A stretch of DNA of 64,000 bases from Methanobrevibacter sp. Its GTDB lineage: Archaea > Methanobacteriota > Methanobacteria > Methanobacteriales > Methanobacteriaceae. The notes beneath the pieces were generated by a model. The model did no database searches and was not told where the DNA came from. It was given only the letters and a program-made list of their open reading frames with translations. Made by a program: the position numbers and the translations under genes. Below, piece after piece: positions 1-64,000 of the stretch (position 1 is the first letter of the stretch; every line of letters begins with the position of its first letter). The stretch is taken from the NCBI RefSeq assembly GCF_017431965.1, contig NZ_JAFRKB010000039.1, positions 64,818 to 128,817 of the forward strand, written 5' to 3'.

Positions 1-2
1 CG

Positions 3-230
3 ATAGCTACAGCTGAAAATATGCAGGAGGAGTTGGTTGTTTTTGACGCGGTTTACAATCCGAATGAAACAGTTCTTTTAAAAGAGGCTATTAAAGCAGG
101 CGCAAAACCGGTTTATGGAATTAAGATGCTATTGTATCAGGGCGCAGAAAGTTTTGAAATCTGGACAGGCAGGAAAGCTCCAGTTGAGGAGATGGAAAAA
201 GCATTGAAACAAACACTTAACTTAGAATGA
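3..230 (+). CDS. aroE: Shikimate dehydrogenase, C-terminal fragment cut by the window edge
   Basis: The frame is open from the window edge, so only the last 75 or so residues are present. They match the C-terminal end of shikimate dehydrogenase: a D-x-VYNP segment, a threonine and LL a few residues on, then G-x-K-M-L-x-x-Q-G and F-x-x-W-T-G, then a final helix. The enzyme reduces 3-dehydroshikimate to shikimate with NADPH in the cytoplasmic shikimate pathway. This feeds chorismate, which the trp operon later in this window uses. The first ATG in frame (base 21) is internal, not the start. Confident, apart from the unseen N-terminus. Confidence 0.88.
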   Translation: MATAENMQEELVVFDAVYNPNETVLLKEAIKAGAKPVYGIKMLLYQGAESFEIWTGRKAPVEEMEKALKQTLNLE

Positions 231-234
231 TATT

Positions 235-915
235 ATGGATTTAATGTTTAATTTGTCAAATGTAAATGAAAAGGAGGAATTTTCAACATCCAAAAGGGAT
301 GTATTGAAATTTCTAAAGATAATCGGTGTCGATACCCGTTTTATTTCATACACTCCTGAAAAAATTTACATTAACAACTTAAGATTTTCAAAGTTTTCAA
401 GGAAACGTGAAGATACCTTTAACAATCAATATCCTGAAATTGAAGTAGTGAGAAGCAGCCTGTTTCAAAAAATTTGTTCCAAATCATCTAAAGTTCTTGC
501 TTTAGAAATCAAGCCCAATTCTGTAATTTTAATGCCTGAGGACAATTTTATCATTGATGTATTGATGGAGCCGTATACCCGGAAATATGGCGTTAAATTG
601 GTCCATGAAGGGGATTATGACTTGATTGTAAATCCTACAATTCTTGATGATGAGGTAAACGGCATATTTTCAACAATTTTCAGTGGTGAAGGATTAAACT
701 TTACAAAAAAATCCAATGAAATTTATCCGCTAATAAATGTTCCACTTGATTGGATCAACTCTTTTTTAGAAATGGATGGTAGAAAAATAATTAAAAATGA
801 AAATAGTGATGAATTGGCCACTTCTTTTATGGAATTTTTGGAAGATGTGGCTCCACAATATCGTGAAAACGTTTTAAAGGCATCAGAGTATATTGAAAAA
901 AAAATTAGAAACTAA
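235..915 (+). CDS. Conserved hypothetical protein, 226 aa
   Basis: I do not recognise this protein. It is a soluble, charged 226-residue protein with no signal peptide or membrane segment and no obvious catalytic motif. The middle has alternating hydrophobic strands (S-V-I-L-M-P-E-D then Y-D-L-I-V-N-P) that look like a Rossmann-type or PP-loop-like alpha/beta core, but I see no diagnostic loop. It starts four bases after aroE and is probably co-transcribed with it. The start is ATG 235 or ATG 244, neither with a clear ribosome binding site. Its last 11 bases overlap the 3' end of the convergent rfcL. Confidence 0.7.
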
Positions 916-2401
916 AGAGTGAAACTTGCTTATCAGTTTTCTTTTTAGGTTTTTCTTCTTTAGGTTCTTCTTTAGCATCTTCCTTAGGAACTTCAACTTG
1001 CGGAGGCTCTTCTTCAATGTCCAAGCCTTCAATCTCAAATGGAAGTTCGCTTTCGGTTGTCTCTTCAACCATTTCAATTTCTTCAGGAGCATTCAACATT
1101 TGATTTTGAAGTTCTTCAAACCTTCTGTCACGCTCTTCAACTCTCATTTGAGCTTTCCTTTTTTCCATTTTTGTTATGACTTTTTTAGGAATCTTTTTAG
1201 ATCTGAATCTTTTTATTTCATTTTCCTCAAGTTCCAAAAAGTCGGAGATTTCCCAAGCAAGTTCGTCATTTTTAAACATTATTTCGAGATAAGGAAACAT
1301 TGATATTGCAATGGCATGTGAAATGTGCATTTTATCAGACATTTTCTCAGCAATTCCATCTCTTAGGTTTCTTTTGCCTCTATTTCTCCCCATCAATGTG
1401 AATATTGTTGGAGTTTGGATTTTTGAGAATTTTTTATAGGTTTCTTTTTTGGAGCTGCTTACTCCAATTCCCATAAAATCGCTTGCATATTTCCAATAAC
1501 CATAATTTCTGCTTTGCTGTGCTCTTCCAAAGTATAAATCAGCTTTCGCTATGTTTTCATAAGCTTTTTTAATTTCATTCTTTTTGGAATATTCCCTTGG
1601 GATATTTTCTGCAATGTATTCCATGACGAGTGTTGGGTCTTCATCGACTCTTAAAGCTTCCCTTACATGTTGCGGATTTTTACTTTTTAAAACGCCGGTA
1701 ATTGCATTGAAAATATCTGACCTGTCATCCTTTGTTCTTAAGTTTTCAACGTCAGCAGGCTCTAGGACTTCATTTTTATCAGCCAAGGCTTGCAATGTAT
1801 TGATTGCTGAGCGCATATCTCCATTTGATTTTTTAGCAATCAATTCAAGAGCTTTTGGATTAACTTTAATTTCTTCTTTTTGTGATATTTCTCTTAAAGC
1901 TTTTCTGATGCTCGGACTTCTTACTTTAGCCATTTTGATAACGGTACATTTTGGTTTAAGGGACTGTAAACGTTTAGAATAAAAATCATTTGCTATCAAA
2001 ATCATTGGATGTTTGGAATTTTTTATAATATCACCAATTGCTTTTACCCCTCCACGGTCATTGGTACCATGGATTCCGTCCACTTCATCCATTATGATTA
2101 GCTTGTATTCATCTCCAAAAAGAGATCTGGAGGAAGATGATTCACCGATTGTACTTTTAATAATGTCTTGGGAACGCTTATCACTTGCATTAAGCTCTAT
2201 TGATTCTGAAAATTCTCTAGCGATAACAAGTGCAAGTGTGGTTTTTCCAATTCCCGGAGGGCCAACTAAAAGCAGAGGCTGCTGCGGATTACCATTTTTC
2301 CAGTTTTCAACCCAATCCTGGATTATTTTCTTCTCTTTATTGTTACCGACCACTTCATCTAAGGTTTGTGGGCGATATTTATCAGTCCATAACATTTCCA
2401 T
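905..2401 (-). CDS. rfcL: Replication factor C large subunit
   Basis: Large subunit of the archaeal clamp loader, which with RfcS opens PCNA and loads it onto primed DNA. Visible are an AAA+ module with Walker A GPPGIGKT at residues 47-54, Walker B with IIMDEVDG near 102, and a lid region. A highly charged Glu/Lys tail ends in QVSLFSF, a PCNA-interacting (PIP) peptide at the extreme C-terminus. At 498 aa it is a normal length for euryarchaeal RfcL. It lies directly downstream of rfcS with a 3-base gap, so the two form an operon. Its partner clamp, pcna, is also in this window at 54981. Confidence 0.96.
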
Positions 2402-2404
2402 ACC

Positions 2405-3352
2405 TTAAATGAATTTGGTTAATAGAGCTTCAAGCTGAATTCTTGGGTTTGCTCCTTCTCTTATTCTAAAATCGCAATCTGCTATTGCTTCAATCAAATC
2501 AATATAAAAATCAGGTTCCATTTTTCCATCGACAACTCTTTTGGAAACATCTGAGTAAATCTGGCTGACCATATCTTCTCCGCTTGTGCCCTGTAAAACC
2601 ATGGTTTCTCTTAAAATGTTTCTTGCGCCTAAAAAGTCACCCATCAGCGCTTTATTTATCATGTTTCCAATGTCTTGAGGTTTCGCTTTAGAGACTACTT
2701 CATAAACGGATTCTTCTGTGATGGCTTCTCCTTCACTTGCAGCCGCCTGCAGGACATTGACGGCTTTACGCATATCTCCTTCAGCAAAGTAGACTATTGT
2801 TTCAAGACCTTTGTCATCTGCTTCAAATCCTTCCTTTTCACAGATGAATCTTAATCTTTCAGCAATATCTTCACCTTTTATCGGTGCAAATCTAAAGATT
2901 GCACATCTTGACTGGATTGGGTCTATAATTTTGGAAGAATAGTTACATGAAAGTATGAATGAAGCGGTTTTTGTATACATTTCCATTTCACGACGAAGAG
3001 CGTGCTGTGCATCTTTTGTCATGTTGTCCACTTCGTCCAAAAATATTATTCTGAATGGGGCACCGACTGGCTTTAATCTGCAGAAATTTTTAATTCGGTC
3101 TCTTACTGTATCAATTCCCCTTGCATCGGATGCATTTAACTCTAAAAAGTTTTGTCTCCAGTATTCTCCAAGGATTGATTTTACTAAAGCTAATGCTGTG
3201 GTTGTTTTTCCAACACCTGCAGGACCTGTAAACATTAGGTTAGGCATGCTTCCTTCGCCTACATATTTTTCAAGCCTTGAAATAATTTGTTTTTGTCCTA
3301 CAATGTCTTCTAAGTTTTGCGGTCTATATTTTTCTACCCATGGTCCAGTCAT
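2405..3352 (-). CDS. rfcS: Replication factor C small subunit
   Basis: Small subunit of the clamp loader; several copies join one RfcL. It begins with the canonical W-V-E-K-Y-R-P box, followed by Walker A GPAGVGKT at residues 43-50, Walker B with FLDEVD near 104-109, and the SRC arginine-finger motif in [11 protein letters not shown]. The 315 aa length is standard. A GGTGAT ribosome binding site precedes the ATG. It is the first gene of the rfcS-rfcL operon, and its promoter region is shared with the divergent htpX. I see no intein, although intein insertion is common in archaeal RFC genes. Confidence 0.96.
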
Positions 3353-3488
3353 TAAATCACCAATATTTTACTGTAAAATGATATGTTTTTTGTTAATAAT
3401 TAAGTTTTGCTTAATGTTTTTATATATTGAAAAGTTATATATACATACAATTAAAGAGCATTTGATTACTAATATGAAGGTGTTAAAA

Positions 3489-4448
3489 ATGAGAGGTACA
3501 TGGAGACTTAAGTTAAGGATGATTCTCACATCCGTTTTAATGTTTACAATTGTTTATTTCCTTATCATGATTGTTGGATGGTATTTGGGCATAAGCAGTT
3601 GGAGATTATATGCTGGTGCGAGCATAGTTATTGTATTTTTACAATATTGGTTTGGACCAAGTCTTGTCAAACGTTCAATGAATGTAAGGCCATTGTCTGA
3701 AGCTGAAGCACCCCATATTCACCAGATGGTTCAGGAATTGGCTGATGCGGCAGGCATTCCAAAACCTGAAATCGGTTTGTCTGAAATCAACATTCCAAAT
3801 GCATTTGCTTATGGAAGATCCAGCAGAAGCGGCCATATTGCAGTCACCCGTCCTATATTGGGATTGCTTGACCGTGATGAGCTAAGGGCTGTAATTGGCC
3901 ATGAAATGGGTCACATCAAACATAATGATATGATTGTAACTGCTGCTGTAAGCGTAATTCCAATGATTTGCTATTATATTGCATTGTCTTTCATGTTTTC
4001 AGGCGACAGCAGAAACGGCTCTGGTATCATCATTGGTATTTTAGGCTATGTATTTTATTTGATAGGTCAGCTATTGGTATTGTTCATTTCAAGAACAAGG
4101 GAATACTATGCCGATGAAGCAAGTGTTGAGTTCGGCAATCGTCCTGCAGCTTTGGTTTCTGCACTTTATAAGCTATCTTATGGTGCTGCAAGATGCAACA
4201 AAGAAACAATTGCTGATCTTAATTCAAATCGTGCATTTTTTGTAAATGATATCAATAATGCAAAAAATGACGTTACTGATTTCCAGCAAATTGACTTTGA
4301 TGGAGACGGACGCATTTCCGATGAGGAGTTAAGAAGACTTGCAAATTCTGAAGTTAAAATTTCTTCTAAAAACGGAATCATGGAACTGTTATCAACTCAC
4401 CCTGATTCATTAAAAAGAGTAAAAAGATTGGCGGAACTTGAAAATTAG
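3489..4448 (+). CDS. htpX: HtpX-like zinc metalloprotease with an EF-hand-like loop
   Basis: Membrane-bound M48 protease for quality control of membrane proteins. It has two N-terminal membrane helices, the zinc motif HEMGH at about residues 138-142, two further helices, and the third-ligand region E-Y-Y-A-D-E near 205-212. I chose ATG 3489 (319 aa) because AAGGTG lies seven bases upstream; an in-frame ATG at 3474 and a longer open frame exist but lack a site. Unusually, the region after the zinc site contains D-F-D-G-D-G-R-I-S-D-E-E at 4293-4328, which matches a canonical 12-residue EF-hand calcium loop. The trmI gene follows directly. Confidence 0.93.
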   Translation: MRGTWRLKLRMILTSVLMFTIVYFLIMIVGWYLGISSWRLYAGASIVIVFLQYWFGPSLVKRSMNVRPLSEAEAPHIHQMVQELADAAGIPKPEIGLSEINIPNAFAYGRSSRSGHIAVTRPILGLLDRDELRAVIGHEMGHIKHNDMIVTAAVSVIPMICYYIALSFMFSGDSRNGSGIIIGILGYVFYLIGQLLVLFISRTREYYADEASVEFGNRPAALVSALYKLSYGAARCNKETIADLNSNRAFFVNDINNAKNDVTDFQQIDFDGDGRISDEELRRLANSEVKISSKNGIMELLSTHPDSLKRVKRLAELEN

Positions 4449-4457
4449 GTGTTAGAT

Positions 4458-5189
4458 ATGAAAATGATTTTAGATGAACGTGGTAAAAAGTATATTTTAA
4501 AACCCGGTGAGGAATTTCAGAGTGATTTGGGAATAATTAAGGCTGATGTTTTGGATGATGCTCAAATTGGTGATGAAGTTAAAAGTCATCTTGACCACAC
4601 ATTTAAAATCGTAAAACCTAACATCAATGATTTCATTGATTTGATGGACCGCAGGTGTTCAATTCTTATTAAGAAAGATATTGGGCAGGTTTTGGCTCAC
4701 ACTGGTTTGGGTGCAGGCTCAAGGGTGGTTGATGCCGGAACTGGTGCCGGAGCTATTGCGCTTAATTTTGGAAATGTTGTCGGTCCTGAGGGCCAGGTCT
4801 TTACTTATGAAATTCGTGAGGATTTTGCCGAAGTCGCAAAGAAGAATATTGACAATTTTGGAATCACCAATATTGAAGTTAAAAATCAAAACATCAAAGA
4901 GGGCATTGAAGAAGACAACATCGATTTAATCTTTTTAGATTTGCCAAAACCATTTGAGATATTTGAGGATGTATTGGAGTCATTGAATGTCGGCGGATGG
5001 TTGGCGGTTTATGCTCCATACATTGATCAAGCCGAAACTTCTTATAGGGTTGCAAAAAAGCTTGGATTTTATGACATTGAAATTATTGAACTTTTAGAAC
5101 GCGGTTTGGAAGTCAGACAGCAAGGCGTAAGGCCAAAGACTCGCATGGTGGGCCATAGCGGATACCTTTTGTTTGCAAGAAAACTATAA
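4458..5189 (+). CDS. trmI: tRNA (adenine-N1)-methyltransferase, TrmI family
   Basis: SAM-dependent enzyme that makes m1A at position 57/58 of archaeal tRNA. It has the short N-terminal beta domain of the TrmI family, then the SAM-binding loop V-D-A-G-T-G-A-G near residue 94, an acidic residue at the end of strand 2 (Y-E-I-R-E), and the catalytic region F-L-D-L-P-K-P. At 243 aa it is typical. AGGTG lies seven bases before ATG 4458; an upstream GTG at 4449 is part of that site. It is nine bases downstream of htpX and likely shares its transcript. Confidence 0.92.
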   Translation: MKMILDERGKKYILKPGEEFQSDLGIIKADVLDDAQIGDEVKSHLDHTFKIVKPNINDFIDLMDRRCSILIKKDIGQVLAHTGLGAGSRVVDAGTGAGAIALNFGNVVGPEGQVFTYEIREDFAEVAKKNIDNFGITNIEVKNQNIKEGIEEDNIDLIFLDLPKPFEIFEDVLESLNVGGWLAVYAPYIDQAETSYRVAKKLGFYDIEIIELLERGLEVRQQGVRPKTRMVGHSGYLLFARKL

Positions 5190-5208
5190 TATTAAAAAAA
5201 TAGAATTG

Positions 5209-5228
5209 GTGGATGATAAATCATCCAC
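5209..5228. terminator. Hairpin between convergent genes
   Basis: A perfect 9-bp inverted repeat (GTGGATGAT / ATCATCCAC) separated by AA lies between the convergent trmI and the surface-protein gene. Placement suggests a two-way transcription end or RNA-stabilising hairpin. Archaeal termination mainly needs T-runs, so the role is inferred. Confidence 0.5.
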
Positions 5229-5238
5229 TTAATTGCTT

Positions 5239-5982
5239 TTAACGTTTAAGTATAACAGCTACGAATATAGCTATCAGCAAAATAATAATTGGAATACCAA
5301 CTTTCATCAGTTCGGTTGGTCTATTATCTTCTTTTTTAGGAACTGGTTTTGGAGTATCTTTATTTACAGTCGTATTGTTGGCAGTATCGTTGCTTGTATT
5401 GTTTGCAGTGTTATTTGCTGTGTTGTTTGTGGTATTGTTTGTAGTAGTGTTATTTGTGATATTGTTGGTGGAATTATTGTCTGTAGTATTGTTTGTAGGG
5501 TTAGTTTCATTAGAACTGCTGTTATTATCACTTGCCGCACTTTCCTCTATCACGACTGCAGCCAATTTATTTGCATTTTCAGATGAATCGTTTTCTTGGG
5601 GTTCGCCTGAAGCACTGTCGTTAAGTGTATTTGTAATTACAATTTCATCCTTTGAGCTATTATCTATTGATACGGAATAATTTGAAAGGTTAGTTATTTG
5701 TTTAACTGAGTAATTTCCATCTTCTGTAACATTAAAGGTAGTTTTCCAGGAGTTGCTTTCGTTCAATGTTTTGTTACCAATAACTTCGCCATCTTTCATG
5801 AGTGTTATTGTGACAGAGTCGGGTCTTGCATCTGTCTTGCCATTATCGTTCCAGTTAATTTTCACAGTAATTGAGTGAGATGTATCATTTCCACTATCTG
5901 AGGTTTCTTCTGCTGAAACAAAACTAATGGCAGATAGTAAAAAAATTGAGACCAATATTATTGCAAATATTTTTTTGTTCAT
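5239..5982 (-). CDS. Small cell-surface protein, Cna-B domain on an Asn/Thr-rich stalk
   Basis: Secreted, membrane-anchored surface protein of 247 aa. Residues 1-24 are a typical signal peptide ending in S-F-V-S-A. A Cna-B-like domain follows at about 37-120, with the signature V-K-I-N-W-N-D-N-G and A-R-P-D-S-V-T-I-T-L. Residues 150-215 are a low-complexity stalk of N-N-T-T / N-N-T-A repeats, which gives dozens of N-x-S/T glycosylation sequons. A C-terminal hydrophobic helix with a K-R tail anchors it. The layout fits the adhesin-like proteins abundant in Methanobrevibacter. AGGTG precedes the ATG. No partner is known; a role in attachment is inference. Confidence 0.85.
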   Translation of the reverse strand: MNKKIFAIILVSIFLLSAISFVSAEETSDSGNDTSHSITVKINWNDNGKTDARPDSVTITLMKDGEVIGNKTLNESNSWKTTFNVTEDGNYSVKQITNLSNYSVSIDNSSKDEIVITNTLNDSASGEPQENDSSENANKLAAVVIEESAASDNNSSSNETNPTNNTTDNNSTNNITNNTTTNNTTNNTANNTANNTSNDTANNTTVNKDTPKPVPKKEDNRPTELMKVGIPIIILLIAIFVAVILKR

Positions 5983-6092
5983 ATTTCAAACACCTATGTA
6001 TAATTAATTAAATTATTGTTTAGATGTAATATTTAAGTGTTTTAAAAATTAGGGTAATTAATTGAAAAAATTAAAAATAGGAATAAAATTAA

Positions 6093-8948
<2,856 letters not shown>

Positions 8949-8958
8949 CAAATCACCA

Positions 8959-9744
8959 TTATAAGATTGTTTTTTCTGGGATTTCAGGAACTTTACTTTT
9001 GTGTTCGTTCCTGTTTACTTTATTAATAATCATATCAACATCATCTACTGAAATGTCAAGTTTTTCAGCTATTTCAGTATTTTTCATACCTTCAACGTAA
9101 AGATAAAGGATTTGATCAAGCAAGGCATAAGACATTCCAATTTCATCCTCGTCGGTTTGATTATTCCATAAACCCGCACGTGGGGGTTTTTCAATAATCC
9201 CTTTGGGAACATCCATAAATTCACTTAATTTATAAACATCGGTTTTGTATAAATCTCCAATAGGTTCCATATCACACGCACCATCTCCGTGTTTGGTAAA
9301 GTAACCAATCAGGATTTCACTTTTGTTACCTGTTCCGCTGACGAGATAATTCTTATGATTCGCAAAATAATAAATGATTGACATTCTAATTCTAGCTTTG
9401 AGATTTCCAATAGCTAAATTATTATCTTCAAGTTGGCTTACAGATAAATATTCATTTAAAATACCATCAATGCATATTTTCTTATAATCAATGCCTAATC
9501 TTTGAGCTATTTCAATGCTATGAAGGTTGTCTTCATTTGGTGTTGTAGCCGATGGCATTACAATTCCAAAGACATTGTCTTTTCCAACTGCTTCACATGC
9601 AAGATATGCAATCAATGTTGAGTCAATTCCTCCGCTTAATCCAACTACAATTCCGTCGGTTTTTGATTCTGAGACTTTTGATTTGATAAACTCAACAATG
9701 TCATTCTTTGTTTGTTCGCAGTCTAATTCTGGAATTTTACTAAT
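8959..9744 (-). CDS. nadE: NAD+ synthetase (ammonia-dependent), probable AUU start
   Basis: Makes NAD+ from deamido-NAD+, ATP and ammonia. The N-terminal PP-loop S-G-G-I-D-S-T lies just upstream of 9615, followed by the nucleotide-binding core and the S-G-T-G-N-K-S-E and G-D-G-A-C-D motifs. The first canonical start codon in frame (TTG at 9615) would remove the PP-loop, so it cannot be the true start. The frame stays open to a TAA at 9757-9759 with no ATG, GTG or TTG. GGTG at 9750-9753 sits five bases before an ATT at 9744, giving 261 aa, a normal length. Either ATT is used as start or the start codon is mutated. Confidence 0.88.
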
Positions 9745-9806
9745 GGTTTCACCAACTTATCATTCATTAGTAAATAATATGTATTTATTAATTTATATAA
9801 TATTGT

Positions 9807-10202
9807 ATGTGTGATGTAGAACTTATTTGTGAAAAATCATTCAGTGATAGCGATAATGAGATAATTGATAGGTTCATGGAGTTTCAACAAGCATTGATTG
9901 ATAAGGATGAAAGCAAATTAAATGAAATTCTGACTGAAAAATATGAATTGGTCCACATGTCCGGTAAAAAGCAAAGTAAAGAAGAGTTCATCGGCGAAAT
10001 TATGGACGGCACTTTAAATTATTACAAGTCTGAGATTATTGAACCTACAATCCTGTGGGATGATAATGAAAGGGCCACTTTGATTGCTGATGTAACATTG
10101 ACAGCAAAGGTCTATGGAATAAACGGTAAATGGACATTGGACACTACAGTTGATTTTGAAAAAATCGATGGTGAATGGTATTTCACCAAGTGGGATAACT
10201 GA
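9807..10202 (+). CDS. NTF2-like / SnoaL-type small protein
   Basis: A 131-residue soluble protein that looks like the NTF2-like superfamily (DUF4440/SnoaL type). It has an N-terminal helix pair (F-M-E-F-Q-Q-A-L-I-D-K-D), the region L-x-E-I-L-T-E-K-Y-E-L-V-H-M-S-G, and a C-terminal strand ending W-Y-F-T-K-W. Family members are small-ligand binding proteins or minor enzymes; no specific activity can be given. It is divergent from nadE across a very AT-rich 60-base promoter region, with no ribosome binding site before ATG 9807, so the message may be leaderless. Confidence 0.75.
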   Translation: MCDVELICEKSFSDSDNEIIDRFMEFQQALIDKDESKLNEILTEKYELVHMSGKKQSKEEFIGEIMDGTLNYYKSEIIEPTILWDDNERATLIADVTLTAKVYGINGKWTLDTTVDFEKIDGEWYFTKWDN

Positions 10203-10226
10203 AGTTTAAATTATGATGAATTTTTT

Positions 10227-10652
10227 TTAATCAATCAGATTGTCTATTCTATCGAAAAGTTTCTGATAGTCTTTAAAAAGATTTCTGATTTCGTCATCAT
10301 TTTTGGACATTAAAATCATCTTAAGCTGTTCATCCGTTTTGGAGATTTTCACCTGTTCGGATTCATATTCGTTATCAGCAATTAATGATTTAATTTCATT
10401 GTACGCCTCTTCTGTTAGATTATATCTTCTTGCATGGTTCAATATATCCATTGCATGGATAAGTCCATTATCCGGCATATCAATGCATGAAGACAGTTTG
10501 ATTTTGGTAATCATATAATAAGGGGCCTCTATTTTGTCCCGGCGGAGCACTATTGTAATTTTTGATATCACATGATCATCATTGCAGTTATCATTAATGA
10601 ATTTAATTAACTGGAACTGTTTTATATTTGCATTATTGTTCATGAAAGTCAT
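10227..10652 (-). CDS. Hypothetical protein, 141 aa
   Basis: I do not recognise it. It is soluble and charged, with predicted helices and no signal peptide, membrane segment or cysteine motif. It is convergent with the NTF2-like gene. No ribosome binding site is visible before ATG 10652 (or 10643), but an AT-rich TATA-like stretch lies about 25 bases upstream, consistent with a leaderless message. Confidence 0.55.
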   Translation of the reverse strand: MTFMNNNANIKQFQLIKFINDNCNDDHVISKITIVLRRDKIEAPYYMITKIKLSSCIDMPDNGLIHAMDILNHARRYNLTEEAYNEIKSLIADNEYESEQVKISKTDEQLKMILMSKNDDEIRNLFKDYQKLFDRIDNLID

Positions 10653-10895
10653 GATGATATATTTTTTTTATAAATATTTAAGTTTGATGTGTTTTTCGAC
10701 AGAAATATTTATTTTAAAGATAATTTCTATTGAAACTTCATTTTTGAGTATTTAATGAATATTTGAAAGAATAGACTTTCATAAAGGACATATAATTATA
10801 TTAATTTAAATGTTCTGATAGAATAAATGAATATTCAAAAAAACTTTATATAATTTAATAATAAACTTTAACTATGATTAACTGGAGAGGATATA

Positions 10896-11303
10896 ATTAG
10901 TTTACGTGGTAGGTATAATAAATATCGTCTTATTATGTATGTTCCTTTTGGATTGAGCTTATTGTTATTAATAGCATTCACTAATTTAAAAAGCAATACG
11001 ATTGCAGTAATTAGTTTTGCTGTTGGATTTATTGTATTTTTTGGATATATTTTTAAAACTGAGGGTTATGAAACAACTAAAGTTTTTTTGATAATTTTTT
11101 CATCCTCTGCAATTATACTTTATTTTATGGTGTTTAGCGGAATTTTCGATATCCTTCAAAACTTTTGGAAAACTATTGTAATGGTGGTAATTTTTTCAAT
11201 TTTGCTCTTGTTATTAGTTTTTGTATTTATTATACCTAATTTAGTTAAGACGGTTGATAGTGAGGGAGACATACGTTTAGGATTATTCAATGAAAAACGT
11301 TAA
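10896..11303 (+). CDS. Small integral membrane protein, possibly AUU start
   Basis: It has four hydrophobic helices in about 135 residues and no recognisable family motif. The first ATG in frame (10935) has no ribosome binding site and would remove a basic leader containing L-R-G-R-Y-N-K-Y-R-L-I, which is just what is expected before a first membrane helix (positive-inside rule). GGAGAGG at 10884-10890 sits five bases before an in-frame ATT at 10896. A start there is therefore plausible; with ATG 10935 the protein is 122 aa. Function unknown. Confidence 0.6.
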   Translation: MSLRGRYNKYRLIMYVPFGLSLLLLIAFTNLKSNTIAVISFAVGFIVFFGYIFKTEGYETTKVFLIIFSSSAIILYFMVFSGIFDILQNFWKTIVMVVIFSILLLLLVFVFIIPNLVKTVDSEGDIRLGLFNEKR

Positions 11304-11677
11304 ATGTTTAATTATTTTGTTTAAAATATGAGATTCCTGATTGAAAAATGATATAATAACTATTTTGTATACTAAAGAAATTAAATAATATTTAGTAACT
11401 AAAGTTTATTCGCAGATTTACCACTTGTGTGGACAATTTATAGAATGCAGTATTGTTAATATCATAATTTTTTCCTTATTTCCTGGGGAATTGTGGTTTG
11501 ATAATTACTTTGAATTTTGCTTGTGGCTAATATGGGCATTGTTTCGACTCTTTTAAATATTAGTTTTTTATACTTTATGATTCTCTATATCTCCGATAAA
11601 AATTATTGGAAATATTAATTCTAATTAACAGGATTCATATTCATTTAAGAAACAATTCATGTATTAAATGAGGGTTT
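11304..11677. other. Gene-free stretch with one palindrome copy
   Basis: No open frame with coding character. It holds one copy of the TTTAGTAACTAAA palindrome (11391-11403), followed by a segment that resembles the sequence after the second palindrome copy near 17835. The rest is AT-rich and unremarkable. Confidence 0.5.
11391..11403. repeat. TTTAGTAACTAAA palindrome, copy 1
   Basis: A perfect inverted repeat around a central A, preceded by A-rich AATTAAATAATA. It is one of three copies in the window (others at 17795 and 19369). This one lies in a gene-free region and has a poorer TATA-like sequence upstream than the other two. Confidence 0.75.
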
Positions 11678-12448
11678 CTACAAGACTATTAATGGGATTA
11701 AAGAGAGTCCCATTAAAAGTAATCCAATTGCTAAAAATTTTCTAAATCCATCAAAAGTTCTTATCTCAAAGGGAAATATGTTATTTGCAATATCGGGTGA
11801 TAAAATAAAACAGCCCACAAGCAAACATAAAATAAAGCACAACAAAGTATACACTAATGAGCCATTATTTAAAAATATGCACTCAAGAACCCTTCTAAAA
11901 GACACGCCCAATGGACCCCACCCGTGGTGAAGGCCTAAAAGATAATAATAAGTAGGATTATAACCATACATATATTCAAAATAGGGGTGTCCATCTTTTT
12001 TACCCAAATACATTAACTTACTTTCACTGTTATAAACATCCAATTTCAACAACATAAAAATTGATGCAAAATTAACACATAAACCATGAGCAATACCTGA
12101 ATAAATACCACCCATGTCCCAGGCCATAGCAAAAAATATAATTGATAGACCAATACTTACAGTACACAATAATACTACCATGCCTTGATAAGAAACACCA
12201 TGCAAAACTGGGTCGAATAAACCTATTTTTTCATCCAACCAATCACGTTTAAGTAGGATAACAGTAAAATAAATTGATGCTAAAAACACTCCTGCAAAAG
12301 CAATTTCAGCAGCAGCAATGTTTTTCATAAGAAAATACATTATTGCAGAAATAACAAATGAACCAAATAAACCTAGTATTATGAAACATCTCAAGGCTAT
12401 TAATTTCAGTTCATGTTCATCTGCCTCGCCCCATCCTTTAAATTCCAT
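11678..12448 (-). CDS. Multi-pass membrane protein coupled to a giant surface protein
   Basis: A membrane protein of 256 aa with about six hydrophobic segments and a polar central loop rich in Tyr, Gly and His (G-Y-N-P-T-Y-Y-Y-L-L-G-L-H-H-G). I do not recognise the family. GGAGG lies six bases before ATG 12448, which begins one base after the stop of the large upstream surface-protein gene, so the two are co-transcribed and probably coupled. The ORF could extend to 12493, but that part overlaps the upstream gene and lacks a site. A partner role in export or anchoring is only suggested by position. Confidence 0.75.
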   Translation of the reverse strand: MEFKGWGEADEHELKLIALRCFIILGLFGSFVISAIMYFLMKNIAAAEIAFAGVFLASIYFTVILLKRDWLDEKIGLFDPVLHGVSYQGMVVLLCTVSIGLSIIFFAMAWDMGGIYSGIAHGLCVNFASIFMLLKLDVYNSESKLMYLGKKDGHPYFEYMYGYNPTYYYLLGLHHGWGPLGVSFRRVLECIFLNNGSLVYTLLCFILCLLVGCFILSPDIANNIFPFEIRTFDGFRKFLAIGLLLMGLSLIPLIVL

Positions 12449-12449
12449 T

Positions 12450-15400
12450 TTAAGCCTCCACATAATTATCAAAGATGTTTGAAAATACTTCATGCAAATA
12501 GGATAAACCTAAATCATTAATAAAATCTAGAATATACTTATTTGCCGGTTTATTAAAAACATTTTCAAAAATAATTTTGCCTAAATCCCATTCAACATAA
12601 TCCAAATTAAAAATAATACGAGAACTATGAAATTCATAATTTCCCATTTTTAAAGTTGTTTTCTCAATAATAACTTTTAATGTTTGTGAACCTACTTTTA
12701 AACCACCGTTTGAAAATGGAGCTATCATTGCTAATGTCGAATCAACAATGAAAAATCCACAATCAATAATATTTGGATTATTAAACATACCATCAGAATA
12801 AGCAATAAAGAGTTCGCCTATTAAATAAGTAATAAATGCTGTGGCAATTAACTCGGGATTTGTTGAAGAAACTGCTATGGTAAAAACTACTACACTTACA
12901 GATACTATCTCACTTCCCAAAATTCCAATTATTAAATTATCTATAAATTCGGTCGAATCACAATCTGGGAATAAAAATGCAAATATCTCAGTAAATTTAT
13001 TAAGAATCAAATTATTAGTAGCTGCCGTAGAAATATTCATCAAATCTTTAAATTCCTTACTATTCGGATTCAATAAGCCATTTCCATATCTCCAGGCCAT
13101 TTCGGTTATATTGTCATGGTAGCATGGCATTGTTCCAAGCAGTCCATAATAACTGAATTCATCACGAACAATGCCAGACGTAGTATCTAGAAACAGCAAT
13201 GTAGAATTATCGTTTAATCTTTTAATAAAAATATAACCATTAGAAGTGAAAATCTCCAAAGTTTCATTATTCAGATAACTTTGAATCAAACCTAATGTCA
13301 CGCTACCAATTGTTGTATCATTCCAAACATTATTTCCCACTAGCTGCTCTATTAAACTAAAACTGTATGAAGTTGCAAAATTAAACTTCCAAATATTAGT
13401 GACATTACCAATTGCTTCCCGACCCATCCCATGATCAGACTCGCCAGTAATGTAGAGACAATTATAATCATTACACAAAGACACGCAAACAGGACAGATT
13501 CGAGACCAAGTAACATTAAACCTTAAAGCAGCATCATTAGCCACGCAGTCATTTTCCCAAATAACTAAAAAAGCAGTTAAAAAAGTACCATAAGCTGCTT
13601 TCATCAAACCCTGAGGATATAAACTTTTCTGGCTTAGCCAATAAGATAAACTAATATTAGTCAATTTAGATTTTGTTATAGCAAAACTTCGCATGCCCTC
13701 ATAACCAATACTGGCGCCGTATTCATCTTCAATATTGCTATAATAAATATTGCTCAAACGATGAACGCACTCTGATGGCAAATCCAGATATCTATGCTCT
13801 CCATTATAATTAAAATTAATATTGGGCGCCATATCGCCATGATAATCAATACCAATTTCAACAAAATCAACAAATAAATTATGGTATGTTCTAATTAAAT
13901 TTGTTTCATTATCAGTCAAATTATATACTATTTGAATATACCATAATAGGACTTCAGATACTTGACTAGGGTTATAAAAGTCCAGATTAAATGTATTTGC
14001 AAAACTGAAGTAGTAATAATTAGGTTCCCAAACTCCTTGACGAGTACTGGCAAAAACTTCATTATAAAATTTCATACCCTCAAAGAAGGCACTGCTATGA
14101 CTATTTTTTAAAGATTGGTAATAGTAATTGGTGATGTTAATTGATTCAATAATCTCCCCATTAATGATTATATTTATTACGCCAGTGTATAATCCAGTTT
14201 CAGACCAACTTACTGTAATCCAATATGTATCTTCCGTAAAATTAATATTCGTATAGTAATTCACGAAATAATTCGTATCAATATCCCATGATGAAGATGA
14301 AACTGCAATATTGATGCTAGCTTTTTTATTAAAAGTGTAAGTTAGATTGCTATAGTCCATTCTAGCATGAACATAAATAAAATCAACGTTATTAAATAAA
14401 TCACTTAAATCAAAATCAACAAAAGCTTGACCGTTTTTCAAATATGAAAGGTTATATATGGAGTTCCAATTACTATTAAAACATGCAATAAAAACTTCTA
14501 AACCATCTGGAAGAAAACCTTTATATGATAAACATTCGCCTTTGTTGTTATAAGTCATATCAACATAAAATTTTGCTCTTTCAATTAAAGCATTATCACC
14601 AATCTTATAAGAACATGCGCCAAGTTTCATCACTATCCATGAATTTAAAACGAAACTCCCAGTTCCATTATAGATATTGGCGTATATGCTTGTATTTGTA
14701 CTAATTTTTGGCGGATATTCGCCCCACCAATTATCATTAACAATATATGAGCAATTAGCTTCAGAGCAGAAGTCATAATATGAATTATTACATAATCTAT
14801 TTAAATAAAAGGAATCATTATCAGAAACTGATGTCGAACTTAAAAAAACACCATATATATTATTATAAAAATTATTGGATTTATAGGTATTATTTATTGA
14901 TTTTGCCATATTTATTCCATATTTGTTGGATGTAATGATATTATTATAGAAAATGGATTGTCTGGCTAATTCATAGATTCCACCTCTAAAATTAGAAATA
15001 TGGTTTGAAGCAATTTCGTTTCCTGATCCTCTAACAGATATTCCATATCCTTTACAATTTTTTTTATTCCTTAATGTATTATTTACAATGTAAGCATTTT
15101 TACAGTTATCATTGATTATTCTAATTGCATAGCCAGAATTGGAGTTTAGTGTAATCGAATTTTTTGTTATTAGTAAGTTTTTAGATTTATTGACTTTTAT
15201 GCCGACATTAGACTTTGTATTGTAATAATTAACATCATTGATAATATTCTCTGCAATAACAGTATTATTGTCCAAATTAACATTAATTGAATTTAATACA
15301 TTGCAAAAAGAATTATTAATTATCGATACATTCGATGCTCCATTAATGTTGATTCCCTGTTCTGAGTTAATAATATTGAATCCACTAATTAAACTTCCAC

Positions 15401-16079
15401 TTCCATTAATATCAACATCAATAACTGAATAAGAGGTTATTAATGCAGTTAAAGTTGCATTTTTACCAATCAAATTTAAAGATTTGTTGAGAATTATGTT
15501 GACATTGTAAATACCCGACTTAACTAATATAATATCTCCATTTACAGTAGTCAAATCATCAATTGCGGATTGTATAGTGACATATCCTTTTCCAGTATTT
15601 AGATTTCCGACACACTCAAAGATATAATTGCATACAGAAAGGTTAGTGCTATGGTTAGTTGAATCTTTAGAATAATATTTTAATGTAGTTGTATTGGATA
15701 TAAGAATTGGATTTTGATATAAAATTCCATTATCTTTTGGATTAGAGCCATCAAGAGTATAATAAATTAACGGATTTTCATCAACATTGTCCCAACTAGA
15801 TAAATTAACATAAAATGGTGAATCATATAAATCAGATAAATAATTGCTCCATACTAATGGCGCTTTATTATCAATCGTATTATTTTCTTCTAAAGGTGTA
15901 GCTAATCTACCTTTATATAAACCATTTCCCATATAATCAACAGAACTAATATTTTCATCCACGAGAGCACTATCATCAAAAATGTAGTCATCGCTGCTGT
16001 TTAAAGCATCGTCATTAACATAACTGTCATTAGAAACAGCGAAACAACATGAAATACTTAAAAAAAAACACAAGGACAA
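12450..16079 (-). CDS. Giant adhesin-like protein with beta-helix; signal peptide frameshifted at a T9 run
   Basis: About 1,209 residues, secreted. In order: hydrophobic leader; a chitobiase/HYR-like domain near 73-155 (Y-Y-T-L-D-G-S-N-P); a parallel beta-helix of PbH1-type repeats from about 160 to 450, ending in the N-D-N-W-W-G motif common in methanogen adhesin-like proteins; then a roughly 700-residue C-terminal part. Residues about 812-970 of that part align with the second adhesin-like protein at 20638-23520. A hydrophobic patch follows near 1080-1130. The in-frame TTG at 16079 gives a poor leader. A TTG at 16101 with GGAG upstream gives a perfect leader if one T is removed from the nine-T run (16060-16068). 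Confidence 0.85.
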   Translation of the reverse strand: MSLCFFLSISCCFAVSNDSYVNDDALNSSDDYIFDDSALVDENISSVDYMGNGLYKGRLATPLEENNTIDNKAPLVWSNYLSDLYDSPFYVNLSSWDNVDENPLIYYTLDGSNPKDNGILYQNPILISNTTTLKYYSKDSTNHSTNLSVCNYIFECVGNLNTGKGYVTIQSAIDDLTTVNGDIILVKSGIYNVNIILNKSLNLIGKNATLTALITSYSVIDVDINGSGSLISGFNIINSEQGININGASNVSIINNSFCNVLNSINVNLDNNTVIAENIINDVNYYNTKSNVGIKVNKSKNLLITKNSITLNSNSGYAIRIINDNCKNAYIVNNTLRNKKNCKGYGISVRGSGNEIASNHISNFRGGIYELARQSIFYNNIITSNKYGINMAKSINNTYKSNNFYNNIYGVFLSSTSVSDNDSFYLNRLCNNSYYDFCSEANCSYIVNDNWWGEYPPKISTNTSIYANIYNGTGSFVLNSWIVMKLGACSYKIGDNALIERAKFYVDMTYNNKGECLSYKGFLPDGLEVFIACFNSNWNSIYNLSYLKNGQAFVDFDLSDLFNNVDFIYVHARMDYSNLTYTFNKKASINIAVSSSSWDIDTNYFVNYYTNINFTEDTYWITVSWSETGLYTGVINIIINGEIIESINITNYYYQSLKNSHSSAFFEGMKFYNEVFASTRQGVWEPNYYYFSFANTFNLDFYNPSQVSEVLLWYIQIVYNLTDNETNLIRTYHNLFVDFVEIGIDYHGDMAPNINFNYNGEHRYLDLPSECVHRLSNIYYSNIEDEYGASIGYEGMRSFAITKSKLTNISLSYWLSQKSLYPQGLMKAAYGTFLTAFLVIWENDCVANDAALRFNVTWSRICPVCVSLCNDYNCLYITGESDHGMGREAIGNVTNIWKFNFATSYSFSLIEQLVGNNVWNDTTIGSVTLGLIQSYLNNETLEIFTSNGYIFIKRLNDNSTLLFLDTTSGIVRDEFSYYGLLGTMPCYHDNITEMAWRYGNGLLNPNSKEFKDLMNISTAATNNLILNKFTEIFAFLFPDCDSTEFIDNLIIGILGSEIVSVSVVVFTIAVSSTNPELIATAFITYLIGELFIAYSDGMFNNPNIIDCGFFIVDSTLAMIAPFSNGGLKVGSQTLKVIIEKTTLKMGNYEFHSSRIIFNLDYVEWDLGKIIFENVFNKPANKYILDFINDLGLSYLHEVFSNIFDNYVEA
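16060..16068 (-). repeat. Nine-T homopolymer in the signal-peptide region
   Basis: Reading from TTG 16101, the nine Ts put the rest of the gene out of frame. With eight Ts the leader reads F-F-I-V-L-V-F-F-L-S-I-S-C-C-F-A-V-S and continues in the long frame. It is a candidate slippage site. Confidence 0.75.
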
Positions 16080-16104
16080 TAAAAAAATATTTATAAATCA
16101 ACTG

Positions 16105-16441
16105 AAAAATCTCCAATTACTCAATTAAACATAATAAATATACAATATAACTTTATCAAATAAAATATAAAAATTTATTGTATTTTATCTCACTAAGGAA
16201 ATATTCAAAGCAGTTTACTCTTTGCAGGACAGATTTAAATAGCATGGAAAATGGTGGTGGGAGATGTTTATCTGCAGATAGGATATACATCATCATAATT
16301 GAGAGATTTTTCTGAAAGATTATTTAATAGTCTAGAAATCAATCCGTTGGTCATAGGATGATGATTCAGGGAAAGAATTAATCAAATCTGAATGTATAAA
16401 CTGAATGGTGTGGCAAAAAGTTATATGGATTTCGGTGAAAC
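16105..16441. other. Intergenic region upstream of the adhesin-like gene
   Basis: The first 90 bases are very AT-rich and must contain the adhesin promoter (TATA-like blocks around 16130-16150, minus strand). The remainder (16190-16441) is less AT-rich, with ATGATGA followed 23 bases later by CTGA at 16357-16395. I see no convincing gene. Confidence 0.4.
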
Positions 16442-16865
16442 TTACTTTGTATTTTTTAAAATTCTTTCTACAATCCATCCGATAAAGTATCCGGCTGCAA
16501 ATACTGGAAGGGCAAACACCAATGCAAAAAGTATTGCTGCGATTACTAAAATTGGTAATGGGGGATTATTGGGATGGGGCACGATAGAAAATGCATATAG
16601 AAACATAATAACAAATATCAGTATTGAATTAAATAATGAAATTTTGGTTATTTTAGATTTGCCCCATTTAGCCAGGCCGGCATTTTTCTCAGTTCTATAT
16701 ATATATATCATGAACGGGAGAATCGTTATTTTTATTAACAATAATAATTTTTTCCCCATTTTTATAAAATACTTCCTGATTTGTTTCATTGAGCATTTTA
16801 CCACAATTTGTGCAAAATTTTGCTTCATTATTATTTTCAAAACCGCATTCTCCACAATATTTCAT
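16442..16865 (-). pseudogene. Zinc-ribbon membrane protein, frameshifted in an (AT)n run
   Basis: From ATG 16865 the frame reads a zinc ribbon (C-G-E-C-G-F then F-C-T-N-C-G-K) and a polar linker, then stops at TAG inside a 13-base alternating AT tract (16696-16708). The next frame continues in step with R-T-E-K-N-A-G and two membrane helices to the stop at 16442. Adding one AT unit, or removing two, joins the parts into one protein of about 140 aa of the zinc-ribbon plus membrane type. It is either recently broken or switched by repeat slippage. An intact zinc-ribbon membrane protein of similar plan is at 38766. Confidence 0.75.
16696..16708. repeat. Alternating AT dinucleotide run at the frameshift
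   Basis: Thirteen bases of perfect TA alternation inside the coding region of the zinc-ribbon membrane gene, exactly where the reading frame changes. This is the length and type of repeat that expands and contracts by replication slippage. Confidence 0.7.
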
Positions 16866-17111
16866 GATTAAAATTATGTCTTCACTGGATAAAAATATAA
16901 CTATAATTGTTTATAGTGCATGGTTTTGAATTGCCATCTCTTGTAAGTTGGTGCGTTTTTTACAAAATAATATACAATTTTCATCGAAAATAAGTTAAAG
17001 GCAAAACATACAGTAAAGGAAAAGTATCTTTAAATTAAAGAAAAAATGAAAATCTTATAAATTTATAAGGTTTAAACCATTTTTCTAATTCGGTATTAGA
17101 TTAACTACTGA

Positions 17112-17519
17112 ATTGGTTATGTTTCTCTACTAACAGACACAATACCATTAAAAGATATTCGTGATGAAGACATTAAACAGGATATTAAAGATTAATTGGA
17201 TATTACTTCCAAAAAGAGAAAATTGCCAGCAATTAAAATTGGAAGATTAGCTATAGATGAGAAATATGCTCATAAGGGATTAGGTTCTGAGATTTTGATG
17301 AGTATATTATTCAATGTTAAAAATATTGCTGAAAATAATGTTGGATTAAGATTCGTCACTGTAGAAGGTTATGCAAGTGCATATGGCTTTTATATAAATC
17401 ATAACTTCATTAACATGAAAAAAGATGATGATAAAATAAAGGAAAAATTAGATATCATAATAGAACGAGATCCGGAGCAAACATTCTATTTATATTTGGA
17501 TTTAAGAGTTCTAGAATGA
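17112..17519 (+). pseudogene. Decayed GNAT N-acetyltransferase
   Basis: The readable part starts G-Y-V-S-L-L-T-D-T-I-P, hits an in-frame TAA at 17193-17195, and continues with L-P-A-I-K-I-G-R-L-A-I-D and H-K-G-L-G-S-E-I-L, the acetyl-CoA binding loop of the GNAT fold, then A-S-A-Y-G-F-Y-I-N-H-N-F. The N-terminal third is missing behind a TGA at 17109. The pattern I-G-R-L-A-x-D with K-G-L-G is shared with toxin-type GNATs that acetylate aminoacyl-tRNA, but also with other GNATs. Without a start or an intact frame it should be inactive. It converges on the small gene at 17511. Confidence 0.75.
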
Positions 17520-17651
17520 TACTTTTCTAGCCGCATCATACTTCTTTTTAAATTCTTTATCCTTTTTTGTAAGAGGTTCAACCATTCTATTTAAAAAATC
17601 AGATGCTTCTTTACCGTATAATGTAGGAGTATCTCCAATTGGTTTTGCCAT
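17511..17651 (-). CDS. Small antitoxin-like protein, 46 aa
   Basis: Too short for most gene finders but with a strong GAGGTGAT site before ATG 17651. The product has the pattern T-P-T-L-Y-G-K-E-A-S-D-F-L-N-R-M followed by a basic, helical tail. Small archaeal proteins of this T-P-x-L-x-G-x-x-A-x-x-F-L type are, as far as I recall, often encoded just before toxin-like GNAT genes; I treat this as inference. Here the neighbouring GNAT is on the opposite strand and broken, so the small gene may be an orphan. Its stop overlaps the end of the GNAT remnant. Confidence 0.65.
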   Translation of the reverse strand: MAKPIGDTPTLYGKEASDFLNRMVEPLTKKDKEFKKKYDAARKVSF

Positions 17652-18423
17652 GTTTATCACCTCTTAAATTTATACATTTCCTATGTTTCTTATTATTTAA
17701 ATAATTGTTGTTTCAATGAATTTAATGCAATAATTCTATAAAAATATCTAAAGATAATAACTAAGTTTATATACTATGATGAATTAAAATAACATTTAGT
17801 AACTAAAAGTATGTAATTGGAATTTTGATTATTTACCACTTTTCCATGGATAACTTATAAAATACTATATTTTAATTATCTATAATAAAGATTATTAGGT
17901 TTTTCATTATCAGATTTTAATTAATTTTATTTAAATTAATCTTTGACTAAATAATGATTTTTCACATTGGTCAGTGTAATTATCGGGTATTGTTTTGTTT
18001 ATTTTGGCATTTGTGAAGAGGATTTGTGTCCTTTGAATTTTACTATCATACTTTATTTTGTTATATTGAGAGGCATATTCTTTATTTTCATATTTAAAGC
18101 ATAAATTATCTGGATATTTAAAATTGATTTCATTTAGAAGATAAATTATTTAAATAAGTAACTTTAAAGTAATGTTAAGCATAATACTTTGCATGTGCTC
18201 TTGGAATAATTGGTTATAAATATTTTGATAAAGTATTATGTAAATCTCATTAAATTTTAAATAATATGATTTTGAGCATAATACTAAATAAGTTGGAGAT
18301 TTTAAATGGGGTCTTATTTTAATACTCAAAAAAATAAGCAGGTTATTTTATGATTATGCTTGGAAAAGCATTTGAAATGATTGAAACAAAAGATAAAACA
18401 TAATGTGAACTGGAGTGTAAACA
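17652..18423. other. Gene-poor stretch with a duplicated promoter and short repeats
   Basis: It contains the promoter of the antitoxin-like gene (17652-17700), an orphan copy of the arsA promoter-palindrome module (17766-17811), and an 11-base direct repeat AGCATAATACT at 18178-18188 and 18275-18285. Two tiny coupled open frames precede the Bro-N gene (14 codons from ATG 18306 with GGAG upstream, and 17 codons from about 18350). They may be leader peptides or the remains of a gene. Confidence 0.5.
17766..17811 (+). promoter_or_regulatory. Orphan copy of the arsA promoter-palindrome module
   Basis: It is nearly identical over 46 bases to 19340-19385: TATA box TTTATATA, then ACTAT, a variable 5-base patch, ATTAAAATAACA, and the palindrome TTTAGTAACTAAA at 17795-17807. 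No open frame follows for 600 bases, so it drives either a noncoding transcript or nothing. Confidence 0.7.
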
Positions 18424-19251
18424 ATGACCGAAGAAACAGATATAAAATTATTTCAAAACCAGGAAATAAGGACAAAATGGGATGAAGAAATAGAAGAGCA
18501 CTATTTTTCAGTAATCGATGTCATAGCAATTTTGACTGAAAGTAAAAAGCCAAGGGATTATTGGTATCGTTTGAAAAAACGTGAATTGGAAAATGGAATT
18601 GATCTGTCGACAAATTGTCGACGGTTGAAAATGCCCGCTCGTGATGGTAAATTACGTGAAACTGATGTTGCAACTAGAAAACAGTTATTGCGTATAATCC
18701 AATCAGTGCCTTCACCAAATGCAGAACCTTTAAAACAATGGTTGGCTCAAGTAGGCAGTGAAAGACTTGATGAAATAACAGACCCTGAAATTGCAATTGA
18801 AAGAGCAATCATTACTTATCGTGAAAAGGGATACAGTGAAGAATGGATTACTCAAAGAATAAGAAGCATTGAAATTAGAAAAGATTTAACAGCAGAATGG
18901 AATAGGTCAGGTGTTAAACAAGGAGAAGAATATGCAATATTGACTAATGAAATTAGTAAAGCATCATTTGGAATAACAACTGGCCAGCATAAGAAAGTCA
19001 AAGGTTTGAAAAAAGAAAACTTGCGTGATAATATGACTAATGCTGAATTGGTAATTAATATGTTGGGTGAGTTGGCCACTACTGAAATTAGCAAATCCGA
19101 AAATCCTGATGGTTTTGAGGAAAGTAAAATTGTTGCTCATGATGGTGGAAGTATTGCAGGTAATGCTCGCAGAGAGTTAGAACAGAGAACTGGAAAAAAA
19201 GTTGTGAGTAGTAATAATTCTAAAAATCCTAAATTGTTGGATGAAAAATAA
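18424..19251 (+). CDS. Bro-N domain protein (DinD / antirepressor-like)
   Basis: A 275-residue protein with an N-terminal Bro-N DNA-binding domain (I-K-L-F-Q-N-Q-E-I-R then Y-F-S-V-I-D-V-I-A-I-L-T, W-Y-R-L-K-K-R) as in phage antirepressors and the DNA-damage-inducible DinD proteins. The rest is helical and conserved in that family (I-E-R-A-I-I-T-Y-R-E-K-G-Y, K-D-L-T-A-E-W). Such genes are spread by viruses and mobile DNA and often stand alone in archaeal genomes. GGAG lies before ATG 18424. No phage structural genes are nearby, so I read it as an isolated regulator of unknown target. Confidence 0.85.
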   Translation: MTEETDIKLFQNQEIRTKWDEEIEEHYFSVIDVIAILTESKKPRDYWYRLKKRELENGIDLSTNCRRLKMPARDGKLRETDVATRKQLLRIIQSVPSPNAEPLKQWLAQVGSERLDEITDPEIAIERAIITYREKGYSEEWITQRIRSIEIRKDLTAEWNRSGVKQGEEYAILTNEISKASFGITTGQHKKVKGLKKENLRDNMTNAELVINMLGELATTEISKSENPDGFEESKIVAHDGGSIAGNARRELEQRTGKKVVSSNNSKNPKLLDEK

Positions 19252-19339
19252 AGAGAGAATCTTATTAACACAATAGTATATTATGTGGAAGTTAATTATT
19301 TTCTATTATTGCAAATTTTCAAAATATTCTTAGCCAAAC

Positions 19340-20423
<1,084 letters not shown>

Positions 20424-20430
20424 AAAAAAT

Positions 20431-20459
20431 AAGTTAAAATAAAAAATTTATTTTAACTT
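20431..20459. terminator. Strong hairpin between convergent genes
   Basis: A perfect 13-bp inverted repeat (AAGTTAAAATAAA / TTTATTTTAACTT) around a 3-base loop. It lies between the convergent arsA and the small membrane gene, with A- and T-runs on both sides. It fits a two-way terminator. Confidence 0.7.
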
Positions 20460-20461
20460 CA

Positions 20462-20641
20462 TTATTCTTCTTTTTTTAAAAACCATTGGCAAAATGGGAT
20501 GAATACGATTAAAAATAGCATTATCCATAATATGGGCGAAATCTGCATCGTAATTAGTCCATAAATTAAAACTATAATAAAGATTACATCCAATATCTGA
20601 ACTAAAATGTGCTGTTTTCTAAATTTATCAATCATGCTCAT
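20462..20641 (-). CDS. Small membrane protein coupled to an adhesin-like protein
   Basis: About 59 residues with two hydrophobic segments and a K-K-E-E tail. ATG 20641 overlaps the stop of the upstream surface-protein gene as ATGA, with GGTGG just before it, so translation is coupled; ATG 20635 is an alternative. I know no family for it. The arrangement, a large secreted protein followed at once by a membrane protein, is the same as at 11678-16079, though the two membrane proteins differ in size. Confidence 0.7.
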   Translation of the reverse strand: MSMIDKFRKQHILVQILDVIFIIVLIYGLITMQISPILWIMLFLIVFIPFCQWFLKKEE

Positions 20642-23520
20642 TTTCCCACCCAACTTTCATCCCAATATTTTTCAGGCATGCTGAATGGTGTCCAGTATTC
20701 ATCGCAGAAATATTGGTATGTTTCTTGTCTGGTTAGTTGTTTTGTTTTACCATCACTAATGTATACCGCATTATTCCTGTCCAAAGTTAAGTCATCATTG
20801 ATTTTCACTTCAATATAATCGCATCCTCCGTTTTTGTTTGGAATGTTATATACTTTCTTTGCTTGCAGATATCCTGGGCGTGTAAATGTCAGTGTATCCA
20901 TTACTTTGTGCCATTCATTTTCATTTACTATATTGTCCCTATACATTGTTCCTCCAGTTTGAATAAGGGTCATTGTTGAGAGTAGTCCAATGCAAGCAGC
21001 CGAACCACCTTTTAATGTTTTTTCCAGGAGAAATTTTATGCCCATATATCCTAAAACTGATAAGGGATGTGTTTTATTCAATTCATCTGAGAATAAATAA
21101 ATTCCTGGTGCAAATGTTCCTATCGAATTTCTTATTCCTGCTATTATGTCTTTGGGAATTATTCCAACACCGCAGCAGTCTCGACTTGTGGCTATGCTTG
21201 AACCTTTATATGTGGAATCGTTTTTCGAATGAATGACACTTGCAACGCCACTTGTGGTATTCAGTATTATTGCGGAGTTATCTTCTGAAAATACATATAT
21301 TATGTCTCCTAATTGAGTAATGCTAAATCTATTTTCACTGATTGCTAGAAAAATGTTGTCTAAAGAGTTTGTTGTGTTGTCCATATATCTTTTACTGACT
21401 GGTAAAAGCACATAATCCTCGACATTTGGAAGATTCAATGAGTTTAGCAATCTAAATAAGATTACATTCTTTTCTTTTCCTTTGACTGTCATCCCCATAT
21501 CTGCATTTAAAATGTTTAAGTAGGTATCCTCCAGATTGATTCCTCCTAAAATCGTAAGTGTGTTTCCTCTCATCCAATTCACATTAAATTCGTTTGCATA
21601 TTTGTCTGCTAGTTCATCGGCAAGCCAAGTTGTTTCAAGTGATGCTAAATGCATTCCATATAGGTTCATAATGCCGTATCTATTTAAATAATTGGAATTT
21701 GATGAAATCCAATTTTCCAATGTTGTTTTAGATACTTTCTCAGCAATTATGCTGTATGCTTGAAGCACTTCAAAGCCGAATCCCCTTCTGTATTTCTCAC
21801 CAAGACCATAGCTTATTGTCTCTCTTTTTTCAAGCTCTTCCTTTCCATTGATGATGAATTTTGTTGTTATTTCCTCTTTAGAACAGTAACCTACAATACT
21901 ATTTCCAAAATAGGAATATGTCACAGCTTTGCCTGTATTCGTGAATATGACTGGATCGGATACATGATTTGTAATTTCATAGTAGGCAAAATCGGTATTT
22001 ACTCTGTTATAGAGTTTGGCTAAACTATATTTTACACCTGTTTCGTCAAAATATTGTGTTTGAATTGAAACTTTACATACGATTTTATCGTTTTGAGTGT
22101 ATGTCAAAATTTCACTATTTTCCAAACCTTTATCAGCATAAAATCCGAATAATTCTATGGAATCATTAGTTTTGCTTCTATATTCAATTTTGGTATAGTT
22201 GTAAAACCTTGTAATCATTATTCCATCTTCAACTAAGTTTTCCTTATTTGAACAACACAGTACGGCACCTCCGTTGAATGGTACTAAATAATTTTTTTGC
22301 CCCATTATAACAGCATCTCCATTGCCTGTTTTCCCGGTTGCAAACTGGTATGTTTTAGAGCCTACCTGCACGGTAAAAATTTCTATTTTTGGCATTTTTA
22401 CTGTTCCGTTAATGCCAACTTTAAGGGAGTACTCCTCATTTGGAAATACTTGGGGGAGTGTTACATTAACATAGTTTGGAATAATCGTCATATGTTTAAA
22501 GGGAGATGGAGTTAATTTATTTACAATAATTCTGTTATTCGCTTTTAGATTATTGTATTCTGTTGTTATTGTGTATTCTCCAGCATCTAAATTAATAGGT
22601 AAAGTAGTTTTACCGTTTTCATCCAATTTTTTAATGTAAGTTGCTCCATTGACTTTTAAAGTTACATTTTTATTGGAATCTGCTTTTTCACAATAGTTAA
22701 GTATTTTTACTTCAAATTCACCAATTTCCCCATATTTCATTGTTAGATCTTCCGTTTTAATGGGAGATATGATATGCATTATCCTGGTGAGGGATTCGCC
22801 GGTTTTTGAATTTACGGAGGTTATGAGATATTTTCCAGGGTTTAATTTAAAAGTTATCTTTGCAATTCCGATATTGTTCGTTTTTGCGATGTATGTCTTC
22901 TCATTTATTTTAAATTTAACGATGGAATTTTTGAGGGAATATCCATTTTCATCGTAAAATTTTACACAAAATGATGAAATACTCCTGTAATACTTTGTAA
23001 GACTATAACATTTGATTGTGCTTTTAATTTTCACTGTACTTTTTACGCTTTGCTTTTTGTACATGTCTGTTCCATAAAAAGTGCTGATGACAGTATAGGT
23101 TCCACTTTTTAAATTCAAATCAAGAGTTGCAACCCCATTCCTATTTGTAATTGGATAATAGGAATGCCCGGCAATATTTATTTTAATTATTGCATTGCTG
23201 AGGGGTCTTTCATTTTTGCTTTTTAAACTGACAATAAACTTATGTCCTTTATTGAAATACATTGTCACGTTTGGCGCTATTAAGATTACTTCCTTTTTAT
23301 TTTCATTTGCAGAGCTAGTGTTTTCGCAGTAACTTTGCTCTAGTTTATCATTTTCAAAATCAATTGTCTCTTCGTTACTTGCATTGTAGATGTTATCTTC
23401 ATCTGAATTGCTTTTGGATATGGTTTTTGGTGTCTCATTTTCTAAATCTGCTGCGGATACGGCAGAAATTAAAAATAGAAATAAGAAAATGAAACACAGG
23501 GTGTTTATTTTCCGATTCAT
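20638..23520 (-). CDS. Large adhesin-like protein with Ig-like repeats
   Basis: A secreted protein of 960 aa. The signal peptide covers residues 1-23 (F-L-F-L-I-S-A-V-S-A). Three Ig-like repeats lie between about 79 and 340, each with a pattern like N-G-V-A-T-L-D-L-N-L-K-S-G-T-Y-T-V, typical of methanogen adhesin-like proteins. A roughly 600-residue C-terminal part follows, with a segment (about 598-765) that aligns with the protein at 12450-16079: W-I-S-S-N-S, Y-G-x-x-L, F-N-V-N-W-x-R, D-M-G-M, L-N-T-T-S-G-V. There is no catalytic motif I can name. It is presumably cell-surface, with adhesion inferred from the class. Confidence 0.85.
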   Translation of the reverse strand: MNRKINTLCFIFLFLFLISAVSAADLENETPKTISKSNSDEDNIYNASNEETIDFENDKLEQSYCENTSSANENKKEVILIAPNVTMYFNKGHKFIVSLKSKNERPLSNAIIKINIAGHSYYPITNRNGVATLDLNLKSGTYTVISTFYGTDMYKKQSVKSTVKIKSTIKCYSLTKYYRSISSFCVKFYDENGYSLKNSIVKFKINEKTYIAKTNNIGIAKITFKLNPGKYLITSVNSKTGESLTRIMHIISPIKTEDLTMKYGEIGEFEVKILNYCEKADSNKNVTLKVNGATYIKKLDENGKTTLPINLDAGEYTITTEYNNLKANNRIIVNKLTPSPFKHMTIIPNYVNVTLPQVFPNEEYSLKVGINGTVKMPKIEIFTVQVGSKTYQFATGKTGNGDAVIMGQKNYLVPFNGGAVLCCSNKENLVEDGIMITRFYNYTKIEYRSKTNDSIELFGFYADKGLENSEILTYTQNDKIVCKVSIQTQYFDETGVKYSLAKLYNRVNTDFAYYEITNHVSDPVIFTNTGKAVTYSYFGNSIVGYCSKEEITTKFIINGKEELEKRETISYGLGEKYRRGFGFEVLQAYSIIAEKVSKTTLENWISSNSNYLNRYGIMNLYGMHLASLETTWLADELADKYANEFNVNWMRGNTLTILGGINLEDTYLNILNADMGMTVKGKEKNVILFRLLNSLNLPNVEDYVLLPVSKRYMDNTTNSLDNIFLAISENRFSITQLGDIIYVFSEDNSAIILNTTSGVASVIHSKNDSTYKGSSIATSRDCCGVGIIPKDIIAGIRNSIGTFAPGIYLFSDELNKTHPLSVLGYMGIKFLLEKTLKGGSAACIGLLSTMTLIQTGGTMYRDNIVNENEWHKVMDTLTFTRPGYLQAKKVYNIPNKNGGCDYIEVKINDDLTLDRNNAVYISDGKTKQLTRQETYQYFCDEYWTPFSMPEKYWDESWVGK

Positions 23521-23647
23521 AGTATCTACCTTATGTCAATTTTTAGTTAAAATCAACAATTGAACTATATAAATCGGATTATATAAGCTTTGATTTTAAA
23601 ATTAAATAGTAAATAATTAATATAATGGTTTTTTAAGCTCAATTATG

Positions 23648-24295
23648 CTAGTAAATGACCATTATGCACATATAAGTGAATTCGCTTTCAGCAATTTCCT
23701 TTAAAGTAGACTCAACAATTCTCTCATCAGGGTAACTCAACCTTTCACAGACAACAACTTTCCTTTCTTCCTCAACGCCATTGTCTAGTAAAAATTGAGC
23801 CATGTCCTTCACTTTTCTTGAAGGAAGGGCTATTGTTGTTTTTCCATTGTTTATGACCGGCAGGATGTCTTCAATATTCTCCCTTCCGTGAAATGTCATC
23901 ACGTTAGCGTTGTCCCATTGTATTTGGGTTCTTGCAGCAGCCAGCTGAAGTGAACTGATTCCCGGAATGACTTCAATGTTTTGTTTGTCAAATCCTTTCT
24001 CGGCAGATATTCTCAAAACAGTATTCAATACTCCTGAAAATCCGGGGTCTCCTGTTGACAATATGGATACGGTATTTCCTTTAATTGCTAGTTCAACGCC
24101 TTCTTTGAGTTTATCCAATAACTCCTTGACATTAAAGGCAATCTTGTTGTTGACATCATCGAACAGTTCTATAGCTCTTGTACTTCCAACAGTGTAATCG
24201 CTATTTTTAACGGTATCGATTGCCTTTTTTGTTAAAAATTCACTGGATCCGGGACCTATTCCAACAATATAAATTTTACCAGTCATTTTAATCAT
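23648..24295 (-). CDS. cbiE: Cobalt-precorrin-7 (C5)-methyltransferase
   Basis: A tetrapyrrole methylase of cobamide (B12) synthesis, methylating C5 of cobalt-precorrin-7. Methanogens need the product for the corrinoid in the Mtr complex. The N-terminus has the family loop I-V-G-I-G-P-G, then L-S-T-G-D-P-G-F-S-G and V-I-P-G-I-S-S-L-Q-L. At 215 aa it is the length of stand-alone CbiE, without a fused CbiT. The start is ATG 24295, overlapping the end of the HxlR gene, or ATG 24286; neither has a strong site, so coupling is likely. No other cobalamin genes are nearby. Confidence 0.9.
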   Translation of the reverse strand: MIKMTGKIYIVGIGPGSSEFLTKKAIDTVKNSDYTVGSTRAIELFDDVNNKIAFNVKELLDKLKEGVELAIKGNTVSILSTGDPGFSGVLNTVLRISAEKGFDKQNIEVIPGISSLQLAAARTQIQWDNANVMTFHGRENIEDILPVINNGKTTIALPSRKVKDMAQFLLDNGVEEERKVVVCERLSYPDERIVESTLKEIAESEFTYMCIMVIY

Positions 24296-24671
24296 TAATC
24301 TCTAATTTTTCTTTAAATGCATTTTTCAATTCGTCACGAGTCTCATCGGAATAGCTATTGTCATTTTTATCATGCAATGTAAACATTGCAAGTTCATAGA
24401 CAATTCTATTCATTGATTTGCCGTAATCGGTTAAGTAATATTCAGTAGTAACTGGGGTGGTATTCAACACTTCTTTTCTAATTAAGCCATTTTCCTCTAA
24501 TTCTTTTAAACAGTTGGATAATACTTTATTGCTTAATTTAGGTTTATCTTCTTTAAATTCTTTAAAATGTTTTTTACCGAAAAATAAATCTCTGATGATT
24601 TGTATGCTCCATTTTTTATTTATCAAATTCAATGTTTTGTCGACGGGGCATGCAATATTTTTACTTTCCAT
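24288..24671 (-). CDS. HxlR-family transcriptional regulator
   Basis: A winged-helix regulator of 127 aa with the HxlR core: a cysteine near the N-terminus (C-P-V), K-W-S-I-Q-I-I-R-D-L, then L-S-N-K-V-L-S-N-C-L-K-E-L-E-E-N-G-L-I and a wing ending in Y-Y-L-T-D-Y-G. Such proteins often sense reactive electrophiles or redox state through that cysteine. It is divergent from the macro/SirTM genes and upstream of cbiE. An inverted repeat in the shared promoter region (24709-24724) is a natural candidate for its site. Confidence 0.88.
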   Translation of the reverse strand: MESKNIACPVDKTLNLINKKWSIQIIRDLFFGKKHFKEFKEDKPKLSNKVLSNCLKELEENGLIRKEVLNTTPVTTEYYLTDYGKSMNRIVYELAMFTLHDKNDNSYSDETRDELKNAFKEKLEIND

Positions 24672-24703
24672 ATTTAATAATTTGCTTAATTGTTATATAT
24701 GTT

Positions 24704-24743
24704 TTTTAGTTACTTTCAAGTAACAAAGTTCCCTTTTAGTTAC
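24704..24743. promoter_or_regulatory. Candidate HxlR operator in the divergent promoter
   Basis: GTTACTTTCAAGTAAC at 24709-24724 is a 7+2+7 inverted repeat. TTTTAGTTAC occurs as a direct repeat at 24704-24713 and 24734-24743, 30 bases apart. The second copy lies just upstream of the TATA-like ATTTAAATAT (about 24751) of the macrodomain gene. On the other side, a TATATAT block near 24693 serves the HxlR gene. The layout fits a regulator controlling both directions. Confidence 0.65.
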
Positions 24744-24801
24744 AAAAATCATTTAAATATCTAAATTCTATTAATAATTAAAGATATATGGGGGGATTAA
24801 A

Positions 24802-25587
24802 ATAAAAGCACAAGAACAATTGGATTTTTTGATTGAGTATTTGATTGATGAACGTAATGAAAGAATAGATATTCCAAATAGTTTAAATGATAAAAAAACA
24901 TTATTTAGATCCCTGATGAATGTCAGACCTCCAAGAGAGGTGTCAAATGAATTTTTACAGGTTCAAGATGAATTTTTAACCAATGAAACTTTAAACAAAA
25001 AATTAACTTCAGTCGATGAAATTTATGAAGTAAAAGGAAAATTAGCTCTGTGGCAGGGTGATATTGTTACATTGAAAGTCGATGCTATTGTAAATGCAGC
25101 CAATTCAAAATTGCTTGGCTGTTTTATTCCAATGCATAATTGCATTGACAATATCATTCACTCTTCAGCAGGTATTCAGCTAAGGGAGGAATGCAATAAG
25201 ATAATGCAAACTCAGGGAAGGGATGAGGAAGTTGGAAAGGCAAAAATTACAAGTGCCTATAATTTGCCTTCCAAGTATGTAATCCATACTGTGGGTCCAT
25301 CAATCCCTCAGGGGTTTGAACCTTCAGGGGAGGATTGTGAAAAACTAGCGGGGTGTTATAGGTCTTGTTTGGAAATTGCTGATGCCAATGAACTTAAATC
25401 CATAGCATTTTGCAGTATTTCCACTGGTGTTTTTAATTTTCCTCAAGATATTGCCGCTAAAATCGCAATTAAAACGGTTGAAGAATATTTAAATGAAAAT
25501 GAGACCACATTAGAAAAGGTTATTTTCGATGTATTTTCAGACAGAAGCTATTTGATTTATAAAGATTTATTATTTGGTGATATGTAA
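24802..25587 (+). CDS. Zinc-binding macrodomain protein (Zn-Macro)
   Basis: A macrodomain of the class linked to SirTM, which removes ADP-ribose from proteins. After an alpha-helical N-terminus with S-L-M-N-V-R-P-P, residues from about 85 carry [18 protein letters not shown]. The zinc-site signature follows, [12 protein letters not shown]-x-I-H, then V-I-H-T-V-G-P and [16 protein letters not shown] at about 24790-24795 points to ATA 24802 as start, giving N-terminal K-A-Q-E-Q-L; the first canonical start is TTG 24820, 24 bases away. It is followed immediately by the SirTM gene, with a 1-base overlap. Confidence 0.9.
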
Positions 25588-26438
25588 TGGATAAGTTTGT
25601 TTTAAGATTAGATAAGGCTATCAATGAAATCAGGGATGCTGATTATATACTTATTGGGGCAGGAGCAGGTTTTTCCGCTGCGGCGGGAATTGAATATTCT
25701 GGTAAACGTTTCGATGATAACTTTCAGGATTTCATTAAGAAATATGGTGTTAAAGACATGTATTCTGCAACATTTTATCCATATGAAACCCAAGAGGAAA
25801 AATGGGCTCATTGGGCACGCCATGTTTATGTTAATAGGTATTCTGTTGGAAAAACAAAGTTATATGGGCAGTTGCTTGATTTAGTTAAAGATAAGGACTA
25901 TTTTGTCTTGACAACCAATGTCGAGCATCAATTCTGGATAAACGGCTTTGAAGATGAAAGAATTTTTGCAACTCAGGGGGATTATGGCATGATGCAGTGT
26001 GCAAAAGCCTGTCATGATAAATTGTATTCCAATGAGGAATTGGTTTTTAAAGCTATTGAAAGCACTGATGATTGCAAAATTCCAAGTGAATTAGTTCCTG
26101 TATGTCCAGTTTGTGGGGGCAATATGGAAATAAATGTCAGAAAGGATAATTTCTTTGTTGAAAATGAAAAATGGCATGAAATGGCTGAAAACTACTCCCG
26201 ATTTTTAGGTAAAATCAATGAAGAGGATAAGCTGGTGCTTTTGGAATTGGGGGTTGGCTTTAACACTCCAGTAATTATCAGGTATCCGTTTGAGCAAATG
26301 ACTTATAATAATCCTAATGTAAGTTTGATTAGATTAAACAGGAGTCATTCACAAGCAATTCCAGAAAATAAGGATAAGACAATTAGTTTTGATGAGGATT
26401 TATCTGAGATATTTGATTACTGGTGCGGGAGAATTTAA
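25587..26438 (+). CDS. SirTM-type sirtuin (protein ADP-ribosyltransferase candidate)
   Basis: A 283-residue sirtuin with the NAD-binding G-A-G-A-G-F-S-A-A-A-G-I at the N-terminus, L-T-T-N-V-E-H-Q-F for the usual T-Q-N-x-D motif, a zinc ribbon (C-A-K-A-C and V-C-P-V-C-G), and G-V-G-F-N-T-P. The catalytic histidine of ordinary sirtuins is replaced: the motif reads F-A-T-Q-G-D-Y. A Gln here is the hallmark of class M sirtuins, which ADP-ribosylate rather than deacetylate. It has a GGTGAT site and overlaps the macrodomain gene. Bacterial and fungal relatives modify a lipoylated GcvH-like carrier; none is encoded nearby. Confidence 0.9.
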   Translation: MDKFVLRLDKAINEIRDADYILIGAGAGFSAAAGIEYSGKRFDDNFQDFIKKYGVKDMYSATFYPYETQEEKWAHWARHVYVNRYSVGKTKLYGQLLDLVKDKDYFVLTTNVEHQFWINGFEDERIFATQGDYGMMQCAKACHDKLYSNEELVFKAIESTDDCKIPSELVPVCPVCGGNMEINVRKDNFFVENEKWHEMAENYSRFLGKINEEDKLVLLELGVGFNTPVIIRYPFEQMTYNNPNVSLIRLNRSHSQAIPENKDKTISFDEDLSEIFDYWCGRI

Positions 26439-28555
26439 GTATTTTTTAAATTCTCTATTTCGCTTTTCAAGAATCTATATATTGATTCAGCACCAATCAA
26501 TTCACCGGGGTCGTTCCATTCGGACGGATAGACAATAAACGGTTTTGTCTGATTTCCTCCAAGGCCTCCGTGACTTCCTATCAGCTCTTCAAATGCACAA
26601 ACTTCGTCGGTTTTTGAGTCATAAAAGCTGTTTACCAGTATGTCTGGCATGTTGTCAAAGGTATTTTGTCTTTTAAGGTGTCTTGAAGCATTTTTACCAA
26701 AACCTTCAAGAGGATCTTCACCAACAATCTTTTCATTGTCAATATAGTTAATTCCATTCTGCCCTATTGCCATTGCACCATTGTTTATGGAATTTACCAT
26801 TATGAATCCGATTCCTGTATGTTTGACAAGACCCGGAATCAAATCTGGGAATAACATTACAATTTCTTCATAAGTCAATCGCTGTTTCCATTGCGTTAAA
26901 TAGATTAATCCTAAATTACCGGAACCTAAAACAATCAATTCGGAATTTTCTGCTTTTTTAGTGCTCTGTTCGTGACTTTCATAGCCTCTGATGTAGTCTA
27001 AGCTGTTTGAGTATTTCTCTCTCAGATTCAAATACTGTTCATTTTCAAATATTATTTCAGGTTTTCTATTGTCAATTCCTTCTTTAATGTTTTGAATTGT
27101 TTCGACTTCATCAAAAACATCACGTATGTTTCCAACTCTTTCTTTAAAATTTCTTATCTGTTTATTTTCAGGAATAACTGCATCTCTAAAGTGATCGATA
27201 TTGTATTTTTTCTCAAACACTTTCAAGTCATCTGGAAGCAATCTTCTTACATAATCGCCAAGTGTAATTCCATATCTTTGTTTAAATGTCGCCCCTTTAC
27301 TTTGCCCATGGTCAGATAAAACAACTAATTTATAGTCTCTTTCACTCAGTTCAATGGCGGTTTTTAAACTTTGAAATTGCTGGTCAATCTGTTTTAGAAC
27401 TCCCCATACGTCGTCATCCTCTACTCCGGAATGGTGAGCTACTTCATCATAACCCATAAATGTTGAATATGCAGTGTCAATATCCCCAGTCAATATTTCT
27501 CCTGTTAAAATTTCGGTTGCTGCTTCTCTTAAAACGACATTAGCTCCGGCTCTTACGGCTGCATAAACAATTGTTCTTCTAAGTCTTGGCCGTATATTTT
27601 TTAAATTATGAACTAATTGTGATTTTAGCTCTAATAGGATATCCCATAAAAATAAAACAAATATTCTTTGGAAGTTATTGGCATCTAAAAATATGGTATG
27701 CAAGGTCTTATCATATATCTTCGCTAAACCTTCTAGTTTGGATGAAGTTAATGGGGAAATTTTACTGTCTCCTGAAAACATGTTCGCTATGCTGATTCCA
27801 TCAACAAGCAATCCGTTTCCATTACTGATTCTTTCTTCAATTTTAGGAGCGTCACTTAATTTTCCGGAAACCAAAATTTGGTTGTTATTTTCCTTTTCAA
27901 CCCATCTGTATGCAACAATATTCTTGTTGTTTCCATGCAGGATTCCCGCTTGGCTTGCACCGGTTTGTGAGGATAAATCAGTTTCCCATTCCTTGAGTGT
28001 GTGGGATTTTTCATCAAGCCATCCCTTTAAATTTGGCATAAAACCTTTATCAATCGCTTTTTTTAATGTATTGATGGACAGGCCATCAATTTCAAGCATT
28101 ATGACTCCAGGATATCTTTTTTTATACCGTGTTTTTCTTTTTTCAGCATATTTCAAAATGTTTTTAAGGTAACTGTCGAAATAACTGGTGTTCGTAAGGT
28201 TAGTAATAAATACTGTAAATATTGCCATAACTATCGGGACCTGGAAAGCCCCATATATTCCAACATGAACTCCGGGGATGGCATAGGATGAAATATAAAA
28301 TATCAGTGAATTAATTAAAATTGCTCCAATTCCAAATGTAAATATGATAATTTTCATAAAGAACTTTTGAAAAATTGGCCACAGCAGTGAATTTGCAATA
28401 GCAAGAGCTATTACAATGATTATGGCATTATACCAAGGGCCAACCGTAAAATCGGTGCTGATATAATCTACTCCATAAATGGCCAATAAATTTGCCATTA
28501 TTAACAATGTAGTTGTTATTAATGTTTTGGAATATGAAATAAATTTATTAATCAT
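26435..28555 (-). CDS. Membrane-anchored phosphodiesterase with holin-like N-terminus
   Basis: A 706-residue fusion. Residues 1-130 form four membrane helices resembling the phage-holin-4/YvlD-type membrane domain. From about 145 on is an alkaline-phosphatase-superfamily (type I phosphodiesterase/sulfatase) domain with P-G-V-I-M-L-E-I-D-G-L, the nucleophile region S-S-Q-T-G-A-S-Q-A-G, Y-D-E-V-A-H-H-S-G, V-V-L-S-D-H-G-Q and a final G-S-H-G-G-L-G-G. The catalytic domain is probably extracytoplasmic. It is translated from ATGA overlapping the end of the metallophosphoesterase gene. Its 3' end overlaps that of SirTM by four bases. The substrate is unknown, possibly a phospholipid or cell-wall phosphodiester. 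Confidence 0.85.
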   Translation of the reverse strand: MINKFISYSKTLITTTLLIMANLLAIYGVDYISTDFTVGPWYNAIIIVIALAIANSLLWPIFQKFFMKIIIFTFGIGAILINSLIFYISSYAIPGVHVGIYGAFQVPIVMAIFTVFITNLTNTSYFDSYLKNILKYAEKRKTRYKKRYPGVIMLEIDGLSINTLKKAIDKGFMPNLKGWLDEKSHTLKEWETDLSSQTGASQAGILHGNNKNIVAYRWVEKENNNQILVSGKLSDAPKIEERISNGNGLLVDGISIANMFSGDSKISPLTSSKLEGLAKIYDKTLHTIFLDANNFQRIFVLFLWDILLELKSQLVHNLKNIRPRLRRTIVYAAVRAGANVVLREAATEILTGEILTGDIDTAYSTFMGYDEVAHHSGVEDDDVWGVLKQIDQQFQSLKTAIELSERDYKLVVLSDHGQSKGATFKQRYGITLGDYVRRLLPDDLKVFEKKYNIDHFRDAVIPENKQIRNFKERVGNIRDVFDEVETIQNIKEGIDNRKPEIIFENEQYLNLREKYSNSLDYIRGYESHEQSTKKAENSELIVLGSGNLGLIYLTQWKQRLTYEEIVMLFPDLIPGLVKHTGIGFIMVNSINNGAMAIGQNGINYIDNEKIVGEDPLEGFGKNASRHLKRQNTFDNMPDILVNSFYDSKTDEVCAFEELIGSHGGLGGNQTKPFIVYPSEWNDPGELIGAESIYRFLKSEIENLKNT

Positions 28556-29421
28556 TCTATCGGTATTTTTCTTTTGTTTTTATTTTTTAAAGTTATTATT
28601 GTAATTTCAGGTTTGCAGTTAATTCGTATTCTAAATGAGTTTGTTCCAAGACCTTTGCTTGTATACTGAAGCATATTTCCAACTTTATAAAGTCCTACTG
28701 GATATTTTGTTGAATTTGGCCCTCTAAATGGGGTTGTCTCAAATTTGGGAATTATAAACTGCCCTCCATGAGAGTGTCCCGATATCTGCAAGTCAAATCT
28801 TTTGGTTTGGGATGATTCTTTTGCAAAATCCGGCTCATGGGCAAGCAAAATGCTCGGAATGTTTTTAGGAAGTTTTTCCAATACTTTATCCATATTATCC
28901 GCACAAACTGTGCAACTGTCAATGCCTGCCAAATTCAAGAATTCTCCATCTTTTTCAAGGGTATAAACGTCATTACTTAAATCAGTAATGTTTGAGCCTT
29001 TAAAGATTTTTCTAATTTTTTCCGGATTCATCCAATGGTCATGATTTCCCAAAACGCCAAATTTCCCGTCTTTAGCTTTTAATTTTTTAAATGACTTTTT
29101 TAGAGATTCTTCATATTCATCCATAACATATGAGAAATAGTCTCCGGTTAGGGTAGCCAAATCATAATTCAACGTATTGACATAATCCACAAGGTCATCT
29201 AAATATTCAGGATTTATCCATTGGCCCAAATGTATGTCAGTTAGGTTTAAAATCCGGTAATTGTGAAAATTCCAACCCAAGTTGTCTATTTCAATATCGA
29301 TTTCTACTAAATCAATATCATCTTCACTAAACTTTTTTTCAGGTAGGGAATTTGTCATTGCATCCTGTATTCCCTGGCGAATTTTCATTGCCTGTGGACG
29401 GTCAATATCTTCATCTTTCAT
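28552..29421 (-). CDS. Metallophosphoesterase, YkuE/LpxH-like
   Basis: A calcineurin-like phosphoesterase of 289 aa with the metal motifs in order: L-T-D-I-H-L-G, L-T-G-D-Y, L-G-N-H-D-H-W, L-A-H-E-P-D and S-G-H-S-H-G-G. An N-terminal extension of about 50 acidic residues precedes the domain; there is no signal peptide or membrane helix. The gene has no ribosome binding site and a TATA-like AAAATATAAATAG about 30 bases upstream, so the message is probably leaderless. It overlaps the downstream membrane phosphodiesterase, and the two enzymes may act in one pathway of phosphodiester turnover. Confidence 0.88.
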   Translation of the reverse strand: MKDEDIDRPQAMKIRQGIQDAMTNSLPEKKFSEDDIDLVEIDIEIDNLGWNFHNYRILNLTDIHLGQWINPEYLDDLVDYVNTLNYDLATLTGDYFSYVMDEYEESLKKSFKKLKAKDGKFGVLGNHDHWMNPEKIRKIFKGSNITDLSNDVYTLEKDGEFLNLAGIDSCTVCADNMDKVLEKLPKNIPSILLAHEPDFAKESSQTKRFDLQISGHSHGGQFIIPKFETTPFRGPNSTKYPVGLYKVGNMLQYTSKGLGTNSFRIRINCKPEITIITLKNKNKRKIPIE

Positions 29422-29502
29422 GTAATTTATTATATGCTTTCTGAAACTATTTATATTTTAAAAGGCAAATATTAAGTTGTTATTAATTTTAATGTGATTA
29501 TT

Positions 29503-30693
29503 ATGCTTCAAATTGCAGTTTGTGGAAAACCAAATGTTGGAAAATCCTCATTTTTCAATTCAGCAACCGCTTCTAGTGTTGAAATGGCTAATTATCCATT
29601 TACAACAATTGATGCCAATAAGGCAGTTGCTCATGTAATTAAGGATTGTCCATGTAAAGAATTAGGTGTTACCTGCAATCCTCACAATTCAATCTGTATA
29701 GATGGAAAAAGATTGCTTCCAATCGAATTGATTGATGTGGCGGGGTTAGTTCCTGGCGCTCATGAAGGAAAAGGATTAGGTAATAAGTTTTTAGATGATT
29801 TAATGCAGGCTAAAGTATTTATTAATGTTATTGATGCTTCAGGTTCTACTGATTTGGAAGGAAACCCAGTCGATCCTGGAAGCCATGATCCTCTTGATGA
29901 TTTAGAGTTTTTAGAAAATGAGATTGTCATGTGGATGTATGGAATATTATCAAAAAATTGGGTTAGGCTTGTAAGAAAAATTGGTGCTGAACATTTGGAT
30001 GTCGCTAAAGTATTGTTTGACCAATTGTCCGGTACCGGAATAGCTATTGAAGATATTATCGAAGCGAAAAGAACTGTTGATCCTGATTTTAATAAGTGGG
30101 AAGAAGAGGATTTGATTGAGCTTACAAGAAATATCCTCCATATTGCAAAACCGATGATGATTATTGCAAACAAGGCAGATTTGCCAACTTCTCAAGCAAA
30201 TATCGAAAGAATCAAGGAAAAATATCCAAATGTAATTCCGACATCCGCCGAGTCTGAAATTGCCCTTGTAAGAGCTAATGAAGCAGGGTTGATTAGTTAT
30301 GTTTCCGGTGATGACCACTTTGAGATTCTTGAAAAGGATAAGCTGAATGCAAATCAGATAAAGGCTCTTGAGTATATTCAAACTAATATTTTGGATGTTT
30401 ATGGAAGTACTGGAATTCAGGATGCCCTAAATTATGGCATTTTTGAGCTATTGGACCATATAGTTGTCTATCCGGTTCAGGACGAACATAAATACACAGA
30501 TCAAAAAGGTAATGTCTTGCCAGACGGATTCTTGGTTCCAAGAGGAACAACTCCACGTGAATTGGCTTATATTGTTCACACAGACATTGGTGATAAGTTC
30601 ATGCATGCAGTTGATGCAAGAAAAAACATGCGTGTGGCCAGTGACTATGAGCTGCAGGATGGCGACATTATCAGTATTGTTACAAGAGGATAA
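29503..30693 (+). CDS. ychF: YchF-type Obg-like NTPase
   Basis: A ribosome-associated P-loop NTPase of the YchF/OLA1 class, archaeal form of 396 aa. It has G-K-P-N-V-G-K-S-S at the N-terminus, switch [12 protein letters not shown], the variant base-recognition motif N-K-A-D, and a C-terminal TGS domain ([13 protein letters not shown]) ending in [10 protein letters not shown]. The region after G-K between strands contains [10 protein letters not shown], found in archaeal members. ATG 29503 follows a GTGAT site. It is divergent from the metallophosphoesterase gene. Confidence 0.93.
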
Positions 30694-30759
30694 TTCCTCT
30701 ACTTTTTTTATTTTTAAATAACCTTAAAATTTAAAGTATTATAACTGGACCATGTGTAA

Positions 30760-30903
30760 AAAGGAAGCTATAAAACACACATTAAAGCTAATCATCATAT
30801 AAATTGTCGGTTTATCAAATTAGAAAATTTTTGGATTAATCCAACTAGGCTTCCTTTCGACATCACAGTTTGTTAGCACATTAACAAGTTAACTGCCAAC
30901 AAA
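30760..30903. ncRNA. Candidate structured RNA 1
   Basis: AAAGGAAGC (30760-30768) pairs perfectly with GCTTCCTTT (30849-30857) and encloses the tight palindrome TTGGATTAATCCAA (30831-30844). Just beyond, TTTGTT (30869-30874) pairs with AACAAA (30898-30903) around an inner TTAAC/GTTAA hairpin (30881-30892). No family is recognised and the strand is not known. It could also be the remains of a mobile element. Confidence 0.35.
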
Positions 30904-31221
30904 ATGTAGTAACTAGCCATGAAAATGTAAGAGATGGCAAGTACTAAATTTTCGACTAGCATATTTCATGTTCTCCGATTTTTTTGGAGTGTTTTTAATA
31001 TAATGCTCTTTTCCATTCATAAAAACACCAATGTTTTTAGTAGACTTGTATTAGTGTTTTAGAAATTATTGTTTTAAATTAAAACAATATATAATTTGTT
31101 TATTTTAAAAATAAATGTTATATTCAATATGTAAAATTGTTTTTAAAATTAAATATTGGTTTATATTTGTAATGAAGATTGTAGAAATGTTTATATATTT
31201 TGATGTTTATAATAATTTATA

Positions 31222-31340
31222 GCATCAAATGATGTTGGACTGCATATTGCAGCCTATGTTTTTAGTATTTGGATGAGGATGTGTCGAAATTTGTCTAGTA
31301 CAAATTTATCCTTATTCAATTCTTAAAATTTCTATTTTTT
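31222..31340 (+). ncRNA. Candidate structured RNA 2 with its own promoter
   Basis: TATA box TTTATATATT at about 31190-31199 predicts a start near 31221. Three hairpins follow in order: CATC/GATG (31223-31234), CTGCA/TGCAG (31240-31252) and an 8-bp AAATTTGT/ACAAATTT stem with loop CTAGT (31287-31307). A T-run ends the stretch at 31335-31340. No open frame fits. No known RNA family is recognised. Confidence 0.45.
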
Positions 31341-31516
31341 CTGTATTGTTTACAAATTTCTAAATTTTTCATTGTTAATTACACTGAAAATTAAGTTAAT
31401 GGTTTTGATTAATAATGAATCTACATGCATAAGAGATAATTCTTTTCAATTCATGTCCATATTCAAAAGTTAAATTATTTTAACAATGACCCCTAATATT
31501 AATCTAGGTGATTAGT

Positions 31517-31831
31517 TTGCAAAAGGTAAAAATCACAGTTGTCAAGAAAGTCAGGCATGACGATTTAATCGAAAAATATGAAAATCCTCTAGAACATGAG
31601 TGTGATGTGGAAATCAACCAGGTTTTCATTGCCAATGGATGGGAAAAACCAGAAAATTTTTGTGACAGTGCATGGGAAAGCCTTTCCCCATTTGTATTGG
31701 CTTTGGCTAATGGTGTTGAAGACTTTTATGATGGCTGGATGAAAAATAAGAAATCCGCAATGATTTCATGCAATGATGGTTTTAGGCCAGTCAGCTTTCT
31801 TTTGGAAACTTTAGATGAAAAAGCAGATTAA
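31517..31831 (+). CDS. TIGR04076-like small protein
   Basis: A cytoplasmic protein of about 104 aa matching the TIGR04076 pattern: K-V-K-I-T-V-V-K-K at the start, D-L-I-E-K-Y, a cysteine, F-C-D-S-A-W-E-S-L-S-P, and a final C-N-D-G-F-R-P-V-S-F. The family has conserved cysteines and no assigned function. TTG 31517 lies six bases after AGGTG; the GTG at 31508 is part of that site. The transporter gene follows after 15 bases. Confidence 0.78.
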   Translation: MQKVKITVVKKVRHDDLIEKYENPLEHECDVEINQVFIANGWEKPENFCDSAWESLSPFVLALANGVEDFYDGWMKNKKSAMISCNDGFRPVSFLLETLDEKAD

Positions 31832-31846
31832 TCATAAATTGATAAT

Positions 31847-32857
31847 ATGCCTAAATTAGTTGAAGCTTTTGAATTTTTTAAAAAAGAAATAATATTTTCA
31901 ATATCATTAGTTTTAGCTATTATTTCCTGTTTTTTTGTCAAACCAAGTTTTAATTATATCAATTATATCAATTGGGAAACAATCATATTGCTTTTTGTGA
32001 TAATGCTTATTGTTGAGATTTTAAAGAATTTGGCTATTTTTGAGATTTTGGTTCGAAAATTATTGGCTAAAATAGGCAATGCCCGCGGGCTTGTTCTGGT
32101 ATTGGTTTTCATCTGCTTTTCCAGTTCAATATTCATTACGAATGATGTTTCTCTGATTATTTTTGTTCCATTTGCCATATTGGCCTTGAAAAAAGTTGAA
32201 AGGGTTGATTTAATAATATTTACTGTTTGTCTACAGACCATTGCCGCCAATGTTGGTTGCATGGTTCTTCCCATTGGTGCCCCTCACAATATTGTAATGT
32301 ATACAGTATCCAATATCTCCTTTGCATCGTTTTTCCTATTGTTATTACCTTATATTTTAGTATCTGTGCTATTTTTAGTTGTATTGCTGTTGTTTGTTTC
32401 AAGAGATCAAATTACTATGCCTAAAATGAGTAAAATAGTCATTGACAGGAAAAATTTCTTTAAAAGGGTTTTTTTAGGTGTTGATTACTATTTGCTTTTA
32501 ACATTCATCGCATTATTCGTTTTAATTGGTAATCTGGAAAATATTCCATTCTTCAATTCACTGTTTACAAGATGGATAGTGGGTAATGAGGTTCTTTGGG
32601 GTGTAATTGCATCCCAGGTAATTTCCAATGTTCCGGCAGCAATTCTTTTAAGCGGTTTCAGCACCAACTACGAAGCAATTATTGTGGGAATTAATATTGG
32701 AGGATTTGGAACTCTCATTGCATCTATGGCAAATCTTATTTCCTATAAGATTCTTGTTCGTGAGTTTGATGAATTTAAAATTAAATATTTGGTGACATTT
32801 ACTGTTTTGAATGTTATTTTATTGATAATTTTGTTTGGCGTTTATATTTTAACTTAG
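31847..32857 (+). CDS. ArsB/NhaD/CitT-type ion transporter
   Basis: An integral membrane protein of 336 aa with about nine to ten helices, of the ion-transporter superfamily that includes ArsB, NhaD and SLC13. Visible marks are F-I-T-N-D-V-S-L-I-I-F-V-P in the first half and S-Q-V-I-S-N-V-P-A-A-I-L-L-S-G-F in the second, the paired N-D/N-V-P re-entrant signatures of the family. The substrate cannot be read from sequence; arsenite, a sodium/proton exchange or a dicarboxylate are all possible. It is somewhat shorter than typical members (about 420 aa). Confidence 0.82.
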   Translation: MPKLVEAFEFFKKEIIFSISLVLAIISCFFVKPSFNYINYINWETIILLFVIMLIVEILKNLAIFEILVRKLLAKIGNARGLVLVLVFICFSSSIFITNDVSLIIFVPFAILALKKVERVDLIIFTVCLQTIAANVGCMVLPIGAPHNIVMYTVSNISFASFFLLLLPYILVSVLFLVVLLLFVSRDQITMPKMSKIVIDRKNFFKRVFLGVDYYLLLTFIALFVLIGNLENIPFFNSLFTRWIVGNEVLWGVIASQVISNVPAAILLSGFSTNYEAIIVGINIGGFGTLIASMANLISYKILVREFDEFKIKYLVTFTVLNVILLIILFGVYILT

Positions 32858-33006
32858 TTTTGGATATTGGCGTCATTCATCAAGTAAATCCAAATCATAA
32901 TCATCTTCAACATCTATTATATACCCGCACTCATCACCATATCGTTGTTATCACTGTTAATGCATCCAAATATTGTCACTTTCGCACATTGAAATAAAAT
33001 TAGAAT

Positions 33007-33324
33007 TTACTTTTTTTTCTTCTTGGGGGCTGGAAGCTCTTCATACATTGCTTCCAAAAGGTCTCTTAGAAACTCCCGGTTTTCCACCTCATCAACGAGC
33101 AACATTTCCTTTGCACCTTCATATGGCTTTTCCATATTTGCATCAGGAATCATTGATTTAGCAGCGTTTACTGGTTTTACAAGAAAACGGTCATCGTAAA
33201 TGCCTCCAACAATCTTTTCACGATAGTAAATTATGTATTCTCCCATCATTGCCCGATAGGAGATGTCATCCAAATCCGATAGCTGCTCCAATATGTAGTC
33301 TAGATACTCTTTGCTTGACGCCAT
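33007..33324 (-). CDS. TfoX N-terminal domain protein
   Basis: A 105-residue protein of the TfoX/Sxy N-domain family: Y-R-A-M-M-G-E-Y-I-I-Y-Y near the start, G-G-I-Y-D-D-R-F-L-V-K, a Tyr-Glu-Gly-Ala-Lys segment, and a Lys-rich tail. In gamma-proteobacteria the two-domain TfoX controls competence; stand-alone N-domains in archaea have no known role. GAGG precedes the ATG. It is downstream of and probably co-transcribed with the C_GCAxxG_C_C gene. Confidence 0.85.
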   Translation of the reverse strand: MASSKEYLDYILEQLSDLDDISYRAMMGEYIIYYREKIVGGIYDDRFLVKPVNAAKSMIPDANMEKPYEGAKEMLLVDEVENREFLRDLLEAMYEELPAPKKKKK

Positions 33325-33341
33325 ATTAATTTCCTCTTATT

Positions 33342-33740
33342 TTATTCATCCAACAAATCAGCAACTTTTTTTGCAATGAATACGCAGCAGTCAACACATG
33401 GAGACTTATCTTTCCCGTGATTGGTTATTTTATCACAACGTACAGTGCCGTATTCCTCTTTGAAAGTGTTAAAAATCTCTTTTGCATTGGCTTTGATTTT
33501 CCCGGTGTCATCTAAAATAATGCCGTTTGCCATTAATGCGCCGGTTACTGCTCCGCAGGTTCCTTCATCAAATGTTCCACCCATTCCTCCTGCAAATCCG
33601 CAAGCCAGCTTTGTCATCTCATCACTTGAAATATTCGCTTCGGCAGTTTCACAAAGGCCCATTAAGGTTGATTCGGAACAGCTTTTGGATTTTCTGTATT
33701 CCCTAATCTTTTCCTCTAAAATTTTCTCATCAAGCTTCAT
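33342..33740 (-). CDS. C_GCAxxG_C_C family redox-type protein
   Basis: A 132-residue protein carrying the C_GCAxxG_C_C pattern: S-C-S-E-S-T, then a Gly-rich A-C-G-F-A-G-G-M-G-G-T-F-D-E-G-T-C-G-A-V-T-G-A, and two C-terminal cysteine groups (V-R-C-D and P-C-V-D-C-C-V-F). Members often lie beside redox proteins, and the cysteines may bind a metal or cofactor. The activity is not known. GGAGATT lies before ATG 33740. Confidence 0.85.
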   Translation of the reverse strand: MKLDEKILEEKIREYRKSKSCSESTLMGLCETAEANISSDEMTKLACGFAGGMGGTFDEGTCGAVTGALMANGIILDDTGKIKANAKEIFNTFKEEYGTVRCDKITNHGKDKSPCVDCCVFIAKKVADLLDE

Positions 33741-33815
33741 AATACAATCTCCTGAATTTGTTAATTAATTATTTAAATTAAGAATTTAAAATATTTATTT
33801 GTTAAAATTATTTAG

Positions 33816-34901
33816 GTGATAAAAATTATACATCCTAGACCAAGTCCAATAGCCGCTACCCTCTACACATTAAGGGATATGAATGTTGACGTTATTATTA
33901 TGCATGGGCCTACCGGATGCTGTTTTAGGACAGCCAGACTTTTAGAAGGTGATGGCGTTCGTGTCGTAACTACTGGAATGTCTGAAAATGATTTTATATT
34001 GGGTGCTGGCGAAAAGTTAGTCGATACATTGATTGAGGCTTATGATATGTTTCATCCTAAACTAATGGGTATTGCGGGCACTTGCGCAAGTATGATTATC
34101 GGTGAAGATTTAAAAGAGGCAATTGCAACTGCAGATTTGCCGTGCACTGTTATTCCTGTTGAATCTCATGGGGGATCTGGTGAAGGTGACAACACTGTTG
34201 GTGCAATAATGGCACTAGATGCAGCAGTCGAAGCAGGGGTGATTTCAAGAGAGGAATCTGATAGACAAATCGAAATGCTTGAAAAGGCAACGGAAGTTGA
34301 AAAAACCCGTGGAATGGCACAAGGCAAATACATCAAACCTAATTTCGGTGATTCAAAAGAAGCTGTTGCAAAAACTGTTGTTAAAGCATTAAAAGACAAT
34401 AAAAAAGTGGCATTTGTCCTAAACGTTAAAAAGGAAACATCATATTTATTTTCAGATATTATTAACTTTGATTATAGGAAAATCAACCCTGATAATAAAC
34501 CTATTTTTGTAGCTAATTTGGATGAAAACATTGGCCTTCCAAGAATCAGGCAACATGCAGTAAATATTAAAAATCAATTGGATATTGAGCCTGAATTTAT
34601 TACAGGGGGTCTTGATGAGTATTCTATTACTGCAAACAGGGCAGCAGAGTATCTTAAGGATAAGGATTTGGATTTAATTGTTGTGTTTGGGGTTCCGCAT
34701 GCATTTCCAATTGAAGAGTTTGACACACAATCCATTGCAGTAACTGATGGGCCTCGTTTAGTCGAACCTTTAAGGGATTTGGGCTACACTCATGTTGTTG
34801 CTGAGCTTGATGCACATTCAAAAACTTTGGGTGTAGATGAAATAGTATTTTCTGACTTTGGCGGAATGATTAGATCAGCTATTGGGTGGTTAAACGAATG
34901 A
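33816..34901 (+). CDS. cfbD: Ni-sirohydrochlorin a,c-diamide reductive cyclase, catalytic subunit
   Basis: The nitrogenase NifD-like subunit of the CfbCD complex, which reduces and cyclises Ni-sirohydrochlorin a,c-diamide on the route to coenzyme F430, the cofactor of methyl-coenzyme M reductase. Typical features are [16 protein letters not shown], a cysteine ligand in [14 protein letters not shown], and [12 protein letters not shown] give the longest frame (GTG 33816), but this GTG is part of an AGGTGAT site. An ATT at 33825, six bases after AGGTG, is the better-spaced start. hisH overlaps the stop. The partner cfbC is not in the window. Confidence 0.92.
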
Positions 34902-35494
34902 TTACAATTATTGATTATAAAAGTGGAAACTTAAAAAGCATATCAAACGGCTTTAAAAAAATTGGTTGTGATTATCAAATAACTGATGATAAACAAATCA
35001 TTGCCGATAGTGACTATTTGGTTTTGCCGGGTGTCGGAGCATTTGGAAGTGCAATGGATAATTTAAAACCATTTGAAGATGTAATTCATGAGCATGTGGC
35101 CGATGATAAGCCCTTTTTAGGGATTTGCCTTGGCCAACAGGTCCTGATGAGCTCTAGTGAAGAATCACCTGGCGTTAAAGGTTTGGATTTGTTTAAAGGC
35201 AATGTCGAAATATTGCCGGAAGGTGTTAAAATCCCTCATATGGGTTGGAATAAATTGGATGTTGTAAATAGTTCACCGATTTTAGATGGAATAGATGGAG
35301 AGTTCTTTTACTTTGTACACTCTTATCACGTCATTCCTGATGATGAAAGTATTATTGCCGGAACTTGTGAGTATGGCGGTGAAGTTGTAGCTTCACTAAG
35401 TCAAAATAATTTGTTTTCAACACAGTTTCACCCAGAAAAAAGCGGTAAGGCTGGACTTAAGATTTTAAAAAATTTCACAAACTTGGAGATTTGA
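34898..35494 (+). CDS. hisH: Imidazole glycerol phosphate synthase, glutaminase subunit
   Basis: A class I glutamine amidotransferase supplying ammonia to HisF in histidine synthesis. It has the N-terminal [10 protein letters not shown], oxyanion region L-P-G-V-G-A-F, nucleophile elbow G-I-C-L-G-Q-Q, and catalytic H-P-E near the C-terminus in T-Q-F-H-P-E-K-S. It is 198 aa. ATG 34898 overlaps the cfbD stop as ATGA, with GGTGG just upstream. Its partner hisF is not in this window. Confidence 0.95.
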
Positions 35495-35496
35495 TT

Positions 35497-36861
35497 ATGG
35501 ATATTGAAGGATTTGTAAGAGCAAGAATCGATGATTACGATTATGATGAATTGGCTGATATTTTGGCCGTAAGAATTAGGGAATATAAAAAAATTTCAGA
35601 AGAAAATTCTATTGAAATGGCCAAAGCTGTAATCGATGAAGTTTCAACTACTCTAAAATTAAATGAAAGTGATGATGAATTTTTAAAAGAAATAGCTAGT
35701 GTTAATAAGGCTGATGTTTTGATGGGTGAGATGGGAGTAGGATCTCGTGGAGCCGGAGACTTTTTTGTTCACAGAAAAATCGCTGAAATAGTATCCTCAA
35801 CAAACACAGCTTCTTTAGTAAATCCGTCAGAACAGGACGATGGAGGTGTTGTCAAGGCACCAGTCAATAATGATGAAGTTTATATTACAACAGCTGTCGA
35901 TGGAATTCACTCCCGTTTAAGCGAATATCCATTTTTAGGTGGTTTTCATGTAACCCGTGCAACATTAAGGGATGTTTGTGTAATGGGAGCAGACCCGGTA
36001 GCTATTTTAAGTGATGTTCACCTTGCGGATGATGGGGATGTTGCTAAAATATTTGACTTTACAGCAGGTGTTGCAGCAGTATCAGAACTCGTTGATGTTC
36101 CAATCGTTGCAGGAAGTACTCTTCGTGTCGGCGGAGATATGGTTTTAGGAGATAGATTTGTTTCTGCCGTTGGAAGTGTTGGAGTGTCACCTTATCCTCC
36201 AACTGCAAGAAAGGGAGCAACCGAAGGCGACATTATCCTTTTAACTGAAGGCTCAGGTGGAGGAACAATTACTACTACCGCTATTTATAATGGATTTTTC
36301 GATGTTGTATGGGATACAATGAATGTTAATTTTGTTCAAGCATCACATGCACTATTTGAAGCTGATTTGGTTAAAGACATTCACGCAATGACTGATGTGA
36401 CCAATGGCGGTCTTAGAGGGGATGCACATGAGATATCCAATACTACAGGTGTTGGATTGGAGTTTTATGAAAAAGAAATCAGAGGAATGGTGGCTCCTAA
36501 TGTGTTGAACATGCTTGAAACATTAAACATTGATCCATTGGGCGTTTCAACTGATTCATTGATGTTAATTGCACCGCCTGAAATTGTCGGTGACATTAAA
36601 AAGGCAGTTGCCAAATATGATGTTGCAATCTCTGAGATTGGTGAGGTAAACAATTCCGGCGAACCGATTTTGATGAAGGAGGATGGTTCTCAGGAAAAAT
36701 TAGTTCCGCTCTTTAGGGAAGCCGCTTACACTAAAATTAAAAAATTGGTTGGCGAAACAACTCCTGAAGACTTTGAGGAAATGAAAAGAAAAGTTCAGGA
36801 AGCATCAGATGCTGCAATCGCTAAAAAAGAAAAAGTGATAAAACACATCCGTGAAAATTAA
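35497..36861 (+). CDS. AIR synthase-related protein, methanogen type
   Basis: A PurM/HypE/ThiL-superfamily ATP-binding protein of about 454 aa. After an N-terminal helical region comes G-V-G-S-R-G-A-G-D-F-F-V-H, D-D-G-G-V-V-K, V-D-G-I-H-S-R, L-R-D-V-C-V-M-G-A-D-P-V-A-I-L-S-D and a C-terminal AIRS_C domain with D-V-T-N-G-G-L-R-G-D. Methanogens keep one such long protein of unknown reaction; it is not PurM, which is shorter. GGAG lies eight bases before ATG 35497. It follows hisH by two bases in the same operon. Confidence 0.82.
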   Translation: MDIEGFVRARIDDYDYDELADILAVRIREYKKISEENSIEMAKAVIDEVSTTLKLNESDDEFLKEIASVNKADVLMGEMGVGSRGAGDFFVHRKIAEIVSSTNTASLVNPSEQDDGGVVKAPVNNDEVYITTAVDGIHSRLSEYPFLGGFHVTRATLRDVCVMGADPVAILSDVHLADDGDVAKIFDFTAGVAAVSELVDVPIVAGSTLRVGGDMVLGDRFVSAVGSVGVSPYPPTARKGATEGDIILLTEGSGGGTITTTAIYNGFFDVVWDTMNVNFVQASHALFEADLVKDIHAMTDVTNGGLRGDAHEISNTTGVGLEFYEKEIRGMVAPNVLNMLETLNIDPLGVSTDSLMLIAPPEIVGDIKKAVAKYDVAISEIGEVNNSGEPILMKEDGSQEKLVPLFREAAYTKIKKLVGETTPEDFEEMKRKVQEASDAAIAKKEKVIKHIREN

Positions 36862-36912
36862 TTTTTTCACACTTCCACTTTTTTTATTAATTCTAAAAGC
36901 CAATTTCAATTC

Positions 36913-37350
36913 ATGTTAGATGAAAAGGGAAATTTATTTGTAATCGAAGCGATATTCGCTATTATTTTACTTTTATTCTTGTTTTTAATTTTTAATTATA
37001 CTGTTTCTATTCCAAATCCAACATATTCTGGCGAAATAAAAAATTCAAAAACTGCACAGGATACTATGGAGATTTTAAGTGGGAAAATCAATTTCACGGA
37101 TAGGACTTTCATTGGTGACATTTCAGAAATTTTAAAGGAAAATGACAATTCAAAAGAATCGGTTGATAAAGTATCTAAATTATGCAAAGACAAATTAAAA
37201 AGTTTGAATCTTAAAAATTACAGGTTCAGTGAAACGAATGTTTTGGATGATGAGCCTTTAGCAAGCAAAGGAGATATATCAAAAGCAAAGAATGTTTCAG
37301 TTGCTATGAGAACTTATGGTGATTATTCTTATACATTATCAGTATGGTAA
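36913..37350 (+). CDS. Type IV pilin-like protein
   Basis: A 145-residue protein starting M-L-D-E-K-G-N-L-F-V-I-E-A followed by a single 20-residue hydrophobic helix, which looks like a class III (prepilin) signal cut after the K-G. The rest is a polar extracellular-type domain ending in Y-T-L-S-V-W. In archaea such proteins are processed by prepilin peptidases and assembled into pili or surface filaments. No ribosome binding site is visible. No assembly ATPase is nearby, so it is a stand-alone pilin-like gene. Confidence 0.72.
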   Translation: MLDEKGNLFVIEAIFAIILLLFLFLIFNYTVSIPNPTYSGEIKNSKTAQDTMEILSGKINFTDRTFIGDISEILKENDNSKESVDKVSKLCKDKLKSLNLKNYRFSETNVLDDEPLASKGDISKAKNVSVAMRTYGDYSYTLSVW

Positions 37351-37401
37351 TCATTATATACTATAAAATTCTTATAAGTATATGTTATCTTATTTTGTTT
37401 T

Positions 37402-37475
37402 GCCCTGATGGTGTAGTTTGGATAACACATGGGACTGCGGATCCCATTCCCCGGGTTCAAATCCCGGTCAGGGCA
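37402..37475 (+). tRNA. tRNA-Arg(GCG)
   Basis: A full cloverleaf: acceptor GCCCTGA/TCAGGGC with discriminator A, D-arm, anticodon stem TGGGA/TCCCA with loop CTGCGGA (anticodon GCG), and T-arm with GGTTCAAAT. It reads arginine CGC/CGU codons. A TATA-like sequence lies about 25-30 bases upstream (near 37372). CCA is not encoded. Confidence 0.95.
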
Positions 37476-37494
37476 TTTATTTCTCGTGATTATT

Positions 37495-38757
37495 ATGTTA
37501 AATGCTAATTCTTATGTAACCGATGAAAAAGGTATTGGTGGAACAATCAGAAACCGATATGAGGATTTTTACGTTGAAGAAATTCCGGAAGTAATTCCGA
37601 CAGGCGAAGGTCCGAATGTATATATCTGGATTGAAAAATTGGGAAGGACAACTTTGGATGTTGTTTTGGATATTGCCCGTGATTTACACATTTCCAGAAA
37701 AAGAATGGGCTTTGCCGGAATGAAGGACAAGAAAGCTTTGACTCGCCAGTGGATTTGTATTTCAAATATGGATTCTGAAGAGCAGTTTAATCAGGTTAAG
37801 GCTTTAGACGGTACAATATATAAGACTGATTTTTTAAAGATAGTCCGTGGTCGAAAAAAGCTCAGAATGGGACAGCTTAAGGGAAACAAATTTAAAATTC
37901 TAATTAGGGATTTGGATGATATTGAAGGCAGTGCCGATGTTGCAAATAATGTTTTAAAGCAATTGGAGGTAACAGGTGTTCCTAATTACTTTGGATGGCA
38001 GAGATTTGGAAAACCAAGAACAAATACTCATTTGGTGGGCGAAGCTTTGGTTGAAAACGATTTGGCCAAGGCTGTCGGAAGATATATTGGTAACCCGTCA
38101 GAAGAGGAAAGCCAGGAAAATCAAATGGCGAGACAGGCATTTGATGACGGTAACCTTGAAGAATCTCTTAATCTGATGGGTAAAGGAATGCGTTATGAGA
38201 AAATGATGATAAAGGAGCTTATTAAAGACTCTAAGAAGGGGGAATTGACTGATAGGTCATATATGAATGCATTGCATGCCCTTCCAAAACCCCTTCAGAG
38301 AATGTTCGTACATGCTTATCAATCCTATCTGTTTAATGAAGCGGTAAGTAATAGGGTGGCTATGGGAATAAACAAATATGTTGAAGGAGATATTATTATT
38401 GATGAGGAAGAACATATTGTTCGTGACAAAACTCCTGATGAATTCCAGGAGTTAATCGATAACTTCAAAGCAAGTCCGACTTGCCCGTTATATGGTACAA
38501 AAGTTCCATTTGCCGGTGGGGAAGTTGGTGAGATGGAAGAGAATGTCTTAAAAAAATATGATTTGGAAAAATCAGATTTTGAAGTTCCAAAGATGCCCCG
38601 TTTGGGAAGTCATGGCTTAAGGCGTTCCATGCGTTTTCAGGTGTGGGATGCGTCTGCCATTCCGACTGATGATGGTGTTTTATGCGAATTTTCAATTAAT
38701 AAGGGATCTTATGCTACTGCAGTTTTAAGAGAAGTGATGAAAAAAGATGTTGTTTAG
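37495..38757 (+). CDS. truD: tRNA pseudouridine(13) synthase
   Basis: TruD-family enzyme. Visible are N-R-Y-E-D-F-Y-V-E-E-I-P near the start, the catalytic region F-A-G-M-K-D-K-K-A-L-T-R-Q (Asp in M-K-D), F-G-W-Q-R-F-G, and the TRUD domain with Y-Q-S-Y-L-F-N. At 420 aa it is normal for archaea. The frame is open further up into the tRNA gene, but ATG 37495, 19 bases after the tRNA end, is the start. Confidence 0.94.
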   Translation: MLNANSYVTDEKGIGGTIRNRYEDFYVEEIPEVIPTGEGPNVYIWIEKLGRTTLDVVLDIARDLHISRKRMGFAGMKDKKALTRQWICISNMDSEEQFNQVKALDGTIYKTDFLKIVRGRKKLRMGQLKGNKFKILIRDLDDIEGSADVANNVLKQLEVTGVPNYFGWQRFGKPRTNTHLVGEALVENDLAKAVGRYIGNPSEEESQENQMARQAFDDGNLEESLNLMGKGMRYEKMMIKELIKDSKKGELTDRSYMNALHALPKPLQRMFVHAYQSYLFNEAVSNRVAMGINKYVEGDIIIDEEEHIVRDKTPDEFQELIDNFKASPTCPLYGTKVPFAGGEVGEMEENVLKKYDLEKSDFEVPKMPRLGSHGLRRSMRFQVWDASAIPTDDGVLCEFSINKGSYATAVLREVMKKDVV

Positions 38758-38765
38758 GTGATAGA

Positions 38766-39449
38766 ATGGTTGTATGTCCTGATTGTGGAAAAGATGTAAA
38801 AGATGCAAAATTTTGTTCAAATTGTGGCGCGGTTCTTCATAAAGCTGAAGAGCCTGTTGAGGAAGTTGCAGATGAAAGTGCTAATGAAATGATTGATAAT
38901 GAAGTTGTAGAAGAAGTTGTTCCTGAAGATGTTGTTGGAGAGGAAACTATCGAAGTTAAAACAGCCAGCAATCAAGCTGATGAGGAACCAATTGAAACAA
39001 ATATAGTTAAAAAGTCCAAGTTCTGTGCAAATTGCGGTGCTGAAATCACTGAGAATACTGCATTTTGCCCGCAATGTGGTTTCAAACTTAATCAAGAGGA
39101 AGTGCCTCAGACAAAATTCTGTCAAAGTTGCGGTAAAAAAATCAATATAAATGCAGAAATTTGTCCTCATTGTGGTGTAAGAGTTGCACCTGCACCTTTA
39201 AGTCAGGAAAAAAGTGTTGCTGTGGCTGCGATATTAAGTTTCTTGTTCCCTGGTTTAGGTCACCTATACAATGGATTAACTAGAAAGGGAGTTAGCTTTA
39301 TTATTGCATATATAGTATCAGCAATCCTAATATTTCTTCTAATTGGTTTTATTTTAATTTTCATAGTGTGGATTTGGGCGTTATTCGATGCAATCAAAAC
39401 CACTGAAGCCATTAACAATGGAGAATATGTTGAAGATAAATTATTCTAA
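38766..39449 (+). CDS. Membrane protein with three zinc ribbons
   Basis: A 227-residue protein with a zinc ribbon at residues 4-20 (C-P-D-C-G, F-C-S-N-C-G), an acidic linker, a second ribbon (F-C-A-N-C-G / F-C-P-Q-C-G), a third (F-C-Q-S-C-G / I-C-P-H-C-G), and a C-terminal membrane part that starts [12 protein letters not shown]. The latter is a TM2-like motif with two or three helices. The function is unknown; such proteins are common in methanogens and Clostridia. AGGTGAT lies before ATG 38766, eight bases after truD. Confidence 0.85.
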
Positions 39450-39463
39450 ATAGATGTGATTTA

Positions 39464-39853
39464 ATGATTGAATGTAGAAGTATTGCAAAAGGAAAAGCTA
39501 AGGGGGAGTTAATTACCTCCTCAGAACCAATCAGTTTTCTTGGAGGGGTGAATCCTCAAAACGGCCAAATTATTGATCCGAATCATGAACTTAAAGGAGA
39601 AATAATTAAGGATAAGGTATTGTTCATTCCAGGGGGAAAAGGTTCCACTGTTGGGTCTTACGTGATTTTTCAGATGATGAAAAACAATACTGCTCCTAAA
39701 GCAATTATTTGTCTTAATGCCGAACCGATTATTGCTACTGGCGCAATAATGTCTGATATTCCGATGGTCGACTCACCTGCTGAGACTAAAGAACTGACTG
39801 ACGGAACTTTGGTTGAAGTTGACGGCGATAACGGAACAATCGAAATTTTGTAG
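39464..39853 (+). CDS. Phosphomevalonate dehydratase small subunit (aconitase X swivel)
   Basis: A DUF126/aconitase-X small subunit of 129 aa with [28 protein letters not shown] and a C-terminal swivel strand. With the large subunit it dehydrates 5-phosphomevalonate to trans-anhydromevalonate 5-phosphate in the archaeal mevalonate pathway that makes isoprenoid lipids. The large subunit is not next to it. The amidohydrolase gene follows after seven bases. Confidence 0.88.
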
Positions 39854-39860
39854 GTGAAGT

Positions 39861-41075
39861 ATGCAAACTCTAATTGAAAATGTTAATATAATCAACCCTT
39901 TTGAAGAAGTAAAAACTAATCAGAATGTTTTAATAGAGGATAATCTAATTAAGGAAATTTCTTCAGATAAAATTGCCGCTAAAAATAATGTCAATGTCCT
40001 TGATGGTAATGATAATTATTTATTGAGCGGATTTATTGATTGTCATTGCCATATTTTTGCTAAAGGATTTCATAAAGAGGAAAATATGGCAAATCCGTTA
40101 GGAATTCATTTTTACAATGCTGTTCCCCACTCATTGCAGACTATCAATGCAGGAGTTACATCAATTAGGGATTGCGGATCTGCTGATTTGAGTTTTAAAT
40201 TGGCTCAGCAAAGAAATTTGTTTACCGCTCCTAAAATCTATTTATCAATCACTCCGTTAGTCATGACTGGAGGGCATTTTGATTTGCTATTGCCTTCCGG
40301 CTTTGATATGGAGATAATGTATCCTGGATTTCCAAAAGGAAGATGTGATGGTATAGAAGAAGTCTTAAAAAAGACTCGAGAAGTGAAAAGAGCGGGCGCT
40401 GATTTTATAAAGGTAATGGCAAGTGGAGGGGTTTTGACTACAAACACTTCTCCCGAATTTGCTCAGTTCAATAAAAAGGAACTTAAAACCATTGTTAAGG
40501 AAGCAAGTGCTAATGACATGAAGGTTTCAGCGCACTGCCATAGCCTAAAAGGAATGAACAACTGTATTGATGCAGGATTTTCATCAATTGAACATGCTAC
40601 ATTCATCGATAAAAAGACAGCTTGTAAAATGGTTAAAAAGAATGTAAGTTTGGTTCCAACACTTCTGGTTCATCAATTTTTATACAAAAACGGTTTTCCT
40701 GCATGGGACAGCTATGCTGAAGAAAAAACCCAGAAATTAAAAGAAATTGTCAAAGTTCACAAGGAAAATATTTCAATCGCCTATGAAGAAGGTGTAAATA
40801 TATTGATGGGAACCGATAGCGGAGTGATTCCGCATGGACACAACTTGGAAGAATTGATTCATCTAACTGATATTGGAATGTCTGCTGATGAAGCCATTGC
40901 CAGCGGAACAATAAAAGCAGCACAATATTTAAATCAGGATAATTTGGGTTTGGTAAAGGAAAATTACATTGCCGACTTGATTTTAGTCAATTCAAATCCT
41001 TTGGATGATGTTTCCATTTTAAGCGATAATGACAATATATTGAATGTTATGCAAGATGGCAGGATAGTTAAATGA
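39861..41075 (+). CDS. Amidohydrolase-family metal-dependent hydrolase
   Basis: A 404-residue TIM-barrel amidohydrolase of the imidazolonepropionase-like group: an N-terminal beta sandwich (E-N-V-N-I-I-N-P-F), the metal motif D-C-H-C-H, K-V-M-A-S-G-G-V with the bridging lysine, histidines in S-A-H-C-H and I-E-H-A, and the catalytic Asp in M-G-T-D-S-G. The substrate cannot be read; relatives cleave dipeptides with proline or cyclic amides. The nitroreductase-like gene starts in its last codons (ATGA overlap). Confidence 0.88.
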   Translation: MQTLIENVNIINPFEEVKTNQNVLIEDNLIKEISSDKIAAKNNVNVLDGNDNYLLSGFIDCHCHIFAKGFHKEENMANPLGIHFYNAVPHSLQTINAGVTSIRDCGSADLSFKLAQQRNLFTAPKIYLSITPLVMTGGHFDLLLPSGFDMEIMYPGFPKGRCDGIEEVLKKTREVKRAGADFIKVMASGGVLTTNTSPEFAQFNKKELKTIVKEASANDMKVSAHCHSLKGMNNCIDAGFSSIEHATFIDKKTACKMVKKNVSLVPTLLVHQFLYKNGFPAWDSYAEEKTQKLKEIVKVHKENISIAYEEGVNILMGTDSGVIPHGHNLEELIHLTDIGMSADEAIASGTIKAAQYLNQDNLGLVKENYIADLILVNSNPLDDVSILSDNDNILNVMQDGRIVK

Positions 41076-41863
41076 AGCTACTGATTGATAAAGAATTGTG
41101 TAAAGCATGCAAATTGTGCCAACAGGTTTGTATTCGTGATAATATTATTGTAAAAGATTTTGCAATTGAAACAGGAAGCAACTGTTTTGAATGCGGCCAT
41201 TGCATGGCCATCTGCAAGGAAGGAGCAATTACCCTCAAATCATTTTTAGGCCATGAGGATAGGATAGTGGATTATAATCCTCGTGAAATACCGGTGGGGT
41301 ATGAAGATTTGCTCCAATTCTTAAAGCAGAGAAGATCTATCCGTTGGTTTAAAAACAAGAAAATAGATAAAGAAACTTTTTTTAAATTATTTGAAGGTGC
41401 TTATTACTCGCCCTCTGCTCAAAACCAGCAGGATGTGGAATTTGTAGTTTTGGATGAAAAATTGGATGAATTCATGGAACTTGTATATGATATAATCAAA
41501 GTCAAGGAAGATGAGTTTTTCAGAATTAAGGAATTTGGAGATTATTTAAGGGATAACTCTACAAAAGAATTCCATCCCTTGCTTTGGGAGGGTAGTCAAT
41601 TGATATTGACATTTTCAACCGATAAAACCAGTGCGGTAATAGCTAATACCCGTCTGGAATTGCTTGCTTACTCATTAGGTCTTGGAGGATTTTATTCATT
41701 GTTTATATTAAAGGCAGATGAAATCGACCATGAAAAACTGATGGAATTTTTCCCGGAAATTAATCGGGATAAGCATATGTACTCGTCTTTTATCATAGGA
41801 TATCCAAAAAAGAGGTTTAGAAGGACTATTCCTCACAAAGAAATTAAGGTGACATTCAAATAA
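41072..41863 (+). CDS. Ferredoxin-nitroreductase fusion
   Basis: A 263-residue protein. Residues 1-60 carry two 4Fe-4S motifs (C-K-A-C-K-L-C-Q-Q-V-C and C-F-E-C-G-H-C-M-A-I-C), followed by an FMN nitroreductase domain from about 85 (R-R-S-I-R-W-F-K, Y-S-P-S-A-Q-N-Q-Q, L-G-L-G-G-F-Y). The clusters would pass electrons to flavin for reduction of an unknown substrate. AGGATAG lies before the ATG, which overlaps the amidohydrolase stop. Confidence 0.88.
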   Translation: MKLLIDKELCKACKLCQQVCIRDNIIVKDFAIETGSNCFECGHCMAICKEGAITLKSFLGHEDRIVDYNPREIPVGYEDLLQFLKQRRSIRWFKNKKIDKETFFKLFEGAYYSPSAQNQQDVEFVVLDEKLDEFMELVYDIIKVKEDEFFRIKEFGDYLRDNSTKEFHPLLWEGSQLILTFSTDKTSAVIANTRLELLAYSLGLGGFYSLFILKADEIDHEKLMEFFPEINRDKHMYSSFIIGYPKKRFRRTIPHKEIKVTFK

Positions 41864-41933
41864 TTTAGTATTACCTAAACTTTTTTATTGTATTAAAAAT
41901 AAAACTATTGTTATAACTTTGGGGGGAGAAATC

Positions 41934-44426
41934 ATGGCAAAGCTTAAAAGTATGGATTTGCCGATTGAAGGAATGCATTGTGCATCATGTGTTTTAAGCG
42001 TTAATAAAACATTTGAAAAAATAGATGGTGTAGAAGAAGTGGATGCGGATTTAGCCGCAAATAAACTGCATATAACAGTAAACCCTAAAAAAATTTCCTA
42101 TGAAGAGATGGAAAGGCTGGTAAAAAACTTAGGTTTTGAACTGCACTCCGATGAAATGACATTAAGAATCCAAGGTATGCATTGTGCTTCCTGCACCATG
42201 AATGTAGAAAATTTCTTAATAAGATTGGATGGAATTTTTGATGTAAAGGCAGATTTGACTTCACAATCAGCAAAAATCAGATATGATGCATCAAAAATCG
42301 ATATGGATGAAATTGAAAAAACAATTGAATCATTAGGATTTGAGCTTTTAGGAATTGAAGGTCAAAGCGAAATTGACGAAGAAGCTATTTATCAAAAGGA
42401 CTTAAGAGAAAAACGTAACAGAATTATTGTAGGTCTTATTTTTTCAGCTATTTTAATGATTTTAATGTTTAGCGGATGGGATCCGTTAATGGGAGTAACT
42501 CATTCAATTAAGCAAGCCGTTGGCATTGATATATCCTCAATGGGACTTTTATCATTAATCGCAAGTATTGCTCCATTTTTATATGTATCCTTACCTATTT
42601 TAAAAGCGGGAGTCAACGGTCTGATGCATAAGAATCTCAATATGGATGTAATGTATTCAATGGGTATTGTGGTTGCATATGTTTCAAGTATTTTAGGAAC
42701 ATTCCACATAGTGCTTGACCATTCATTCATGTTTTATGATTCAGCCGTAATGCTTCCATCATTTTTAATGATTGGAAGGTATTTGGAGGCAAGAGCCAAA
42801 AAGAGGACATCCGATTCCATAAGGGAATTGATAGGTCTTCAACCGACTGTAGCGACTGCAATCGAAATAGATGAAAACGGCGAAATAACCTCTCAAAAGG
42901 AAGTTTCAATATCAGACATCGTTCTTGATGACTTATTGCTTGTTAAACCGGGTGAAAAAATCCCTGTTGATGGTGATGTTGTCGGCGGTGAATCGTATGT
43001 GGATGAATCAATGATTAATGGTGAACCGATTCCTAAAGTTAAAAAAGATGGTGAAGAGGTATTTGCAGGAACTATTAACCAGGATGGAGTTTTATACATC
43101 AAAGCTAAAAAAATCGGAAAAGAGACAGTATTGTCAAACATCATTCGTTTAGTGGAAAAAGCTCAATCCTCAAGACCTCCAGTCCAAAAGTTCGCAAATA
43201 CAATCGTAACATACTTCATTCCAGTTATTTTAACAATAGCTATTGCGGTATTTTTAATATGGTATGTCGTCTTGGGAGCTCCGTTATTGTTCTCACTCAC
43301 TTGTCTGATTTCAATATTGGTTGTAGCATGCCCATGTGCATTGGGTTTAGCCACTCCAACTGCAGTCACTGTCGGTGTTGGAAGAGCGGCGGAATTCGGT
43401 ATTTTAATTAAAAATGGGGATACTTTAGAAAATGCAGGTCAAATTGATGTTGCCGCATTTGATAAAACCGGAACAATCACGGAAGGAAAGCCTGAAGTTG
43501 ATGATATAATCGGTTATGGAATTTCCGATGAGGAACTGATAAGGCTCGTTGCAAGTGTGGAGCAAAATTCCACCCATCCGATTGCCAAAGCTATTGTAAA
43601 CAAATCCAAAGAATTGAATCTGGAGTTAGATCAAACATCCGAATTTGAAAATGTAACAGGCAAGGGACTTAAGGCAGTTCTCAACGAAAGTGAGGTTCTT
43701 GCTGGAAATTTGGCTTTGATGGAATCTAGTGGTGTTGAAGTTTCAAATGATTTGATTGATAAATATCATGAACTTGAAAGACAAAGCAAAACAATTATCT
43801 TTTTAGCTCAAGATAAATCCGTTAAAGGTATTTTAAGCCTATCAGATAAGATTAAAGATAACTCTAAAAGAACAATTGAAGAACTGCATAAGATGGGTGT
43901 TGAAACATACATGCTGACAGGAGACAATGAATCTACAGCACTAACCGTTGCAAATGAAGTTGGAATTGATAATGTAAAGGCAGGAATCCTTCCGGAAAAC
44001 AAACTTGATATTGTAAAGGAAACTCAAGCAAACAACACCAAAAAGGTTTTATTTGTTGGAGACGGCATTAACGATGCACCTGCTTTAACACAAGCGGACA
44101 TTGGTGTAGCTATGGGTAATGGAACTGATATAGCTATGGAAAGTGGAGACATTGTTGTCATGGAAGGCGATTTGGAAAATGTCGTTGCAGCAGTACAGTT
44201 TTCTAAAAAAGTAATGAGAAGAATTAAGGAGAATATATTTTGGGCATTTGCATATAACTCAATATTGATTCCGGTTGCCGCTGGAGTGTTATATCCAACC
44301 TTCGGCATAACATTCGAACCTGCTTTGGCGGGTCTTGCAATGGCAATGAGTTCCGTAACAGTGATTACATTATCTTTGATGCTTAAAAGGTATGTTCCTG
44401 AGATAAAAAGAGAAAGTAAAAATTAA
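41934..44426 (+). CDS. copA: Copper-exporting P-type ATPase
   Basis: A P1B-type ATPase of 830 aa. It has two N-terminal heavy-metal-associated domains with G-M-H-C-A-S-C at about residues 15 and 85, eight membrane helices with the transport motif A-C-P-C-A-L-G, phosphorylation site D-K-T-G-T-I-T, H-P in T-H-P-I-A-K-A, and G-D-G-I-N-D-A-P. C-P-C with these HMA domains indicates Cu(I) export. The actuator motif reads M-I-N-G-E-P, where the usual form is T-G-E. GGGGGGAG precedes ATG 41934. A hairpin follows the stop. Confidence 0.93.
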   Translation: MAKLKSMDLPIEGMHCASCVLSVNKTFEKIDGVEEVDADLAANKLHITVNPKKISYEEMERLVKNLGFELHSDEMTLRIQGMHCASCTMNVENFLIRLDGIFDVKADLTSQSAKIRYDASKIDMDEIEKTIESLGFELLGIEGQSEIDEEAIYQKDLREKRNRIIVGLIFSAILMILMFSGWDPLMGVTHSIKQAVGIDISSMGLLSLIASIAPFLYVSLPILKAGVNGLMHKNLNMDVMYSMGIVVAYVSSILGTFHIVLDHSFMFYDSAVMLPSFLMIGRYLEARAKKRTSDSIRELIGLQPTVATAIEIDENGEITSQKEVSISDIVLDDLLLVKPGEKIPVDGDVVGGESYVDESMINGEPIPKVKKDGEEVFAGTINQDGVLYIKAKKIGKETVLSNIIRLVEKAQSSRPPVQKFANTIVTYFIPVILTIAIAVFLIWYVVLGAPLLFSLTCLISILVVACPCALGLATPTAVTVGVGRAAEFGILIKNGDTLENAGQIDVAAFDKTGTITEGKPEVDDIIGYGISDEELIRLVASVEQNSTHPIAKAIVNKSKELNLELDQTSEFENVTGKGLKAVLNESEVLAGNLALMESSGVEVSNDLIDKYHELERQSKTIIFLAQDKSVKGILSLSDKIKDNSKRTIEELHKMGVETYMLTGDNESTALTVANEVGIDNVKAGILPENKLDIVKETQANNTKKVLFVGDGINDAPALTQADIGVAMGNGTDIAMESGDIVVMEGDLENVVAAVQFSKKVMRRIKENIFWAFAYNSILIPVAAGVLYPTFGITFEPALAGLAMAMSSVTVITLSLMLKRYVPEIKRESKN

Positions 44427-44448
44427 CTATTTTTTTAAATAGTTAATT
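44421..44448. terminator. Hairpin between copA and the convergent membrane gene
   Basis: A perfect 12-bp inverted repeat (AATTAACTATTT / AAATAGTTAATT) with a TTTT loop overlaps the copA stop codon and abuts the end of the convergent gene. It fits a two-way terminator. Confidence 0.65.
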
Positions 44449-45280
44449 TAATTTTTAATTTTCCAAGTTTTGGAGCTAAAAAGTTATAGAAGATAGCAAT
44501 AAGCGCAGCGGATATAAATCCACCTACAAAACCGGTAATCACATTGCTGATGAGGGTTACTATATTTCCACCACTAATTAACATAATTATTCCAAAAATC
44601 AAGTTTAATATTCCGCCAATTATTGCAGCCGCGATTGCAAACTTCATCATGTCTATTGATTCAATAACGGTCATCCCATTTTCTTCAGATAATTCTAATT
44701 CAACGCCCCTTCCTTTAGATGCGAGAATATTATAGATATATGCTCCAATTAATATGGAAATGAATGTTATAATGAAAGTACCAAAAATAAACATTATTAT
44801 TGTCATCGGTTGACTAATAATCATCATTATCTGATAAAGTTCCATAGCAATTAATTGTTGGCCTGAAAGCATAAATGTTTGAATTGCTGTATTAATCATT
44901 AAAGGCAAAATTATAACTGAAATCAAATAAAGCAATATTGCTTGAATTGTTGCAATAGTTGCCAAAATGGTTGCGGTTTCAGTAGGTGAAATCTTAACGA
45001 TTTCTCCATCATTTAATGCAATTTTAATGTTTTTTAATTTTTTTGCAAGTAAATTGAAAAATAGGCCTTCTGAAAAGTAGCGATAGATTCCAATCATAAA
45101 TGCGCCAACTACAAGGGTTGGTATTAGATAAAGTGCAATTCCAATATTTCCCGGAGCCAAAATTCCAAATAATAGGGTTATGACTATAGAAAATATAACT
45201 GCGAACAATACGGATATCGCTGTAAAGATTATAGTGTAGGATGTTAAATCAATTTCTTGCAATTCTTTCACGCTAATCAT
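44435..45280 (-). CDS. Multi-pass membrane protein, unknown
   Basis: A protein of about 281 aa with six or so hydrophobic helices; the last two are rich in Gly and Ile (I-I-G-G-I-L-N-L-I-F-G). A short soluble loop carries E-L-E-L-S-E-E-N-G-M. I do not recognise the family. ATG 45280 is preceded by AGGTG; the GTG at 45289 belongs to that site. It follows purB by about nine bases and is likely co-transcribed with it. Confidence 0.75.
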   Translation of the reverse strand: MISVKELQEIDLTSYTIIFTAISVLFAVIFSIVITLLFGILAPGNIGIALYLIPTLVVGAFMIGIYRYFSEGLFFNLLAKKLKNIKIALNDGEIVKISPTETATILATIATIQAILLYLISVIILPLMINTAIQTFMLSGQQLIAMELYQIMMIISQPMTIIMFIFGTFIITFISILIGAYIYNILASKGRGVELELSEENGMTVIESIDMMKFAIAAAIIGGILNLIFGIIMLISGGNIVTLISNVITGFVGGFISAALIAIFYNFLAPKLGKLKIKLTI

Positions 45281-45289
45281 TATAAACAC

Positions 45290-46639
45290 CTAAAACCATT
45301 CTTTGGATTTTTCAAGCAGTTCGTCGATAATTATCGCTACGGATCCTATGTAGGTATGAGGATCCATAATCTTTTCAACATCTGCTTCGGTCAAGTATTT
45401 TTGGACGTCTTCATCTTCTAGGATTAACTCACCGAGCAATAATTTTTCTTTGTTTGCTTTGATTGCATTTTTTCTAACAATTCCGTAAGCGGTCTGTTTT
45501 CCCATTCCAGCACGGGTAAGTTCGGCCATTAATCTTTCAGCCATTATTAAACCGTTGGTCAAGTTTAGGTTTCTTTCGATGTTTTCATCGTAAAATACTA
45601 GATTGCTCATCAATTTAATGGTTAAGTTTAGGATGTAGTCAGTTAAAATACAACTTTCCGGAAACATTATCCTTTCGCATGAAGAGTTGGTCAAGTCTCT
45701 TTCATGCCAAAGAGGGTTATTGTCCAAAGCGGCATTGACATATGATTTGATGATTCTTGCAACACCACAGATTCTCTCAGCAGTAATCGGATTCATTTTA
45801 TGCGGCATGGTGCTACTTCCAACTTGCTTTTCAGGGTCGAAGTATTCGCCGACTTCCATTAGCTCAGTTCTTTGCAGGCTTCTTATTTCTAATCCAATCT
45901 TGTCTAATGTACTTGCAATATTTGCTAAAACACTTATGAATTCAACATGGTTGTCTCTTTGAACTACTTGGTTTGTGATTGTGGCTGCGGGAAGTCCTAA
46001 TATTTCAGCCACGCTTTTGTGAATTTCCCAACCTTGTTCTCCTAAAGCGGCAGTGGTTCCAACTGCTCCGTCCATCATTCCAATACAGACATTTGATTCA
46101 GCATTTTCTAATCTTACATATTGCCTGTGGAGTTCATCAGCCCAAATACCAAATTTCATACCATATGTGGTTGGAAGTGCATGCTGGCCGTGTGTACGTC
46201 CAATGCAAACTTTCATTTTGTTTTCTTCAGCTAATTTGAGCATTATTTTAGTTAATCTTTCGAGTTTTTCTTTTAAAACAGCAATTGAATCTCTGATAAG
46301 CAATGAATTTGAACTGTCTACAATATCATTGGAGGTCGCACCGAAGTGAACATATTCACCGGCACCGTTTTCGCAAACTTCTGTAATTCCCTTTGATAAT
46401 GCGGCAATGTCGTGGTTGGTTTCAGCTTCAATAGCTTTTACTCGTTCTAATTTAACAAATTCGGTTGTGGCCTTTGCGGCAATTTCATCTGCAACCTCTT
46501 GCGGAATAATTCCTAGTTTTCCTTCGGCTTGAGCCAACGCAGATTCGACATCTAACATTCTCTGTAATTTATTCTCTTCCTCCCAAATTTTTTTCATTTC
46601 GGGAGTACCATATCTAAATTCGATTGGGTGTATAGCCAT
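45290..46639 (-). CDS. purB: Adenylosuccinate lyase
   Basis: A fumarase/aspartase-superfamily enzyme that acts twice in purine synthesis (SAICAR and adenylosuccinate cleavage). It has R-Y-G-T-P-E-M at the N-terminus, T-S-N-D-I-V-D-S, G-R-T-H-G-Q-H-A, and the superfamily signature G-S-S-T-M-P-H-K-M-N-P. At 449 aa it is normal. GAGAT lies before the ATG. It is divergent from the small HTH gene. Confidence 0.96.
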   Translation of the reverse strand: MAIHPIEFRYGTPEMKKIWEEENKLQRMLDVESALAQAEGKLGIIPQEVADEIAAKATTEFVKLERVKAIEAETNHDIAALSKGITEVCENGAGEYVHFGATSNDIVDSSNSLLIRDSIAVLKEKLERLTKIMLKLAEENKMKVCIGRTHGQHALPTTYGMKFGIWADELHRQYVRLENAESNVCIGMMDGAVGTTAALGEQGWEIHKSVAEILGLPAATITNQVVQRDNHVEFISVLANIASTLDKIGLEIRSLQRTELMEVGEYFDPEKQVGSSTMPHKMNPITAERICGVARIIKSYVNAALDNNPLWHERDLTNSSCERIMFPESCILTDYILNLTIKLMSNLVFYDENIERNLNLTNGLIMAERLMAELTRAGMGKQTAYGIVRKNAIKANKEKLLLGELILEDEDVQKYLTEADVEKIMDPHTYIGSVAIIIDELLEKSKEWF

Positions 46640-46787
46640 TATATCATCTCATTAAAATGAATTATTTAAAATTCTATTAATTATTTTGTTACTTTGTATG
46701 TATTATATTTTTTTTACAACACATTTATATAGGTTCTATAAAAGAAATACTATCAACCATTTATATGACATATAAATAGGTGATTAT

Positions 46788-46991
46788 TTGGAAACTAGAA
46801 TCAGACAGTTTCGCCAGAAATTAGGCATTACGCAACAAGAACTTGCCGATTCCGTTGGCGTAACTCGTCAAACAGTAAATGCTTTGGAAAATGCTCGCTA
46901 TAACCCTTCCTTATTGTTGGCCTATAAAATTACTAAGAAACTGGGAAAAGATTATATAGAAGATGTTTTTATCTTCGATAATGTTGATTAA
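46788..46991 (+). CDS. Small XRE-type HTH regulator
   Basis: A 67-residue protein that is little more than a Cro/C1-type helix-turn-helix: [20 protein letters not shown], then [17 protein letters not shown] and a short tail D-V-F-I-F-D. This YozG-like type is common in Methanobacteriales. TTG 46788 lies five bases after AGGTG. The TATA-like TTTATATAG near 46730 probably serves it. The target is unknown. Confidence 0.88.
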
Positions 46992-47207
46992 ATACCAAAA
47001 CTAGATGGTTTTTCATACTATTTAACAGTTATCTGCGGGATGAGGAGATTTGGATTTGGAAAAATCTTAATGGTATTAGCAATGCTTATGTTTGATTTAT
47101 AATGGTTAAATAGGCATTACAGTTAATCTTTGTTTCATTAAATCATTATAGATTATTAAAATTTAATTAAAGATGGAGTTTTTCCATTATTATTTTTTTT
47201 TGATATT

Positions 47208-47969
47208 ATGTCGTTCAATGAAAAACTTAAAGGTATTCCGATTAAGGAAGTGCTGATTGTCATTATACTTGCTTATTTTGTAATTTTTCCTTTGAAATTT
47301 TTAAATATAGGTGGGGGCGTGGAATTGACCAATCTGATTATAATTCTTTATTTTATTTTCAAATTAAGAAATTATACATCCGAATTTTTGGCTGAAATTT
47401 CAGATATTTTTTCAAAAATTTCATTTAAGCATATCTTATTTATTGTATTGGCCAACATTTGCTTTTCTTACGGCATGCTTTATTTGTCTAATCTCATAAT
47501 CCATGTAATTCCACCTAATAGTTTTCTATCGTTTTTCATTCCAGTAAAAAGCATCTACTTGGGATTCTTCGGCATTTTAAGTTTCATTTCCATAATTCTA
47601 GTTTCTCCTATTGCCGAGGAATTGATTTTTAGGGGAATTTTCTTAAACAAACTTATGTTAGTAGTTCCGACAGCCTTCGCAATACTGATTTCATCACTGC
47701 TTTTTGCTTCACTTCATAGCTTTGGAAGCATCTTTTCAGCATTTATATTTGCGGTATGCATGGCGATACTGTATCTTAAAAGTGAAAATATTTTTGTGCC
47801 CATTATTGGGCATTTTTTGAATAACTTTATTGGCGAGAGCGTTTATCATATTGACCAGGCTAAAGTCTTGTTCACAAACAGCATTGTGATGGTTGCAATG
47901 TCTATCTTAGCTATTGTCTCATTCATTTTTATTTTAATATTCATTAATTCAAGCATGAAAAATATTTAA
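47208..47969 (+). CDS. CPBP-family intramembrane protease
   Basis: A 253-residue membrane protein with about seven helices and the Abi/CPBP motifs: E-E-L-I-F-R-G in helix 4, S-L-L-F-A-S-L-H with the metal-binding histidine, and H-F-L-N-N near the end. This is the CAAX prenyl protease-like (type II) glutamic/metal intramembrane protease family. Archaeal members' substrates are not known. Confidence 0.88.
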   Translation: MSFNEKLKGIPIKEVLIVIILAYFVIFPLKFLNIGGGVELTNLIIILYFIFKLRNYTSEFLAEISDIFSKISFKHILFIVLANICFSYGMLYLSNLIIHVIPPNSFLSFFIPVKSIYLGFFGILSFISIILVSPIAEELIFRGIFLNKLMLVVPTAFAILISSLLFASLHSFGSIFSAFIFAVCMAILYLKSENIFVPIIGHFLNNFIGESVYHIDQAKVLFTNSIVMVAMSILAIVSFIFILIFINSSMKNI

Positions 47970-47996
47970 ATAATTCAAAGATAAAGATATTTTAAT

Positions 47997-48398
47997 ATGG
48001 ATTTAAGAAAAATTGGAATAGCTTTGATTTTCATTGGAATTGTCATCACTGTTGTTTTCATTGGTGATGATAAAATATTTGTTCCTGCTTTGACCGTCAC
48101 TGTTTTGGGATTTTTCATAACTGTTGTTGGTTTTGTCGATGAAATAAGAAAAAGAAAAATTATCAATGACAAGCTTGAAGAGGATATTGGAAATATTCTT
48201 CAACCGTTAATCACAAAATATTCAAATTTGAATAAACAATATCGTAGCCAATATTCCGGCGATGAGTATGTTCAAAAAAGAATTCAGCTAAATAAGGATT
48301 TGGAGAGGGAAATAGGTGAAAATATTCCTTATTTGGAAAGCAGGGAAATCAAAAAGATTGTAATAGAATTCAGCAGGGAACAGGATAAGATGCAATAA
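47997..48398 (+). CDS. Small membrane protein with coiled-coil tail
   Basis: A 133-residue protein with two hydrophobic helices (about residues 5-22 and 28-47) joined by a tight charged turn, then a charged helical tail that looks like a coiled coil. It is not recognised. It starts 27 bases after the protease gene and ends 85 bases before trpE. Confidence 0.65.
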   Translation: MDLRKIGIALIFIGIVITVVFIGDDKIFVPALTVTVLGFFITVVGFVDEIRKRKIINDKLEEDIGNILQPLITKYSNLNKQYRSQYSGDEYVQKRIQLNKDLEREIGENIPYLESREIKKIVIEFSREQDKMQ

Positions 48399-48420
48399 TT
48401 TTTTTGATGTTCTCCTCAAA

Positions 48421-48456
48421 TGTACAAAAAGTTACAACAAGGTTTTAAATAGTACA
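48421..48456 (+). promoter_or_regulatory. TRP boxes in the trp promoter
   Basis: TGTACA at 48421-48426 matches the site of the archaeal tryptophan regulator TrpY known from Methanothermobacter. A second, imperfect AGTACA at 48451-48456 lies just after the TATA-like TTTTAAAT (48443-48450). A repressor bound here would block the trp promoter. The regulator gene itself is not in the window. Confidence 0.7.
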
Positions 48457-48483
48457 TTATACTAAGTTTATAATAGTGATAGA

Positions 48484-49980
48484 ATGTTTTCCCCAAGTAT
48501 TGAAGAAGTAAAAGAAATAGCAAAAAATGAGGAGTATAAGCGTATTCCCGTATCTTATGAATTGTTTTCGGATATAGCTACTCCTATAGAAGTTTTAAGA
48601 ATTTTAAAAGGCATCAGCAATCATTGTTACATGTTGGAAAGTATAGAGGATGCACAAAAATGGGGAAGATACAGTTTTTTAGGTTTTGACCCTCTTTTAG
48701 AATTCACATGTCAAAATGGTGTCGTTCAAATCAAAGGGGATAAGGATTTCAAGGAATTCAACGATGATTTGGCCACAATCAAAACAGATAATCCAGGTGA
48801 TATTATAAGGGAGTTGGTTTGTAAAAACAAATCTCCAAAACTGGAGTATTTGCCTCCATTCACTGGCGGTTTCGTTGGTTATTTCGCTTATGATTATATT
48901 AAGTATTGTGAACCTTCCCTTAATTTGGATGCTGAAAATCAGGATCAATTCAAGGACATTGATTTGATGCTGTTCGATAAGGTCATCGCCTTCGATAATT
49001 TCAAACAAAAAATCATCATTATTGCAAACATTAAAACTGATGATTTGGAAAGTAACTACAATCAAGCTTGCAGCGATTTGAAGGAAATAGCTGACTTAAT
49101 TAAAAATGGTAGAAAAACTGAAATACAGCCATTGGAATTGAAATCCGATTTTACCCCAGTATTTTCACGTGAAAGATATTGTGACATGGTTGATAGGGCT
49201 AAAAATTATATCAAAGAAGGGGATATTTTTCAGGTTGTCCTTTCAAATAGGATTGAAGCGGATATTTCCGGAAGTTTGTTTGATACATACAGGGTGTTGA
49301 GGACTACAAACCCTTCCCCATACATGTTTTATTTTTCAAGCAATGATATTGAGATTGCCGGTGCATCTCCTGAAACATTAGTCAAATTGGACGGCAGAAA
49401 ATTATATACTTTCCCGCTTGCCGGAACCAGGCCTCGAGGTAAGGATGACAAAGAGGACTTAAATCTGGAAGAAGAGTTATTGGCTGATGAGAAGGAACTG
49501 GCCGAGCATAATATGTTAGTTGATTTAGGCCGTAACGATATTGGTAGAATATCTGAAATAGGTTCTGTCAGCGTTGACAAGTATTTGTCCATTGAGAGGT
49601 TTTCACATGTGATGCATATAGGCTCTACAGTTACCGGAACATTAAGGAGCGATTTGGATTCTCTTGCTGCAATCGATTCGATTTTGCCTGCCGGAACATT
49701 GTCCGGAGCTCCAAAAATAAGGGCTTGTGAAATCATAAATGAGCTTGAAGATAATAAAAGGGGAATTTATGGTGGAGCAATCGGTTATGTGGATTTAAGC
49801 GGCAATGTTGACACTTGCATTTCAATTAGAATCGCTTTTGCACGCAATGATAAGGTCTTTATTCGCTCTGGTGCGGGCATTGTTGCAGATAGCGTGCCCG
49901 ATAAGGAATTTGATGAATGTTTAAATAAAGCCGCTGCCGTAATAAATGCCTTGAAAATTGCAGATGGGGGATTAGAATGA
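48484..49980 (+). CDS. trpE: Anthranilate synthase component I
   Basis: Converts chorismate and ammonia to anthranilate. It has a 498-residue chorismate-binding fold with Y-E-L-F-S-D near the N-terminus (region of tryptophan feedback binding), G-G-F-V-G-Y-F-A-Y-D, S-P-Y-M-F-Y, L-A-G-T-R-P-R-G, H-N-M-L-V-D-L-G-R-N-D and A-G-T-L-S-G-A-P-K. It is the first gene of the seven-gene trp operon and overlaps trpG by four bases. Confidence 0.96.
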   Translation: MFSPSIEEVKEIAKNEEYKRIPVSYELFSDIATPIEVLRILKGISNHCYMLESIEDAQKWGRYSFLGFDPLLEFTCQNGVVQIKGDKDFKEFNDDLATIKTDNPGDIIRELVCKNKSPKLEYLPPFTGGFVGYFAYDYIKYCEPSLNLDAENQDQFKDIDLMLFDKVIAFDNFKQKIIIIANIKTDDLESNYNQACSDLKEIADLIKNGRKTEIQPLELKSDFTPVFSRERYCDMVDRAKNYIKEGDIFQVVLSNRIEADISGSLFDTYRVLRTTNPSPYMFYFSSNDIEIAGASPETLVKLDGRKLYTFPLAGTRPRGKDDKEDLNLEEELLADEKELAEHNMLVDLGRNDIGRISEIGSVSVDKYLSIERFSHVMHIGSTVTGTLRSDLDSLAAIDSILPAGTLSGAPKIRACEIINELEDNKRGIYGGAIGYVDLSGNVDTCISIRIAFARNDKVFIRSGAGIVADSVPDKEFDECLNKAAAVINALKIADGGLE

Positions 49981-50561
49981 TTCTTTTGATTGACAATTAT
50001 GATAGTTTTTCATATAATTTATTCCAATTGATTGGGGCGGTAGACTCAGATATTTTAGTTTATAGAAATGACAAAATATCTCTTGAAGAGATAGAAGATT
50101 TAAATCCTGATGCAATCATTTTATCTCCGGGGCCTGGAAGACCTCAAGATGCAGGAATTTGCATTGATTTGGTAAAAGAATTTTATGATAAAATTCCAAT
50201 TTTGGGGGTTTGCTTGGGTCATCAAGCTATTTGTGAAGCATTTGGGGGTAAAATATCTTATGCAAGTAGATTGATGCATGGAAAATCTTCAATGATATCC
50301 CTTGATTATGATTTCATCTTTAAGGGTTTGCCAACTGAAATAAGCGTTGGAAGATATCATTCGTTAAGCTTGGTTGAAGACACCCTTCCGAAATGTCTTG
50401 AAATAATTTCAAAAGCAAAGGATGATGGTGAAATAATGGCGATAAGGCATAATGAATTCAATGTTTATGGTCTTCAGTTTCACCCGGAATCAATATTAAC
50501 ACCGGATGGATTAATTATTATAACTAATTTTATTGAAAAAGTTGAAAGAGGTATTTTATGA
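49977..50561 (+). CDS. trpG: Anthranilate synthase component II (glutaminase)
   Basis: A class I glutamine amidotransferase that feeds ammonia to TrpE. It has [18 protein letters not shown], the nucleophile G-V-C-L-G-H-Q, and Q-F-H-P-E-S. It is 194 aa. A GGGGGATT site lies within the trpE end, and ATG overlaps its stop. Confidence 0.96.
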
Positions 50562-51568
50562 TTAAAGAATCAATATTAAAAGTGTCACGTCATGAAGATT
50601 TAACTTATGAAGAGGCTTATGCTACCATGGATGAAATCATGAGTGGTGAAGCAAGTGAAGTTCAAATGAGTGCTTATTTAACAGCAATGTCAATGAAAGG
50701 CGAAACAATTGATGAGATTACAGCATCCGCCGAAGCGATGAGGGCTCATTGTGTACGATTGTTGAATGATGAAGAGGTTTTGGAAATAGTTGGAACTGGC
50801 GGTGATGGTTCAAATACATTTAACATATCCACTACATCTTCAATTGTTATTTCCGCAACGGGGGTTCCCGTAGCTAAGCATGGTAACAGATCTGCATCCA
50901 GTAAATGTGGGGCGGCTGATGTCTTAGAAGAATTGGGCGTAAATATTTATATTGAACCAGAAAAAAGTTTACAATGTCTAAAAGAAATCAATTTATGTTT
51001 CTTGTTTGCCCAAAATTATCATTTGGCAATGAAATATGTTGCCAATGTCCGTAAGGAATTGTCTATAAGGACAATATTTAACATTTTAGGCCCATTAACC
51101 AATCCCGCAGGGGCTACAATGCAAGTTTTGGGAGTTTATGAAAAGGAGCTAGTCGAGCCTCTCAGTGAAGTTCTTAAAAATTTGGGGGTTAAATCCGCAT
51201 TGTCTGTTTACGGTTTAGATGGAATGGACGAAATTTCGGCGAGCGATAAAACTTTCGTTTGTGAACTTAAAAACGGCGAAACAAGGTCTTATGAAATTTC
51301 TCCTGAAGACTTCGGTATGAAGATTGCATCTAAAGAAGATTTGACAGGCGGGGATGCAAAGGAAAATGCTCAGATTACTTTATCAATTTTGGAAGGCCGG
51401 GAAAAAGGACCTAAAAGGAATGCAGTTCTTTTAAATTCGGCTGCCGGCCTGTATTCCGCCGGCAAGGTTGAATCTATTGATGAGGGTGTGAAGTTGGCTG
51501 AAGAAATTATAGATTCAGGTAAGGCGCTTGAACAGCTTGAAAAATTTATTGAAGTTACAAATAGATGA
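50558..51568 (+). CDS. trpD: Anthranilate phosphoribosyltransferase
   Basis: Joins anthranilate to PRPP. It is a 336-residue enzyme with the PRPP loop [36 protein letters not shown] and G-P-L-T-N-P. GAGGT lies before the ATG. Its place after trpG differs from Methanothermobacter, where trpD is last in the operon. Confidence 0.96.
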
Positions 51569-52350
51569 TTATTATGTTGGATAAGATTGTTGCTAAAACA
51601 GAAGAAAGGTTAATTGAAGCTAAAAAGAATAAATCTTTGGAAGAACTTAAAGATGAAGTGTCCAAATTGGAAATTAATAAGGATTTCCCTTTTAAGGAAG
51701 CTTTAAAAGATCCTCAAATTGCAATCATCAGTGAAGTTAAAAAGGCTTCTCCTTCAAAAGGGCTGATTGTCGAGGATTTTGATTATATTGAAATTGCAAA
51801 AGAATACGAAGAAGCGGGCGCTTCAGCCATTTCAGTTTTGACAGAGCCTTATTTTTTCCAGGGTTCAAATGTTTATTTAAAAGAGATTGCTGAAGAAGTT
51901 TCCATTCCAATTTTAAGGAAGGATTTTATCATTGATGAATATATGATTTGGGAAGCCAAGTTGCTTGGCGCTTCTGCAGTGCTTTTAATCGTTTCAATAT
52001 TGGATATTGTTCAATTAAAGAAATTTTTAGATTTGGCCCATGATTTGGGTCTATCTGCAATTGTTGAAACCCATGATGGTGATGAAATCAGAACAGCTAC
52101 AAATGTTGGTGCCGAAATCATTGGTGTGAACAATAGGAATTTAGCGGATTTTACTGTTGATATTGAAAACACTATCAGTCTACGTAGATGTGTAAGTGAC
52201 AATATCATATTTGTTTCTGAAAGTGGCATTAAAACAAAGGAAGATGTCGCCAAATTAAAGGAAAATAATGTTGATGCAGTTTTAATTGGCGAAACTTTAA
52301 TGAAAAGTGATGATAAGAAATCATTGATTTTGGAGTTGAAAAATGGTTAA
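51565..52350 (+). CDS. trpC: Indole-3-glycerol phosphate synthase
   Basis: A TIM-barrel enzyme with [37 protein letters not shown] and V-S-E-S-G-I. ATG 51565 overlaps the trpD stop; ATG 51574 is also possible. It is about 258-261 aa. Confidence 0.96.
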
Positions 52351-52942
52351 AATTAAAATCTGCGGACTTAAACGATTGGAGGATATAGACATAGTTAATA
52401 AGTATAAACCTGATTATATCGGATTTGTCTTTGCAGATTCTAAAAGAAAAGTATCTCATGAACTTGCATCTGAAATGAAAAGGAATTTGTCCTCAGATAT
52501 AATCTCTGTAGGAGTTTTTGTTGATGCAGAAATTGACGAGATAATCGACCTCTTCAATAGAGGTGTCATCGAAGTTGCTCAACTTCATGGTCAGGAAAAT
52601 GAAGAGTATATTGGCAGTTTAAAGGAAAGAACTGACGGTAAAATAAAAATAATCAATGCAATTGAAATGGATGATGATGAGGATTTATTAGGTCATGAAA
52701 GTTCAATTGCAGACTTTTTACTGCTTGATAGTGGAAAAGGCAGTGGAAAGACTTTTGACTGGAATTTAATTAGGAAAGATTTGAATAAGGAATTCTTTTT
52801 AGCGGGAGGAATTGATATTTCAAATATCTCTAAGGCCATTAATGAAATTGACCCTTATGCAATTGATTTAAGTTCTAGTCTTGAAACTGATGGATTTAAA
52901 GATGAAAGTAAAATTAAAGAAATTATGGAGGCTATAAATTGA
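52343..52942 (+). CDS. trpF: Phosphoribosylanthranilate isomerase
   Basis: A 199-residue TIM barrel with K-I-C-G-L-K-R at the start (catalytic Cys), [19 protein letters not shown] and [14 protein letters not shown]. It overlaps both neighbours. Confidence 0.95.
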
Positions 52943-54123
52943 ATAATGGAAGATATGGTGAATATGGTGGACAATACATATCTGAAACATTGATGAATGA
53001 GCTGCTTTATTTGGAAGAGCAATATTATCATTATATGAAGGACCCCGAGTTTGTAGAAGAACTTAATACTTTATTAAAGGAATATGCTGGAAGACCTTCC
53101 TTATTATATCATGCTAAAAGGATGACGGAAGACTTGGGCGGCGCTAAAATTTATTTGAAACGTGAGGATTTAAACCACACTGGCGCTCACAAGATCAATA
53201 ATGTATTGGGACAGGTGCTGCTTGCGAAAAAAATGGGCAAAACAAGAGTCATCGCTGAAACCGGTGCCGGTCAACATGGTGTGGCTACTGCAACTGCAGC
53301 CGCTTTGCTTGATATGGAATGTGAAGTTTTCATGGGTGAAGTGGATACTAAAAGGCAGGCATTGAACGTTTACCGTATGGAATTGTTGGGTGCAAAGGTG
53401 CATTCAGTAAAATCTGGAACCAAAACTCTGAAGGATGCTGTAAACGATGCATTCAGAGATTGGATTGCACGTGTTCATGATACTAACTATGTAATCGGTT
53501 CAACAATGGGACCACATCCATTTCCAATGATTGTAAGGGATTTTCAAGCAGTAATCAGTTCTGAAGCCCGTGAACAATTCCTTGAAATAGAAGGAAAACT
53601 TCCAAATGCAGTTATTGCATGTGTTGGGGGCGGAAGCAATGCGATGGGAGCATTTTATAACTTCATTGATGATAAAGAAGTTAAATTAATTGGTTGTGAA
53701 GCTGGTGGAAAAGGGATAGACACTCCGTATAATGCAGCGGCATTAACTAACGGTAAAATAGGAATATTTCATGGCATGAAATCTATTTTCAACCAGGGGG
53801 ATTACGGCCAAATTGCACCGGTGTATTCCGTCTCAGCAGGTCTGGACTATCCTGGTGTTGGTCCGGAACATGCATATTTAAGAGATACGGGCGGAGCAGA
53901 ATACGTTCCGGTCACGGATGAAGAGGCAGTTAATGCATTTGAATATTTGTCAAGAATGGAAGGAATCATTCCAGCTATTGAAAGTGCTCATGCGGTTGCA
54001 TATGCAATGGAAATTGCTCCAAAAATGGATAAGGATGATATAATCATGATTTGTCTTTCCGGAAGAGGAGATAAGGATGTAAGATCAATTGCTGAGTATA
54101 GGGGAGTTGATTTAAATGAGTAA
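52939..54123 (+). CDS. trpB: Tryptophan synthase beta chain
   Basis: A PLP enzyme of 394 aa that condenses indole with serine. It has the lysine in [20 protein letters not shown], phosphate loop G-G-G-S-N-A-M-G and S-G-R-G-D-K-D. It is the TrpB1 type that pairs with TrpA. The start is TTG 52939 with GGAGG seven bases upstream, overlapping the trpF stop. Confidence 0.96.
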
Positions 54124-54889
54124 AATAGCCAATGCATTTAAAAATGGAAAAGCCTTCATCGGCTTTTTGACTGCAGGTGATCCGACAATTGAAAAAACAG
54201 TTGAATATATTTTGGCAATGGAGGAGGCAGGATGTGACTTGATTGAGATTGGCATTCCGTTTTCCGATCCTATGGCTGAAGGAGTTGTAATTCAGGAAGC
54301 TAATGTACGTGCTTTAAAACACAACACAACAACTGATGATGTATTTGAAATCGTTAAGGCTGTACGTGCCAAGACTGATGTTCCTCTTGTGTTTTTAACT
54401 TATATCAATCCTGTTTTCTTTTACGGTTATGAAAAGTTCTTTAAAAAATGTAATGAGTTAGGCATTGATGGGATAATATCTCCGGATTTGCCATATGAAG
54501 AAAAAGGTGAAATTGCAGAAATTGCACGTAAGAACGATGTTGACGTGATTTCATTGATTGCCCCAACTTCAAAGGAAAGAATTCAAAAAATTGCCGCTGA
54601 TGCAACTGGATTTATTTACATTGTATCATCATTAGGCGTTACTGGAATGCGCAGTGAAATCAAAACGGATTTAAATGCTATTATTTCAGATATCCGGGAT
54701 GTGACTGATTTGCCTCTTGCTGTTGGATTTGGTATAAATACTCCTGAGCAAGCTAGAAACATAGGTCAAATCGCCGATGGGGTAATTGTTGGCAGTGCAA
54801 TAGTAAAAATCATTGAAGAATATGGGGAAAATGCTACAAATCCATTAAAGGAATATGTTTCAAGCATGAAAAAAGCGTCTAATGAGTAA
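54116..54889 (+). CDS. trpA: Tryptophan synthase alpha chain
   Basis: Releases indole from indole-3-glycerol phosphate. It is a 257-residue barrel with F-L-T-A-G-D-P, the catalytic Glu in [21 protein letters not shown], and G-F-G-I-N-T-P. It is the last gene of trpEGDCFBA and overlaps trpB. Confidence 0.96.
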
Positions 54890-54980
54890 TTTGGTTATAA
54901 TGAAAATATTTATATAAATATTGAGACAAAAATATATTTATAATTTGTAATTTTTGAACATTCAATTTAGAGGATTATTT

Positions 54981-55715
54981 ATGTTTAAAGCAGAATTAAG
55001 TGATTCTAATATATTAAAAACCAGTTTTGATGCTATTTCTTCAATCGTTGATGAAGTACAAATTCAAACTGATAGTGAAGGCATGAGATTAGATGCCTTA
55101 GACCGCAGTCACATAACTTTCGTACATTTGGAGTTAAAATCTACCTTATTCGACGAATACATTTGTGATGTTCCTGAAAAAATCAACATCGATACTGACG
55201 AATTCATGAGAGTTCTCAAACGTGCCAAATCACAGGATAGAGTTTTAATGTCAGTAGATGAAGGTAATTTTATCATTACTTTTGAAGGAGATGCAACAAG
55301 AACTTTTAAAATAAGATTAATAGATATGGAATATGATAATCCTGTTCCACCGAATATTGAACATCCTACTAACTTTAAGGTTCGCTTCTCTATATTGAAA
55401 GACTGTATCAACGATATTGATATATTTTCAGATAAAATTGCACTTCAGGTTGATGAAGATTACTTTATAGCATCAGCTGACGGTGAATTCGGTGATGCAA
55501 GCATCAAATATCTTCACGGCGAAAATATTTCTGAACATGCAAAAGCCTTATTCTCATTGGATAAGATTAGAGAAATGCTTAAAGCAGATAAATTTTCAGA
55601 GGAAGCTGAAATTAGTTTAGGTACTGACATGCCATTAAGTTTAACTCTTAATATGGTCACTGGTGACGGCAAACTTAGTTTCTTGCTTGCTCCTAGATTA
55701 GAAACAGATGAATAA
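54981..55715 (+). CDS. pcn: DNA polymerase sliding clamp (PCNA)
   Basis: Archaeal PCNA of 244 aa: M-F-K-A-E-L at the start, [14 protein letters not shown] center-loop region, and [10 protein letters not shown] near the C-terminus. It forms the ring that tethers the polymerase and partners with PIP peptides such as the RfcL tail. AGAGG lies before ATG 54981; the frame also opens at 54954 without a site. Confidence 0.95.
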
Positions 55716-55767
55716 TTTCATTTGTTTATCTTTTTTTATTTTAATTAATTTTTAGAGATGGTATTAA

Positions 55768-56619
55768 GTGGATCAGTTTTACAAGGAATTGCGAACAATC
55801 CAAAAGAAGGAACGTAATAACGCTACATTGGCTCGTGTCGAAGAGGATTTTTACAGTAAAATTCACGAGTATTTGGATGATTTGAAACAACAGGCTATCC
55901 GCGATCCATTTTCAAATATACCCCAAATTTTACATGAAGCTCAAAGGATAGCTACTGAAATCTGCGAAAGAAGGGAACATAAGATTACCGATGCAGCTGT
56001 TGTAAATATACATAGGTCCTATCATTTGTTTACAGGAAAGCCTCAGTTTGATTTGGTGGATACCACTCCATTGAATTTAACCCCCGAAGAGGAAAAATTC
56101 TACTTTTCATTGATTGACACTTTAAGAAACCATAGGGGAAACATTTCACTTGAAAAATTATCTGACGGAGATGAAATCCCTGATAAGAAAGTTATAAAAC
56201 CAAAAGAAACCCAGTCAAATACATTGATTTCTCCAAAGCCTGATGAAAAGGATGATAAAGTACTTGACAGGCATGATGAAATTTCCAAATCAAAACCTGC
56301 CGAGGATAAAAAAGCAGAACCTAAAGAAAAGCAGGATGACGCTTCAAAAATTGATGCTGTAGCCAAACCTCAAAACAAAAACATCGAGCAAAACCCTAAT
56401 GCTTTTGATGAAAATGAAGAATTTTATGATTTTGAGTCTAAAAGAATAGCCAAGGACACTGAACTGGTCACAATGTTGGTTTTTGATGATATAGAACCGA
56501 TTGTAGGTGTTGATGAAAGGATTTATGGTCCGTTCAGACCACAGGATCTGGTCACATTGCCTTTGATAAATGCGAAAGTATTTTTCAAAAATAGAAAGGG
56601 TCGTCAAGTTAAAATTTAA
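55768..56619 (+). CDS. gins51: GINS complex subunit Gins51
   Basis: A replication-fork GINS subunit of the A-B domain order. A helical A domain takes residues 1-110 (F-Y-x-K-I-H-E-Y-L-D-D-L, I-H-R-S-Y-H-L-F), then a long charged linker (Lys/Glu/Asp-rich, about 125-225), then the small B domain (L-V-F-D-D-I-E-P-I-V-G, Y-G-P-F-R-P-Q-D-L-V-T-L-P). At 283 aa it is longer than typical because of the linker. The start is GTG. It follows pcn by about 50 bases, a common archaeal pairing; its partners are MCM and GAN. Confidence 0.85.
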   Translation: MDQFYKELRTIQKKERNNATLARVEEDFYSKIHEYLDDLKQQAIRDPFSNIPQILHEAQRIATEICERREHKITDAAVVNIHRSYHLFTGKPQFDLVDTTPLNLTPEEEKFYFSLIDTLRNHRGNISLEKLSDGDEIPDKKVIKPKETQSNTLISPKPDEKDDKVLDRHDEISKSKPAEDKKAEPKEKQDDASKIDAVAKPQNKNIEQNPNAFDENEEFYDFESKRIAKDTELVTMLVFDDIEPIVGVDERIYGPFRPQDLVTLPLINAKVFFKNRKGRQVKI

Positions 56620-56835
56620 CACATTGCCATTAACTTTAAATAGCTTAATAAATAGATATTATGAATGTATCTATTTGTGATAATAAAAAATTATATTTTA
56701 TATAATTTGGATTTTTGCTGTCTGTAGACTTGATGCGTTACAATGCAGTTTTAATCTCTAACGTTTTTTAATAAAATTTGAGTTTAGATAAATTCGCTGA
56801 TAGATTTATAATGACTTATTAATTACGGTGAAAAA

Positions 56836-57114
56836 ATGAAAATACCAAAAGAAAAAAGAACATACTGTCCTCATTGTAAAAGACACACAATGCATGAGGT
56901 ACACACTGCTAAAAAAAGAAAAGCTAGTGAATTAACTTGGGGACAAAGACAATTCAGACGTGTAACCGCTGGTTACAGAGGTTATCCAAGGCCTTTACCT
57001 GCCGGAAACAAACCTGTTAAAAAATTAGACTTAAGACTTAAATGTAAAGAATGTGGTAAATCTCACATTAAACAATCTTTCAGAACAGGAAAACCTGAAT
57101 TCGTAGCTAAATAG
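56836..57114 (+). CDS. rpl44e: 50S ribosomal protein L44e
   Basis: A 92-residue ribosomal protein (L44e/L42A) with zinc-binding C-P-H-C and C-K-E-C-G, a basic [15 protein letters not shown] segment, and a G-K-P-E-F end. It is nine bases from S27e and in the same operon as aif2a and nop10, the standard archaeal order. Confidence 0.96.
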
Positions 57115-57123
57115 GTGGTTAAC

Positions 57124-57303
57124 ATGGTTAGTAAAGGAAGAGGAAACTTTTTAAAAGTTAAATGTTTAGATTGTGACAATGAACAAGTAATCTTTGATCG
57201 TGCAGCTTCTGACGTAAAATGTATTATTTGTGGTAAAACTCTTGTCAAATCTCGTGGTGCTAAAGCTAAAATTACCGCACACATTGAAAAAGTTTTAAAC
57301 TAG
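57124..57303 (+). CDS. rps27e: 30S ribosomal protein S27e
   Basis: A 59-residue zinc-ribbon ribosomal protein: F-L-K-V-K-C-L-D-C and C-I-I-C-G. ATG 57124 follows GGTGG by five bases. The stop codon is inside a small perfect hairpin (AAACTAGA/TCTAGTTT, 57297-57314). Confidence 0.95.
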   Translation: MVSKGRGNFLKVKCLDCDNEQVIFDRAASDVKCIICGKTLVKSRGAKAKITAHIEKVLN

Positions 57304-57365
57304 ATTTCTAGTTTTAAACTTATTTTTTACTATTTTTTATAATTTTTATTAATGTTGGTGAGAGT

Positions 57366-58163
57366 ATGGTAAGAAAAAGTCAAGAATGGCCTGATGAAGG
57401 GGAACTTATTGTCGGTACTGTTTACAAAGTTCTTAATTATGGGGCTTTTGCTAAATTGGAAGAATATCAGGGCAAAGAAGCTTTTATTCATATTTCTGAA
57501 GTATCTTCTGGTTGGGTAAAAAACATCAGAGATCACGTAAGGGAAAACCAGAAAATCGTTTGTCGTGTTCTCAGAGTTAATCCTAAAAAGGGGCATGTTG
57601 ATGCTTCTTTAAAAAGAATCCGTGAAGATCAAAGAACTAAAAAAATCCAACATTGGAAAATTGAACAAAAAGCTGAAAAATTTTTAGAATTATCTGCTAA
57701 ATCTTTAGATAAAACCTTGGATGAAGCATATGATGAAGTGGGTTATGAACTTATGGACATCTTTGGGGATGTCTATGGTGCTTTTGAAACAGCTTCTGAT
57801 GAAGGTGCTGAATCTCTCGTTGAAGAAGGAATCCCTCAGGATTGGGCTGATGCTATTACTGAAATAGCCAAAAAGAATATCACTCCTCCGGAAGTTCACA
57901 TTAGCGGTTATGTTGATATTGAAACTTTTGTGCCGAACGGTGTTGAAATTATCGTTGCCGCCCTCAAGGCTGCAGAAGATAATGGAGATGATGAGGAAGA
58001 AATCAAGGTCCAATGTGTTGGTGCACCAAGATATAGAATCACTGTCAAATCTACTGATTATATATTAGCGGAAAAAGCTCTTAAAGCTGCTGCTGATAGA
58101 TGTATAGCAGTTGTTGAAGAATCTGAAGGAAACGGTTCTTTCTTAAGAGAGTTAGATAATTAG
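57366..58163 (+). CDS. aif2a: Translation initiation factor 2 alpha subunit
   Basis: The alpha subunit of aIF2, which helps deliver initiator tRNA. It has an N-terminal S1 domain ([15 protein letters not shown]), a helical middle and a C-terminal alpha/beta domain ([10 protein letters not shown]). The 265 aa length is normal. GGTGAGAGT lies before the ATG. Confidence 0.95.
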
Positions 58164-58169
58164 ATTCTT

Positions 58170-58340
58170 ATGAATATGAAAATGAATAAATGTCCCGAAT
58201 GCGGAATTTATACTTTAAAAGATGCTTGCCCTAAATGCGGCGGGCAACTTAAAGTTATTTATCCTCCAAAATTCTCAGTTGAGGATAAATACGGAAAATA
58301 TCGTCGTATATTAAAAAAAGAATCAATGAAGGAGCAGTAG
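58170..58340 (+). CDS. nop10: Ribosome biogenesis protein Nop10
   Basis: The small H/ACA RNP protein that supports Cbf5 in pseudouridine formation in rRNA. It has a zinc ribbon K-C-P-E-C-G-I-Y-T-L and C-P-K-C-G-G, then P-P-K-F-S-V-E-D-K-Y-G-K-Y-R-R, a clear Nop10 signature. Three in-frame ATGs (58170, 58176, 58182) are possible starts; the product is 52-56 aa. It lies between aif2a and the PAC2 gene, as in many archaea. Confidence 0.94.
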   Translation: MNMKMNKCPECGIYTLKDACPKCGGQLKVIYPPKFSVEDKYGKYRRILKKESMKEQ

Positions 58341-58343
58341 GAT

Positions 58344-59114
58344 ATGGAAATCTCAGAAATAACTGTTTTAGAAGAAATCGAATTAAATAATCCTATTTTT
58401 ATAGAGGCATTGCCTGGAATTGGGCATGTTGGTAAATTGGCTGCAGACCATATGATTGATGAATTTGGGGCAACCAAATTTGCAGAAATTTATTCTCCTG
58501 CTTTTCCTCCTCAAGTTCTTGTAAAGGATGAGGGCGTAATTGCAAACATGCTTAATGAATTATATTACCTAAAGGATGTAGGTGAAGACAATTTGGATTT
58601 GATAATTCTTGTAGGTAACACTCAGGCTCTATCTCCAGAAGGCCAATACCTAATATGTAAGGATATTTTGGAATATGTTAAGCAATTTGACATTAGTAGA
58701 ATTTTTACTTTAGGTGGAATGGCAACCGGACAGCCTATTGAAAGTCCAAAGGTTTTTGGAGCTGCCACTCATGAAGAGGATGTTGAATTATTAAAAGAAG
58801 CAGAAATTGAAATCAGGTCTAATGATGGGGGCATTGTCGGTGCTTCCGGATTGTTTTTAGGTCTGGCTGTTCGCCAAGGGCTTCATGGATCTTGCCTTAT
58901 GGGTGAAACTCCAGGATATTTCATTGATGCTGAATCTGCTGAAGCGATTTTAAATAAATTGTCATTTTTACTTAATTTTGAAATTAATGTTGATAAATTA
59001 GAGGAAAGGGCTGAAGAGACTAGACAAATGATTGCTAGAGCTCAGCAAATGGAACAAGATTTAATTAATAAAGCTAATGCAGGAAATGCAGATGATTTAA
59101 GGTATATTGGATAA
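58344..59114 (+). CDS. PAC2-family proteasome-assembly-chaperone-like protein
   Basis: A 256-residue protein of the PAC2/DUF75 family: [28 protein letters not shown], and [14 protein letters not shown]. Archaeal relatives aid proteasome assembly. A C-terminal helix rich in Gln and Glu follows. GGAG lies before the ATG, inside the nop10 end. Confidence 0.9.
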
Positions 59115-59147
59115 ATCAATATATCTATTTTTAACTTTTTTTTGATT

Positions 59148-59708
59148 ATGAATGTTGTAGTCGTTCCCGATGCCGCAATGATTGTCATACCATTGATTGA
59201 AAAGAATGGCCATACATATTTATCTCCGGTTAATTTTTCCAGATATGACAATATGGACATTTGTGAAGGTAATTTGACTTATGATAATTTGATAACAACA
59301 TATTCGTCAAGTGAAATTCCTTCAGGCGTAAAGGGAAGGCTTTTTTTGCTATCTAAGGTATTGCCTAATGCCGATGCGGCAATAATCATAGGCAAACGCC
59401 CTAAAAATTACACAAAAATGTATGACGTATTGAATGATATAATTCTGTTCGGTGGAAATGCCTGCAATAATGCCCATAGTCTGACAGTAAAAATGATACA
59501 TGATTTGGGTATTCCTACATTGAAACTTGCTTATCCTACAAGCCGAAGTCAAATCATCGATTTAATCAATAGAACAGACTTATTTTTAAAAAATTTAAAT
59601 TACAATTCTGAAAATGTCAATGATGATGACTTAACTGTGGATTTGGTCAAAAAACAACATAAATATCCGGTCAATGATTTAAAGAGGATATTAAATAATT
59701 TAATATAA
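59148..59708 (+). CDS. Conserved methanogen-type protein, function unknown
   Basis: A 186-residue protein; I do not recognise a named family with confidence. The first strand M-N-V-V-V-V-P-D-A-A, D-A-A-I-I-I-G-K-R-P-K, and F-G-G-N-A-C-N-N-A-H suggest a Rossmann-like fold with a possible phosphate-binding loop. It resembles methanogen-only DUF proteins placed beside nop10/PAC2 genes. No signal peptide or membrane segment is present. ATG 59148 is chosen over TTG 59142; neither has a strong site. Confidence 0.7.
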   Translation: MNVVVVPDAAMIVIPLIEKNGHTYLSPVNFSRYDNMDICEGNLTYDNLITTYSSSEIPSGVKGRLFLLSKVLPNADAAIIIGKRPKNYTKMYDVLNDIILFGGNACNNAHSLTVKMIHDLGIPTLKLAYPTSRSQIIDLINRTDLFLKNLNYNSENVNDDDLTVDLVKKQHKYPVNDLKRILNNLI

Positions 59709-59730
59709 CATTAATGATTAATTTTTAATC

Positions 59731-60918
59731 ATGTTGGTAAATGCGGATTTTCATGTTCACAGCTGTTTTTCATCAGCATCATCAAAAGACATGCTGATTG
59801 AAAATATGGCTCCGAAATCTAAATTGAAAGGTTTGCAGCTTTTAGGCACTGGCGATGCGTTTCATCCTGGATGGCTTGATATAATAGAGGAAAGCACGGA
59901 ATATTCAGGGGATGGAATTTATACTTCAGGGGATATGGATTTTGTCTTGACAACTGAAGTTGAAGGAAAAAACAGAGTTCACCATTTAATCATAATTCCA
60001 AACATTGAAGCTGCCCGGGAATTATCGGACAAGCTGATATCAAAAAATAAAAATGTTGATGGAAGGCCCAGAACAGCTTATACCGGTGCAGAGCTTTTGG
60101 AATTGGTCAGGCAGTATGACTGTTTGATTGGTCCGGCACATGCATTCACTCCATGGACTGGGATGTATAAGTCATATGACAGCATCTATGAATGTTATGA
60201 TAAAAAACCTGACTTCGTTGAGTTGGGACTGTCTGCAGATACTTTCATGGCCGATACCGTTAGTGAACTTAAGGATTTCCCGTTCTTATCAAATTCGGAT
60301 GCACATTCCCCATGGCCACATAGGTTGGGTAGGGAGTTTAATGCAATGGAGCTTGAAGATATTTCATTCACTTCAATAAAAAATGCAATAAAACACAGGA
60401 AAATCAAGGCAAATTATGGTCTGATACCAAACCTTGGAAAATACCACATGACTGCATGTACCAAATGCTTTAAAATTGTTGATCCTGCAAGTGCTCGTGA
60501 AAACAAGATGAGGTGCAGCTGTGGTGGAATTATTAAAAAGGGAGTTGACTATAGAATATCCGAAATCGCAGACTATAGTGAACCTAAACATCCGGATTTC
60601 AGGCCTGATTATATTCATTTAATGCCTCTTGCAGAACTGATTTCTACGGTTTATGACAAGGGAGTTACAACAAAGACAGTTCAGGGCAAATGGCAGAAAT
60701 TGATTGACAGTTTTCAGACTGAAATAGATGTTTTAATTAATGTTTCTTTAGATGAAATCGAAAAGGTTGATTCAAACATTGCTCCTGCCATTAAAGGATT
60801 TAGAGAGAAGTCCATTGATGTTATTCCTGGTGGTGGGGGTCAATATGGTCAGATTTTATTAAATAAAGAAGTTAAAAAAAGAAAAGTAGCTAAAATAACT
60901 ACTTTGGATAATTTTTAA
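59731..60918 (+). CDS. endoQ: Endonuclease Q (PHP-type DNA repair nuclease)
   Basis: A 395-residue PHP-domain protein of the EndoQ (TIGR00375) type, which cuts DNA 5' of deaminated bases such as hypoxanthine and uracil. It has D-F-H-V-H-S-C-F-S-S at the N-terminus, G-T-G-D-A-F-H-P, G-P-A-H-A-F-T-P-W, S-N-S-D-A-H-S-P-W-P-H and a zinc-binding C-T-K-C / C-S-C-G insert. The C-terminus I-T-T-L-D-N-F resembles a PIP peptide, fitting PCNA-linked repair. No strong site precedes the ATG. Confidence 0.88.
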   Translation: MLVNADFHVHSCFSSASSKDMLIENMAPKSKLKGLQLLGTGDAFHPGWLDIIEESTEYSGDGIYTSGDMDFVLTTEVEGKNRVHHLIIIPNIEAARELSDKLISKNKNVDGRPRTAYTGAELLELVRQYDCLIGPAHAFTPWTGMYKSYDSIYECYDKKPDFVELGLSADTFMADTVSELKDFPFLSNSDAHSPWPHRLGREFNAMELEDISFTSIKNAIKHRKIKANYGLIPNLGKYHMTACTKCFKIVDPASARENKMRCSCGGIIKKGVDYRISEIADYSEPKHPDFRPDYIHLMPLAELISTVYDKGVTTKTVQGKWQKLIDSFQTEIDVLINVSLDEIEKVDSNIAPAIKGFREKSIDVIPGGGGQYGQILLNKEVKKRKVAKITTLDNF

Positions 60919-60921
60919 AAA

Positions 60922-60995
60922 CGGACTTGGAGGGATTTGAACCCTCGATCTTAAGATTAGGAGTCTTACGCCCTTCCAGACTAGGCTACAAGCCC
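60922..60995 (-). tRNA. tRNA-Arg(CCT)
   Basis: A full cloverleaf on the minus strand: acceptor GGGCTTG/CAAGTCC (one G-U), anticodon stem TAAGA/TCTTA with loop CTCCTAA (anticodon CCT), and T-arm GAGGG/CCCTC. It reads AGG. It is co-directional with the next tRNA. Confidence 0.95.
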
Positions 60996-61050
60996 AAAAA
61001 CATTTAATTAAAATTATTTGAAACTATTTTAAAAAAAGTAAATCAAAGAG

Positions 61051-61124
61051 CGGACCCGCCGGGATTTGAACCCGGGGTCTTCGGATTAGAAGTCCGACGC
61101 CCTATCCAGCTAGGCTACGGGCCC
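61051..61124 (-). tRNA. tRNA-Arg(TCT)
   Basis: A full cloverleaf on the minus strand: acceptor GGGCCCG/CGGGTCC (one G-U), anticodon stem TCGGA/TCCGA with loop CTTCTAA (anticodon TCT), and T-arm CCGGG/CCCGG. It reads AGA. It is 55 bases upstream of tRNA-Arg(CCT) and probably co-transcribed with it; the two may have arisen by duplication. Confidence 0.95.
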
Positions 61125-61215
61125 TTTAATATAACAATAATAATTCTATTTTTTTTATTATATATATTTATCTATATTTCATACAAAAAATAAAAAAGCA
61201 TAAAAAATAAATTTT

Positions 61216-61695
61216 TTATACTCTTTCAGTCATGCCTGTTGCATCAACAACGCCTATACCATCAACAACATTCCCCTCGGAATCATAAATTCTAAAAATC
61301 CACATTCCATCAGAAAATCCTTGATATACCGCATATGCTCCTTCTACTTGAATAGCACTATTTGCAATACTTGTTGCTTCAGAATAACTTAAACGTGTAT
61401 TTGATCCTGATCCGCCACCACCAGAACCACTTCCAGACCCTCCGGAGCCACTTCCAGATCCACCAGAACCAGTTCCACTACCTCCACTACTGGTAGTAGT
61501 AGTAGCAACAGATGATCCGCTTCCAGTTTTTGCAGTGGAATTATTGCCGAGTCCATGTCCGGATGAATCACCACCGGCCATACTGGATAAATCGGAGAAT
61601 ATAGGATTATTACTATTGGTTAGTCCATAAGCCGCAACGGCTGCCGCAATACATAATACGATAATTATAGAAATTATTATGTTTTCTTTATCCAA
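61216..61695 (-). CDS. Membrane-anchored protein with Gly-Ser stalk
   Basis: A 159-residue protein: N-terminal membrane helix (about residues 5-24), a Ser/Thr region, then a low-complexity block of G-S-G-S-G-G and G-G-S-G units (about 70-97), and a compact C-terminal domain (S-Y-S-E-A-T-S-I-A-N, W-I-F-R-I-Y-D-S-E-G-N-V-V-D) that resembles a PepSY-like fold. The domain is held outside the membrane on a flexible linker. The start is TTG with GGAGGG upstream. Function unknown. Confidence 0.75.
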   Translation of the reverse strand: MDKENIIISIIIVLCIAAAVAAYGLTNSNNPIFSDLSSMAGGDSSGHGLGNNSTAKTGSGSSVATTTTSSGGSGTGSGGSGSGSGGSGSGSGGGGSGSNTRLSYSEATSIANSAIQVEGAYAVYQGFSDGMWIFRIYDSEGNVVDGIGVVDATGMTERV

Positions 61696-61861
61696 TATTA
61701 TCCCTCCGTATATTTTTAATTTAATATTTTAGATACTATGAATAAATAAGTTTTTTATATTTAATATATATTTCTATCAATATTTTTGGGATTAATTTAT
61801 AAGTATGTTAGGATAAATAGTATAATGTTAGTTTCTAAGTTTTAAAATTGAGGTGACAAAT

Positions 61862-63076
61862 TTGAAAGATAGAGTAGTTATATCCCCTACAACTCGTCAA
61901 GAAGGCCATGCCGAACTCGTCATGGAAGTTGATGATGAAGGGATTGTTACAAAAGGGATGTATTTAAGTATAACTCCTGTTAGGGGTTTAGAAAAGATGG
62001 TTCTTAACAAAGCTCCTGAAACAGCACCTGTTTTATGTCAAAGAATTTGTGGAGTATGTCCAATTCCACACACCTTAGCTTCTGCTGAAGCAATGGACAT
62101 GGCATTAGGAATTGAAATTCCTGAAGCAGGTAAATTGTTAAGAAAAGCTGTCGCAGCAGCACATGGTATTAACAGTGCAGCAATTCACCACTTCTTAGTT
62201 GCACCTGACGTTGTCCCTGAGGACAAATTCGTAGATGCAGTTAACAGTGTCAGTGAAGTAAGAAAAACTGTTCAATACGTTGTAGACATGATTGCTGGAG
62301 AAGGTATTCACCCATCCGATATCAGAGTTGGAGGAATGGCAAGAAACATTACACCATTCACCAAAGAAAGATTAATGGAAAGAATGACAGCATTCAAACC
62401 AAAACTCGAAGCACACGTTGAATTCATCAAAAACTGTGTACTCGAAGCTGGTTTACCTGCTGATTTAGGTGTAGTTAACCAACCATTAATGGCAACCGAT
62501 GCAACTTATGGTACCAACGATTTCGATATGGACAAATTCTCTGAATGTTTACCTGAAGCATGGTATGATGACCCAGAAATCGGTAAAAAAGCATGCTCAG
62601 TAATTCCTTTATGGGAAGGCACCAATGTTGAAACTGGTCCTAGAGCAAGAATGGAAAAATTCGCAGGATTCAAAGACAAAGGTGTAGTAGCTCAACACGT
62701 TGCACGTGCAGACGAAATGTTGAAAAACTATGACGCTTGTATTGAAGCATTAGATGCAATTGATCCTGCAGCACCTGCAAACGTATCATACGATAAAAGA
62801 GGAACTGGTGAACTTGGATTCGGTGTTATCGAAGGTCCTAGAGGAACTGATGTACACATGGCACAAGTTGTGGAAGGAAAAACCAAATTCTACTCTGCAA
62901 TTGTACCAACAACCTGGAACATTCCAACCATGGGTCCTGCAACTGAAGGATTCCACCATGAGTTAGGTCCACATGTAATCAGAGCTTACGATCCATGTTT
63001 ATCCTGTGCTACTCATGTAATGGTAGTTGACGATGAAGATAAATCCATTCTCAAAAATGAAATGGTGAGAATCTAG
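61862..63076 (+). CDS. frhA: Coenzyme F420-reducing hydrogenase, alpha subunit
   Basis: The large [NiFe] subunit of the F420-reducing hydrogenase, which makes reduced F420 for methanogenesis from H2 and CO2. It has the N-terminal nickel motif [10 protein letters not shown] and the C-terminal D-P-C-L-S-C-A-T-H; the residues after that His (about 20) form the peptide removed on maturation. It is 404 aa. TTG 61862 lies six bases after AGGTG. frhD follows after 20 bases. Confidence 0.96.
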
Positions 63077-63096
63077 GTATTTGGGAGGATTTATTA

Positions 63097-63666
63097 ATGC
63101 CTTATGATTCGGATATAATTGTTATTGGATGCGGGAATGTATTATTCAAAGATGATGGATACGGTCCTATAGTTATTAATATCTTACAGAAAGTTCTTAA
63201 TGACAAACAAGACTATTATGATCCGGCAGTTACTGACTTTGTAGATAATGAATTTGATAAGGAAATTTTAAAACAGATTGAGGAAAGTGTTGAAGGCATA
63301 ACATTGCCTGAAGGCGTTCAGTTTGTTGACGGCGGAACAGCAGCTCCAACCAATTTCTTCCCGTTATATACTGACTATGACTGGAAAAAACTTATCGTTG
63401 TTGATGTTGTTGAATTCAATGCTGAGCCTGGAACTGTGGATATCTTTGATCCAAGTGTTATGCAACAAGGAAAATATGACAATCCTCATGGAATGACAGT
63501 CGAGGATCCTCTTCGCGAAATTTCTGAAAAATGTGAAGTCGTAATTGTTGGGTGCAAACCTGCAGAAATACCAACTCCGGACATTGATATGGGTTTAACA
63601 GAACCTGTAGAAAGGGCGATTCCAAAAACTATAGATATTATATTAAAAGAAATCGGGGTAAAATAA
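63097..63666 (+). CDS. frhD: Hydrogenase maturation protease FrhD
   Basis: The endopeptidase that trims the FrhA C-terminus after nickel insertion. It has the HycI-type motif [20 protein letters not shown], a central V-V-D-V-V-E-F and G-C-K-P. It is 189 aa. GGGAGG lies before the ATG. Its stop overlaps the frhG start by one base (TAATG). Confidence 0.93.
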
Positions 63667-64000
63667 TGTTTGATAAATTGAAAAAAGCTTTTGGCGGTTC
63701 ATCAGAACCAGAAGCACCAAAAGTAGAAGAAAAAGTCGAAGCTGCTGCTCCTGAAACCCAAGCACCAGAAGCACCAAAAGCTGCTTCATCAAAACCACGT
63801 GTTGGTTACATACACTTAAGTGGTTGTACTGGAGACGCAATGTCTTTAACTGAAAATTATGACATTTTATCTACTGTTTTAACTGATATGATTGATATTG
63901 TATATGGACAAACTTTAGTAGATAAATGGATTCACGGTACTTATGCTGAAGAAATGCCAGAAATGGATTTATGTTTAATTGAAGGTTCTGTATGTTTACA
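63666..64000 (+). CDS. frhG: F420-reducing hydrogenase gamma subunit, cut by the window end
   Basis: The small, iron-sulfur subunit of the F420-reducing hydrogenase; the first 111 residues are seen. After [11 protein letters not shown] comes a stretch of about 30 residues rich in Ala, Pro and Glu, then the conserved [18 protein letters not shown] with its first cysteine ligand. The Ala-Pro-Glu stretch acts as a flexible linker or extension. frhB presumably follows beyond the window. Confidence 0.94.

Follow-up and report, generated by a model that had tools for sequence, protein, structure and literature searches.

A class-M sirtuin and zinc-dependent macrodomain of a Methanobrevibacter genome lacking lipoyl-carrier genes: a candidate ADP-ribosylation switch in a proposed HxlR-associated redox regulon

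The 64,000-nucleotide stretch of Methanobrevibacter sp. DNA analyzed here (henceforth the window) encodes a zinc-dependent macrodomain (Zn-Macro) and a class-M sirtuin (SirTM) with the active-site residues of their respective families, in a genome that contains no detectable lipoyl-carrier or lipoate ligase gene. The pair is accompanied by a conserved divergent regulator of the HxlR family, a conserved palindrome forming its proposed operator, and a conserved flavoprotein partner of the PPOX family (Table 1). Taken together, these features make it fairly likely that the pair is a reversible, non-lipoyl ADP-ribosylation switch within an HxlR-controlled redox or electrophile regulon, with a small thiol or flavin protein belonging to the same regulon as its probable acceptor. 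Functional statements made below rest on sequence, several of the relatives compared are represented by incomplete assemblies, and the genes of relatives are mechanically called ORFs.

The pair as such has been described before. A 2015 study had pointed out SirTM/Zn-Macro pairs that stand alone (PMC4518038), and MorMacro, from a "minimal operon" of Methanobrevibacter oralis, was described with crystal structures in 2024 (PMC11490716). The pair in the window is accordingly orthologous to an archaeal system already in the literature, and the novelty implied by an initial annotation of this DNA does not hold. The two systems share the gene pair, the genus, closely similar macrodomains with the same zinc loop and Dx3H motif, and an operon devoid of GcvH-L and LplA2. 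However, the M. oralis system was published as a pair only, whereas here a divergent HxlR gene, an operator, a co-regulated PPOX gene and a genome-wide absence of lipoyl genes are added. It is these surroundings that are new, and the regulator, operator and flavoprotein had been missed by the initial annotation. The better-characterized extended operon of Staphylococcus and Streptococcus comprises GcvH-L, LplA2, Zn-Macro, SirTM and OYE/LLM (PMC4518038). It resembles the present system in its combination of "writer" and "eraser", its association with a flavin oxidoreductase and its stress context, but differs in possessing a lipoyl carrier and ligase.

Table 1. Features of the Zn-Macro/SirTM locus, in window coordinates
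Feature	Position	Strand	Basis or remark
Divergent HxlR-family regulator, N-terminal Cys8 (ACPVDKTL)	24288..24671	-	Profile match; overlaps cbiE start
Perfect palindrome GTTACTTTCAAGTAAC, proposed HxlR operator	24709..24724	.	Site search, conservation
Degenerate second palindrome copy GTTCCCTTTTAGTTAC, 19 nt on	24728..24743	.	Sequence
TATA-like element of putative Zn-Macro promoter, CATTTAAATA	24750..24759	+	Inferred from sequence
Zn-dependent MacroD-type macrodomain (ADP-ribosyl hydrolase, "eraser")	24802..25587	+	Start ATA 24802 or TTG 24820
Zn loop C-F-I-P-M-H-N-C (CxxxxHxC)	25120..25143	+	Sequence; aligned with MorMacro/SauMacro
Catalytic Dx3H motif D-N-I-I-H	25147..25161	+	Sequence; motif per PMC11490716
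Class-M sirtuin SirTM (ADP-ribosyltransferase, "writer")	25587..26438	+	Begins on last base of macrodomain stop codon
Gln130 codon in place of sirtuin catalytic His (FATQGDY)	25974..25976	+	Alignment

Sequence and structure of the gene pair

The two overlapping ORFs, which the initial annotation had taken for a macrodomain and a sirtuin, are real and correctly placed, and the family assignments are confirmed by matches in Pfam, NCBIfam and PDB for the macrodomain and in PDB for the sirtuin. The Zn-Macro ORF scores 127 bits against the Pfam Macro model and 360 bits against the NCBIfam model PRK04143 "protein-ADP-ribose hydrolase" (cut-off 272), and its top PDB match is MorMacro (8RSI/8RSJ/8RSK, E 1.5e-115), with 67% identity over 257 aa (257/261 residues aligned). 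The alignment with MorMacro recovers the N-terminal helical bundle in addition to the CxxxxHxC loop and the Dx3H motif; the zinc signature read from the DNA earlier stands as C-FIPM-H-N-C followed by D-NII-H, as in other Zn-Macros. The linkage to SirTM, with a 1-nt overlap at 25587, is likewise characteristic of the family, and the pair is kept in relatives.

The SirTM protein finds only class-M sirtuins in PDB, the top match being the Streptococcus pyogenes SirTM (SpySirTM; 5a3a-c, E 4e-56). None of the Pfam sirtuin models scores above threshold against this ORF, and class M is divergent. An AlphaFold2 model (pLDDT 91.8) bears out the assignment to SirTM, superposing on SpySirTM (5a3a) with a TM score of 0.93 and rmsd of 1.7, with ordinary sirtuins far behind at about 0.6. 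The catalytic HG is replaced by QG, and the substitution of His by Gln pointed out initially corresponds to Gln130. Along with Asn111 and Arg185, this residue is invariant across nine true archaeal SirTMs, and the three align with Asn118, Gln137 and Arg192, which are needed in SpySirTM (PMC4518038). Judged by sequence comparison, the similarities of both proteins are incompatible with chance.

The ORFs being right, the start proposed initially for the Zn-Macro gene, at 24802, is an ATA codon and not ATG. No ATG lies close to the 5' end; ATT 24796 and ATA 24802 follow a GGGGGG ribosome-binding run, and at the ATA position relatives carry ATG, or again ATA or ATT, with a non-ATG codon in 6 of the 10 relatives listed. 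The residues encoded upstream (..EQ-LDFL) are maintained while their third codon bases change synonymously, a pattern that favors the ATA or ATT start over TTG 24820. Hence, the Zn-Macro appears to initiate at a non-AUG isoleucine codon within 24796-24822. Such a start placed after a strong ribosome-binding site might possibly represent translational throttling of the eraser. The relatives with non-ATG starts are the Methanobrevibacter loci L002, L003, L004, L013, L017 and L023; the others have ATG.

The HxlR regulator, the palindrome and the PPOX partner

An N-terminal cysteine, as found in the protein encoded divergently from the pair, is typical of redox-sensing HxlR proteins. This gene matches PF01638 and lies beside the conserved palindrome that it putatively binds; the nearest NCBIfam model is RrpB, with a score under its cut-off. 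Its 3' end overlaps the start of the cobamide gene cbiE (cobalt-precorrin-7 methyltransferase; 24288-24295), with which it may hence be co-transcribed, and this synteny is kept in many relatives.

The intergenic region common to HxlR and Zn-Macro carries the palindrome GTTACTTnnAAGTAAC, of which only two exact sites exist in the genome, the second being upstream of a PPOX-family flavoprotein gene. In relatives, the region upstream of PPOX contains tandem sites with the same spacing as the 24709/24728 pair. Across 139 genomes, exact sites number 14: seven occupy the HxlR/Zn-Macro intergenic region, four accompany a different HxlR gene and the peptide and radical SAM genes of the ACGX system (see below), one lies at ACGX genes without an adjacent HxlR, one at PPOX and one within an unrelated coding sequence. 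The palindrome at a catalase-like gene (L121) falls within the coding sequence, and was therefore not counted as an operator. Most SirTM-positive genomes have no exact palindrome, and degenerate versions are the rule: with up to 2 mismatches, it occurs upstream of 17 of the 21 HxlR genes located near the pair or PPOX, against 0.05 expected from shuffles. Of the 20 SirTM-positive Methanobrevibacter genomes, 18 have an HxlR gene no farther than about 2 kb from SirTM, compared to a background of about 4 HxlR genes per genome (about 1.8 per Mb). None was found near the Methanosphaera pairs.

The PPOX-family (PNPOx_N) gene, the only co-regulated partner found in this genome, encodes a protein of 133 aa and is situated 34 kb away. 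A MarR gene lies divergently beside it and may be what actually regulates PPOX, which would speak against HxlR control. In about a dozen relatives, the PPOX orthologue lies within the HxlR/Zn-Macro/SirTM cluster itself, in three arrangements, and about 15 of the genomes with both PPOX and SirTM have them within 6 kb of each other. SirTM is present in 31/37 PPOX-positive genomes versus 44/102 others (Fisher 1.4e-5), and the co-occurrence is also seen inside the genus (Fisher 0.003), shared ancestry being included in both values. In two genomes devoid of SirTM (G042 and G101), HxlR adjoins PPOX. An independent study reports both PPOX (COG5015) and HxlR (COG1733) from 9/10 Ca. M. intestini but 0/12 M. 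smithii genomes (PMC11366006), a distribution consistent with a single module. Downstream of the pair, Methanosphaera instead carries glutathione peroxidase and a flavodoxin-like gene. The complete array in six loci (L065-L069, L074) reads alpha/beta hydrolase, a 270-aa protein of unknown type, Zn-Macro, SirTM, glutathione peroxidase, flavodoxin-like gene and class II amidotransferase.

Based on orthologues with solved structures and assays, SirTM would ADP-ribosylate an acceptor protein using NAD+, and the Zn-Macro would remove the ADP-ribose again, which together would constitute a reversible protein mono-ADP-ribosylation switch. The genomic context suggests that the divergent HxlR controls a redox or electrophile-stress regulon of which this switch is part. 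HxlR is predicted to bind GTTACTTnnAAGTAAC both in the region separating its own gene from the pair and, acting in trans, at the PPOX promoter, and to be subject to a presumptive inducer. As the probable acceptor, the same context suggests a small protein of the HxlR regulon with a redox-active thiol or flavin.

Bacterial loci and phylogeny

SirTM loci with organism names number 80, 75 of them bacterial, and 71 bacterial loci were analyzed. HxlR is the commonest neighbor of the pair in these, being present in 27/71 loci at a density of 7.8 per 100 kb within 0-2 kb of SirTM versus 0.7 at 4-7 kb. PPOX genes (8) and fusions of PPOX with ferredoxin (11) were recovered only within 2 kb, where DUF1848 (13 loci), Rrf2, NmrA-like and quinone oxidoreductase genes are also concentrated. 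The data place the pair in a probable redox regulon under HxlR control in both archaea and bacteria. No neighbor was found at all loci, and a single universal operon partner was hence rejected. A protein of approximately 265 aa, for which Pfam and NCBIfam gave no match, recurs beside the pair in 10 bacterial loci (L126:3329-4204, L167:5235-6026 and similar).

The nearest named relatives of the pair in the window are from Methanobrevibacter. In the SirTM tree, the Methanobrevibacter clade stands next to a bacterial clade with members from Sporomusa, Neobacillus and Bacteroidetes, and the starred branches force at least 4 label changes, which suggests that SirTM was acquired several separate times in archaea.

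The ACGX system as a candidate source of the acceptor

In relatives, an HxlR gene and the palindrome GTTACTTnnAAGTAAC also mark the ACGX system, defined by the NCBIfam models TIGR04340 (radical SAM/SPASM) and TIGR04341 (Cys-rich ACGX-repeat peptide). Five of the bacterial SirTM loci hold a TIGR04340 gene (605 bits in L126, from Sporomusa silvacetica) together with a TIGR04341 peptide. To view the association from the other side, matches to TIGR04340 were sought in 391 Clostridia genomes regardless of SirTM; 16 exceeded the cut-off, and 15 remain when the genome at the center, which had been chosen by its SirTM, is left out. In 12 of these 15, a Zn-Macro gene in the same orientation lies about 0.6-3 kb downstream, in 11 of them along with SirTM. 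The tree places some of these genomes as close kin, which lowers the number of independent cases, but the cases are spread over several separate branches. The typical order begins with HxlR in the opposite orientation, followed by ACGX, radical SAM and a nitroreductase or quinone oxidoreductase, and then by PPOX-Fer4, in some cases DUF1848, Zn-Macro and SirTM. In Methanobacteriaceae, the ACGX cluster comprises HxlR, peptide, radical SAM, quinone oxidoreductase and PPOX-Fer4 at a locus separate from SirTM/Zn-Macro, and SirTM is present in 30/33 ACGX genomes of the family and 18/18 in the genus (counts that include shared ancestry).

The peptide adjoins nearly every ACGX gene examined, and its repeats are of the Cys-Gly-x(1-2)-Asp/Glu type. 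Given that Zn-Macros cleave Asp/Glu-linked and Cys-linked ADP-ribose (PMC11490716), it is a chemically plausible acceptor, and we infer that it is the best candidate in relatives having the ACGX system. The layout of the cluster also parallels the extended operon: each contains a small carrier, a carrier-modifying enzyme, a flavin or quinone oxidoreductase, a writer and an eraser. Tentatively, and with rather less than even confidence, the ACGX cluster may be viewed as a second "extended SirTM operon", in which a ribosomally synthesized Cys/Asp-rich repeat peptide and its radical SAM maturase would replace GcvH-L and the ligase, with SirTM and Zn-Macro reversibly ADP-ribosylating the peptide on Cys or Asp/Glu. 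HxlR-type regulation would join the two halves into a single response in the genus, and lineages without ACGX would use another protein of the regulon. Were the peptide the acceptor, a first function could be given to the ACGX system, and the range of reversible ADP-ribosylation would widen to include radical-SAM peptides; the linkage is frequent enough for direct testing. Open-licence papers yielded no report tying ACGX or HxlR to SirTM.

In relatives, the ACGX system has PPOX-type partners, the operator and an HxlR paralogue in common with the pair, but the present genome has no ACGX match itself at E<=1e-40 (assembly 95% complete). Furthermore, among Clostridia chosen by their SirTM, ACGX is no commoner than in the class at large (3/46 versus 16/391). 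ACGX was therefore rejected as the general SirTM target.

Its absence from most SirTM genomes, along with the variety of the bacterial neighbors, none of which is universal (PPOX-Fer4, quinone oxidoreductase, NmrA-like, DUF1848, Rrf2, radical SAM), would also fit a different arrangement, in which the pair is one effector of the HxlR stress response, ACGX and PPOX are co-regulated non-substrates and the acceptor is a housekeeping protein. We consider this unlikely, though by no means negligibly so: the placement of Zn-Macro just downstream in 12/15 ACGX-chosen Clostridia is tighter than loose regulon co-membership predicts, and in the characterized extended operon the substrate is an operon-encoded small carrier (PMC4518038).

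Lipoyl carriers and deacylation

Lipoylated GcvH-L is the only proven SirTM substrate (PMC4518038, PMC11490716), and the initial annotation had left room for a carrier encoded elsewhere, having noted the absence of GcvH-L and LplA2 from the neighborhood of the pair. That absence extends genome-wide: profile searches of the assembly (2.05 Mb, 95% complete) returned zero matches for GcvH (PF01597) and for lipoate ligase/transferase (PF21948), and for this reason the pair is not a lipoyl-carrier switch here. Weak matches occur among the 139 Methanobacteriaceae genomes. The GcvH match examined is a 576-aa ORF ending in the biotin motif AMKM, i.e. pyruvate carboxylase subunit B (PycB), and the LplA match is a 310-aa biotin-ligase ORF (BirA) adjoining biotin carboxylase; almost all remaining matches have ORF lengths resembling these examples. 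On the basis of this assembly and of the matches examined in relatives, a GcvH-type carrier elsewhere is rejected for this genome and for Methanobacteriaceae. Biochemically, MorMacro strips Glu/Asp-ADP-ribose from automodified PARP1 but not ADP-ribose from S. pyogenes GcvH-L, and archaeal Zn-Macros, unlike those of the extended operon, do not have the GcvH-L-binding positive patch (PMC11490716). A lipoyl system supplied from another gene is thus highly improbable. The targets of other SirTM/Zn-Macro systems were called unknown in the same study (PMC11490716), and the exclusion of lipoyl carriers in these methanogens narrows the question, as do the association with an HxlR regulon and the link to a specific peptide family.

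An ordinary NAD-dependent deacylase, as might be proposed from the sirtuin fold and a weak NCBIfam deacylase match, is scarcely credible in view of Gln130 in place of the catalytic His, and of the best match in both sequence and fold being SpySirTM, which has no deacylase activity and loses its activity on Gln137His replacement (PMC4518038).

Variants of the pair in other archaea

Directly after SirTM, members of a Methanobrevibacter olleyae-type group encode a degenerate second SirTM paralogue (L061:8603-9466, L062:6662-7522, L071:9009-9911), with Gln130 changed to Asn, Arg185 to Thr and the GAGAG loop lost, which is probably a pseudoenzyme. In other genera of Methanobacteriaceae (L076, L078, L070), a frameshift or stop splits SirTM and/or Zn-Macro, which points either to a decaying pair or to faulty assemblies. 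Highly divergent archaeal SirTMs (about 36% identity), with a PPOX gene nearby, are encoded at L063:8041-8904, L064:6801-7664 and L048:7664-8494, the first two with Zn-Macro and HxlR also close by. These are seemingly separate acquisitions in which the usual writer was replaced.
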